Assembly (NCBI GenBank): GCA_003279535.1
Contig: QCHO01000004.1
Span: forward strand, 24,310 to 88,309
Direction of reading: 5' to 3'
Source of the DNA: Prochlorococcus sp. AG-402-C22
GTDB taxonomy: Bacteria > Cyanobacteriota > Cyanobacteriia > PCC-6307 > Cyanobiaceae
DNA length: 64,000 nt
Translations under genes and position numbers: made by a program
Notes under the pieces: model-generated
Told to the model about the DNA's origin: nothing
The model's database searches: none
The model's input: only the letters and a program-made list of their open reading frames with translations
Shown: piece after piece, positions 1 to 64,000 of the stretch
How positions within the stretch are numbered: the first letter of the stretch is position 1
How the letters are laid out: every line of letters begins with the position of its first letter

Positions 1-73
1 ACATATGATTCAGTTGAAGTTAAAAAATTAAATTTAAAAAATTGCTAATAAGGAATAGAAGCAATATTAACTT

Positions 74-337
<264 letters not shown>

Positions 338-486
338 TTAATACTTGTGATAAATCTTTTTTGTCATACACGCTTGGACATCCTTTAAATTTAAGAATGG
401 GTCTGATAATTTTCAGACCTACGCGATTAGATATTTTGCCAGATTACAGATCCTTTGTAAAAGCATCTAAATCTATTAGATGATAG

Positions 487-1212
487 CTAATGATGTTCTT
501 CAACAGCTTCTCCAATGTAGTAGGCAGCTAGAGTTGCAAATATCAATGCTTGAATTGCACTAGTAAACAAACCTAGAAACATAACAGGTATAGGTAGAAT
601 TAGCGGAACTAAAAAGACTAAAACACCAACTACAAGTTCATCAGCCAAAATATTTCCAAATAACCTGAAAGAAAGTGATAAAGGTTTAGTAAAGTCCTCT
701 AGAATTTTAAAAGGAAGCATAATAGGAGTCGGGTGCACATAGTATTCAAAGTATCTCCAACCTTTATTGCTTAAACCGGCATAGAAATAAGAAAGTGAAA
801 CCAATAGAGCCAAGGCTATTGTTGTATTGATATCTGCAGTAGGTGCTCCCAACTCTCCACTTGGTAACTTAATCAATCTCCAAGGAATTAAAGCTCCTCC
901 CCAATTACTAACAAAGACGAATAAAAATAAGGTTCCTATAAATGGCATCCAATCTCTATAAACTTTTTCACCTATTTGCGTCCTAGCAAGATCTCTTATG
1001 TAATCCCAGAGAAACTCAAGCAGGTTTTGAAGGCCTTTAGGATCATTTTCCATTTTTTTAGTTCCTAAAGAAATAAAAACTAATAACGCTCCTAATAAAA
1101 TCCAAGATGTCAAAAATACCTGCCCATGAAGTCTGATATTTCCAATTTGCCAATAAAGATGTTGACCAACTTCTAATGCTGCAAAATTTGTTAGCAAGGA
1201 ATTAAAGAACAT
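487..1212 (-). CDS. atpB: ATP synthase F0 subunit a
   Basis: Polytopic protein with conserved [15 protein letters not shown] and C-terminal [18 protein letters not shown]. Confidence 0.97.
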
Positions 1213-1233
1213 TTGATTTGAAAAAAAATTTAC

Positions 1234-1710
1234 TTAAGAACGTGAAAAATAAAAAATGAGTGAAGGTTTATAAATAAAAAAACCTATCATTGCAGGAAAA
1301 ATATCCAAAGATCCTAGCTTGCTCGCAAAGATAAAGAGGCAAACTGGAACTAATAGTTGCAATTTTGAAACACCTGATGATTCTTTACCAAGTTTTCCTA
1401 CACTTTTAGCAAGCAAACGTAAGTAAAAAATACCGGCAATTGAACCTATAAAAATACTAAAACCAAAAGTAAATCCAAGAAAAATTCCAGTTATTGAACC
1501 CACCAAAATAGAGACAACAAAAGTAATTCCAAAAATTGTTAATTGCAATTTTGTGTATTCATCATTTTGAGAAAGGAAATTTTCTATTTGATTGGCAATG
1601 CCAGATTTGCTTTCTTTGATGATCGAATTATCAAGGGATTGAGGCATTTGAACATTCTCCTTAGAAGGATGCTCCAGTTTTTTTCTATTTGAGTCCACTG
1701 ATGTGAACAT
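1234..1710 (-). CDS. atpI: ATP synthase subunit I-like membrane protein (first gene of atp operon)
   Basis: Four predicted TM segments; immediately upstream of atpB, typical cyanobacterial operon position. Confidence 0.75.
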   Translation of the reverse strand: MFTSVDSNRKKLEHPSKENVQMPQSLDNSIIKESKSGIANQIENFLSQNDEYTKLQLTIFGITFVVSILVGSITGIFLGFTFGFSIFIGSIAGIFYLRLLAKSVGKLGKESSGVSKLQLLVPVCLFIFASKLGSLDIFPAMIGFFIYKPSLIFYFSRS

Positions 1711-1977
1711 AGTTTAGAAACCCCCTCTGAAATGGTTTGAAGTAAGTATATAAACTCACGGAATCTATCACGGAGAGGGGTCTTTTAGCTAGTTTTTCTC
1801 TATAAAAAGTTAATTCTTAAGATTTGAGCTAAATCTATAACCTGTTTTTTACTTTATTGTTTAAGAAAAATTATTTAGAATAGTCATCTTTTCAATTGAT
1901 TTACACTTCAAAACGTTGATAAAAGACTTGGCAAAGACTCAATTAAACGTCTCAATAGGACAAATACAGCTAAACAA

Positions 1978-3213
1978 TTGGAGATTAGTCAAGAAAAAAT
2001 AAAATATAAAAGGATTTCTAAAAGAAAAACAACCCTTAGTTCTAATTACAAAAATAATAAAAGCAATTTAATAGAATCAATATTTCCCTTACCATGGACG
2101 ATATGGCCTTATGAGGCTAAGATCCTCCTTATCCTCGTTGGAATTTGGTCAATATTAGGCATACTCATTCTAGGATCATCAAGTTGGTGGGTAGCTAGTA
2201 GGGAAATGGGAAATTGGGCTTACTTTTTAAAAAAACAAATTATTTGGACAATTCCAGGTATTTGTCTATTTTATTTCGTTCTTAATACAAACATTAGAAA
2301 TCTTTTAAAGTTTTCAAGGATTATTTTTTATATTTTATTCTTTTTAATTTTCCTAACCAATATTACTGGAATTACAGTAAATGGATCTTCAAGATGGCTA
2401 GTGCTAGGCAATTTACGTCTGCAACCATCTGAATTAATTAAACCTTTTTTAATTCTAGAAGCTTCTAACCTTTTCGCTCATTGGAATCTGATAAAGAATG
2501 ATAAAAAATTAATTTCAATCATCTCCTTTGGTTTATTAATTTTATTAATACTAAAACAGCCTAATTTAAGTACTGCATCATTAACTGGAATTCTTTTTTG
2601 GGTAATGGGTTTATGCGGAGGAGTAAAACTTACCTCTCTTTGCTCATTTGCCTCATTAGGATTCATTACGGGTTGTTTTAGTATCCTTATTAACGAATAT
2701 CAAAAACTTAGGGTTACTTCATTTATTAATCCTTGGAAAGATCAACAGGAAAGTGGATTTCAATTGGTTCAGAGTTTATTAGCTATAGGTTCAGGAGGTC
2801 TATTCGGTCAAGGTTTTGGACTTTCTATACAAAAATTACAGTACCTACCATTTATGTACACAGATTTTATTTTTGCCATCTTTGCAGAAGAATTTGGTTT
2901 GTTAGGATGTTTTCTATTCTTAGGATTTTTAGCAATTTTCTCTTATATAAGCCTCAGAATTGCTCTTAAGTGCAGAAATAACTATACAAAGTTGGTTGCT
3001 ATCGGATGTGGCGTACTATTAATAGGTCAATCAATAATGCATATTGCTGTAGCAACAGGTTCTATGCCTACTACAGGCTTACCACTACCTTTTATCAGTT
3101 ATGGTGGAAATTCATTAGTAGCATCTTTTTTTATTGCAGGAATGTTACTGAGATGTTCATTAGAATCGACAGGGTTCATTGGTATTATTAATACACGAAA
3201 GACTCTTAATTAG
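1978..3213 (+). CDS. ftsW: FtsW/RodA/SpoVE-family cell division protein (TTG start)
   Basis: SEDS-family motifs (NGSSRWLVLGNLRLQPSELIKP; GLPLPFISYGGNSL). Confidence 0.93.
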   Translation: MEISQEKIKYKRISKRKTTLSSNYKNNKSNLIESIFPLPWTIWPYEAKILLILVGIWSILGILILGSSSWWVASREMGNWAYFLKKQIIWTIPGICLFYFVLNTNIRNLLKFSRIIFYILFFLIFLTNITGITVNGSSRWLVLGNLRLQPSELIKPFLILEASNLFAHWNLIKNDKKLISIISFGLLILLILKQPNLSTASLTGILFWVMGLCGGVKLTSLCSFASLGFITGCFSILINEYQKLRVTSFINPWKDQQESGFQLVQSLLAIGSGGLFGQGFGLSIQKLQYLPFMYTDFIFAIFAEEFGLLGCFLFLGFLAIFSYISLRIALKCRNNYTKLVAIGCGVLLIGQSIMHIAVATGSMPTTGLPLPFISYGGNSLVASFFIAGMLLRCSLESTGFIGIINTRKTLN

Positions 3214-3295
3214 TTAGAATTTAAAAGATTTAAGTCAGGCTATCGAATCATTTAATTTAGTTATTTCAGAATTATCTCAAAAGGGTAATCTGCTT

Positions 3296-3952
3296 ATGCA
3301 AAATGGTCTTAATAATCCAAGCCCATTTACTATTTTTTTGGTTTTCAGCGCAGGACTTTTAACAAGTCTGGGGCCCTGCTCGATATCATTACTACCAGTC
3401 ACAATTGCTTATATAGGAGGAACAGAGAAAAATAAATTTAAACTCATTAGTTTTTCAGGAGGGATTGTTTTTTCACTCGTTGTATTGGGTGCTGCTAGTG
3501 GATTCTTAGGGAAAATCTACGGGCAAATACCATCTTATTACACCTCGGTAGTTGCCTTGATAGCAATAATTATGGGTTTAAATTTACTAGGAATTCTAAA
3601 GTTTCAGTTCCCGAATGGACCTGATTTAAAAATAATTGAAGATAAAATACCATCCTTTTTAGCACCTTTTGCTATAGGAACTACCTTTGGACTAGCCTCT
3701 TCACCTTGCATTACTCCAGTTTTAGCAACTCTTCTAGCTTGGGTATCGCAAGCTAAAAATCCTACAATCTCAATTATTTTTTTATTTTTCTTTGGCGTAG
3801 GCCAGGTAACTCCTTTAATCATTGCTGGAGCTACAGCAGAAAACTTAAAAAAATTTTTAGAGCTCAGAAAATTTAGTCAAATTATTCCCACATTAAGTGG
3901 GATATTTTTAGTTTCCCTAGGATTATTAAATTTATTTTCAAATTGGATTTAA
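3296..3952 (+). CDS. ccdA: Cytochrome c biogenesis protein CcdA
   Basis: Polytopic protein with paired conserved Cys contexts SLGPCSISLLP and SSPCITPVL; followed by ccsB. Confidence 0.92.
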   Translation: MQNGLNNPSPFTIFLVFSAGLLTSLGPCSISLLPVTIAYIGGTEKNKFKLISFSGGIVFSLVVLGAASGFLGKIYGQIPSYYTSVVALIAIIMGLNLLGILKFQFPNGPDLKIIEDKIPSFLAPFAIGTTFGLASSPCITPVLATLLAWVSQAKNPTISIIFLFFFGVGQVTPLIIAGATAENLKKFLELRKFSQIIPTLSGIFLVSLGLLNLFSNWI

Positions 3953-5239
3953 ATGATAATTTTTAAGAATTTAATTATAAAAATATCAAGTTTAAGATTC
4001 GCTATATCACTCATAATCTTCATAGCCATTTCAAGTGGCCTAGGAACTTTCATACCTCAAGGTAGTAATAAAAAATTCTACATTGATATTTTCGATGATG
4101 CTCCTATTTTAGGATTTTTAAATGGCGAAAAAGTCTTACAACTCCAATTGGACCATATATATACAAGCTTTTGGTTTTTATTTGCATTAATTCTTCTTTG
4201 CATTTCTCTAGCAGCTTGTAGTTTCAGGAGGCAAATCCCTTCCTTAAAAGCTTCATTAAAATGGATTGAATATAAGAATGACAAAAAATTTAGCAAACTG
4301 CAATTAACTTTTAGTCACCAAATCAATGAAGATACAGACTACATATCAAAAGCTGATTTATTACTTAAAAAACAAGGATGGCAAACATACAAATTTAAAA
4401 GTCATATTTCTGCAAGAAGGGGGTTAATTGGAAAAATCGGTCCTTTAGTTGTACATATTGGATTAATAACATTACTTATAGGTTCAGCATATGGAAGTTT
4501 TACAAGTCAATCAAAACAACAATATTTGTTGCCTGGGGAAAGCTTGGATCTTATTAATGAGAGCACTAACTCAAAAGCCAATGTAAAATTAGTTGATTTT
4601 TCTATCGAAAGAGAAAGTGATGGTATACCAAAACAGTTTATTTCAAAGTTAGATTTTTCTTCTGAGGACTTAAAATTAAATGAAATAAAAACTGCCAAAG
4701 TTAATCACCCAATAAGGTTTCAAGGATTAACTATTTATCAAGCTGATTGGTCAATATCTAATGTTGTTTTAGAAATAGATAATATCCTTTATCAATTACA
4801 ATTAAAGGAGATTCCTGAAATCGGAAATCAAGTTTGGGGAGTTTTAGTTGAATTAGGTTCAGAGAATAAAAAAAATTTCCTTCTAACAATAGATAATGAG
4901 AATGGTCCACTTAAAATTTCAAATATAGAAAATTTTTCCGGAAATAATCTATATATCAATGAAGATCCCTTGGAAGTCAACTCTTCAAAAGTAGCTCTGA
5001 AAAAAATAATCTCCAGCAGTGGATTAATAATTAAAAATGATCCGTCTATACCATTTATTTACTTTTCTTTTATCTTAATAATTTTTGGAACAATAATAAG
5101 TCTTATACCTACTAACCAATTATGGATTCTCGTAAATAAGGAATCACAAAAGTTATCCATTGGAGGTCTAAGCAATAAAAATCTTGTTGGTTTTAAAAAA
5201 GAATTTTTTAAATTATCAGAAGAAATAAAAAATTTTTAA
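3953..5239 (+). CDS. ccsB: Cytochrome c biogenesis protein Ccs1/CcsB (ResB-like)
   Basis: ResB-like N-terminus ([23 protein letters not shown]) and [18 protein letters not shown]; adjacent to ccdA. Confidence 0.9.
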
Positions 5240-5646
5240 TTTTTTTTCTGTCCACTAAAAATATCTAATTGCATAGAAACATTTCCTCTGGGGTTAAATG
5301 CAGCATTTAAATGTATCCAGTGAGGTGAGCCTGCATTCACTAAATCATCCATAATTCTATTAACAACTTCCTCATGTGATATTTTCATATCTCTAAAATT
5401 ATTAATATAAAGCTTTAGAGACTTCAACTCATAGACTCTCAAATTTGGTTGATAAACAATATTTAGCTTTGCAAAATCCGGATAACCAGAAAAGGGGCAC
5501 TTACATGTAAATTCAGGTAACTGGATAGAAATTTCATAAATTCTTTTTTTATTAGGATTCTCAAAACAAATTATTTTTGATTCTTCAATAATTCTTTCAC
5601 CATATAGTGGTCTCTGTGTCGAATCATCTAATTTAGCTGTACTCAT
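5236..5646 (-). CDS. queF: NADPH-dependent 7-cyano-7-deazaguanine reductase QueF
   Basis: QueF motif [15 protein letters not shown] and catalytic-Cys region [14 protein letters not shown]. Confidence 0.93.
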
Positions 5647-5799
5647 TTTTAGTGGAACTTATTTACTAAACCTATATAAAAAGATCAAAATTCGCAAAAT
5701 TCTCAAAAAGCTTAAGTATTACAATTGACTAAGTCAAAACCTGTGAAATCTTATTTTTGTATCAATAGCAACAATCATAATGCCATTCAAAGGGGTTAT

Positions 5800-6072
5800 A
5801 TGTGTTTAGTTCAAAGACAAAAATTAATGGACATTTGTTTGATAACTATCGATAACAACTTAAATACATCCCTTCAACCAAAGAGTGCAGTTGGAATGTT
5901 ATGGCTTCAAACACACTTTGAGAATGATAAGTGGGAAGCATTATCAAATAGTACAGTAATTATTTCTGAGGAAAACTCCAAATTATTAATTGAAGATGCC
6001 ATGAATGCAGGCCTTGATATTAAATGTTTTTCTGATATTTCAATGATGGATGTTTTCCCAAAAAACAATTAA
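5800..6072 (+). CDS. Conserved hypothetical protein upstream of glnB
   Basis: ORF track gives 5725..6072 from a TTG; in-frame ATG at 5800 (MCLVQRQKLMDICLIT...) is a more plausible start; 24 nt before glnB. Confidence 0.6.
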   Translation: MCLVQRQKLMDICLITIDNNLNTSLQPKSAVGMLWLQTHFENDKWEALSNSTVIISEENSKLLIEDAMNAGLDIKCFSDISMMDVFPKNN

Positions 6073-6435
<363 letters not shown>

Positions 6436-6436
6436 T

Positions 6437-7249
6437 TCAAAGAGTTTCATTTACTAAATTTTGTATATATTCACTATTAATTCTTGGATTTGATTCACTT
6501 CTTAAGCACATCCAAGCTAGATATTCATGATTTCCAGCCGGACCTACTAAAGGAGAAGCTATCAAACTCTTTATATTCCATTGAAAATTCTTAGCAGCAT
6601 TAATAACAGACTCTATAGCCTCAGTGTGGAATTTAGGATTGCGAACAACTCCACCTTTGCTGACTTTATCTTTACCCACCTCAAACTGGGGTTTAATTAA
6701 AAATATTCCCTCTATAGAATCTCCTACTAATAAATTACTAATAGAATTAAAAACTAACTTTAATGAAATAAAAGACAAATCAGCAACTACAAAATTTGGC
6801 AATTCAACACTTCTAGATAAAAGATCATTAGGTTTTAAATTTCGAATATTTGTTCGTTCAAAAAGTATAACTTTTGGATTTTTTCTAATCTTCCATGCAG
6901 TCTGTCCATAACCAACATCTATCCCATAAACTAACTTTGCTCCTTGTTGCAATAAGCAATCAGTAAATCCCCCAGTTGAGATTCCTGCATCAATACATAT
7001 TTTATCTTTTACATTAATTTCAAGTCTTTTAAATGCCTCTAATAATTTTTCGCCACCCCTTGACACAAACATAGGTTCGGAATCGATAAAAAATTCAGAA
7101 CCAATTAATACTTGCTGTCCAGGTTTATCCAATACTTTGCCATTAATATCTCTTACCTTGCCTGCAAGAATTAAACCTTGGGCTTTTTGGCGAGTTTCAC
7201 ATAAACCTTTGTTGAGAAGATAAAGGTCTAATCTACTTTTTTCAATCAT
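6437..7249 (-). CDS. tlyA: TlyA-family rRNA 2'-O-methyltransferase / hemolysin-like protein
   Basis: N-terminal S4 domain (RLDLYLLNKGLCETRQKAQGLILAGKV) plus FtsJ-like methyltransferase (DAGISTGGFTDCLLQQGA). Confidence 0.9.
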   Translation of the reverse strand: MIEKSRLDLYLLNKGLCETRQKAQGLILAGKVRDINGKVLDKPGQQVLIGSEFFIDSEPMFVSRGGEKLLEAFKRLEINVKDKICIDAGISTGGFTDCLLQQGAKLVYGIDVGYGQTAWKIRKNPKVILFERTNIRNLKPNDLLSRSVELPNFVVADLSFISLKLVFNSISNLLVGDSIEGIFLIKPQFEVGKDKVSKGGVVRNPKFHTEAIESVINAAKNFQWNIKSLIASPLVGPAGNHEYLAWMCLRSESNPRINSEYIQNLVNETL

Positions 7250-7530
7250 CTATTCATCCATAAAAAAAGACTGAATAATGAACTTCTACAAGATTAAGAT
7301 CCAAATTCTTTAATACCTTCTAATTTTAAATAAGAACTAAAGAATTACCCATTATTAACGAAGGCAATTTGTGAAAATATTTTAATATTTAAACTTTCTT
7401 TAACAGTTAAAAAATCTGTTACATAAAAATAATAAACAGACAAATATGTGCAATGGCAAGTACATCTTTAAGGTATAGGGCAATTATTCGATTTTGGTTA
7501 TAAAGTTTAAGATGGTGATTATTTAAAATT

Positions 7531-8826
7531 GTGATCGAGCGTTACACATTTCCCGAAATGGGGCAAATCTGGACTGAAAGTGCAAAATTCCAGAGTTGGC
7601 TTAAGGTTGAAATAGCTGCATGTGAAGCAAATTGTTCTCTCGGAAAAATTCCTGAGAATGCCATGAAAGATATTCGTTCAAATGCAAAGTTTGATGAATC
7701 CAGAATTAAAGAAATTGAGAAAGAAGTTAAACATGATGTAATAGCATTTCTTACAAGCGTCAACGAATTTGTAGGAGACTCTGGTAGATATATACATGTT
7801 GGAATGACAAGTAGTGATGTACTTGATACCGGATTATCTCTTCAGTTAAAGGATTCTAGTGAATTATTACTAAAAGAAATTGAGAAACTAGAAAATGAAG
7901 TCAGATTATTAGCAAGAAAGCATAAAAATACACTAATGATTGGCAGATCACATGCTATTCATGGGGAACCAATTTCCTTTGGTTTTAAACTTGCCGGATG
8001 GTTAGCAGAAATAATAAGAAACAAAAAAAGATTATTAACACTTAAAGAATCCGTAGCAATAGGACAAATAAGTGGTGCAATGGGAACTTACGCTAATACA
8101 AACCCTGAAGTAGAACAAATAACTTGTGATTTACTCGGCTTAAGACCAGATACAGCAAGTACACAGGTCATATCAAGAGACAGACATGCAGAATATGTTC
8201 AAACAATTGCACTTGTTGGTGCTTCGCTAGATAGATTCGCGACTGAAATAAGAAATTTACAGAGAACTGATGTTTTAGAAGTTGAGGAAGGATTTACAAA
8301 AGGGCAGAAAGGAAGTTCAGCAATGCCTCATAAAAGAAATCCTATTCGGAGTGAAAGAGTAAGCGGTTTAGCGAGAATTTTGAGGAGTTACGTCTTAACA
8401 GCTCTCGAAAATGTCCCACTTTGGCATGAAAGAGATATAAGCCATAGTTCAAATGAGCGTATTATGTTACCTGACGTATCAATCTGTTTGCATTTTATGA
8501 TTAGAGAAATGAAAGATATAGTTAGCAATTTGGAAGTTTACCCAAAAAATATGCTCAAAAATTTAAATATTTATGGCGGCGTAATTTTTAGTCAGAAAGT
8601 TTTACTTTTACTTGTAGAGAAGGGCATGTCTAGAGAAAAGGCTTATAGCCTAGTACAAAAAAATGCGCATCAGGCCTGGAATACTGAAAATGGGAATTTC
8701 AAAGAAAATATAGAGAGAGATAATGAAATTATGGATTTTATTGATCAACGTGATTTAGAAGAATGTTTTAATCCTTCAATTCATCTCAATAATTTAAGTG
8801 TAATATGGGAGAAGCTCGGTATCTAG
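7531..8826 (+). CDS. purB: Adenylosuccinate lyase (GTG start)
   Basis: Fumarase/ASL signature GSSAMPHKRNP; IERYTFPEMGQIW N-terminus. Confidence 0.97.
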   Translation: MIERYTFPEMGQIWTESAKFQSWLKVEIAACEANCSLGKIPENAMKDIRSNAKFDESRIKEIEKEVKHDVIAFLTSVNEFVGDSGRYIHVGMTSSDVLDTGLSLQLKDSSELLLKEIEKLENEVRLLARKHKNTLMIGRSHAIHGEPISFGFKLAGWLAEIIRNKKRLLTLKESVAIGQISGAMGTYANTNPEVEQITCDLLGLRPDTASTQVISRDRHAEYVQTIALVGASLDRFATEIRNLQRTDVLEVEEGFTKGQKGSSAMPHKRNPIRSERVSGLARILRSYVLTALENVPLWHERDISHSSNERIMLPDVSICLHFMIREMKDIVSNLEVYPKNMLKNLNIYGGVIFSQKVLLLLVEKGMSREKAYSLVQKNAHQAWNTENGNFKENIERDNEIMDFIDQRDLEECFNPSIHLNNLSVIWEKLGI

Positions 8827-8873
8827 ATTACTGAAAACCTTATCTAAGTTTAACCAGTGTTTTCAGAAGAATA

Positions 8874-10259
8874 ATGACAAAAAACTTTAGGATTGAAAAA
8901 GATAGTATGGGAACAATAGAGGTTCCCATGGAAGCTTTATGGGGCGCTCAAACACAAAGATCAATAATAAATTTTTCTATTGGAGAAGAATTAATTCCAA
9001 TTGAGTTAATTTATTCACTCACCCTCATAAAAAAAGCTGCTTCAATCGCGAATTTCAATTTGGGATTAATAGATAAAAGCAAAAAAGATTTGATTATAGA
9101 GGCATGTACAGAAATACTTGGTGGGCTTCATGATTCACAGTTCCCCTTAAAGGTTTGGCAAACAGGAAGTGGCACGCAAACAAATATGAATGTGAATGAG
9201 GTTATTTCAAATATTGCAGCATTAAAAACAAATTCAGAGCTTGGTAGTCATTATCCAATTCATCCGAATGATGATGTAAATAAATCTCAGTCAACTAATG
9301 ATACTTTTCCTGCTGCAATTCAAATATCTGTTGTTAATGAAATAATCAAAAATTTAGTTCCAACGATAAGAGAACTTACAAAGATCCTTGACAAAAAAAG
9401 TAACGAATGGAAAGACCTTATAAAGATAGGAAGAACCCATTTTCAAGATGCAGTTCCCATAACTCTTGGGCAAGAAATATCAGGATGGTCAGAGCAACTT
9501 AAAGATGCTGAAAATGCGATTATTATGAGTCTGGATGAATTGTATTTCTTACCTCTAGGAGGAACTGCATTAGGTACAGGTATTAATTGTCCACAAGGAT
9601 TTTGTGAAGAGTCTATAAAATCAATTTCCGATGATACTAATCTAATTTTCTATAAATCAAAAAATAATTTTTCAATCATGGCCTCGCATGATCGTCTAGC
9701 TCAAGTAATGAGTCAGATAAAAATATTAGCAGGTGCTTTATTTAAAATTTCAAATGACATAAAGATTCTATCTTCTGGACCAAGAGCAGGAATATATGAA
9801 TTAATTATCCCTCAAAATGAACCTGGAAGTTCTATTATGCCTGGCAAAGTGAATCCAACTCAATGCGAAGCTTTATCAATGGTTTGTACTCAGATAATGG
9901 GTTTTGAATATGCAGTTTCAATGGCAAATTCTAGTGGCACTTTACAGATGAATGAATATAAGCCTCTTATTGGATTTAATATTCTTACAAGTTTAAAATT
10001 ACTTAAAAATGCAATAGAAAACTTCAGAATTAGATTAGTTGATGGGATGGAACCTAATCAAAAGAAAATGAAATTAAATTTAAAAAATTCACTAATGTTA
10101 GTTACAGCAATAGTGCCAAAAATTGGTTATGAAAAAGCAGCTGAAATTGCAAATCTTGCTTTCAAAGAATCATTAAATTTAAAAGAGGCAACTCTTAAAT
10201 TAGGTTATTTAAACGAGGATGAATTTGAGGAAGCAATGAATATTAATTCAATGATTTGA
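8874..10259 (+). CDS. fumC: Fumarate hydratase class II
   Basis: Signature GSSIMPGKVNPTQCEA; WQTGSGTQTNMNVNEVI. Confidence 0.97.
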   Translation: MTKNFRIEKDSMGTIEVPMEALWGAQTQRSIINFSIGEELIPIELIYSLTLIKKAASIANFNLGLIDKSKKDLIIEACTEILGGLHDSQFPLKVWQTGSGTQTNMNVNEVISNIAALKTNSELGSHYPIHPNDDVNKSQSTNDTFPAAIQISVVNEIIKNLVPTIRELTKILDKKSNEWKDLIKIGRTHFQDAVPITLGQEISGWSEQLKDAENAIIMSLDELYFLPLGGTALGTGINCPQGFCEESIKSISDDTNLIFYKSKNNFSIMASHDRLAQVMSQIKILAGALFKISNDIKILSSGPRAGIYELIIPQNEPGSSIMPGKVNPTQCEALSMVCTQIMGFEYAVSMANSSGTLQMNEYKPLIGFNILTSLKLLKNAIENFRIRLVDGMEPNQKKMKLNLKNSLMLVTAIVPKIGYEKAAEIANLAFKESLNLKEATLKLGYLNEDEFEEAMNINSMI

Positions 10260-10268
10260 TTAAAAAAT

Positions 10269-12995
10269 TTAAGAATTATTGTCAATTCTTTTTGTTGCAG
10301 GATTAATATCTTCAGAAACTTTTATAAGATCATTAGATTCAGAAACAGGAAACCGGTTAATTGCTTTTAATGCTAGCTTTGCGTTCCTTTTTAATTTATT
10401 ACTAACGCCAATACAGTATTGCACTTGAGAAAGGACATCTATTGATCTTCTAATAATCCTTACTAAATCGCCTTCATCTAATGAAGTATTAAAAACCAAA
10501 TCTTTCCATTTTTTTCCCCTTGCCCATTCAGAAACAATTCCAGTTAAATCTGTTTCTAAATATATTGGAATTTCAATATGAAACTTATTTTGTTGAGAAG
10601 CGACTAATTTTTTTAAACCATCTAATTCATTAAAAACATCTATGACCTTTAAAGAAGGCTTGAAATTACACCAAAGATTAGGCCTCCTTACATCAACACA
10701 TATAGCTTGAATAATTGCAGCTAAGTCAGGAGGATCTAAATCATCCAAATAACCACTTACTAGAACAAGACCAATCCATAATTCATTTTCACTTCTTATT
10801 GCACCAACTGTTTGTCCAACTTCTGTTAATTCTAAATTATTTAAACAACCAAAGTGATTCAAAATTTTAATCAAATCTGTAAAAGTTCTCCAGTTATGAT
10901 TTTCTTTATCCTCAAGAAGTTTTATTCTCGTTGTTATTTCTTGTTCAATATCAACTATTCTTTTTCTATATTTCTTTAATTTCCTGGAGTCTCCAAATCT
11001 ATGTGCAGGATGATTTGTGACTTTTTCTTCTAAATAATTAATTTGTTGCTGTTGTGCCAAAACTTCCGTTGTCAGATCATATTGTGGAGTTTGTAAATCA
11101 TTTTCTTTAGAAACTTCTAAAATTTGATCCGCAAAACACTGCGATATATCATCTCCCCTAACAACCTCTCCAGAAAAATACATCTTTGGCGCTTCAAGTC
11201 CTAAGACATCAATTGCATCCAAATCATTAAAAATACTTACTATGTAAGCGGGTTTTATAAGAATAAATAAATTATCAATTGTCAAACACAATAAACTCTT
11301 AATTTTTTGGGATTCATATATTTTTTTTAAAATTAATCCTGGAACAATTTTTCTTTTAATTTGAGGTGCTTTGATTGAAATTAAGCTTCCATCCTTAATA
11401 TATGGGAGTGCGTTAGCAATCTCTTCTGATAATTTTTCTGCCGCTTGTTTTTCTAAAATTTTCAAAAGCCTTCTCTCTTCTTTAAGACGATTTTTTAACT
11501 TTTCGTAGGCATCAAAATCTTTCCATGAAACGTTAGATGTAATTTTTTTTAATTCAATTAAATCCTTATCTAAATTTTCAAGAATTACATTTTCACCTGA
11601 GGATTCACCTGAATATAGAAAACTACCAAAACTTCTTTTAATTAATTCCTTAGACTTCTCTAAAGTGTAACTTTGTAAAAGATTAAGTACCATTCCATAA
11701 CTTGGTGTAAATTGACTTTCTAAAGAATTTGGTTTGCTAATAGCCAGTGCACTTGCTTCTTTGGCACCTTCGAATCTTGTTTGTAATGTAACAACATATC
11801 CTTGGGTATCTTTTCCTCTTCTTCCAGCTCTTCCTGACATTTGCAAAAATTCACTGCTAAATAATAATCTATGCCCATCTTCTGTCCTTTTTGATAAAGA
11901 AGAAATTACAGTGGTTCTTGCGGGCATATTAATTCCTGCAGCAAGAGTTTCAGTTGCAAAAACAACTTTTATCAAACCTTGCTGAAATAATTCCTCAACC
12001 AATTCTTTCCATGCAGGCAATAATCCAGCGTGATGAGATGCAATTCCGCGTTTTAATGCCTCGTATTGAGATTTATCTTTAATCGCCTCTTTATTATTTT
12101 TAAGATAAACATCTAATTTTTGGGATATCATATTTGCTTCTGAATAACTTACTAAAGTTAAATCTTTTATATTCTCAATAGCCTTGTCACACCCTCTTCT
12201 ACTAAAAATAAAATAAATAGCTGGCAACATATTTCGTTCAGCTAGTTTCAAGATCAAAAAGCCAATTGAGGGAGACTTTGGTTGTATTATCCTTCCTACT
12301 TTTCCTCTCTTTTTCTGCCCTTTAGGAGCTCTCCAAATCTTACAGTTTGGATGAATTCCATTACCCTTATTATTTAAAAGTGGATGGAGGCCCTTAACAC
12401 TACAAAAAATAAAATCAAGTGGTACTGGTCTCTTATCACTATTAATCAGTACTGTGGGTCCATGAACTTTTTCTATCCAATTTTGTAATTGATCTGCATT
12501 AGCTATTGTTGCTGATAAAGCTATTATTTGAGTTCTACTAGGGCAATGGATTATGGTTTCCTCCCAAACTGTTCCTCTTTGGGGGTCATTCATATAATGA
12601 CATTCATCAAGAATCACAGATTCTAAATTTTCCAAGGGATCATCGAATTCATCAAATTCGCCATAAAGCATATTCCTAAAAATCTCAGTCGTCATGACTA
12701 AGATTGGTGCTTCTCTGTTTATACTAATATCACCAGTTAAAAGACCAACTTTATTCTCACCATATTGATTAGCAAAATCTCTAAACTTTTGGTTTGATAG
12801 GGCCTTTAAAGGGGTTGTATAAAAAACTCTGCTGTCATGAGATAAACCTCTATATATAGCAAATTCACCTATCAATGTTTTACCCGAACCTGTTGGGGCC
12901 GTTAAAACAACAGAATTTCCGCTATTAATAGCTTGTATTGCCTCTAATTGGAAATCATCTAGCGGAAAAGGGAAATATTCCTCTAAATTAAGCAA
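10269..12995 (-). CDS. Ski2/Mtr4-like DEAD/DEAH-box RNA helicase with DSHCT-type C-terminus
   Basis: Walker A APTGSGKT, motif II DECH, motif III SAT, motif VI QMSGRAGRRG; 908 aa. Confidence 0.93.
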   Translation of the reverse strand: MLNLEEYFPFPLDDFQLEAIQAINSGNSVVLTAPTGSGKTLIGEFAIYRGLSHDSRVFYTTPLKALSNQKFRDFANQYGENKVGLLTGDISINREAPILVMTTEIFRNMLYGEFDEFDDPLENLESVILDECHYMNDPQRGTVWEETIIHCPSRTQIIALSATIANADQLQNWIEKVHGPTVLINSDKRPVPLDFIFCSVKGLHPLLNNKGNGIHPNCKIWRAPKGQKKRGKVGRIIQPKSPSIGFLILKLAERNMLPAIYFIFSRRGCDKAIENIKDLTLVSYSEANMISQKLDVYLKNNKEAIKDKSQYEALKRGIASHHAGLLPAWKELVEELFQQGLIKVVFATETLAAGINMPARTTVISSLSKRTEDGHRLLFSSEFLQMSGRAGRRGKDTQGYVVTLQTRFEGAKEASALAISKPNSLESQFTPSYGMVLNLLQSYTLEKSKELIKRSFGSFLYSGESSGENVILENLDKDLIELKKITSNVSWKDFDAYEKLKNRLKEERRLLKILEKQAAEKLSEEIANALPYIKDGSLISIKAPQIKRKIVPGLILKKIYESQKIKSLLCLTIDNLFILIKPAYIVSIFNDLDAIDVLGLEAPKMYFSGEVVRGDDISQCFADQILEVSKENDLQTPQYDLTTEVLAQQQQINYLEEKVTNHPAHRFGDSRKLKKYRKRIVDIEQEITTRIKLLEDKENHNWRTFTDLIKILNHFGCLNNLELTEVGQTVGAIRSENELWIGLVLVSGYLDDLDPPDLAAIIQAICVDVRRPNLWCNFKPSLKVIDVFNELDGLKKLVASQQNKFHIEIPIYLETDLTGIVSEWARGKKWKDLVFNTSLDEGDLVRIIRRSIDVLSQVQYCIGVSNKLKRNAKLALKAINRFPVSESNDLIKVSEDINPATKRIDNNS

Positions 12996-13134
12996 TAATT
13001 GTGATTGAAGAGAGGATGAGTTAACTTCTTAATATATGATCTATATAGATATTAATAAACAAAAAATACCTTGCAAACTTTAATAGTAAATCTAAATCTT
13101 TTTAATTAAATCTACTGTATTTTATTTTGCCAAA

Positions 13135-14274
13135 ATGAAAAAAATTAAAATTCCAAAAAATCGATTCCGAAAACTAAAAACATTTTCTTTAGGTAAAAAA
13201 CCATTTGAACTTCTATGTTCAAATGCGCAAAATAAAAAACTTATAGACTTATGCAGTAATGATTATTTTGGATTAAGTAGGGATAAGGATTTAATAAAAG
13301 CTGCTTATGAAATAAGTCTATTAGAAGGAATTGGTTCAGGTAGCTCTAGGTTTATTACAGGTTCAAGACCAATACATAGATTATTAGAGACAGAACTTGC
13401 CGAGTGGCTTGATCAACAGAAAGTATTACTCTTCCCAAGCGGATTTCAAGCAAATATAGCTGCTATACAGACTTTAGCAAACAGAAATAGTATCGTAATA
13501 GCAGATAAATTGATTCATAACTCTTTATTAGTGGGAGTCAAAGCTTCTCAAGCAAAACTGGTTCGATTTTCACACAATAATGTAAAAGATTTAGAAGATA
13601 AAATTATTAAATTTAATTCTACAAAAAAATCCATTTTGGTTGTTGTTGAATCTCTTTATAGCATGGAGGGATCTATTGCTCCGCTCAGAGAGATCACAGA
13701 AATTTGCAAAAAAAATAGTGTTCAATTATTAGTTGATGAAGCTCATGCAATTGGGATCTTGGGCCCTGAAGGTAGGGGTTTAAGTTTTAATTGCCGTTCG
13801 GATATAACTATGATTACTGGAACTTTTGGAAAAGCATTTGGAAGCGGTGGAGCTTTCATAGCCTCCAATTCAGAAATAGGTGAATATCTGATCCAAACAA
13901 GTGGTGCATTTAGGTATACAACCGCAATTGCTCCATCTTTAGCTGCTGGGGCATTTGAAGCTTTGAAAAAAATTTTAAAAAATAAAGAATGGGGTAATGA
14001 TTTGTTGTCTTCTGCGAAGGTATGGAAAGATGAAATTATTAGAAATTCTTGTTTTCCAGTTCAAGGAGATTCTCAAATTTTATCAATTATTGTTGGCCAA
14101 GAAGAGAAGTCAATTTATCTACAAAAATATCTTGAAAAAAATGGTTTTTTAGCAATTGCAATAAGACCTCCAACTGTTCCAGTGGGGCAATCAAGAATCA
14201 GAATAACTATAAGAAGAAACTTAGATTTTAATCTGCTAAAGAATTTCATTGCAGTATTAAAAGACTTTAAATGA
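13135..14274 (+). CDS. bioF: 8-amino-7-oxononanoate synthase
   Basis: PLP-dependent fold with LIDLCSNDYFGLS, VDEAHAIGILGPEGRG, GTFGKAFGSGGAF; first gene of biotin operon. Confidence 0.93.
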   Translation: MKKIKIPKNRFRKLKTFSLGKKPFELLCSNAQNKKLIDLCSNDYFGLSRDKDLIKAAYEISLLEGIGSGSSRFITGSRPIHRLLETELAEWLDQQKVLLFPSGFQANIAAIQTLANRNSIVIADKLIHNSLLVGVKASQAKLVRFSHNNVKDLEDKIIKFNSTKKSILVVVESLYSMEGSIAPLREITEICKKNSVQLLVDEAHAIGILGPEGRGLSFNCRSDITMITGTFGKAFGSGGAFIASNSEIGEYLIQTSGAFRYTTAIAPSLAAGAFEALKKILKNKEWGNDLLSSAKVWKDEIIRNSCFPVQGDSQILSIIVGQEEKSIYLQKYLEKNGFLAIAIRPPTVPVGQSRIRITIRRNLDFNLLKNFIAVLKDFK

Positions 14275-14975
14275 AACAAATTATTACTCAACATGGGTGG
14301 GGCCTAAATAAACATTTCTGGGATGATTATAAAGTTGATTTTTTAAATAATAATTGGCATTGGCAAGATAATGAAAGAGGCTATTTTTCAAAAAATAATT
14401 ATCAAGCAAATTGGATTAAAAGCGACTCTAAAAAAGAAATCAGAATGACTTTATGCCATTCATATGGATTTCATTTAATGCAAAAAAAAACTCTAAAAGA
14501 AGCTACTCATATTGTTCTTATCAATTCTTTTAATAATTTTCTTCCTGCAAATAGTAAGAGAAGCTTTATATTGAGGTCTCTAAAAAGAATGGAAACAAAA
14601 ATCATAAAAGATACAACAAAGGATATGTTGAAGGAATTTATACATAGATCATTTATGCCAAATGATATAAATAATAGTTTTAAAAATATCTTCTATAAAA
14701 GTTTAGAAAGTTTAAATAAAACTCTTCTTTTAAATGATTTAAAACAACTTTACATAAATAGGGATTTTCCAGTATTTTTAAAAAAAGATTGTAAAATTAT
14801 TTTTATAAAATCAGAAAACGATTTAATTCTTGATTACGAATCAAATAAAAACTTTTTAGATTTCTTGAATAGAACACTTGATAGAAAGCCAATTTTAATT
14901 AAATTAGCTCAACAAGGTCATTGCTTGAATAATTTAAATTTATACGAGATTTTACTTAATACATTTAATAATTGA
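14271..14975 (+). CDS. bioK: Alpha/beta-hydrolase, putative pimeloyl-ACP methyl ester esterase (BioK/BioG type)
   Basis: Located between bioF and bioC; candidate catalytic Ser (LCHSYGF), late Asp (ENDLILDY) and His (QQGHCLN). Confidence 0.65.
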   Translation: MKQIITQHGWGLNKHFWDDYKVDFLNNNWHWQDNERGYFSKNNYQANWIKSDSKKEIRMTLCHSYGFHLMQKKTLKEATHIVLINSFNNFLPANSKRSFILRSLKRMETKIIKDTTKDMLKEFIHRSFMPNDINNSFKNIFYKSLESLNKTLLLNDLKQLYINRDFPVFLKKDCKIIFIKSENDLILDYESNKNFLDFLNRTLDRKPILIKLAQQGHCLNNLNLYEILLNTFNN

Positions 14976-14976
14976 A

Positions 14977-15738
14977 ATGGATAATAAAAACTGGAATGAG
15001 AAAATAAAAAATAATTTTAATGATGCTGCATATCGGTATTTAGAATATTCAAATATTCAAAAATTTTTTGCAGCAAAGATTGTTCACTTTATCAAAGAAT
15101 TAAATCCCCAAAAAAAAGGTGAATGGATAGATCTTGGATCAGGACCGGGATTATTAGCTGACGAAATAGAAAAAGAATTTTCTTCTCAAAAAGTATGCAG
15201 AATTGATTTTAGTAAAAAAATGCTTCTTGAGAATAAATTATCTAGTAAAAAAATTTTATGGGATTTAAATAATGATTTACCCCCTCAAATCAATAAATGT
15301 TCTCTAATAACATCTAACTTTTGCATACATTGGTTAAATAACCCAAAAAAAATAATAAAAAACTGGTTTAGTAAATTAATGCCTGGTGGTTTTTTAATTA
15401 TTTCATATCCCACAAAAGATTGCTTCCCTGAATGGAAAGATACTTGTAGAAAAATTGATATTGAATATAGTGGTCTTAGTTTCCTCTGTTCCAAAGAATT
15501 ATTAAATGATTTCAAACTAAATGAAATTCACTATTCAGAAAAATTTAATTATCTAGAAAATTTTGAAGATGTATATAAGCTTTTTAGAAGCCTAATAAAT
15601 GTAGGAGCACAATCAACAGACTGTAAACGCAAAACAGTGAAAGAGTTAAAAGCAATTCAAAAGTTTTGGCCAAAGAATTACAATAATACAGTTAACCTTT
15701 CATGGGCAATTGATATTCAAATTTTTAAAAAATTATGA
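14977..15738 (+). CDS. bioC: Malonyl-ACP O-methyltransferase
   Basis: SAM methyltransferase motif WIDLGSGPGLLADEI; FCIHWLNNP; biotin operon context. Confidence 0.88.
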   Translation: MDNKNWNEKIKNNFNDAAYRYLEYSNIQKFFAAKIVHFIKELNPQKKGEWIDLGSGPGLLADEIEKEFSSQKVCRIDFSKKMLLENKLSSKKILWDLNNDLPPQINKCSLITSNFCIHWLNNPKKIIKNWFSKLMPGGFLIISYPTKDCFPEWKDTCRKIDIEYSGLSFLCSKELLNDFKLNEIHYSEKFNYLENFEDVYKLFRSLINVGAQSTDCKRKTVKELKAIQKFWPKNYNNTVNLSWAIDIQIFKKL

Positions 15739-16403
15739 ATACTAAAGATAGTATTTTCAAATTTATAATTTGTGGAACAGACACTGATATTGGTAAGACT
15801 TTAATAAGCTCTTTTTTTGTAAGAGGATTAAATTCTTTTTATTGGAAACCTATACAAAGTGGTATTGAATCCCAAACTGATAGTCAAACTGTTGAAAGAC
15901 TTACAAAAGTAAGTAGAGAGAAAATAATTAAAGAGGCTTATGTGTTCACAAAACCATTATCTCCTCATTGGGCTTCTGAAATAGATCAAAAAACTATTAA
16001 TTTTGATATGTTGCGATTACCAGAAGTAAAGGGCTCATTAATTGTAGAAACAGCAGGTGGATTAATGGTTCCAATAACTCGTAATTTTTTGCAAATAGAT
16101 CAAATAAAACAATGGGGCCTTCCAGTAATACTGGTATGTAAGAGCTCTCTTGGCACTCTAAACCATACTCTGCTTAGTATTGAAGCCTTAAAACGAAGAA
16201 ATATTGAGATTTTAGGTTTAGTTGTTAATGGAGAAAAACACTTAGATAATCCAAAAACACTTGTTGAATTTAGTGGAATCCCTTTAATTACTGAATTCCC
16301 TTACATCAAAAAAATTGACTCAAATAATTTCGATATACTATGGAAAGAACTTGACATCAAAAGTAAGTTAGTCTCACTTTTCAAAGCAAAAAAAGTTAAA
16401 TGA
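15735..16403 (+). CDS. bioD: Dethiobiotin synthetase
   Basis: GTDTDIGKTLISSFFVRGL P-loop, YWKPIQSG, VETAGGLMVPI. Confidence 0.95.
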   Translation: MNTKDSIFKFIICGTDTDIGKTLISSFFVRGLNSFYWKPIQSGIESQTDSQTVERLTKVSREKIIKEAYVFTKPLSPHWASEIDQKTINFDMLRLPEVKGSLIVETAGGLMVPITRNFLQIDQIKQWGLPVILVCKSSLGTLNHTLLSIEALKRRNIEILGLVVNGEKHLDNPKTLVEFSGIPLITEFPYIKKIDSNNFDILWKELDIKSKLVSLFKAKKVK

Positions 16404-17701
16404 AATCTTTGGATTCAAAAACTCCAGATCAAGCTTGGCATCCAAATATTTGGCCACCTTTTACACAAATAAATACCAGCAAACCACAAATAGAAGTAAC
16501 TCATGGTAAAGATGCTCTCCTATTTACTAAAGATCCTAAAAAAGAGCTAATTGACGCAATTAGTAGTTGGTGGGTAACTCTTCATGGCCATAGTAACGAA
16601 TATATTGCCGATGCCATTTTCAATCAAGCAAAAAATCTTGAGCAAGTTATATTTGCTGATTTCTTACATCCACAAGCAAAAAAATTAGCAGAAAGACTTA
16701 GTAAATTAACAAAACTAGAAAGATTGTTCTTTTCTGATAACGGTTCTACTGCAGTTGAGGTAGCTTTAAAAATTGCCTTCCAATCATGGCAAAATAGAGG
16801 CGAGACAAGATCTCAAATAGTAGCTTTTGATGGTGCTTACCATGGCGATACATTTGGAGCAATGGCTTTAGGTGAAAGAAATATTTTTAATGAGAATTTC
16901 GATAATCTTATGTTCCCAGTTAGGAGAGTACCATGGCCTTCAACTTGGATAAATGACGAAAACGTAGAAAACAAAGAAAGTGAGGCGATCCAAAAATTAG
17001 AAGCTCTTCTTAAAACTCCTACAGTAGCAGTTATCCTTGAGCCACTTGTTCAAGGCGCAGGAGGAATGAATATGGTTAGACCTCAGTTTATTAAAAAAGT
17101 TTCAGAAACTATAAAAAATAATAATTCTTTGTTAATTGCAGATGAAGTATTAACTGGTTTTGGAAGATGTGGAAGCCTTTTTGCATTTCAAAAAGCCAAA
17201 ATCATTCCTGATTTAATAAGTATTTCAAAAGGCTTAACTGGGGGATTTTTACCGATGGGAATAACTTTATGTAAAGAAAAAATTTTTCAATCCTTTATTG
17301 ATGATTCCCCAAGAAAAACTTTTTGGCATGGACATAGTTTTACTGCTAATCCTTTAGGTTGTGCTGCGGCAAACGCTAGCCTTGATTTATTAGAAAAAGA
17401 ACCACACAAATACCTTTCATTTGAAGAAAAACATTTATCTCATTTAATTAAATTTAAAAAATTACCTTATATAAAAAAGATAAGGATATCCGGCACAATT
17501 GCTGCCTTCGATTTAGATATTGGGAACAAAAAAGGTTATTTTAATAATATTGGGAAAGAAATAAAGAGCCTTGCAATGGAGCAAGGTTTATTTATTAGGC
17601 CCCTCGGGAATGTAATTTACCTCTTGCCGCCTCTCTGTATAACCGATGATCAATTAGAAGAAAGTTACTGGATAATAAGGCAAATCTTAGACAATCTTTA
17701 G
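16400..17701 (+). CDS. bioA: Adenosylmethionine-8-amino-7-oxononanoate aminotransferase
   Basis: Class III aminotransferase; HPNIWPPFTQ, LLIADEVLTGFGRCGSLFA, PDLISISKGLTGG. Confidence 0.96.
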   Translation: MKSLDSKTPDQAWHPNIWPPFTQINTSKPQIEVTHGKDALLFTKDPKKELIDAISSWWVTLHGHSNEYIADAIFNQAKNLEQVIFADFLHPQAKKLAERLSKLTKLERLFFSDNGSTAVEVALKIAFQSWQNRGETRSQIVAFDGAYHGDTFGAMALGERNIFNENFDNLMFPVRRVPWPSTWINDENVENKESEAIQKLEALLKTPTVAVILEPLVQGAGGMNMVRPQFIKKVSETIKNNNSLLIADEVLTGFGRCGSLFAFQKAKIIPDLISISKGLTGGFLPMGITLCKEKIFQSFIDDSPRKTFWHGHSFTANPLGCAAANASLDLLEKEPHKYLSFEEKHLSHLIKFKKLPYIKKIRISGTIAAFDLDIGNKKGYFNNIGKEIKSLAMEQGLFIRPLGNVIYLLPPLCITDDQLEESYWIIRQILDNL

Positions 17702-17709
17702 ATAGAAAT

Positions 17710-17967
17710 TTAAGGTCCCTGTAGTATTGCATTTTCCACATCTTCTCTATTAATGCAATAGGAAAATAGTCTTTTAGTTTCTTGTCCTTCACTTTCCCAG
17801 GTAACATTTAAATCTTCTTGTTCAAAAATAATAGTTGCATTCCAATTAGAAAGTAACAGGTACCATTTAGATGGATTATTGACATCCTTAACTGCACCTA
17901 AATCAGTTAGCCATAATTCCAATGATTGAAGTGAATGTTGGTTGATAGGTTTTTTAGAGAGATTCAC
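17710..17967 (-). CDS. Small conserved cyanobacterial protein (DUF3143-like)
   Basis: 85 aa; LQSLELWLTDLGAVKDVNNPSKWYL; downstream of a J-domain gene. Confidence 0.7.
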   Translation of the reverse strand: MNLSKKPINQHSLQSLELWLTDLGAVKDVNNPSKWYLLLSNWNATIIFEQEDLNVTWESEGQETKRLFSYCINREDVENAILQGP

Positions 17968-17983
17968 AGACTTTTTTAAAGTA

Positions 17984-18424
17984 TCACTTTACTAACCAGA
18001 TAGGTATTGTATCTAATTCTTTGCCAGTAAAAGAGGCAATAAAAATTGAACAAATCAAACTTATTACAATGATAATAAATAAAAGAAATAACGAAAACAA
18101 TTCCCCATTTGAAAAAGGTCTTCTATTCCCTACTAAATTTTGATTATTTGAATCGATTATTAAATTATTTAAAACTTGAGTATTATTCTTAATCTTAGAT
18201 TTTTCCTTTAGTTTGTCATCATATATTTTCCTCAAATTACTATTATTCAAATTTTCATAAGCTTCCAAAACTTCTTGGAATTTACTTTTAGCTTCATCTA
18301 TTTCTAAAGAAGTTGTATCAGGATGCAACTCGATGGAAAGTTTGCAAAATGCCTTTCTTAATTCATGATTTGAGGCATTTTCATCTACACCTAAAATTTT
18401 GTAATAAGAAATTTTTCCTTTCAA
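17984..18424 (-). CDS. J-domain protein with C-terminal transmembrane segment
   Basis: J-domain YYKILGVDENASNHELRKAFCKLSIELHPDT; C-terminal hydrophobic helix. Confidence 0.88.
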   Translation of the reverse strand: MKGKISYYKILGVDENASNHELRKAFCKLSIELHPDTTSLEIDEAKSKFQEVLEAYENLNNSNLRKIYDDKLKEKSKIKNNTQVLNNLIIDSNNQNLVGNRRPFSNGELFSLFLLFIIIVISLICSIFIASFTGKELDTIPIWLVK

Positions 18425-18486
18425 AATAATCTTTTATTAATATTGTAATTCTAATAAATTTTTAATAAATAGAATGTATTTAATGA

Positions 18487-19227
18487 ATGGAAAAAATTTA
18501 TATTTATAACGAAATGAAAAAACAAAACATCCCAGAAGAAATATCTGCCCTAATAACTGAAGAAGAAATAATTATGTTTCAAGAATTGCAAATTAGAATT
18601 AAAGAATTAAATAATAAAACCAATCTAACAAGATTAGTTAATGGTGATGATTATTGGGTATCTCAAGTTTTTGACAGCATTTGGCCATTTAAAACTTTCC
18701 AGAATATTAATTTTGATAATAAAAAATTTTTAGATATTGGATCTGGATGTGGCTTCCCTGGTTTAGCTTATGCCATAACTCATCCCACTTCAGAAATATA
18801 CCTAGTTGATTCTTCCAAAAAGAAAACAGATGCTTTAAAAAGCGTAATTAAGGAGATCAATTTCAAAAACAATATTCATGTAATCAATGCTCGTATTGAA
18901 AATTTAGCCCATCAATCGTCAATGAGAAATAGTTTCGATATAACTGCTACTAGAGCGGTGAGTAATCCATCAACAGTTTCAGAATATATAATACCAATGC
19001 TAAAAAAAGAAGGATTAGGAGTTTTATATTGTGGGAAATGGACTGATGAAGAAAGTAAAAATCTAGAAAAAACTTTAGCAATATTAGAAGGAAAATTAAA
19101 AGAAAAAAAGAAGATTTTATTACCAAAAAATAAAGGCACCCGAAATATTATTCTTATTCAACCTAAAAATTTTTGCCCTGAAATTTACCCTAGAAAAGTT
19201 GGTAAACCTGAGAAAAATCCATTATGA
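18487..19227 (+). CDS. rsmG: 16S rRNA (guanine527-N7)-methyltransferase
   Basis: GidB-type motifs NLTRLVNGDDYWVSQVFDS and FLDIGSGCGFPGLAYAI; TRAVSNPS. Confidence 0.93.
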   Translation: MEKIYIYNEMKKQNIPEEISALITEEEIIMFQELQIRIKELNNKTNLTRLVNGDDYWVSQVFDSIWPFKTFQNINFDNKKFLDIGSGCGFPGLAYAITHPTSEIYLVDSSKKKTDALKSVIKEINFKNNIHVINARIENLAHQSSMRNSFDITATRAVSNPSTVSEYIIPMLKKEGLGVLYCGKWTDEESKNLEKTLAILEGKLKEKKKILLPKNKGTRNIILIQPKNFCPEIYPRKVGKPEKNPL

Positions 19228-19229
19228 AA

Positions 19230-20423
19230 TTATTTTTTTGATAATCTTTTAGCAACTTTATCCCCAAACTTTTCTTTTAAAGTTCTTAATTTATTTATAA
19301 CTTTTTTTGGATTTATATGGCCTTTTAAAACTTTTAATAATTGGCCTTCAGAAACATCCTCATCGAGTAAATTAGCATTAGATCCTGGGAACCAATGACT
19401 TCCATTCCCAAGCAGTTGATATCTAGCTCTTGCAAATCCTTCCATATCCAACCAATCTATTAAATTTGAAAGCCATAGCAAAACGGGAATATTAATATTC
19501 CCAGGAGTATATTCCCAACTCGGTAGATTTCTATTCCAATTTTGATACCACTCTAAACCTAAGGCATTAATCGATTCCTGCCTTAATCTACCTATTATCT
19601 TTGGAACATACTTTTCGGATTCTGATAACAATGAAACAGCTTCTAAATGCAGGTCAAAATCTGCCTCTTTTGCAATCCCCACACTAAGGGTATGGACATT
19701 TGTATTTCTTAAACAAAAAAGATCATTAAAAACTATGGGATGAAGTGGTCTACAAAGTTCCAACATTTTGTTTGAGGGAGTATGAAGATGTCCTCCTTTA
19801 TCAGTGGGACTTATTATAAAAACCCCAAGATCATACTTATTTGCTAAATTTATAACCTTTGTATTTTCTTGATTTATGAAATACCAGTGCAAATTTACAT
19901 AATCAAATAAGTTTGTTGAAATAGCCTTCTGAATGAGCGAAGATTTTCCATGGGTCGAAAATCCAATAGATCCAATTAGATTTTCTTTTTGCAAATTCCT
20001 CAAAATTTCAATACAACCTCCATTTCTAATGGTCTGATGTAAATGTTCAACTGTGTTAATGCCATGTATTGCTAATAAATCAATTTTTTTAACTTTCAAT
20101 TTTTCAATACTTGACATAACATCTCCCTCAAATATTTTAGGATCACTATTTGGAGGAATCTTTGTTTGAATTATATTGGGGATTTTTTTCGAATTTTTAA
20201 AACCCATTCCTAATTGCACCTCAGAAGTTCCATAGTACTTAGCTGTTTCTACATGATTTAAGCCATATTTGTTTGCCAGATTTAATATATTTTCTACTTT
20301 ATTTTGTTCTTGATATGAAATCTTAGAAAAATCTAATTGATCCCAACTTTTTTGAAATCTCATACCACCCAAAGATAAAATAGGAATCTTAAGATTAGTT
20401 CGGCCAAACCTACGATATTGCAT
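19230..20423 (-). CDS. Aldo/keto reductase family oxidoreductase
   Basis: MQYRRFGRTNLKIPILSLGGMRF, HVETAKYYGTSE, KKIDLLAIHGIN. Confidence 0.9.
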   Translation of the reverse strand: MQYRRFGRTNLKIPILSLGGMRFQKSWDQLDFSKISYQEQNKVENILNLANKYGLNHVETAKYYGTSEVQLGMGFKNSKKIPNIIQTKIPPNSDPKIFEGDVMSSIEKLKVKKIDLLAIHGINTVEHLHQTIRNGGCIEILRNLQKENLIGSIGFSTHGKSSLIQKAISTNLFDYVNLHWYFINQENTKVINLANKYDLGVFIISPTDKGGHLHTPSNKMLELCRPLHPIVFNDLFCLRNTNVHTLSVGIAKEADFDLHLEAVSLLSESEKYVPKIIGRLRQESINALGLEWYQNWNRNLPSWEYTPGNINIPVLLWLSNLIDWLDMEGFARARYQLLGNGSHWFPGSNANLLDEDVSEGQLLKVLKGHINPKKVINKLRTLKEKFGDKVAKRLSKK

Positions 20424-20433
20424 CTTTTTGGAA

Positions 20434-20793
20434 TTAATGCTTATTCATTCTTGGTGGTTTTCCAAATGATTGAAACATATCCCTATCAAGACTATTCTCT
20501 AAATCATCCAATTCTTCGAACTTTACCCAGTGAATACAATCAACAGGGCAAGTATCTATTGCTTCCTGTATCACATCAACACTATCTCCATCTTGTCTTA
20601 TTGCACGGCTTCTGCCATGAAATTCATCAACTAAGAAAGTATTTGAAGCCACGTGTACACAGTATTTACAACCAATACACTTAGCTTCATCAACCCATAC
20701 AGCTTTTTCAGCTAATTGACCACCTAGTACAGGCTCAAAGCCTGTAATTTCTATATTTTTTTCAAAATTATCAAATGGATCGGTAAAATCCAT
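20434..20793 (-). CDS. Bacterial-type [4Fe-4S] ferredoxin (Fed7-like)
   Basis: CIGCKYC...CPVDC cluster motif; next to DUF1257 gene. Confidence 0.88.
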   Translation of the reverse strand: MDFTDPFDNFEKNIEITGFEPVLGGQLAEKAVWVDEAKCIGCKYCVHVASNTFLVDEFHGRSRAIRQDGDSVDVIQEAIDTCPVDCIHWVKFEELDDLENSLDRDMFQSFGKPPRMNKH

Positions 20794-20802
20794 AATTCGG
20801 CA

Positions 20803-21195
20803 TTAATTATCCCACTTGGTTAAGACCAATTCGATTGAACCGTCATTTTGGTTTTTTTGTTCTACTATTTGATAACCATCCTCTTTTGTTTTAGAAATAA
20901 TTGTTTGATAAGCATACATTTGAGTAACTTTAGAAATAAATCTTTCAACTGGAATCTCAAATTTCCATAAATCCAGATCAGTAACTAATTCATAAGTATT
21001 TGAATTATTGTCCCATTTAAATCCAACTTTAGTATCACCAGGTAAATTCATGCTTATATCGACAGCCGTAAACTTACCTCTATAACCTTTAACAAACTTT
21101 TCTTCTTGATTGATGGTATAACCTAGGTTATTTAAGGCCTTAATTAATGGCTCTGCTTCTTTAAGATGCGTTTTAATAGTACTAAAATGTGACAT
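20803..21195 (-). CDS. ycf35: DUF1257 protein (Ycf35)
   Basis: MSHFSTIKTHLKEAEPLIKALNNLGYTI... C-terminal VTQMYAYQTIISKTKEDGYQIVEQ typical of Ycf35. Confidence 0.85.
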   Translation of the reverse strand: MSHFSTIKTHLKEAEPLIKALNNLGYTINQEEKFVKGYRGKFTAVDISMNLPGDTKVGFKWDNNSNTYELVTDLDLWKFEIPVERFISKVTQMYAYQTIISKTKEDGYQIVEQKNQNDGSIELVLTKWDN

Positions 21196-21397
21196 TAGAT
21201 TCTTTGTTAAATTGTTTTAAGTTTTCATTTTGATTAGAGATGAAAGCATCAGATGTTTTAGCCTTAACTGTTACTTCGCCGAGAGCATCTTCGAGATTTT
21301 TTGTAGCTTCATTACATGAATGACCTGTAAATCCCTCGACAGTCTCTTCAACTCTTCCGTCTTGATGAATTTTGAATCTCAATGTTTTTTGAGGCAT
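21182..21397 (-). CDS. DUF2997-family small protein
   Basis: MPQKTLRFKIHQDGRVEETVEGFTGHSCNEATKNLEDALGEV; likely start at 21397 rather than the ORF-track 21466; overlaps ycf35 by 14 nt. Confidence 0.8.
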   Translation of the reverse strand: MPQKTLRFKIHQDGRVEETVEGFTGHSCNEATKNLEDALGEVTVKAKTSDAFISNQNENLKQFNKESNVTF

Positions 21398-21547
21398 TAA
21401 ATTCAAGTACCGAGTACTTTTTACTTTATATAGAATAACGAAAATTTTTTGTTTCAGTTGGTACAAGTTAATTAATTTTAATTTTTATATTGAATATCTG
21501 ATAAATAAATTTTTTCGATAGCTTCCTGAAAAAAAAATTAAAGCTAT

Positions 21548-22315
21548 TTAATTATAAAAACCTTGCATCCCCATTGAATCTAGAGCAGTTTTTGCTTCTT
21601 CCATAACGGATGGCTCTTTATCGAAAAGAGCTATTTTGGTACATTCATCAACGAAACATTCTTGAAATGTATTATTTAATTTTTCAAACAACCTACACAA
21701 TGACCAAATGCAATTACTCCTGACACCTGATTCATTATCTATTTTTAAACTTATTAAAAGCTGTTCTGCTGCTAATTCTGCGTTTTTGGAAGAAACATTT
21801 CCAATTTCAGCTAAAGAACTAGATGACCATAGCCTTACTGCAGCTACGTCATTTTTTAAAGCATTTATTAATGGCTTCAAAACAATTGGGTTATCATAAT
21901 TAGCTAAGCTCCATGCAGTAGCTCTTCTGACATACGCGTTATCATCAGTCTCCAAAAGACTGACAAGTTTCTGGACCGCGCTGGGGCATGGATTACGGCC
22001 TAAAGCATATACAGCACTCATTCTCTCAACAGGACAAGGTTGATCAAGTAATGGTAATAAAAGAGGGAAAGATCTTGGATCTCTATATTCACAAAATATT
22101 CTTAAGCCCTGTATTCTCTCTTCTCTGTTACCTTCTAGCATTTTTAAAGCTTCATTGCACTCTTGAGTTATATTTAAACCTTTTGAAAAATTATCTTCAT
22201 CAATTTGCTCTAAAGGATCTATTTCAATCTCTAAAGCCAATTCTCTGGCCAAAACATCTGGGTCAACTGCAATTTCAGCTAAGCTTTCTTTGTTAGGATC
22301 CTTATTTTTTGTCAT
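21548..22315 (-). CDS. HEAT-repeat protein
   Basis: Repeated VRRATAWSLANYDNPIVLKPLINAL-type HEAT/PBS-lyase units. Confidence 0.85.
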   Translation of the reverse strand: MTKNKDPNKESLAEIAVDPDVLARELALEIEIDPLEQIDEDNFSKGLNITQECNEALKMLEGNREERIQGLRIFCEYRDPRSFPLLLPLLDQPCPVERMSAVYALGRNPCPSAVQKLVSLLETDDNAYVRRATAWSLANYDNPIVLKPLINALKNDVAAVRLWSSSSLAEIGNVSSKNAELAAEQLLISLKIDNESGVRSNCIWSLCRLFEKLNNTFQECFVDECTKIALFDKEPSVMEEAKTALDSMGMQGFYN

Positions 22316-22333
22316 TTTCTAAAACTAAAAATA

Positions 22334-22480
22334 TTAATTCATGGGGGCAGGCGACATCATATCTCCTGGCAACCAAATTCTTGCGCTGACTGCTAAAAAG
22401 GCAATCCCAAAAAGTGCGACGATAGCGAAAGGTAAAATTTTCGTCTTGATAAAACCCAAAGATTCTAAATTAATTAACAC
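22334..22480 (-). CDS. Small single-TM protein, absent from supplied ORF track
   Basis: Manual translation from a GTG: (M)LINLESLGFIKTKILPFAIVALFGIAFLAVSARIWLPGDMMSPAPMN*; one hydrophobic helix. Confidence 0.55.
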   Translation of the reverse strand: MLINLESLGFIKTKILPFAIVALFGIAFLAVSARIWLPGDMMSPAPMN

Positions 22481-22528
22481 AATAATAACCTGTTTAATAG
22501 ACTTTTAAAAAATTTTTCTTAGAAAATA

Positions 22529-23587
<1,059 letters not shown>

Positions 23588-23604
23588 TTAGTTCAAAACT
23601 ATTT

Positions 23605-23781
<177 letters not shown>

Positions 23782-23811
23782 CTAGTAACTAAAAATAATA
23801 TTAGATAATAT

Positions 23812-27939
<4,128 letters not shown>

Positions 27940-27946
27940 TTAAAGA

Positions 27947-29878
<1,932 letters not shown>

Positions 29879-29890
29879 TTAATTGAGTAT

Positions 29891-32800
29891 TTAATCTTCC
29901 TCATATTCAGAGGTTCCAAGTGATTCATACGTTGGCCTCGATGGAGTATTCCTTCTCGGATTTATATCTTGCATTAAATCTACCTCTTTACCTTCATCTG
30001 TATAAACCCCAATATCAAGACCTAGAGATTGTAATTCTCTCATAAGAACTTTAAATGACTCAGGAGTACCGGGCCTAGGGATAGGTTTACCTTTTACGAT
30101 TGCATTTAGAGCTTCATTTCTTCCTTGCATATCATCAGATTTAACTGTTAATAGTTCTTGAAGAGTATAGGCAGCTCCATAAGCTTCAAGAGCCCAAACT
30201 TCCATTTCTCCAAGCCTTTGTCCACCTTGCTGAGCTTTACCACCTAATGGTTGTTGAGTAACCAAAGAGTAAGGTCCAGTAGATCTTGCATGAATTTTAT
30301 CATCTACCAAATGTACTAACTTAAGAAAGTGAGAGTATCCAACCGCTACTGGCTGGTCAAATGGTTCACCTGTTCTACCATCCTTGAGTAATAACTTTCC
30401 AGGATCTTCAGGATTGTAAACCCAAGATTTACCAGGTTGTTTTGAAGCCTCCTCTAAAAATGCTTGGACAGTCTGATGTGATTTTTCAGCACCATACATT
30501 TCATCAAATGGGACGACTTTAACCCTGCAATTTAAATTAGAGGCTGCCCAGCCCATCAATAGTTCAAAAACTTGGCCTACATTCATCCTACTCGGAACTC
30601 CTAGAGGATTAAGTACTATGTCTACAGGTGTTCCATCAGGTAAATAAGGCATATCTTCTCTTGGTAGGATTCTACTTATAATTCCTTTATTTCCATGCCT
30701 TCCAGCCATTTTGTCTCCGACTTGGATTTTCCTTCTCTGGGCTACATAAACCCTAACAACCATATTGGCCCCCGGAGGTAACTCATCACCTTGTTCTCGG
30801 GTGTAAATGCGTACATCCAAAACCCTTCCCTTTTCAGTTTTAGGAACCCTTAGAGAGTTATCTCTAACATCTCGAGCCTTTTCACCAAAAATAGCTCTCA
30901 AAAGTTTTTCTTCAGGAGGTTGGTCTGATTCACCTTTTGGAGTAACTTTACCAACAAGAATATCTCCACTCTCGACAAAAGCGCCAATCCTAATTATCCC
31001 CATTTCATCAAGATTGTTCAAGCTTTCTTCAGAGATATTAGGAATCTCTCTTGTAATTTCTTCAGGTCCTAACTTTGTTTGTCTTGCCTCAATTTCATAT
31101 TTTTCAATATGGACTGATGTATATAAATCATCAGTTACCATCCTTTCGCTTACTAGAATTGCATCTTCGTAGTTGTAACCCTCCCATGGCATATATGCAA
31201 TTAGGACATTCTGGCCTAGTGCTATTTCTCCACCTTCACATGCCGATCCATCTGCTAACACTTGTCCAGATATAACTTGATCTCCAATTTTTACTATAGG
31301 TCTTTGATTTAAGCAGGTATCTTGATTAGATCTTTGATATTTTTGAAGATAATGAAAATGTTCATTACCATCCTTATCCTTAACAACTATCTCATTAGCG
31401 TCTACGTAAGATACAGTCCCATTAACTTTTGTTATGGGAACCATCCCCGAATCTCTAGCAACTTGAGATTCTAAACCTGTCCCTACTAAAGGACGTTCTG
31501 GCCTAAGCAATGGAACAGCTTGGCGTTGCATATTAGAACCCATAAGAGCTCTATTAGCATCATCATGTTCCAAAAAAGGAATTAGTGAAGTCGCTACTGA
31601 AATTACTTGAACGGGGGAAAGCTGAACATAATCAACTTGATGTGGAGGTACTTTCTCAAAATCTTGTCTGTATCTTACTGGTATTAGATCTGCAAGTATA
31701 TTTCCATCCTTATCGGTTGCCACATCTCCTGGTGCTACCCTGCACTCATCTTCTAAATCAGCAGATAAATAAACAGGATTTCCTTCTTTGTTGACTTTAC
31801 CGTTATTTACTTCCCAAAAAGGAGTTTCGATAAAACCATACTCATTTACTCTCGCATGGGTAGCTAAAGAATTTATAAGTCCTGCATTAGGACCTTCAGG
31901 AGTCTCAATAGGACATAATCTTCCATAATGTGAAGGATGAATATCTCTTACCGCAAAACCTGCTCTTTCTCGCGTTAAACCTCCAGGACCTAAAGCAGAA
32001 ATTCTTCTTTTATGTGTTAGTTCAGCCAAAGGATTAGTTTGATCCATAAATTGACTTAATTGACTAGAACCAAAAAACTCTTTTATGGCAGCAACCAAAG
32101 GCTTTGGGTTGACTAGTTGAGCGGGAGTGAGAGAATCTGTTTCCCCAACAGTCATTCTTTCTTTAATAATCCTTTCTAAACGATTGAGGCCAACCCTTAC
32201 TTGATTTTGTAGAAGTTCCCCTACAGATCTAACCCTTCGATTACCAAGGTGGTCAATATCGTCCAAACTCGCACCACCAATATCCAATTCTAGGTTAATT
32301 AGATAATCAATAGTTGAAAGAACATCTTCATGGGTAAGTGTTCTCACATCATCTGGCACTGTAAGCCTCAATTTTTTATTGATTTTATATCTACCAACTC
32401 GGCCTAAATCATATCTTTTGGGATCAAAAAATCTGCTGTGTAACAGTTGTTGTCCGCCAGAAACAGAGGGTGGTTCACCAGGACGTAGCTTCTTGTAAAG
32501 CTCAAGTAAAGCCTGATCTTCTGAATTTATACCCTCGTCATTGGCTGAATCAATAGAGCTTTGATAAAACTCAGGATGCCTAAGTTTATCGATTACATCA
32601 TTATCAGAAAGGCCCATCGCTCTCATAAGGACATGAGCATTAATTTTTCTAGTTTTATCAACCCTGACATAAAGTAAATTATTTTTGTCAGTCTCAAATT
32701 TTAACCATGCTCCTCTATTTGGAATAACACTTGCGTTATAAGTTCTTCTACCATTTTTATCCTGCTCATCTTTAAAATAGACCCCTGGACTTCGAACAAT

Positions 32801-33184
32801 TTGATTAACAATTACTCTTTCAGCACCATTAATTATGAAAGTTCCTCTTTCAGTCATTAATGGTAATTCCCCAATAAATACTTCTTGTTCTTTAATTTCT
32901 CCTGTCTCTTTATTTATTAATCTGCAAGTTACATACATTTGAGAAGCAAATGTAGCATCTCTTCTTTTTGCTTCCTCTACATCATGTCTAGGTCTTTTTA
33001 ACCTGTATTCTTCACCAATAAAATGTAATTCTAATTTACCTGTGTAATCAGAAATGGGGGAAAAGTTTTGTAATTCCTCTATTAAACCTTTTTCCAAAAA
33101 CCATTTAAAGCTTGCTCTTTGTACTTCAACTAAATCTGGTAGATAAGTAGCTGTTTTTGCTACCTGTAAAGCGCTACTGCTCAT
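29891..33184 (-). CDS. rpoB: RNA polymerase beta subunit
   Basis: [34 protein letters not shown]. Confidence 0.98.
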
Positions 33185-33333
33185 CCAAGAAAACCTGAGA
33201 TTATGTGAGATTTACTATTTACTTTTAACTTACTCAAAAATTAACTGTTTAACTTTTATTTTGATACGAAATCAAGCATAAGATCTCGATTTCAACAAAA
33301 ATTCAATTAAATAAAAAACTATAAAAATTGTGC

Positions 33334-33355
33334 TTAATGGTTTGAAATCCATTAA
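33334..33355 (-). terminator. Candidate hairpin/terminator between tatD and rpoB
   Basis: TTAATGG-TTTGAAAT-CCATTAA perfect 7-bp stem; on the minus strand it is followed by U-rich sequence (GCACAATTTTTATAGTTTTTT). Confidence 0.3.
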
Positions 33356-33428
33356 CTGAAAAAGTTAAAACAAAAAATTCAAGAAAAAATTCCAGTAATT
33401 CCTTATCTTAGCAGCTTCAGTGTCAATT

Positions 33429-34217
33429 TTACAAGTTAAATTTAAACAAATCTTCAGCATTCTGAGATGACTCTTTCGCAATTGTAATTAATTCCGTAGA
33501 TCTTAAGTGTGCCATAAAATTAGCTACATTTTCGACAAATGAAGGTTCATTTCTTTTGCCCCTATGCGGTACTGGGGCTAAAAATGGTGAGTCAGTTTCA
33601 ATTAAGTATTTATCACTAGGGACTAGTTTGGCACACTCATGAATTTCTTGTGCTTTTGGGAAAGTCACTATTCCACTAAAACTGATATAAAAACCAAGAT
33701 CTAAGAACTCCATCATTTCTTTTGGGGTTCCTGTCCAACAATGAAGAACACCTTTAGGACATTTACCTTTTTTAGAAAGGTCATCACATATTTCGATCAT
33801 TTCATTGGCAGCATCTCTGCAATGGATAATTACCGGTAATTCGAGTTCGCTAGCTAACTCCATTTGGGGAATAAGAGCATCAATTTGCTGAGTCTTATTT
33901 TCACTTTTAAAAAAATCCAAGCCTAATTCCCCAATAGCGACAACTCTTCTATCTTCTTGAGCTGACCTTCTTAAAAGAGATTTGGAACTTGGGTCCCATT
34001 TATTTGCTTCTAGCGGATGCAAACCCACTGAATAATAAATTTCCCTAAATTCATGGGATAATTTTTTTAACTTAGGAATTTCTGCTAATTCACAACAAGC
34101 ATGAACTAATTTTTTTACACCTTTTGAACGCAATCTTAGAACAACGTCTTCTAGATCTTTCTCAAAATTTTCAAATATTAAATGACAGTGAGAGTCTATG
34201 AGTTCAATATCGCTCAT
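33429..34217 (-). CDS. tatD: TatD-family metal-dependent hydrolase
   Basis: LIDSHCHL, YSVGLHP, GELGLDF, IIHCRDA, ETDSPFLAP. Confidence 0.96.
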   Translation of the reverse strand: MSDIELIDSHCHLIFENFEKDLEDVVLRLRSKGVKKLVHACCELAEIPKLKKLSHEFREIYYSVGLHPLEANKWDPSSKSLLRRSAQEDRRVVAIGELGLDFFKSENKTQQIDALIPQMELASELELPVIIHCRDAANEMIEICDDLSKKGKCPKGVLHCWTGTPKEMMEFLDLGFYISFSGIVTFPKAQEIHECAKLVPSDKYLIETDSPFLAPVPHRGKRNEPSFVENVANFMAHLRSTELITIAKESSQNAEDLFKFNL

Positions 34218-34234
34218 AATTATGATCTGTCTTT

Positions 34235-34528
34235 TTACTTAGTGGTGAGAGTATTTTTTACAAAATTGTTTATTTTTGATTTTTTATTAGCCCCGGTATT
34301 CTTGTGAAGAACATTTTTTTTAACTGCTTTATCAATTAAACTAAAAGCTTTATTAAGACTTGTTGTCACTAAATTTTTATTATCTTCATTTGGATCCTTT
34401 TTATATTTTTCACAATTTTCTAAAGTTTTTTTTGTCAAAGTTCTTACTGTAGATTTGTATGATTTATTAATTAAACGATTTCTTTCGGCAATTTGTATTC
34501 TCTTTTTTGCTGATTTGTTATTGGCCAC
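34235..34528 (-). CDS. rpsT: 30S ribosomal protein S20
   Basis: MANNKSAKKRIQIAERNRLINKSYKS. Confidence 0.97.
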   Translation of the reverse strand: MANNKSAKKRIQIAERNRLINKSYKSTVRTLTKKTLENCEKYKKDPNEDNKNLVTTSLNKAFSLIDKAVKKNVLHKNTGANKKSKINNFVKNTLTTK

Positions 34529-34649
34529 AGAGGGTACATAAATAGAAGATCCTCATCATAACAAATAAATCGACTACTAATCAATCATATATAATTTAAA
34601 CAGGTAACAAAATAGGGTCTTAAGCCTTTCAATTTGAAAAATTAAGTAT

Positions 34650-35936
34650 ATGAAGATCTTAAATAATGAACAAGATGCGATCCAAGAATTAAAAAGGATT
34701 TCTAGTCGAACCAATTCTGAAAACAATAAAAAGATAAATGCAATTGTCGAAGAAATACTTCAAGAGGTAAAAACTTATGGAGATATTGCTGTAGAAAAAT
34801 ATACAAAAAAATTTGATGGTTTTAATCCTAACCCTATGCAAGTTAGCGCAAATGATTTAAAAGATGCATGGGACGAAATTGATGGAAATTTAAAGCGATC
34901 ACTTGAGTTGGCCCATAAAAGAATTAAAAAATTTCATGAAAAAGAAATTCCATCATCTTTCACTATAGAAGGTGAACATGGTGATACAGTCCAAAGGAGA
35001 TGGAAACCAGTAAAAAATGCAGGCATTTATATCCCTGGAGGTAGAGCGGCCTATCCCAGTACTGTATTAATGAATTCGATACCTGCAAAAGTAGCAGGAG
35101 TACAAGAAATAATTATGGTATCTCCTGGAAATAGAGAAGGGACTATAAACAAAACTGTTTTAGCTGCAGCTCATCTATCAGGAATCAATAAAGTTTTCAG
35201 AATTGGAGGAGCGCAAGCAATTGGTGCTTTAGCATTTGGTACAAATCAAATAGATAAAGTTGATGTTATTTCAGGTCCCGGGAATATCTATGTAACTACT
35301 GCTAAAAAACTAATTTATGGCTCCACAGGAATTGATTCATTAGCCGGTCCAAGTGAAATATTAATCATTGCAGATGAAACAGCTCAAAGCACTCATATAG
35401 CATCTGATTTACTAGCGCAAGCAGAACATGATCCTTTAGCTTCTTCTATACTTCTCACTACATCAATGGAACAGGCAAAAAAAGTTTTAGAAGAACTTTA
35501 TAAAAAAATAGATGATCATCCAAGAAAAGAAATTTGTATGCAATCAATAAAAAATTGGGGATTAATTGTTATTTGCGAAAATTATGATTCATGTATTGAG
35601 CTAAGCAATAACTTTGCTCCAGAGCACTTAGAAATTTTAACTTGTGATCCAAAAAAGATTCTTGAAGGTATAGATAATGCAGGAGCAATATTCTTAGGGA
35701 ACTGGACACCAGAAGCAGTTGGAGATTACCTAGCTGGACCAAATCATACTTTACCTACATCAGGCAATTCTAGGTTTAGCGGTTCCTTAGGTGTTGAAAC
35801 TTTTATGAAAAACACTTCAATAATAGAATTTACTGAAGAAAGTTTAAGAGTTAACAGTCTTGATATTATTAATCTTGCTAAAAGTGAGGGTTTACATAGT
35901 CACGCTAATTCAGTACAAATAAGATTTCAAGATTAG
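34650..35936 (+). CDS. hisD: Histidinol dehydrogenase
   Basis: [44 protein letters not shown]. Confidence 0.97.
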
Positions 35937-36646
35937 CCAACTTTTGAGGGAGAGTAAACAACTGGAATATTTTTTTCAATTTTACCAACCAATACTTTGT
36001 CTGTTAGATCAACAAATAAACCGTTTTCTAATACTCCAGGTATATTGTTAATGCTCATTTCAATGTCTTTTGGATTTCTGATACCATCATTGAAAATTAC
36101 GTCTAAAATTAAGTTGCCTTGGTCAGTAACCACTGGACCAGCTTTTTTTGTAGCCATTCTTAAAGTAGAACTACCATTCATTTCTGAGATTACATCCTGA
36201 ACTTGCTTCCAAGCATTTGGGAGGACTTCTACAGGTAAAGGAAAAGATAGATTTAAGTTTTGCACGAGTTTAGTTTCGTCAACAACAATCAACAATTGGT
36301 TAGCTTTAGATGCTACCAACTTTTCTCTAACATGGCATGCTCCTCCTCCTTTTATTAATTGAAATCCGGGATCAACTTCATCTGCTCCATCAATAGCTAA
36401 ATCAATTTGAGAAACAGAAGCTAAATCGATAAGCGGTATATCGAGTTCAAGCGCTAAAACCTCTGATTGAAAGGAAGTTGCAACACCCCTTATGTTTTGC
36501 AATTTTCCTGAACGAATTTCTTGAGCGAGGCTTCTTATCATAAGAGCTGCTGTAGATCCTGATCCTAATCCGAGAATCATGTCACTCTTTACTTCCTTAA
36601 TTGCTGCATCAGCAACTATTTGTTTCATTTGAGTTTGTGAATCCAA
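35933..36646 (-). CDS. rpiA: Ribose-5-phosphate isomerase A
   Basis: [26 protein letters not shown]. Confidence 0.97.
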
Positions 36647-36691
36647 AATCTTTTTTTTAAGGTTATAAATTATTAAATTTCAATGGGTGAT

Positions 36692-37822
<1,131 letters not shown>

Positions 37823-37982
37823 TTATTTAATGATTTTTGAATTTATTTCATAAATCTAATTGAAGAATTAGGTTATTGTTGTTTTTTTGTTTACATCCAT
37901 AAAATACGAATTTTTATATTTTTTATAGAAAAAAAACTTATATGTGCGAAAATTATTTTGAATAATTCATATATAAATAAAT

Positions 37983-38450
37983 TTGAATAAAGATAATAAA
38001 AGTAAACTAGAATCAATTCTGAAAAAAGTTGCTGATGAATGGAATTTCGAAATCTATAGTTTAAAAATACAAACTAATCAAAATCCAATAATTATTGAAG
38101 TTATTATAAAAAAAACTAATGGTGATGATATTTCACTTGATGATTGTGCGCTATTTAATACCCCAGCATCTGAAAAAATAGAAAATTCAAATCTTTTAAA
38201 TTGTTCTTATGTGTTAGAAATTAGTAGTCAAGGGGTCAGTGATGAATTAACCTCAGAAAGAGACTTCAAAACCTTTAAGGGTTTTCCAGTTAATGTTGAG
38301 TTAAACCAAAAGAATTCAAAAATAAAATTTCTTAATGGTTTACTTTATGAAAAGTCTAAAGATTATTTAGCCATTAACATAAAAGGTAAGATTAAAAAAA
38401 TCCCTTTTGATGAAGTACTAAAGATTAGTCTTTGTACATTAAAAGACTAA
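37983..38450 (+). CDS. rimP: Ribosome maturation factor RimP
   Basis: [26 protein letters not shown]; upstream of nusA. Confidence 0.9.
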
Positions 38451-38486
38451 TTATTTTTCAACCATTATTCAATTTACCCATCATAG

Positions 38487-39890
38487 ATGGCATTAGTTAT
38501 TCTCCCAGGTTTAAACAATCTCATTGAAGACATTAGTGAGGAAAAAAAGTTACCTCCTAATATCGTGGAATTAGCCTTACGCGAAGCGTTATTAAAAGGA
38601 TATGAAAAATATAGAAAAACTTTTTACATTGGAATTAATGAAGATCCATTTGATGAAGAATATTTTAGTAATTTTGATGTTGGACTAGATCTTGATGAAG
38701 AAGGTTACAGGATATTATCTAGTAAAATAATTGTTGAAGAAGTTGAAAGCGAAGATCATCAAATATCTCTAGTAGAAGTTAAACAAGTTGCTGATGATGC
38801 TCAAATAGGGGACACAGTAGTTTTAGACGTTACTCCAGAAAAAGAGGATTTTGGGCGAATGGCTGCTTCAACAACAAAGCAAGTTTTAGCCCAAAAATTA
38901 AGAGACCAACAAAGAAAAATGATCCAGGAAGAATTTGCAGATTTGGAAGATCCTGTTTTAACTGCAAGAGTTATAAGATTTGAAAGACAATCAGTCATTA
39001 TGGGAGTTAGTTCGGGTATTGGTAGACCTGAAGTAGAGGCGGAACTCCCCAAGAGAGATCAATTACCAAATGATAATTACAGAGCAAATGCAACTTTCAA
39101 AGTATTTCTGAAAGAAGTTAGCGAAATAGCCAGAAAAGGGCCACAACTTTTTGTTAGTAGAGCAAATGCTGGTTTAGTAGTTTATCTATTTGAAAATGAA
39201 GTACCGGAAATTCAAGAAGGTACTGTAAAAATTGTTGCTGTTTCAAGAGAAGCAAACCCTCCTTCAAGAGCAGTTGGGCCAAGAACTAAAGTAGCTGTTG
39301 ATAGTATCGAACAAGAAGTTGATCCCGTAGGTGCCTGTATTGGAGCTAGAGGAGCAAGGATTCAACAGGTGGTAAATGAATTAAGAGGAGAAAAAATTGA
39401 TGTTATTAAATGGTCATCAGATCCAATACAGTATATTTTAAACTCTTTAAGTCCTGCGAAAGTCGATCTAGTAAGACTAGTGGACCCAGCAGGGCAACAT
39501 GCGCATGTTTTAGTGCCTCCTGATCAATTGAGTCTTGCAATTGGGAGAGAAGGTCAAAATGTAAGACTTGCCGCAAGATTAACTGGTTGGAAGATTGATG
39601 TTAAAAACTCACATGAATATGATCAGGAAGCAGAAGATGCTGCAGTCTCTGAATTAATCATTCAAAGAGAGGATGAAGAGAATCTTCAGAGAGAAGCTGA
39701 ACAAAGATTAGAAGCAGAACAAGCTGAGCGCGCTGCAGAAGATGCAAGATTAAGAGAGCTTTATCCGCTTCCTGAAGATGATCAAGAATATGGAGAAGAA
39801 CAATACGAAGAAGTTGCCTTTTCAGATAATGATCAATTAGAGACTCATCAAGATAGTGAAATATCATCCAAAGAGGAGAGAAAACGGTGA
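38487..39890 (+). CDS. nusA: Transcription elongation/antitermination factor NusA
   Basis: S1 and KH domains; DPVGACIGARGARIQQVVNELRGEKIDVI. Confidence 0.97.
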   Translation: MALVILPGLNNLIEDISEEKKLPPNIVELALREALLKGYEKYRKTFYIGINEDPFDEEYFSNFDVGLDLDEEGYRILSSKIIVEEVESEDHQISLVEVKQVADDAQIGDTVVLDVTPEKEDFGRMAASTTKQVLAQKLRDQQRKMIQEEFADLEDPVLTARVIRFERQSVIMGVSSGIGRPEVEAELPKRDQLPNDNYRANATFKVFLKEVSEIARKGPQLFVSRANAGLVVYLFENEVPEIQEGTVKIVAVSREANPPSRAVGPRTKVAVDSIEQEVDPVGACIGARGARIQQVVNELRGEKIDVIKWSSDPIQYILNSLSPAKVDLVRLVDPAGQHAHVLVPPDQLSLAIGREGQNVRLAARLTGWKIDVKNSHEYDQEAEDAAVSELIIQREDEENLQREAEQRLEAEQAERAAEDARLRELYPLPEDDQEYGEEQYEEVAFSDNDQLETHQDSEISSKEERKR

Positions 39891-40168
39891 TACAACAAGT
39901 CCCTGTTATGCGTATATGCATTTCATGTAGAAAAACATATGACAGAAAAGATCTTTTAAAGATTACCAAAGATCATAAGGAAGGCATTATGTTTCAAAAA
40001 GGAATGGGGAGATCAGCTTACATTTGCAAGTCTATAAAATGTTACTCAGATTCCAAGATCAGAAAAAAGCTTCAAAAAGCTTTAAAAACATTTTTAGAAC
40101 CTGAATTTATTGAAATTTTTGAAAAAGAAATTACAAGCTACAATGACCATCCCAATAAAGGAATATAA
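39887..40168 (+). CDS. ylxR: YlxR-family RNA-binding protein
   Basis: MRICISCRKTYDRKDLLKIT, GRSAYIC; between nusA and infB; ATG at 39908 is a possible alternative start. Confidence 0.88.
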   Translation: MIQQVPVMRICISCRKTYDRKDLLKITKDHKEGIMFQKGMGRSAYICKSIKCYSDSKIRKKLQKALKTFLEPEFIEIFEKEITSYNDHPNKGI

Positions 40169-40210
40169 TTAAAATAAATCCTCTTTTAAAAAGAGTACAA
40201 ATCAGATTAA

Positions 40211-43200
40211 ATGACTATCAGCGATAAAATCAGAATTTACGAACTTTCCAGAGACTTAAATCTGGAAAACAAAGATATATTGGATGCAGCTCAAAAACTT
40301 TCAATTTCAGTAAAAAGCCATAGCAGCTCTATAAGTTCAGAAGACGCAAAAAAAATAACAAATCTTATTAATAAAAAAAATTCAGATAAAAAAATACTTT
40401 CTATTAATAAGCCTTCCATTAAAAAAGATAATCACAAACAAAACAAAGAAGATAAATCTCCTCTTATCTCCTCTATAAAAGGTGAACCAATTAAAGATAA
40501 TTCAAACAAAAAGCCATTATTGATAAAACCTCTTAATAAGCCCGAGAATCTTAAAAAAATTTCAAATCAATCTATAAATCCCAATAAACCCAATATAATT
40601 AATAGTTCACAATCTCAAGTAAACCTTAAGAATCAAAATATTAATAGTAAGCCTTTACAAAATTTCAACCAAGATAAAAAAACTTTGCTAAACAGCACAA
40701 CCCCACCTATCAAAAGTCCCGTAAAACCTCCTATTCAACTAATTGCAAAGCCTAAAAATATAAATAATAATGTTAAATCTAATGAATCTTCCAGAAATAT
40801 CTACAATTCAAGGGACAAAAGAAAACCATCAAACAAACCTGAACAAAATACTAACAAACCTAAATTAAAAAATAATAATAGATCAAACACCCCTGAGCTC
40901 GTTGGTGCTCCGATAAGAAGAGACGACTCTCTTAAGCAAAATAATAATCAAAATAATAAGCAAAACATTTCTTTTAAGCAAACTGCCTCCAACAGACCTG
41001 GTGCGCCCAATAGACCTGGTGCGCCCAATAGACCTGGTGCGCCCAATAGAGCTGGTGTGCCCAATAGACCTGGCATGCCAAATAGGCCTGGATTGAGAAA
41101 CAAACCATCAGATCAAGGCAGATCTGGCTCCTTTAATAGACAAGTCAATCCCAATAGGCCAGGTGCTCCCAGCAGACCTGGATTGAGAAACCAACCATCA
41201 GATCAAGGTAGATCTGGCTCCTTTAATAGACAAGTCAATCCCAATAGACCTGGTGCGCCCAGCAGGCCTGGCATGCCAAATAGACCTGGTTCTAAGTTCA
41301 ATGGCCAGAAGTCCTCGGGAATTAGGAAACCAGTATCACCTAATGAACTTTTGCAACTTCAAAAAACTAATAAATCGGAGAAGGACAAAAAAGGTATAAA
41401 TATTAACGAAAAACAAAATATAGAGTCGCCTAAACAGAAGGTAAAAGCTCCTAACAGTAGGCCAAGCACCGCCCCGAGTTCCAAAAAAACGCCTCATAGA
41501 ACATTTTCGAATAGTTCAAAAAAACCAGGAAAGACTGACTGGGACGACAGTGCTAAGCTAGAAGCATTAAGAAATAAAAATCCCCAGAAACAACGACAGA
41601 AAGTTCATATTATTGGAGAAAATGATGATTCATTAACATCTGAGACTAGTGGGTATTCAGGTGAAAAAATTTCAATATTATCAGCTAGTTTGGCACGTCC
41701 AAAGAAAGAAAAGTCTGATGAGCCTAAATCTCAAAAATCTATAAAACAATTTAAGAAGAAGAAAAAAGAGACTACAAGGCAAAGGCAGAAAAGAAGAGCT
41801 ATGGAATTAAAGGCTGCTAAGGAGGCTAAACAAGTAAGACCTGAAATGATAATAGTCCCCGAAGATAATTTAACAGTTCAAGAATTAGCAGATAAATTAA
41901 GTCTTGAAAGTTCTGAAATAATCAAATCTCTTTTCTTTAAAGGAATAACGGCAACAGTTACTCAATCACTTGACTTAACAACTATCGAAACAGTAGCTGA
42001 AGAATTTGGAGTTCCTGTTTTGCAAGATGATATTCAAGAAGCTGCTGAAAAAACAGTAGACATGATTGAGTCTGATGATCTTGATAGTCTAATAAAAAGA
42101 CCACCTGTTATCACAGTAATGGGTCATGTAGATCATGGTAAAACTAGTCTTTTAGACTCAATTAGAGAATCAAGAGTAGCTTCAGGAGAAGCGGGAGGAA
42201 TTACTCAACATATAGGTGCTTATCAAGTTGAATTTGAACATGAATCTAAAAAGAAAAAATTAACTTTTCTTGATACCCCTGGGCATGAAGCCTTTACAGC
42301 AATGAGAGCAAGAGGCACAAAAGTCACTGACGTAGCTGTTCTTGTGGTAGCGGCAGATGATGGTTGCAGACCCCAAACGCTTGAGGCCATAAGTCATGCA
42401 AGAGCAGCAAAAGTCCCAATAGTTGTTGCAATAAATAAAATTGATAAGGAAGGAGCATCTCCAGAGAGAGTAAAGCAAGAACTATCAGAAAAAGACTTAA
42501 TTGCTGAAGATTGGGGAGGAGATACTGTGATGGTTCCAGTGAGTGCAATCAAAAAACAAAATATCGAAAAATTGCTAGAAATGATTTTGTTAGTTTCAGA
42601 AGTTGAAGATCTACAAGCTAATCCTTACAGATTGGCTAAAGGTACTGTCATTGAAGCCCATTTAGATAAAGCCAAAGGTCCTGTAGCTACTTTGTTAGTA
42701 CAAAATGGCACATTAAAATCTGGAGATGTTTTAGCTGCAGGTTCAGTCCTTGGGAAAATTAGAGCAATGGTTGATGAACATGGTAATAGAATCAAAGAAG
42801 CAGGACCTTCCTTCCCAGTGGAAGCATTAGGATTCAGTGAAGTACCTACAGCCGGCGATGAATTTGAAGTTTACTCTGATGAAAAAACTGCTCGAGCTAT
42901 TGTTGGAGATAGGGCCACAGATGCTAGAGCGACAAAATTAGCTCAGCAAATGGCCTCCAGAAGAGTCAGCTTATCCTCCTTATCAAATCAAGCAAATGAT
43001 GGTGAATTAAAAGAGTTAAACTTAATTCTTAAAGCTGATGTTCAAGGCAGTGTTGAAGCGATATTGGGATCACTAGAACAATTACCGAAAAATGAAGTTC
43101 AAGTTAGAGTTCTACTCTCTGCACCTGGAGAAATAACTGAGACAGATATAGACCTCGCAGCTGCATCAGGATCAGTAATCATTGGGTTTAACACCTCATT

Positions 43201-43624
43201 AGCATCTGGAGCAAAGAGAGCAGCTGATGCTAATGATGTTGATGTAAGAGAATATGAAGTAATCTATAAACTCCTTGAAGATATTCAATTGGCTATGGAA
43301 GGTCTTCTTGAACCCGATCTTGTCGAAGAATCATTAGGTAAAGCCGAAGTTCGAGCAACTTTCGCAGTTGGTAAAGGAGCTATTGCAGGCTGTTATATAC
43401 AAACTGGCAAATTACAACGAAATTGTTCTCTTAGAGTTATTAGATCAGATAAAGTAATTTTTGAAGGTAACCTAGACTCTCTAAAAAGGTCTAAAGATGA
43501 TGTGAAAGAAGTAAATACAGGATTTGAATGTGGAGTTGGGTGTGATAAATTCTCGTCTTGGAATGAAGGAGACATAATCGAAGCATTCAAATTTGTCACT
43601 CAAAAGAGGTCTTTAACTAAATAA
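40211..43624 (+). CDS. infB: Translation initiation factor IF-2
   Basis: GTPase motifs [23 protein letters not shown]; long low-complexity N-terminus. Confidence 0.98.
40997..41290 (+). repeat. Nested tandem repeats inside infB (18-bp units and a 90-bp duplication)
   Basis: cctggtgcgcccaataga in three near-perfect consecutive copies from 40997, then degenerate units; gattgagaaa...caagtcaatcccaata recurs exactly 90 bp later (41091 and 41181). Confidence 0.93.
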
Positions 43625-43637
43625 TTAAATATTTAAC

Positions 43638-43889
43638 TTATAGATCTTTATTCCGGTCAAGGAATAATAAAGTAGGAAATAATATACAAGCACCAATTTG
43701 TATAAGAAGGTTATTTTGCTGTAATTCACTTCCACTTGCAATTTTTGAAAGCATTATTAAAAGTCCCAAAAATGCCGAACCACTAAAAGCTATCCATAAT
43801 ATTTTCCTTAATCCCTTAAAAGGAGCTTGGGATTCCTTTAATAGTTTCCTTTTTAATTCAGGATCTATTTTTGACATGAATTCTTTCAA
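43638..43889 (-). CDS. Small two-TM protein (DUF3493-like)
   Basis: 83 aa; MSKIDPELKRKLLKESQAPFKGLRKILWIAFSGSAFLGLLIML. Confidence 0.7.
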   Translation of the reverse strand: MKEFMSKIDPELKRKLLKESQAPFKGLRKILWIAFSGSAFLGLLIMLSKIASGSELQQNNLLIQIGACILFPTLLFLDRNKDL

Positions 43890-43932
43890 TAATAAGATTA
43901 AGTCTATATGAAAATATCAATATTTTTATATT

Positions 43933-44004
43933 GCCGGTATAGCTCAGCGGTAGAGCAACTGTCTCGTAAACAGTAGGTCGTTGGTTCAATTCCAATTATC
44001 GGCA
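43933..44004 (+). tRNA. tRNA-Thr(CGT)
   Basis: Cloverleaf: acceptor GCCGGTA/TATCGGC, anticodon arm ACTGT-CTCGTAA-ACAGT (CGT), T-arm TTGG-TTCAATT-CCAA. Confidence 0.94.
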
Positions 44005-44287
44005 TTTCAAAAGCATATTAAAAACAAGACTTATTTTTAGAGTTTCGCAACTAGAATATTATTTAAAGATTTTTTAGTACCTCAGATATTCTGTTTTGTA
44101 AAAGTATTTACATTTTTTTGAAGAAGGGTTTATGTCTTTCAAGCTAAATGGATTGACAATTTAAAACTGCTAACAATAACAGTCTTTATATGATTTCTGA
44201 TATTTGAAATTTGAAAAATTTTTATTAGTATTTTTTTTAATATTTTTAATTTCGCCAAATTAGTAATAAAGTAGTTAGATTCTTAAT

Positions 44288-45934
44288 GTGGCAAATTCAT
44301 CTGATTTTCATAGCATGAATTTTAATTTTGGTTTCACAAAAATAAATAAAAAAAAATTCCACAGGGAGAACTATGGGAAAATTCTTATTGTAAGGCTTCC
44401 ATGCAATCCAATATTTCCTATAGGACCTATTTACTTAGCAGACCATGTCCATAAATGTTTCCCAAATATTGAACAACAATTTATTGATTTAGCAATAATT
44501 CCATCTAATAAAATCACCAAATATTTAGCTAGAAAAATTGATCAATTTAGACCTCACCTAATAATATTTTCATGGAGAGATATACAAATTTATGCACCTG
44601 TCGATGGCAGAAGCGGAAATCCCCTACAAAACTCTTTTGAGGTTTTTTACTCAAAAAATATCTTTAAAAAAATTAGAGGTTCTTGGGGAGGATTAAAATT
44701 AATTGCATCTCATTATGGAGAGATATATAGAAATACCTCTTTAGTCAAGATGGGGCTCAAAAGAGCACGAAAATACAACAAAGATGTAAAAGTAATTTTA
44801 GGAGGTGGAGCTGTTAGTGTCTTTTATGAACAATTAGGAAATCTACTTCCAAAAGGAACTCTTATTTCTGTTGGAGAGGGAGAAAATCTAATAGAGAAAA
44901 TCATTAGGAATGATTCTATTGAGGAAGAAAGATGTTATCTTGCTGGACAAAAACCTCGGCAAAAATTAATACATGAACAACCTTCTGGCACTGTTAAAAC
45001 TGCCTGCAACTATAAATATATTAAATCAATATGGCCTGAATTTAATTGGTATATAGATGGTGGCGATTACTATGTAGGGGTGCAAACAAAAAGAGGTTGT
45101 CCTCATAATTGTTGTTTCTGTGTTTATACAGTTGTGGAAGGAAAGCAGGTTCGCGTTAATCCTGTTAACGAAGTAATTAAGGAAATGAAGCAATTATATG
45201 ATCTTGGAGTTAGAGGATTTTGGTTTACAGATGCGCAGTTTATTCCAGCAAAGAAACACATCGAAGATGCAAAAACACTTTTGCAAGCTATAAAGGACCA
45301 AGGCTGGGACGATATTAATTGGGCTGCATACATCAGAGCAGATAATATTGATGCTGAGCTAGCTCAGCTTATGGTTGATACGGGTATGAGCTATTTTGAA
45401 ATCGGTATCACTTCTGGATCTCAAGAACTTGTTAGAAAAATGAGATTAGCTTATGACCTTGAAACTGTATTAAACAATTGTAGAATGCTAGTCCAATCGG
45501 GTTTCAAGAACCATGTTTCAGTCAATTATTCATTTAATGTTTTTGATGAAACGCCAAGCACCATACGGCAAACAATTGCTTACCATAGAGAATTAGAAAA
45601 TATTTTTGGTAAAGGCTTAGTTGATCCTGCTATATTCTTTATAGGTTTGCAGCCTCACACTCTTCTTGAGCAGTATGCCTTAGATCATAAAATTTTGAAG
45701 CCGAATTATAATCCAATGAGCATGATGCCCTGGACAGCGCGAAAACTTCTATGGAATCCAGGCTCATTAGGAGAAAAACTTGGTCAGGTTTGCTTAGAAG
45801 CTTTTGATAATCCAGAAGATGAATTCGGTAAAACAGTTATCAACATTCTTGAGAGAGAATATGGAAAGTCTTCCTTAAAAGATTCCTTAAAAGTACGCCC
45901 GTTATCAGAAAGGAAATTAGCTCATTCTAAATAA
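44288..45934 (+). CDS. B12-binding-like radical SAM protein
   Basis: CPHNCCFC radical SAM motif, KTKRGCPHN context, GVRGFWFTDAQFIP, YFEIGITSGSQELVRKM. Confidence 0.85.
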   Translation: MANSSDFHSMNFNFGFTKINKKKFHRENYGKILIVRLPCNPIFPIGPIYLADHVHKCFPNIEQQFIDLAIIPSNKITKYLARKIDQFRPHLIIFSWRDIQIYAPVDGRSGNPLQNSFEVFYSKNIFKKIRGSWGGLKLIASHYGEIYRNTSLVKMGLKRARKYNKDVKVILGGGAVSVFYEQLGNLLPKGTLISVGEGENLIEKIIRNDSIEEERCYLAGQKPRQKLIHEQPSGTVKTACNYKYIKSIWPEFNWYIDGGDYYVGVQTKRGCPHNCCFCVYTVVEGKQVRVNPVNEVIKEMKQLYDLGVRGFWFTDAQFIPAKKHIEDAKTLLQAIKDQGWDDINWAAYIRADNIDAELAQLMVDTGMSYFEIGITSGSQELVRKMRLAYDLETVLNNCRMLVQSGFKNHVSVNYSFNVFDETPSTIRQTIAYHRELENIFGKGLVDPAIFFIGLQPHTLLEQYALDHKILKPNYNPMSMMPWTARKLLWNPGSLGEKLGQVCLEAFDNPEDEFGKTVINILEREYGKSSLKDSLKVRPLSERKLAHSK

Positions 45935-45949
45935 TAAATTCATTAGTTA

Positions 45950-46300
45950 TTAATCTTCTTTTTCAATTGAACTAGAAATTCCTTTCGATTTTAATGATTC
46001 TGAGTAGAATTCTGCTGGCTCTAAATCACAGACGATTACCAAACCTACACCAGTATTGTGTGCCTCTAGCATAATGGCGATAGCATCTTGTTCGCTTAAT
46101 TGCGGCACAACTTCCCGTAGTGAAATAGCGACATACTCCATAGAATTAACCGGGTCATTATGAAGTAAAACTTTGTATTTTGGAGATTTATTTTTTAATT
46201 CAGCAGGTTTCTTTTCAAGCACTGCCGAATTATCACTTACACTTTGCTCTAGCTTTATAGATAACATCAAATTTTTTTTGGAACTAAATGATACTAACAA
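45950..46300 (-). CDS. clpS: ATP-dependent Clp protease adaptor ClpS
   Basis: YKVLLHNDPVNSMEYVAISLREVVPQLSEQDAIAIMLEAHNTG; true start probably 46267. Confidence 0.95.
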   Translation of the reverse strand: MLVSFSSKKNLMLSIKLEQSVSDNSAVLEKKPAELKNKSPKYKVLLHNDPVNSMEYVAISLREVVPQLSEQDAIAIMLEAHNTGVGLVIVCDLEPAEFYSESLKSKGISSSIEKED

Positions 46301-47548
46301 TTATATATTAATTATTCTTTGCATTGCTTCAATGACGTTTGATCGTGAGTTAAATGCTGACAAACGAAAATAACCTTCTCCCGATAATCCAAATCCGCTC
46401 CCAGGTGTGCCCACGACACTAACTTTTTGGAGAAGGAAATCAAAAAAATCCCAAGATGTCATTTGATCAGGAACTTTAATCCAGATATAAGGGGCATTGT
46501 CCCCACCATAAACTTTATATCCTGCAGTCTGAAGTTTATTTTTCATGATTTTTGCATTTTCCATATAAAAATCAATTAAACCTCTTACCTCTTTCTTCCC
46601 TTCAAGAGAATAAACAGCCTCTGCTCCTTTCTGAACCACATAACTTACTCCATTAAACTTTGTAGATTGTCGCCTATTCCAAAGAGGCCATAAGTCTATT
46701 TCTTCATTTGTTGAGCTCAAACCTTTAAGATTTTTAGGTATTACTGTAAAAGCACATCTAACTCCAGTGAATCCTGCATTCTTTGAAAAAGATCTAAATT
46801 CAATAGCACATTCCTTTGCCCCCTGAATCTCATATATTGAATGTGGAATATTATTATCTTGAATAAATGCTTCATAAGCTGCATCAAAAAGTATTAGAGA
46901 TTTGTTTTCAAGAGCATAGTCAACCCACTTTTTTAATTCTTCTTTAGTAATCGTTGCTCCAGTTGGGTTATTAGGAAAACAAAGATATAAAATATCAACT
47001 TTTTTTTCAGGTAGTTCTGGCAGAAAGTTATTCCCCTCGTTTATTGCAAGATATGTCAATCCTTGATAAGTACCATTTTCAAGCGAATCTCCAGTTCTGC
47101 CCGTCATAACGTTACTATCTACATAAACAGGGTAAACAGGATCTGTTACTGCAATTGAATTATCTTTGCCAAGAATATCTAATATATTGCTACTATCGCA
47201 TTTAGAACCATCTGAAACAAAGATTTCTTCAGGTAATATTTGACAGCCTCTCGAAATAAAATCATGCTCAGATATTTTTTCTCTAAGCCAAGAATAACCT
47301 TGTTCTGGTCCATAACCTCTAAAACCTTCTATTGTTCCCATATCATCTAGAGCTTTGCCCATAGCCTCTATGCATGCTCTAGGCAATGGTTCTGTAACGT
47401 CTCCTATGCCAAGCTTAATAATTTCAGCACTCTTATTTGATTGTGAATATATTTTTACCCTTTTAGCAATTTCAGGGAATAAATAGCCTGCTTTGAGTTT
47501 TAAATAATTTTCGTTTACTTGAACCACTTTAGAAATAAATCTCACCAT
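46301..47548 (-). CDS. dapL: LL-diaminopimelate aminotransferase
   Basis: [37 protein letters not shown]. Confidence 0.96.
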
Positions 47549-47824
47549 TATTAGAATAATGGATCAACGTGCTTTAATGGTGATTAGATGTTAATATTAT
47601 TTTAGTTATGATTAATTCAAGAGATAATCATAGCTATGAATTCAATTTCAATTATTTCGAAAATCGTTTAAAGCTTTATAAATAGTAAAATTCAATCACT
47701 ATTAACTTTATTAATTTTAAAAAGTACATAATACTAGCTATAAAAATTTGCTTTATTAAAAGATAAAAATCTAAGTCTTTACTTTAGATGATTTTCAAAA
47801 TCCAAATCATTCAGAATCAACTAT

Positions 47825-49648
47825 ATGTCTCAGCAAATTATCATAGCTGAGCAGTCTCGAATTGCAGCACTACTCACAGATGATCGAGTTGATGAATTAA
47901 TCGTCGCAAAAGGCCAATTTCAAATTGGTGATATTTTTTTAGGAACAGTTGAAAATGTTCTTCCTGGCATTGATGCCGCTTTCATAAATATTGGTGAGAG
48001 TGATAAAAATGGATTCATCCATGTATCAGATTTAGGTCCATTAAAACTCAAAAAGGGAACATTAGGAATAACTGAACTACTAGAACCGAAACAAAAAGTT
48101 CTTGTACAGGTAATTAAGGAGCCTACAGGATCTAAAGGTCCTAGACTTACCGGGAGTATTTCAATACCTGGAAAGTACTTAATATTTCAGCCATATGGCC
48201 AGGGAGTAAATATTTCCAGAAAAATCAATACAGAAACAGAACGAAACCGTTTAAAAGCTCTAGGGGTTTTAATTAAACCAACTAGCACAGGTTTACTATT
48301 TAGAACAGAAGCAGAAAAGATTAAAGAAGAACTACTTATTGAAGATTTAGAAAATTTAATTCAAGAATGGGATAATATCTTACAAGTTTCTGAGACATTT
48401 AATCCACCCAATTTAATCAAAAGAGATGATGATTTCGCTCTTAAGATCTTGAGAGATCATATTAAATCATCCACTAAAACAGTAGTTATTGATAGTAAAT
48501 TGTCAGTTGAGAGGGCAAAAGATTTCTTAACAAATTTTGAATCTAATGTGGATATTGAATTTCATGATAAAGATTTAAACCAACATATTTTAGAAAAATA
48601 CGACATTAAGAAAACAATTCAAAAAGCTCTTCAACCGCGGGTGGATCTTCCTTCAGGAGGCTATATAATTATTGAACCAACTGAAGCTTTAACAGTAATT
48701 GATGTAAACTCTGGATCATTTACAAGATCCGCTAACTCAAGACAGACTGTTTTGTGGACGAATTGCGAAGCAGCTATTGAAATATCAAGACAAATGAAAT
48801 TAAGAAATATTGGCGGAGTTATCGTAGTAGATTTTATTGATATGGAATCGAGACGAGATCAATTACAGTTACTTGAACATTTTACTTCAGCAATAAAAGA
48901 TGATTCTGCTAGGCCTCAGATAGCTCAGCTTACTGAATTAGGTTTAGTTGAGTTAACAAGGAAAAGACAAGGTCAAAATATATATGAATTATTCGGTAAA
49001 AAATGTTCTTCCTGCAATGGTACAGGCCATGTAGAAAATCAATTGAATTTTGAAATTTCTAATCTGCAGCTTAAAAATATTGAAGAAAAGCCTTCTAAAT
49101 CAAAAAATATTAAATCTGTAGATGTAAGTGCTTCTAAATCAAATGTAAAGCAGGAAAAAATAGATGAAAAGGAATTACTTAACACCAAGTATTTAAGTAA
49201 AGAGGATTCTTCTATTAAAAAAGAAAATGATAACGATGATTTGAATACATTAAATTCGAAAGAAAAAAATATAGTAACCGTTGATCTTACTAATGATGAA
49301 AAAATTGTTTTCAGTCACTTAGGTATTAATCCATTAATAAAATTAGGGAAAGAATATCTAACTAGTAATAGTTTTGTGAGTTTGAAGGACAATAGTAAGG
49401 AAAAAGAAAAAACTTTAGATAATACAACAAAAACAGGAAAACGAATCAAAAAAACTTCAAAATCTAGAGAACTTGAAGAGATTGCAATTACTATCGAAGA
49501 AAATACAAATTCCAATAATGAAGCAACAAACAAAAATAATGAGAATGAAGAAGTTGTATCTTTAGATCAGAAGGATGAAATTGAACTAAAAGATGAGATA
49601 AACAATGCAAGAAAAAAAAGAAGAAGATCGTCGGCAAGTATTGAATAA
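47825..49648 (+). CDS. rne: Ribonuclease E/G family endoribonuclease
   Basis: S1 domain ([20 protein letters not shown]), [18 protein letters not shown], Zn-link-like CSSCNGTG; C-terminal [12 protein letters not shown]. Confidence 0.96.
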
Positions 49649-50222
49649 AATATATGAAGTTGGAATGGATGAAGTTGGAAGGGGAGCAATTTTTGGTCCA
49701 GTTTTCTCAGCAGTTGTAGTACTTACTGAAAAAAATAAATTTACTCTAAAAAAATTTGGAGTAATGGATAGTAAAAAATTAACTCCCAAAAAAAGAAACT
49801 TCCTTCTTCCAAAAATTTTATTACTTTCTACAGATTATGGAATTGGACAATCCTCAGTTAGAGAAATAGATAAGCTCGGCATCAGAGTCGCAACTGAACT
49901 CTCAATGATAAGAGCTTTAAAAAAATTAAAAGAGAAACCATCTGAACTATTAATTGATGGACCATTGTTGTTAAGACCATGGAACGGAATTCAAAAGAAT
50001 ATAGTATCAGGAGACTCGAAATTTACCTCAATATCTTCAGCGAGTATAGTTGCAAAAGTATCTCGCGATATCCTAATGGAAAGTTTAGAAAAAAAATACT
50101 CAGGATACTTAATATTTAAAAATAAAGGATATGGTACTAAAGAACATCTTTTAAGTATCAAAGAAAATGGAATAACTAAACTTCATAGGAAAAGTTTTTT
50201 AAAGAAATCAAATCTTATTTAA
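49605..50222 (+). CDS. rnhB: Ribonuclease HII
   Basis: [41 protein letters not shown]; start overlaps rne 3' end. Confidence 0.95.
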
Positions 50223-50726
50223 TTCACACCATTCCGAAAAATCTTTAACTAATTGCTGTTGAACTCTTGTCTTTATTCCCAATAAAATCCCATTTAATAC
50301 CGAATGACCAGTAGATTCTAAAATTTTCTTTGGTACTAGCTTTAATAATGGGGGTTGGCTTACAGATACCCCTAGAAGCGCCTCTCCTTCCAATCCAATA
50401 TCAGTTGCTTCCAAATTCGCTTTCAAAATAAGATTGAAGTCATCTATCATCCCCAAACCATCCAATGTACTTTCAAGAGCACTCATTTTTAAAATTCCAT
50501 CTTTATTTTCTACCGCAATTGAAACAACAGGGTTAATATCTAATTGGAAAACCTTAAAACTTGTTACTGTATACTTGTACTTACCTTCCCCTTCAGGTAA
50601 TAATTTTTTGGAGTCTAGCATTGCTCCCACAACTCTTTCTTCTTCCAAAAGATACTTAGAAAGATATTCTTTATTTCTTGTTACAGAAAGCGTTAGTTTC
50701 TGTTTAGCGTCAAACGACAATAGCAT
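50208..50726 (-). CDS. DUF1997-like conserved protein
   Basis: 172 aa; [29 protein letters not shown]...; cyanobacterial/plastid-type conserved protein. Confidence 0.7.
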
Positions 50727-50778
50727 TTTCTATATCCCTCCAATGCTTATTTGATCTCTTTTTTTCTTACAATTAATC

Positions 50779-51624
50779 ATGCGCAAACAAGTTGCATATT
50801 TAGGTCCTAAAGGGACATACGCAGAAAAAGCAGCTCATATTTTATCAAAGCTTGCCAATTTTGATTCACCTATATTTGTACCATGTAATGGGTTACATTC
50901 GGTTATTAAATCAATAGCGTACAACAATTGTGATGCTGCTGTAGTTCCTATTGAAAATTCTGTAGAAGGCGGAGTTACAGCTACCTTAGATGCCCTTTGG
51001 AAGTTTCCTGATATTTTTATCAATAAAGCAATTGTTTTGCCTATAAAACATGCATTAATTAGTGATGGAGAACTTTCAGTTATCTCAGAAGTACTATCTC
51101 ATCCTCAAGCATTAGCTCAATGTTCAGAATGGTTATCTGAAAATCTTCCAAATGCAATCCCTCTTCCAACAAATTCAACATCAGAGGCTGTCAATATGGT
51201 TAAAGGAAGTAAATTTAGAGCAGCTATCGGTTCGAAATCTTTAATTCAAATTGAAGGACTTAAAGAATTAGCCTTTCCTATAAATGATGTCCCAGGTAAT
51301 TGCACAAGATTTGTCTTATTGAGCAAAGAATCAAGTTCTGATTCAGCAAATATTGCCAGTTTTGCTTTCTCATTAATCTCTAATAAACCTGGTGCTTTGC
51401 TAGAAGCAATAAATCATATTGCAAATTTTGGATTTAATATGAGTAAAATAGAGTCAAGACCTTCCAAGAGAGAGTTAGGCGAATATATAATTTATATTGA
51501 TTTAGAAATAAATAATCAAAATAATATTGCAAATTTTGGCGAATTAAAAAATCATCTAAAACCACTATGCAATAACTTCGTTGATTTTGGAAATTATTTT
51601 TCTGAGAATGTTGAACTAAATTAA
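50779..51624 (+). CDS. pheA: Prephenate dehydratase with ACT domain
   Basis: VAYLGPKGTYAEKAA, IPIENSVEGGV-like VVPIENSVEGGVTATLD, C-terminal ACT SNKPGALLEAINHIANFGFNMSKIESRPSK. Confidence 0.95.
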   Translation: MRKQVAYLGPKGTYAEKAAHILSKLANFDSPIFVPCNGLHSVIKSIAYNNCDAAVVPIENSVEGGVTATLDALWKFPDIFINKAIVLPIKHALISDGELSVISEVLSHPQALAQCSEWLSENLPNAIPLPTNSTSEAVNMVKGSKFRAAIGSKSLIQIEGLKELAFPINDVPGNCTRFVLLSKESSSDSANIASFAFSLISNKPGALLEAINHIANFGFNMSKIESRPSKRELGEYIIYIDLEINNQNNIANFGELKNHLKPLCNNFVDFGNYFSENVELN

Positions 51625-51625
51625 T

Positions 51626-52561
51626 TTATCCTCTGCATTTATAGACGCCAAACTCCATTAAACCTTTTCTAAATGCCCAATTCATAAGAAGTATAGTTGG
51701 GATCTCTCTAATTGACTTTACTAATGCTGAAGGTCCAAGAGACAAAATTGCAAAAGGCCTCCGTATACCTTCAATAATGGAGTCGTACCATGAAGGGTTT
51801 GTATAAGAATTCCAATTTTCAGAAATAACTCTTCCTGCACTATTTTTATTAGTCTTCAGAATATTAACGAATTTATTAATGCTAATAAAATTTGGATGTA
51901 CCCACTGTTCAAGTAATTGTTTAAGTACCAAACTCTCAATAAAAGATGGAGGGTATGCCTTAAGATCCCTTGAGTTCCAATCAGCCAATGCCAAATAACC
52001 GCCAGGTCTCAAAGTTCTCAGCATTTCATCTGCAAACTTAGTTTTATCATTCATGTGTGCACCAGCCTCAACACTCCAAACAGCATCAAATGCTCCATCA
52101 TCGAATTTTAAATTCAATGCATCCATAACTTGGAAGTTGCAATTTAGTCCTGAAGGAGTAAGCTCTCTCGCTCTTTTTACTTGAGCAGGACTAATTGTGA
52201 TTCCTGTAACATTAAAACCATAATATTTTGCAAGAATTCTTGAACTTCCTCCTATTCCACAACCTACATCCAGAATTCTGGAACCTTTAGGCAATTTATC
52301 TAGATCACTCCATTTGACTAACTCATGTACAAACTGTACTTTAGCCTTTCTAAAATCAATATTTTTATTTCCGGAGGGATAAAAACCCAAGTGGATATGC
52401 TCTCCCCACAACCTCTCAAGTAATTTATCTTGGGTCCAAGCATCATATGCAGAAGCTACTGTACCAGAAGAAATATATTTTCTGGCATTAATTCTCCAAA
52501 TAATAAATAAAATTAAAATAAATAAAACCAGTAAAAAAAAAGGTATAAATAATTCAAACAT
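51626..52561 (-). CDS. Membrane-anchored methyltransferase, MPBQ/MSBQ methyltransferase type
   Basis: N-terminal TM; AYDAWTQDKLLERLWGEHIHLGFY, ILDVGCGIGGSSRILAKYYGFNVTGITISPAQVKRA, REIPTILLMNWAFRKGLMEFGVYK. Confidence 0.85.
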   Translation of the reverse strand: MFELFIPFFLLVLFILILFIIWRINARKYISSGTVASAYDAWTQDKLLERLWGEHIHLGFYPSGNKNIDFRKAKVQFVHELVKWSDLDKLPKGSRILDVGCGIGGSSRILAKYYGFNVTGITISPAQVKRARELTPSGLNCNFQVMDALNLKFDDGAFDAVWSVEAGAHMNDKTKFADEMLRTLRPGGYLALADWNSRDLKAYPPSFIESLVLKQLLEQWVHPNFISINKFVNILKTNKNSAGRVISENWNSYTNPSWYDSIIEGIRRPFAILSLGPSALVKSIREIPTILLMNWAFRKGLMEFGVYKCRG

Positions 52562-53218
52562 TTAATTTTCTTTTATATCAGGAAAACTTTCTTTCAAAGC
52601 TGTTCTAGCTGCAAGTTGTTTTCTTGTATGATCAAGCATTTCATATTCTCTTTGCAAACGAGTATAAGTATTTCTTTCCTCTAGAAGTCTTTGTTGCTCC
52701 TCTGCAACAGGTCCACCCAAATGAGCACCAATCCAAAATGATAATTCCATTGGATTCTTTGGTAATTTATCAGGTAAATTTTTCTTAGTATTTGTCAACT
52801 TACTTGTTAGATTAATTACATCATTAAGTGCATCTGTGACTGAATCTTTTAGAGAATCTAGTTTTTGAAGGTTATCAATATTATCATCACTAACCCAGCT
52901 TACCATCGCTGAGCAAAATGGAGTTGAACGAATGATTTCTAAAACTTGAAATCTTTGCTGTCCAAGAGTAATAATGTTGCTTCTTCCGTCATCTGCAGTT
53001 TGATGTTTTATAATTTGTGCGCAACATCCAATATTTGCCATACTTTTAGTGTTTGGATCCCACTTTATGACTCCAAACAAAGAATCTGTCTCGAGTACAG
53101 ATTGAAGCATGATTCTGTATCTCGATTCAAAGATATGTAAAGGTAATACTTCTTGAGGAAAAAGAACTACCTCTGGCAAAGGAAATAAAGGTAATTCCCT
53201 TACTGAGAGCTCTCCCAT
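52562..53218 (-). CDS. Stand-alone LON substrate-binding (N-terminal) domain protein
   Basis: RELPLFPLPEVVLFPQEVLPLHIFESRYRIM; no ATPase or protease domain. Confidence 0.88.
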   Translation of the reverse strand: MGELSVRELPLFPLPEVVLFPQEVLPLHIFESRYRIMLQSVLETDSLFGVIKWDPNTKSMANIGCCAQIIKHQTADDGRSNIITLGQQRFQVLEIIRSTPFCSAMVSWVSDDNIDNLQKLDSLKDSVTDALNDVINLTSKLTNTKKNLPDKLPKNPMELSFWIGAHLGGPVAEEQQRLLEERNTYTRLQREYEMLDHTRKQLAARTALKESFPDIKEN

Positions 53219-53273
53219 TTAAACCTCATTATATATTTTTATTTTAAACAACTAATGTCTTTTTCGGGATTTC

Positions 53274-53594
53274 TTAAAGTTTAACTTCTATATCTACACC
53301 ACTTGGGAGATCCAATTTCATTAAAGCATCAATTGTTTTTGCAGAAGGACTATAGATATCGATTATTCTTCGATGAGTTCTCGTCTCAAAATGCTCTCTA
53401 GAATCTTTATCAACATGTGGTGACCTCAAAACACAATAGATTTTCCTTTTTGTAGGTAAAGGGATTGGACCTATTGCTGAGGCAGAAGTAGTATCAGCAG
53501 TTTGGATTATTTTATCGCAAGACAAATCAAGCATTCTTCTATCAAAAGCTTTAAGTCTTATTCTTATTTTTTGTTGTGCAATTGATGCAGTCAT
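53274..53594 (-). CDS. rpsJ: 30S ribosomal protein S10
   Basis: [56 protein letters not shown]. Confidence 0.98.
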
Positions 53595-53614
53595 AATTAA
53601 AAATTAACTTAAGT

Positions 53615-53645
53615 GATAGGGCCATTAATTAACAAAAGCCCTATC
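53615..53645 (-). promoter_or_regulatory. Perfect 8-bp stem-loop between tufA and rpsJ
   Basis: GATAGGGC - 15 nt - GCCCTATC. Confidence 0.5.
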
Positions 53646-53695
53646 CATTTACCTATATTAAATGATTAAGGTTAAATTCTTAAAATTCAAATATA

Positions 53696-54895
53696 TTATT
53701 TGAGAATTTTAGAAACAACTCCAGCACCAATAGTACGTCCACCTTCACGGATTGCAAATCGCATACCTTGTTCAATAGCTACTGGACAAATTAATTCTCC
53801 AGTCATCTTGATTCTGTCTCCTGGCATAACCATTTCAACGTTAGAACCATCATCAGAGGTAAATGCTGTTATTTGACCTGTTACATCAGTAGTTCTGATG
53901 TAAAACTGTGGTCTATATCCTGCGAAGAAAGGAGTATGTCTGCCGCCCTCCTCTTTTTTTAGGACATAAACTTCTCCTTCAAATTGAGTATGGGGAGTAA
54001 TGGAACCTTTTTTAACAAGTACCATCCCTCTCTCAATATCTTCTTTCTGAACACCTCGTAAAAGTAAACCAACATTGTCTCCAGCCATACCTTCATCAAG
54101 AAGTTTACGGAACATTTCAACTCCAGTAACTGTTGTTACTCTTGTGTCTCTTATTCCAACTATTTCAACTTCTTCTCCAACCTTAACTTTACCTCTCTCA
54201 ATTCTTCCGGTAGCAACAGTTCCTCTACCAGTAATTGAAAAAACATCTTCAACTGCCATCAAGAATGGTTTATCGACTTCTCTTTCTGGTTCAGGAATAC
54301 TAGCATCGACTGCTTTCATTAATTCTTCAATCTTTGATTCCCAATTTGAATCACCTTCGAGAGCTTTTAAACCAGAAACTTGAACTATAGGAATATCATC
54401 TCCAGGGAAATCATAACTATCTAACAGTTCTCTAATTTCCATTTCAACAAGTTCAATAATTTCTTCGTCATCGACCATATCGCACTTATTGAGAGCAACT
54501 ACAAGAGCAGGAACTCCAACCTGTTTAGCTAAAAGAATATGCTCTTTTGTTTGAGCCATAGGACCATCTGTAGCTGCGCAAACTAGAATAGCTCCGTCCA
54601 TTTGGGCAGCCCCTGTAATCATGTTTTTTACATAATCAGCATGTCCAGGGCAATCGACATGAGCATAATGTCTGCCTTCAGTTTCATATTCGACGTGCGC
54701 GGTGTTAATAGTAATGCCACGCTCTCTTTCTTCAGGAGCACCATCAATGTCTCCATAGTCTTGAGCTTGAGCTTGACCTTTTTTGGCTAATACATTTGTA
54801 ATAGCAGCAGTAAGTGTTGTTTTTCCATGATCAACATGGCCAATAGTACCTATGTTGACATGTGGTTTGTTCCTTTCGAACTTCTCGCGAGCCAT
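53696..54895 (-). CDS. tufA: Elongation factor Tu
   Basis: [40 protein letters not shown]. Confidence 0.99.
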
Positions 54896-54939
54896 TTGAA
54901 TTAAAGAATCGAGGGTTTAAGAGTGTTTTAGTTTAGAGA

Positions 54940-57015
54940 TCAGGAGTTGCCCTGATTCTTGGAAATGATAGCTTCAGCAACATTACGAGGAACTTCCTCA
55001 TAATTTGCGAACTCCATAGAAAATATACCCCGACCTTGTGTCATTGATCGGAGTTGAGTGGCATAACCGAACATTTCGGCTAAGGGCACTTTGGCCTGTA
55101 CCTTAGACAATCCATCATCAACAGATTGTCCTTCTACTTGACCTCTTCTAGAAGAGAGATCACCAATTACAGATCCAAGAAAGTCGTCAGGACTTTCGAC
55201 CTCAACTTTCATCATAGGCTCTAATAGGACAGGATTGCATTTTTTAACCCCATCTTTAAAAGCCATGGAACCTGCAATTTTGAAGGCCATTTCAGATGAG
55301 TCTACATCGTGGAATGAACCATCGACTAGTGTTACTTTTACATCAATGAGTGGATAACCGGCAAGAACGCCTGACTCACAGGTTTCTTTCATTCCATTAG
55401 ATGCTGGACCAATGTACTCTTTTGGAACAGCTCCGCCGACAATTTTGTTGACGAATTCAAAACCTTTACCAACTTCAGCAGGTTCCATTTCAATTATTAC
55501 ATGACCATATTGACCTTTTCCTCCAGTCTGTCTTGCATATTTACCTTCACCTTTAGAACTAGACCTAATGGTCTCCCTGTATGAAACCTGAGGGGCTCCA
55601 ATGTTGGCTTCAACTTTAAATTCTCTTAACATTCTGTCAACTAGAATTTCCAAGTGCAGCTCACCCATACCTGCAATTACAGTTTGATTTGTCTCAGGAT
55701 CTGTACTTACTCTAAATGTTGGATCCTCTTCAGACAAAGCAGTTAAGGCTTTTGATAATTTTTCCATATCCCCTTTGGTTTTTGGCTCAACGGCCACTGA
55801 AATAACAGGTTCGGGGATAAACAATGTTTCTAAAACTATAGGATCTTCTGTAGTACATAAGGTGTCACCAGTCGTTGTGTTCTTAAGACCTAATACAGCG
55901 CCTAAATCCCCAGCCCTCAATTCATCAACCTCCTCTCTTTCATCAGCCTTAAGAATTACTAATCTAGAGATTCTTTCTTTAGAATCTTTAGTAGAGTTCA
56001 TGACATAACTTCCCTTCGAAAGAATGCCTGAATACATCCTTACAAAGGTTAATTTGCCATATGGATCTGACATAACTTTGAAAGCTAATGCACTGAATGG
56101 AGCATTATCATCTGACGGTCTAACATCTTCTTTACCACTTGGCAAAACACCTTGTATTGGTTTCACATCAACTGGAGCTGGTAAGTAATCAACTACAGCA
56201 TCTAGTACAAGTTGGACACCTTTATTCTTAAAAGCTGAGCCACAAAGTACAGGAACTAATCCATGTTTTAAAACCCCTTCCCTAATACCTTTTTTAAGTT
56301 GTTCTTCAGATAATTCTCCTGTATCAAGGAATATTTCAATTAATTCTTCATCATTTTCTGCAACACTCTCCATCAACTTATTTCTCCACTCAGCAGCCTC
56401 TTCCTTCATTTCAGATGGAATTGGTGCTTCTTCAATATCAGTACCTAAGTCATTTTTATAAAGATAAGCTTTGTTAGCAACTAAATCAATGATGCCAGTA
56501 AGATCTCCTTCAGCTCCAATTGGTAGCTGAATAGGAAGTGCATTTGCCTTTAGTCGATCTTTAATCTGCTTATTAACTTTTAAGAAATCTGCGCCAGTTC
56601 TGTCCATTTTGTTTACAAAAACCATTCTAGGAACAGAGTATCTATCAGCTTGACGCCAAACTGTTTCAGATTGAGGCTGAACTCCCCCAACAGCGCAAAA
56701 TACTGCTATAACTCCATCCAAAACTCTCATTGATCTTTCTACTTCAATAGTGAAGTCAACGTGTCCAGGAGTATCAATAATATTAATTCTATGATCTTGC
56801 CAACTTGTAGATATTGCAGCAGCAGTAATAGTTATTCCTCTTTCTCTTTCTTGAGCCATCCAATCTGTTACTGCGGCACCATCATGAACCTCTCCTATCT
56901 TGTGAACTACACCTGAATAAAACAAAATTCTCTCTGTTGTAGTTGTCTTCCCTGCATCAATGTGAGCGGCTATACCTATGTTCCTTACTCGTTCTAGGGG
57001 AAAGTCGCGTGCCAA
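54940..57015 (-). CDS. fusA: Elongation factor G
   Basis: [40 protein letters not shown]. Confidence 0.99.
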
Positions 57016-57112
57016 TTTTAAAGCTCCAAATAAAATGATTTTTTAAAAGTATAGTTCACCCTAAAAGTAAACTTTTAACATAATAAACTACTTAAGTACC
57101 TTTTTGATGAAA

Positions 57113-57583
57113 TTAATATCTGTAATGAGCAAAAGCTTTATTAGCTTCAGCCATTTTGTGAGTATCTTCTCTTTTTTTAACCGCACTACCAGTTTCATTT
57201 GCAGCATCCATCAATTCCCCAGCAAGTTTTTGGGACATACTTTTACCATTTCTTGCACGTGAGAATGTAACAAGCCATCTTAATGCCATAGCTGTTCCCC
57301 TCTCCTGACGAACTTCCATAGGTACTTGATATGTAGCACCGCCAACTCTTCTAGCTCTAACTTCAACAAGAGGAGTAGCATTTTTCACAGCTGTTTCAAA
57401 TAATTCGACTGCATTCCCGCCAGTTCTCTCACTTATTAAAGAAAAAGCATCAGACAATATTTTTTGGGCTGTAGATTTTTTACCGTGTTTCATCAATCTA
57501 GAGATCATCATTGATGCTAGACGACTATTAAACTGAGGATCTGGAAGAACTGGTCTTTTTACTGCTGCATTACGACGTGACAT
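57113..57583 (-). CDS. rpsG: 30S ribosomal protein S7
   Basis: [42 protein letters not shown]. Confidence 0.98.
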
Positions 57584-57608
57584 GTTTTAAAAAAGTACTG
57601 TTTACAAA

Positions 57609-57983
57609 TTAATTTTTTGGAGCTTTGGCTCCATACTTAGATCTCGATTGACGTCTATCTTTGACTCCAGCCGTATCTAAAGTTCCTCTTATTATATGAT
57701 ATCTAACTCCTGGTAAATCCTTTACTCTACCACCTCTAAGTAGTACCACAGAGTGTTCTTGCAAGTTATGTCCAATTCCTGGAATATAAGCTGTTACTTC
57801 AAAACCAGAAGTTAATCTCACCCTTGCAACTTTTCTGAGAGCTGAATTAGGTTTTTTTGGTGTTGATGTATAAACTCTTGTACATACCCCTCTTCTTTCA
57901 GGACAAGCTTTTAATGCAGGAGATTTTGTTTTTCTAGTCAGACGTTTTCTTTCTGAACCTATTAATTGTGAAATGGTAGGCAT
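57609..57983 (-). CDS. rpsL: 30S ribosomal protein S12
   Basis: [51 protein letters not shown]. Confidence 0.99.
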
Positions 57984-58179
57984 CTAATATATTTAGATAA
58001 AAATAGACATTTAATTATCATAACCTTTTAAGAGCACCAACTTAAAGTTTTTGATGATATTTTTTTTAAAAATTTGTGAAATGAAAATTCTTTGGTAAAT
58101 ATTCATTATTTTTAGATTTATTTTCATATTTATTTTTATAATAGAAATACATAAATAACTAAATAGAATTAAATAATCT

Positions 58180-61100
58180 ATGGGAGAGAGTATCAAAAGA
58201 ATCGTTGGGCCATATCAAGATAGTTATTCCCCAAATGGAATAATCGGTGAAAAGGATGCGTGTGGAGTTGGTTTTATAGCAAATATTGAAGGGATAGAAA
58301 GCAACTGGATCCTAAAACAATCCCTGAAAGGCCTTAATTGTATGGAGCATAGAGGAGGTTGTGGAGGAGATAGTGACTCAGGTGATGGAGCAGGCATTTT
58401 ATGTTCAATTCCATGGAAATACTTAGATGAAAAAATGAATCTAAAAGATAAAAAAGATTTTGATAGAGGTTTAGGCATGATTTTTATGCCTAATAAAAAA
58501 GAGAAAATTGAAGAATGTAAATCAATATGTGATCAGGAAGCAGAAAAATTAAGAATCTACAATACATCTTGGAGAACAGTACCTGTTAATAATGAAATCT
58601 TAGGTCCTTTAGCTAAAGCAAATGCCCCATTCATAAGCCAGTGGATTCTACATATAGATAAAAAAGATAATCAGGATATTGAAAGGCTTTTATTTCAATT
58701 AAGGAAAAGAATTGAAAAAAAAATAAGGGAGACTTTAAAAAACCACGTTGGGGATTGTGATTTTTATTTTGCTTCACTAAGTTCTCAAACTGTTGTATAC
58801 AAAGGTATGGTTCGTTCAGAGATATTATCTGAGTTTTATCAAGATCTAAAAGAAGAGAGTTTTAAAGTATCATTTTCTGTTTACCATAGGAGGTTTAGTA
58901 CTAATACACTTCCAAAATGGCCACTTGCTCAGCCCATGAGATTTTTAGGTCATAACGGCGAAATAAATACTCTCTTAGGTAATATCAACTGGGCTAAAGC
59001 TTCAGAAAGTCACATAGATGACTTTTGGGGAGATTTATCTAATGAAATTAAGCCGATTGTAGATGTAAATAAAAGTGATTCATCAAATCTTGATGCAACT
59101 CTTGAAATTAATATTCGTTCAGGTCAGCCCATTACTGACTCATTGTTAAAACTTGTTCCTGAAGCATTTAGAGATCAACCAGAACTCGAACAAAGAGAAG
59201 ATATAAAGGCATTTTATGAATATTCTGCGAGTCTACAAGAAGCTTGGGATGGACCTGCTTTACTTGTATTTGCAGATGGTAAATTTGTAGGAGCAACGCT
59301 TGATAGAAATGGTCTAAGACCAGCAAGATATTCAATAACAAATGATGGTTTTGTAATAATGGGTTCCGAAACAGGAGTAGTAGAAATTGAAGAGGAGAGA
59401 GTAATAGAAAAAGGTCGATTAGGACCGGGACAAATGTTAGCAGTTGATTTTCATCAAAATAGAATTCTAAGAAATTGGGAGGTAAAATCTGAAGCAGCTG
59501 AAAGGCATGATTACAAAAATCTCCTAAATAATAGAACTATAAAAATTGAAAATAATGAATGGGTTAAAGACTGTAAACTAAAAGACCTTGAGTTAATACA
59601 ACAACAAACTGCATACGGCTTTTCAGCAGAAGATAATGATCTTATCTTAGATTCAATGGCTTCATTAGCTAAAGAGCCTACTTATTGCATGGGCGACGAT
59701 ATCCCACTAGCAGTGCTTTCATCAAAGCCACATATTTTATATGACTATTTTAAGCAAAGGTTTGCTCAAGTTACTAATCCTCCTATTGACCCTCTTAGAG
59801 AAAAACTAGTAATGAGTTTAGAGATGCATCTTGGAGAAAGATGTACACCATTTGAGATTAAAGATCCTAAACCTTTTGTTCATTTACAAAGTCCAATTCT
59901 CAATGAGGAAGAACTCATTTCCATTCAAAAATCAGAAATTAAATCTCATACAATTTCAAGTTTGTTCGATATTGAGGAAGGTGTTCAAGGCTTAGAGAAC
60001 CAATTAAAAGCAATTTGTAAACAGAGTGAGTTCTCTATAAGAGAAGGTTGCTCTTTAATTGTTATTTCTGATAAAGGAATTAACCCTAAAAAAACTTTTA
60101 TTCCTCCCTTACTTGCTGTTGGAGCAATTCATCATTATCTTCTAAAAAAAGAAATCAGGCTAAAAGCTTCTCTAATAATTGAAACAGGTCAATGTTGGAG
60201 TACACATCATTTAGCTTGTTTGATTGGTTATGGTGCAAGCGCAGTTTGTCCTTGGTTGACTTTCGAAGCAGGAAGACATTGGTTAAAACACCCAAAAACT
60301 CAAAAACTTATAGATAGCAAAAAGATCAACTCATTATCAATAACTGATGTTCAAGAAAATATTAAAAAAGCTCTAGAAGACGGTCTAAGAAAAATTCTTT
60401 CTAAAATAGGTATTTCACTTTTGTCTAGTTACCATGGCGCACAAATTTTTGAAGCTGTAGGCCTTGGTTCTGACTTAATAAAAATTGCTTTTGATGGGAC
60501 AACCAGCCGAATTGCTGGCATAACTCTAAAAGAATTATCTAATGAAACGCTTTCAATACATACTAAAGCCTACCCAGAGATCGATTTAAAAAAATTAGAA
60601 TTCTTAGGATTTGTACAATTTAGAAATAATGGAGAATATCACTCTAATAATCCTGAGATGTCCAAAGTTTTACATTCGGCTGTAAAACAAGGACCTGGAT
60701 ACGATCATTTTGAAACTTACAAAAAACTCATTAGTAATAGGCCGACAACATCTTTAAGAGATCTACTAACAATTAGTTCAAAAAGAAAAAGCATTTCTTT
60801 AGAGGATGTTGAAAGTGTTGAATCAATTTGCAAAAGGTTTTGCACTGGAGGAATGAGTTTGGGTGCATTATCAAGAGAAGCGCATGAAGTATTAGCAGTT
60901 GCAATGAATAGAATTGGTGGGAAAAGTAATAGTGGAGAAGGGGGAGAAGATCCAGCTCGTTTTAATGTTTTAAATGATATTGATGAAAGTACTCAATCAG
61001 CAACATTACCATTCATAAGAGGTCTAGAAAATGGAGACACCGCATGTTCAGCTATTAAACAAATAGCATCAGGTAGATTTGGAGTTACACCTGAATATCT

Positions 61101-62754
61101 AAGGAGTGGTAAACAACTCGAAATTAAAATGGCTCAAGGTGCTAAACCAGGCGAAGGAGGACAATTGCCTGGTCCAAAAGTTGATTCTTACATCGCAAAA
61201 CTAAGAAATAGTAAACCTGGAGTAGCCCTAATATCTCCTCCCCCGCATCATGACATTTATTCAATTGAAGATTTAGCCCAACTTATCCATGACTTACACC
61301 AAGTCCATCCAAAAGCCAAAGTGAGCGTTAAACTTGTTTCTGAAATTGGCATAGGCACTATTGCTGCTGGAGTAAGCAAAGCTAATGCAGATGTAATTCA
61401 AATTTCAGGACATGACGGAGGTACAGGTGCCTCACCTCTAAGTTCTATTAAACATGCAGGTTTACCATGGGAATTAGGTGTCAGTGAGGTTCACAAATCT
61501 CTATTGGAGAATAACTTACGTGAAAGAGTAATTTTGAGAACTGATGGGGGTCTTAAAACAGGCTGGGATGTTGTTATCGCAGCTTTACTAGGTGCTGAAG
61601 AATACGGGTTCGGTTCTGTAGCGATGATTGCCGAAGGATGTATAATGGCTCGTGTTTGCCATACAAACAAATGTCCCGTTGGGGTAGCTACTCAAAAAGA
61701 AGAATTAAGAAAAAGATTTAAAGGTATTCCAGAAAATGTTGTCAATTTTTTCTTGTACATTGCTGAAGAAGTAAGACAAATAATGAGTAGCATCGGTGTT
61801 TCTAATATGGAAGAACTGATTGGAAATCAAGAATTTCTTTCTGCAAGAAATATCAGTCTTCCAAAAACTTCTAATATCGATCTCTCTTCTCTAGTAAACA
61901 ACGAATCCTCAATCAATGAAAGATCATGGTTAAAACATTCAAACAATGCTCATAGTAATGGATTTGTATTAGAAGACGAATTTTTGTCAGATGCGGAATT
62001 CATAGATTCAATTAAAAATCATGAAAACTTAACCAAAGAAATTCAAATAAAGAATACAGATAGAAGCGTTTGTGCCAAAATATCTGGCGAAATCGCAGCA
62101 CTTTATGGAAACACTGGGTTCAATGGCGAACTCAACTTAAATTTCAAAGGATATGCAGGACAGAGCTTTGGTGCTTTTTTATTAAAAGGGATGAATGTCC
62201 AATTAATAGGCGAAGCTAATGATTATGTATGCAAAGGAATGAATGGCGGAATACTTACCATAATTCCACCAACAATAGATACAAACTCCTCCGAGCAAGT
62301 CATTTTAGGAAACACTTGTCTTTATGGAGCAACAGGAGGAAAATTATTTGCATTAGGTAAATCGGGAGAAAGATTTGCAGTAAGAAATAGTGGCGCCACG
62401 GCAGTAACAGAGGGGGCAGGGGATCATTGTTGTGAATACATGACTGGTGGAAAAATAGTTATTCTTGGTTCCACAGGAAGAAATATTGGTGCTGGCATGA
62501 CTGGTGGAATAGCATTTATACTCGATGAAAATAATGATTTAAGTAATAAAGTTAATATGGAAATAGTTAGCATTCATAAAATAACCTCATCAAAGCAAGA
62601 GGAGATTTTATTGGAAATTATTAAAGAATACCTATCAAAAACAAAGAGCTTGAAGGCTGCCAAAATAATTGAAAATTGGTCTTATTACAAAAAAACATTC
62701 AAATTAATTGTTCCCCCAAGCGAGGAAGAAATGCTTGGCATAAAGAAAATGTAA
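58180..62754 (+). CDS. gltB: Ferredoxin-type glutamate synthase (GOGAT large subunit)
   Basis: 1524 aa; DACGVGFIANIEG glutaminase start, GGKSNSGEGGEDPARF, C-terminal GXGXG beta-helix. Confidence 0.95.
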   Translation: MGESIKRIVGPYQDSYSPNGIIGEKDACGVGFIANIEGIESNWILKQSLKGLNCMEHRGGCGGDSDSGDGAGILCSIPWKYLDEKMNLKDKKDFDRGLGMIFMPNKKEKIEECKSICDQEAEKLRIYNTSWRTVPVNNEILGPLAKANAPFISQWILHIDKKDNQDIERLLFQLRKRIEKKIRETLKNHVGDCDFYFASLSSQTVVYKGMVRSEILSEFYQDLKEESFKVSFSVYHRRFSTNTLPKWPLAQPMRFLGHNGEINTLLGNINWAKASESHIDDFWGDLSNEIKPIVDVNKSDSSNLDATLEINIRSGQPITDSLLKLVPEAFRDQPELEQREDIKAFYEYSASLQEAWDGPALLVFADGKFVGATLDRNGLRPARYSITNDGFVIMGSETGVVEIEEERVIEKGRLGPGQMLAVDFHQNRILRNWEVKSEAAERHDYKNLLNNRTIKIENNEWVKDCKLKDLELIQQQTAYGFSAEDNDLILDSMASLAKEPTYCMGDDIPLAVLSSKPHILYDYFKQRFAQVTNPPIDPLREKLVMSLEMHLGERCTPFEIKDPKPFVHLQSPILNEEELISIQKSEIKSHTISSLFDIEEGVQGLENQLKAICKQSEFSIREGCSLIVISDKGINPKKTFIPPLLAVGAIHHYLLKKEIRLKASLIIETGQCWSTHHLACLIGYGASAVCPWLTFEAGRHWLKHPKTQKLIDSKKINSLSITDVQENIKKALEDGLRKILSKIGISLLSSYHGAQIFEAVGLGSDLIKIAFDGTTSRIAGITLKELSNETLSIHTKAYPEIDLKKLEFLGFVQFRNNGEYHSNNPEMSKVLHSAVKQGPGYDHFETYKKLISNRPTTSLRDLLTISSKRKSISLEDVESVESICKRFCTGGMSLGALSREAHEVLAVAMNRIGGKSNSGEGGEDPARFNVLNDIDESTQSATLPFIRGLENGDTACSAIKQIASGRFGVTPEYLRSGKQLEIKMAQGAKPGEGGQLPGPKVDSYIAKLRNSKPGVALISPPPHHDIYSIEDLAQLIHDLHQVHPKAKVSVKLVSEIGIGTIAAGVSKANADVIQISGHDGGTGASPLSSIKHAGLPWELGVSEVHKSLLENNLRERVILRTDGGLKTGWDVVIAALLGAEEYGFGSVAMIAEGCIMARVCHTNKCPVGVATQKEELRKRFKGIPENVVNFFLYIAEEVRQIMSSIGVSNMEELIGNQEFLSARNISLPKTSNIDLSSLVNNESSINERSWLKHSNNAHSNGFVLEDEFLSDAEFIDSIKNHENLTKEIQIKNTDRSVCAKISGEIAALYGNTGFNGELNLNFKGYAGQSFGAFLLKGMNVQLIGEANDYVCKGMNGGILTIIPPTIDTNSSEQVILGNTCLYGATGGKLFALGKSGERFAVRNSGATAVTEGAGDHCCEYMTGGKIVILGSTGRNIGAGMTGGIAFILDENNDLSNKVNMEIVSIHKITSSKQEEILLEIIKEYLSKTKSLKAAKIIENWSYYKKTFKLIVPPSEEEMLGIKKM

Positions 62755-63048
62755 ATGCCTTTCTTTGTAAAAACTGAAATTATAAAAAAAGAATACTTAG
62801 CTAATAGTGACTTAAAACGAAAAATAATTGACGAACATAATAATTGGATAAAAAAATTAAAAAAAGATGGTATTAATATAAAAAGTGGTTTTTTGATAGA
62901 TGAGTTAAAAAGTCCAGGCGACGGGGGATTACTTATTCTTGAGATGAATAATTATAAAAATGCACTAAAAATCATCAAAAATGATCCAATGATTACAAAT
63001 GATCTAGTTGAGTGGAAATTAAATGAGTGGATAGATTCAAATCAATGA
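62755..63048 (+). CDS. YCII-related domain small protein
   Basis: 97 aa; HNNWIKKLKKDGINIKSGFLIDE...GGLLILEMNNYKNALKIIKNDPMI; immediately follows gltB. Confidence 0.7.
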   Translation: MPFFVKTEIIKKEYLANSDLKRKIIDEHNNWIKKLKKDGINIKSGFLIDELKSPGDGGLLILEMNNYKNALKIIKNDPMITNDLVEWKLNEWIDSNQ

Positions 63049-63053
63049 AAAGA

Positions 63054-63962
63054 CTATCTTGGAAACTTTTTCATAAGTTTTTGAATCTCTTCAGCATGGT
63101 AACTGCTACGAGTTAAAGGGGAACTCACTACTTGCATAAAGCCCAAATTTTTTTCCCCGAACGCTTTAAAATAATTAAATTTTGAAGGACTCACGAATCT
63201 TTGAACAGGTAAATGATTAGGGCCAGGAGATAAATATTGACCAATAGTAACAATATCAACGTAATTACTCCTCAAATCCTCAAGAAGATTCAAAACCTCC
63301 TCATCTTTTTCCCCTAAACCAAGCATAAAGCCTGATTTTGTATAAACTTTAGGAGAATACTCTCTAGTTCTTTTAAGTAACTCTAGAGTTCTCTCATATT
63401 TACCCTGAGGTCTTACTTTTTTATAAAGCGATGGCACAGTTTCAATATTGTGGTTTAAAACATTTGGATTGGAATTAAGAACTTTTTGAAGAGCTTTCCA
63501 ATTACCACAAAAATCAGGAATTAGAAGCTCAATCGTAGTTTCAGGAGATTTTTTTCTTACTTGATCAACACATTTAAAAAATTGAGATGCCCCACCATCC
63601 TCAAGATCGTCTCTATTAACTGATGTGATTACAACGTGCTTAAGCTTCATTCTATAAACGGCTTCTGCTAGACGATATGGTTCTGTTGGGTCTAAATCTC
63701 TCTTGGATCTATCAAAATCAATATCGCAATATGGACATGCCCTGGTGCAACCAGGGCCCATTATAAGGAAAGTTGCAGTTCCACTAGCAAAACATTCACC
63801 AATATTTGGACAGCTTGCTTCTTGACATACGGTATTGAGATTTAAATCATTTAATAAATTTGCAGTACTACCAATTCTCTCAACTTGTGGAGCTTTTACT
63901 CTTAACCAATCGGGTTTTGAAATTAAACTATTATTATTAGTCAAATTAATTCTTACTGACAT
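63054..63962 (-). CDS. lipA: Lipoyl synthase
   Basis: [13 protein letters not shown] and [11 protein letters not shown] double FeS motifs; [18 protein letters not shown]. Confidence 0.96.
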
Positions 63963-64000
63963 GTAATTTTTATTTTACTAAAAACAAGATGAATTAACTA

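Follow-up and report, generated by a model that had tools for sequence, protein, structure and literature searches.

The window considered here, the whole analysed stretch of 64,000 nucleotides from Prochlorococcus sp. AG-402-C22 (source assembly of 1.17 Mb, 81% complete), carries four genes transcribed from the minus strand in the order HEAT, DUF2997, ycf35, fed7, according to the ORF calls and Pfam matches, and all four products exceed the Pfam cut-offs. The first gene (21548-22315) encodes a HEAT-repeat protein of 255 aa (PF13646, 9.4e-24), a candidate member of the IaiH type. After a gap of 150 nt it is followed by the gene for a DUF2997 protein of 71 aa (21182-21397; PF11211, 2.4e-18, 66.2 bits against a gathering cut-off of 24.1) with one family-invariant cysteine, C28; the likely start is the ATG at 21397, the mechanical ORF opening earlier, with a TTG at 21466. 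This gene overlaps by 14 nt with ycf35 (20803-21195), which codes for a DUF1257 protein of 130 aa with the N-terminus Met-Ser-His (PF06868, 2.4e-30, 105.2 bits against a gathering cut-off of 22.2). A gap of 9 nt (20794-20802) separates ycf35 from the gene for a 119-aa single [4Fe-4S] ferredoxin of the Fed7 type with five cysteines (20434-20793; Fer4_13, 1.3e-14), and after a further 10 nt there begins a gene for an aldo/keto reductase (19230-20423, minus strand; PF00248, 6e-17), which is possibly co-transcribed with fed7. The preliminary description of this DNA had reported the order of the four same-strand genes and the overlap of the DUF2997 and DUF1257 frames, and both observations are confirmed.

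Among 244 Cyanobacteriota genomes surveyed (114 of the photosynthetic class and 130 others), the trio DUF2997-ycf35-fed7 was found in 111 of the 114 photosynthetic-class members and in no genome outside this class. The three genes follow one another directly on the same strand in 109 of the 111, and in the remaining two a gap of 1.7-1.9 kb sets DUF2997 apart. The arrangement seen in the window is far beyond chance. The lack of linkage in other cyanobacteria had been named in the preliminary description as the outcome that would speak against its proposal, and the linkage is present. The trio has been lost as a unit in the other three photosynthetic-class genomes, namely G177 (3.0 Mb) and two members of a single genus, G147 (2.8 Mb) and G183 (3.0 Mb). 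On the other hand, the HEAT gene, previously regarded as part of the cluster, has to be removed from it: it occurs in 110 of the 114 photosynthetic-class genomes, but it adjoins the trio only in family f1 (picocyanobacteria) and in G036 (25 of 25 genomes listed), is unlinked elsewhere, and is retained in all three trio-less genomes. Thus, it is a local neighbour rather than a core member. The HEAT protein of the window scores below the cut-offs of the NCBIfam equivalogs for the CpcE/CpcF/NblB lyases (best 25.2 bits against 220). It possesses the HEAT repeats that are a feature of IaiH, which binds IscA and stabilises its cluster, and both are short HEAT-repeat proteins conserved in photosynthetic cyanobacteria, which makes IaiH a candidate likeness. 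In G036 an aldo/keto reductase gene is also found downstream of the trio, with one gene between them (L205 5830-7014).

The ferredoxin of the window has cysteines at positions 39, 42, 45, 82 and 86, i.e. the Fed7-type pattern CxxCxxC...C with a fifth cysteine four residues on. Their spacing is identical to that in Fed7 of Synechocystis (C53, C56, C59, C96 and C100, of which C100 is additional and has been proposed to be redox-active; PMC4284462), in agreement with the resemblance to Fed7 suggested earlier. The linkage of the three genes is not new, since it has already been published as "cluster g", with a variant g' in Prochlorococcus (Cassier-Chauvat & Chauvat 2014, PMC4284462). The window contains duf2997-ycf35-fed7 contiguously on one strand at 20434-21397 and shares with cluster g the three genes, their order and the five-cysteine spacing of the ferredoxin, whereas the HEAT gene upstream and the aldo/keto reductase gene downstream are extra in the window. 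According to the same source, Synechocystis Fed7 is dispensable and is required to tolerate iron limitation and oxidative, metal and salt stress, its gene is upregulated by high light and by limitation for iron or inorganic carbon, and its two-hybrid partners are FtrC and the DnaJ protein Sll1384 (PMC4284462), partners and phenotypes being known for Synechocystis alone. Moreover, ssl1263, ycf35 and fed7 are SigD-dependent together (PMC8875361). These published phenotypes and the co-regulation, together with the restriction of the trio to genomes of the photosynthetic class, support the earlier view of a conserved stress unit kept in a streamlined genome and tie this unit to oxygenic photosynthesis. 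No linkage of DUF1257/DUF2997 to an AAA+ ATPase was found in the available part of the cluster g account (PMC4284462), and our literature search returned no reported function for the Ycf35 or DUF2997 proteins themselves, as the preliminary description had stated. About 2 kb from fed7 the window also encodes a DnaJ-domain protein whose C-terminal part includes a hydrophobic stretch (17984-18424); it was rejected as a candidate for the Fed7-binding DnaJ, as it lies outside the published fed2-dnaJ-hisZ context.

Sequence and fold comparisons of DUF1257 and DUF2997 yielded no function. The AlphaFold2 model of Ycf35 is confident (pLDDT 91, pTM 0.82) and reveals an alpha/beta domain, for which the PDB offered no match with E < 0.001 (best TM about 0.4), while a structure search of a viral library gave a single strong match, to an unnamed protein. 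The model of DUF2997 is weak (pLDDT 66) and had no structural match. Profile comparisons were marginal, linking DUF1257 to BMC shell proteins (E 6e-4) and DUF2997 to copper chaperones (E 0.07). In the alignment of the DUF2997 family the residues G14, G25, C28 and G40 are invariant; Ycf35 of the window has no cysteine at all. Among 198 distinct DUF1257 proteins, located by residues 19 onward, 194 have Met-Ser-His at the expected start; in three others the sequence is Val-Ser-His, the valine corresponding to a GTG codon, and the last is out of register. The start followed by Ser-His is therefore essentially invariant across phyla, with the His at position 3, or at position 2 after removal of the methionine. 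Such invariance is unusual and suggests that the N-terminus is functional.

The two smaller genes of the trio form a unit that is also carried by viruses. In 15 of 15 phage records with DUF1257, comprising the Prochlorococcus T4-like phages P-SSM2 (L002), P-SSM5 and P-SSM7 (L003) and marine single-cell viruses, DUF2997 lies just upstream of DUF1257 on the same strand. Among 80 viral contigs (L207-L286), 77 contain the overlapping DUF2997-ycf35 pair and the other three end at the contig edge; neither Fed7 nor AAA+ was found in the available stretch of any of the 80. These contigs are retrieved in a pattern search by a phage copy of Ycf35, whereas the Ycf35 of the window retrieves none. The viral proteins fall into a single clade, which clusters with Ycf35 of picocyanobacteria (96/93), its exact placement being unsure because of long branches. 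The pair of P-SSM7 is flanked by hli genes and psbA, and a ferredoxin gene lies farther on. The occurrence of the pair in phages without Fed7 indicates that DUF2997 and Ycf35 belong together as a unit and are of use even where Fed7 is not carried with them. The pairs in cyanophages are annotated as hypothetical.

A different candidate partner emerges outside the Fed7 operon. In a scan of named genomes selected by DUF1257 alone, 58 of 80 loci are of the photosynthetic type, all with DUF2997-DUF1257-Fed7, and the other 22 lack Fed7. A Ycf46-type AAA+ ATPase is encoded within 6 kb in 16 of these 22 and in only one of the 58 Fed7 loci, L097 (p 4e-11). The typical order in the loci without Fed7 is AAA-DUF1257-DUF2997 on one strand, with ends that touch or overlap by 0-4 nt. 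The AAA+-linked loci come from records named Myxococcota, Bacillota, Nitrospinota, Proteobacteria, Planctomycetota, Verrucomicrobia (Verrucomicrobiota), Anaerolineae and Obscuribacterales, and the same grouping is found on cyanobacterial plasmids. In the non-photosynthetic Cyanobacteriota, the AAA+ is present in 38 of 38 genomes with DUF2997 and in 7 of 92 without it (p 5e-26, which is not a probability for independent events, as the genomes are related). The preliminary description had proposed that Ycf35 and DUF2997 may be the partner or target of the ferredoxin; in the light of these data the conserved unit stands, while the ferredoxin does not appear to be its defining partner, since the pair occurs without Fed7 in cyanophages and beside the AAA+ in many phyla.

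Other recurrent neighbours of DUF1257, DUF2997 and the AAA+ are Hsp70 with GrpE and HEAT/WD40 or pentapeptide repeat proteins; FHA proteins are among the neighbours as well. These loci have AAA+ ATPases together with themes of repeat proteins, radical SAM or Hsp70 in common with the MoxR-vWA / FtsH ternary conflict systems (PMC7159879). They differ from them in that the AAA+ of the non-Fed7 loci is Cdc48-like, of the Ycf46 type, and accompanied by DUF1257/DUF2997; neither vWA nor MoxR was seen among the selected neighbours scanned. In several phyla the neighbours of DUF1257/DUF2997/AAA+ repeatedly include a small radical-SAM protein (PF13353; L106, L110, L136, L081, L050, L051). DUF2997 seemed to be fused to longer proteins in G044 (L048) and G026 (L049), but these are GC-rich open frames and the fusions were rejected. 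A plasmid of Treponema succinifaciens encodes a divergent DUF1257 protein among phage tail and baseplate genes (L004 5001-5408).

If the pair acts with an AAA+ ATPase in the photosynthetic cyanobacteria as well, that ATPase should be encoded elsewhere in their genomes. No Ycf46-type AAA+ was found beside the window genes or in the source genome (81% complete), and all eight genus mates have one AAA+ and one DUF1257 each, unlinked. In a tree of the AAA+ proteins calculated by a quick method, the cyanobacterial copies fall into three clades. The ycf46-operon clade (type C) has DUF1257 adjacent in 8 of 8 cases, and in the type B clade DUF1257 usually lies beside the ATPase gene. The third, the orphan clade, which we take to be Slr0480-like, lacks an adjacent DUF1257 in the neighbourhoods examined, and it includes the single AAA+ of picocyanobacteria (SH-aLRT 93). 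Ycf35, in turn, is the DUF1257 protein without an adjacent AAA+. In the ycf46 operon (L194, L195, L197, L198, L199, L202), a gene for a 113-127 aa protein (not seen in L199) comes first, the AAA+ gene second, and a DUF1257 paralogue is encoded directly downstream of ycf46 in six of six genomes. Its composition matches that of the Synechocystis operon slr0373-slr0374(Ycf46)-slr0376, which responds to lack of iron, to high light and to oxidative stress, so that its inputs overlap with those of fed7 (PMC7496141; Jiang 2015 cited there). Judging from the gene order, Slr0376 would be the DUF1257 paralogue. Unlike the trio, this operon includes neither a ferredoxin nor DUF2997.

The orphan AAA+ and the trio are present and absent together. 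The former occurs in 108 of 110 trio genomes (the exceptions being G105 and G229) and is missing from all three trio-less genomes, G177, G147 and G183 (association p 4e-5); these joint absences amount to about two independent events, as G147 and G183 belong to one genus. In the reduced, trio-less genome of G183, the AAA+ gene of the ycf46 operon and the adjoining DUF1257 gene are both broken by stops (L201). In 86 of 113 genomes there are as many copies of AAA+ as of DUF1257 (rho 0.80). The type C ATPase does not follow the distribution of the trio, being present in trio-less G177 and missing from picocyanobacteria, which have the trio; it was therefore rejected as the partner of Ycf35. Elimination and co-occurrence thus make the orphan AAA+ the most likely counterpart of Ycf35.

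We propose, with a probability of roughly 45%, that Ycf35 and DUF2997 serve a widespread Ycf46-type AAA+ machine as accessory subunits, that Fed7 was attached later as a redox element, and that marine viruses acquired the pair from this machine. According to this scenario, the two proteins would be an obligate pair of small subunits acting with the ATPase; their role would probably be that of adaptors, either presenting or releasing a substrate or adjusting the activity of the enzyme. Oxygenic cyanobacteria would have come to encode one copy of the pair apart from the ATPase and together with Fed7, which may feed the iron or redox state into the machine through its cluster and fifth cysteine in high light, low iron or low inorganic carbon. 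The ATPase would then act in trans, and would most likely be the member of the orphan Ycf46-like clade, the sole such ATPase left in Prochlorococcus. Gene order establishes the linkage of the families to the AAA+ and the cohesion of the pair and of the trio; the complex itself, the adaptor role, the choice of the ATPase and the input from Fed7 are what we infer from gene order and co-occurrence. Against this reading, Fed7 operons generally lack an AAA+ gene next to ycf35, the reported two-hybrid partners of Fed7 are not AAA+ proteins (PMC4284462), and Ycf46 proper has a DUF1257 protein of its own, so that Ycf35 may by now serve a different purpose.

An alternative is a redox module centred on Fed7, in which Ycf35 and DUF2997 would exchange electrons directly with the ferredoxin, be acted on by it or assist its assembly, and the AAA+ link would apply to their paralogues only. 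The fixed gene order in 109 of 111 trio genomes, the common SigD control (PMC8875361), the invariant cysteine of DUF2997 and the phenotypes of the fed7 mutant with the Fed1-FtrC-Fed7-glutaredoxin pathway (PMC4284462) are all in accord with it; however, the pair exists without Fed7 in cyanophages and many other lineages and the Ycf35 of the window is cysteine-free, and we regard this module as rather doubtful. Were the HEAT protein IaiH, all four genes could supply or repair Fe-S clusters under iron stress, which would fit the stabilisation of the IscA cluster by a HEAT protein, the near-universal HEAT gene in photosynthetic-class genomes with its adjacency in f1 and G036, and the need for fed7 in low iron (PMC4284462). 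The HEAT gene is, however, unlinked in most cyanobacteria and kept in G147 and G183 after loss of the trio, which renders such a role very unlikely. Finally, the loci with AAA+, Hsp70, HEAT/WD40 and radical-SAM proteins could be chaperone-like antiviral systems and the phage pair a counter-defence, as the Hsp70, GrpE, WD40, FHA and radical-SAM neighbours and the carriage on plasmids and phages resemble the themes of NTPase conflict systems (PMC7159879). We consider this highly improbable, given that the Fed7-type copies of cyanobacteria occur almost universally, are regulated by stress and are missing where photosynthesis is missing, that neither vWA nor MoxR appears among the neighbours scanned, and that the pair of P-SSM7 lies beside hli, psbA and ferredoxin genes.

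Ycf35 and Ycf46 have long stood as orphans of plastids and cyanobacteria. If the two belong to one AAA+ machine, two orphan genes are reduced to one testable complex, with a prediction of the ATPase to be pulled down. It is tempting, if on balance unlikely, to extend the proposed AAA+ machine further: Ycf35 and DUF2997 would be dedicated subunits of the orphan AAA+, Fed7 would couple it to the iron and redox response, plastids would have kept ycf35 and ycf46 as its orphans, and cyanophages would encode the pair to take over the machine of the host. Both ycf35 and ycf46 are missing from several red algal plastids (PMC5940233), which is consistent with a joint function and is not proof of it. 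Relative to the literature searched, the AAA+ link, the matching of the paralogues and the viral pair are new. The neighbourhood of the picocyanobacterial AAA+ gene is conserved (L189-L193) and, with the genes named by eye, looks like yidC-AAA-serS.
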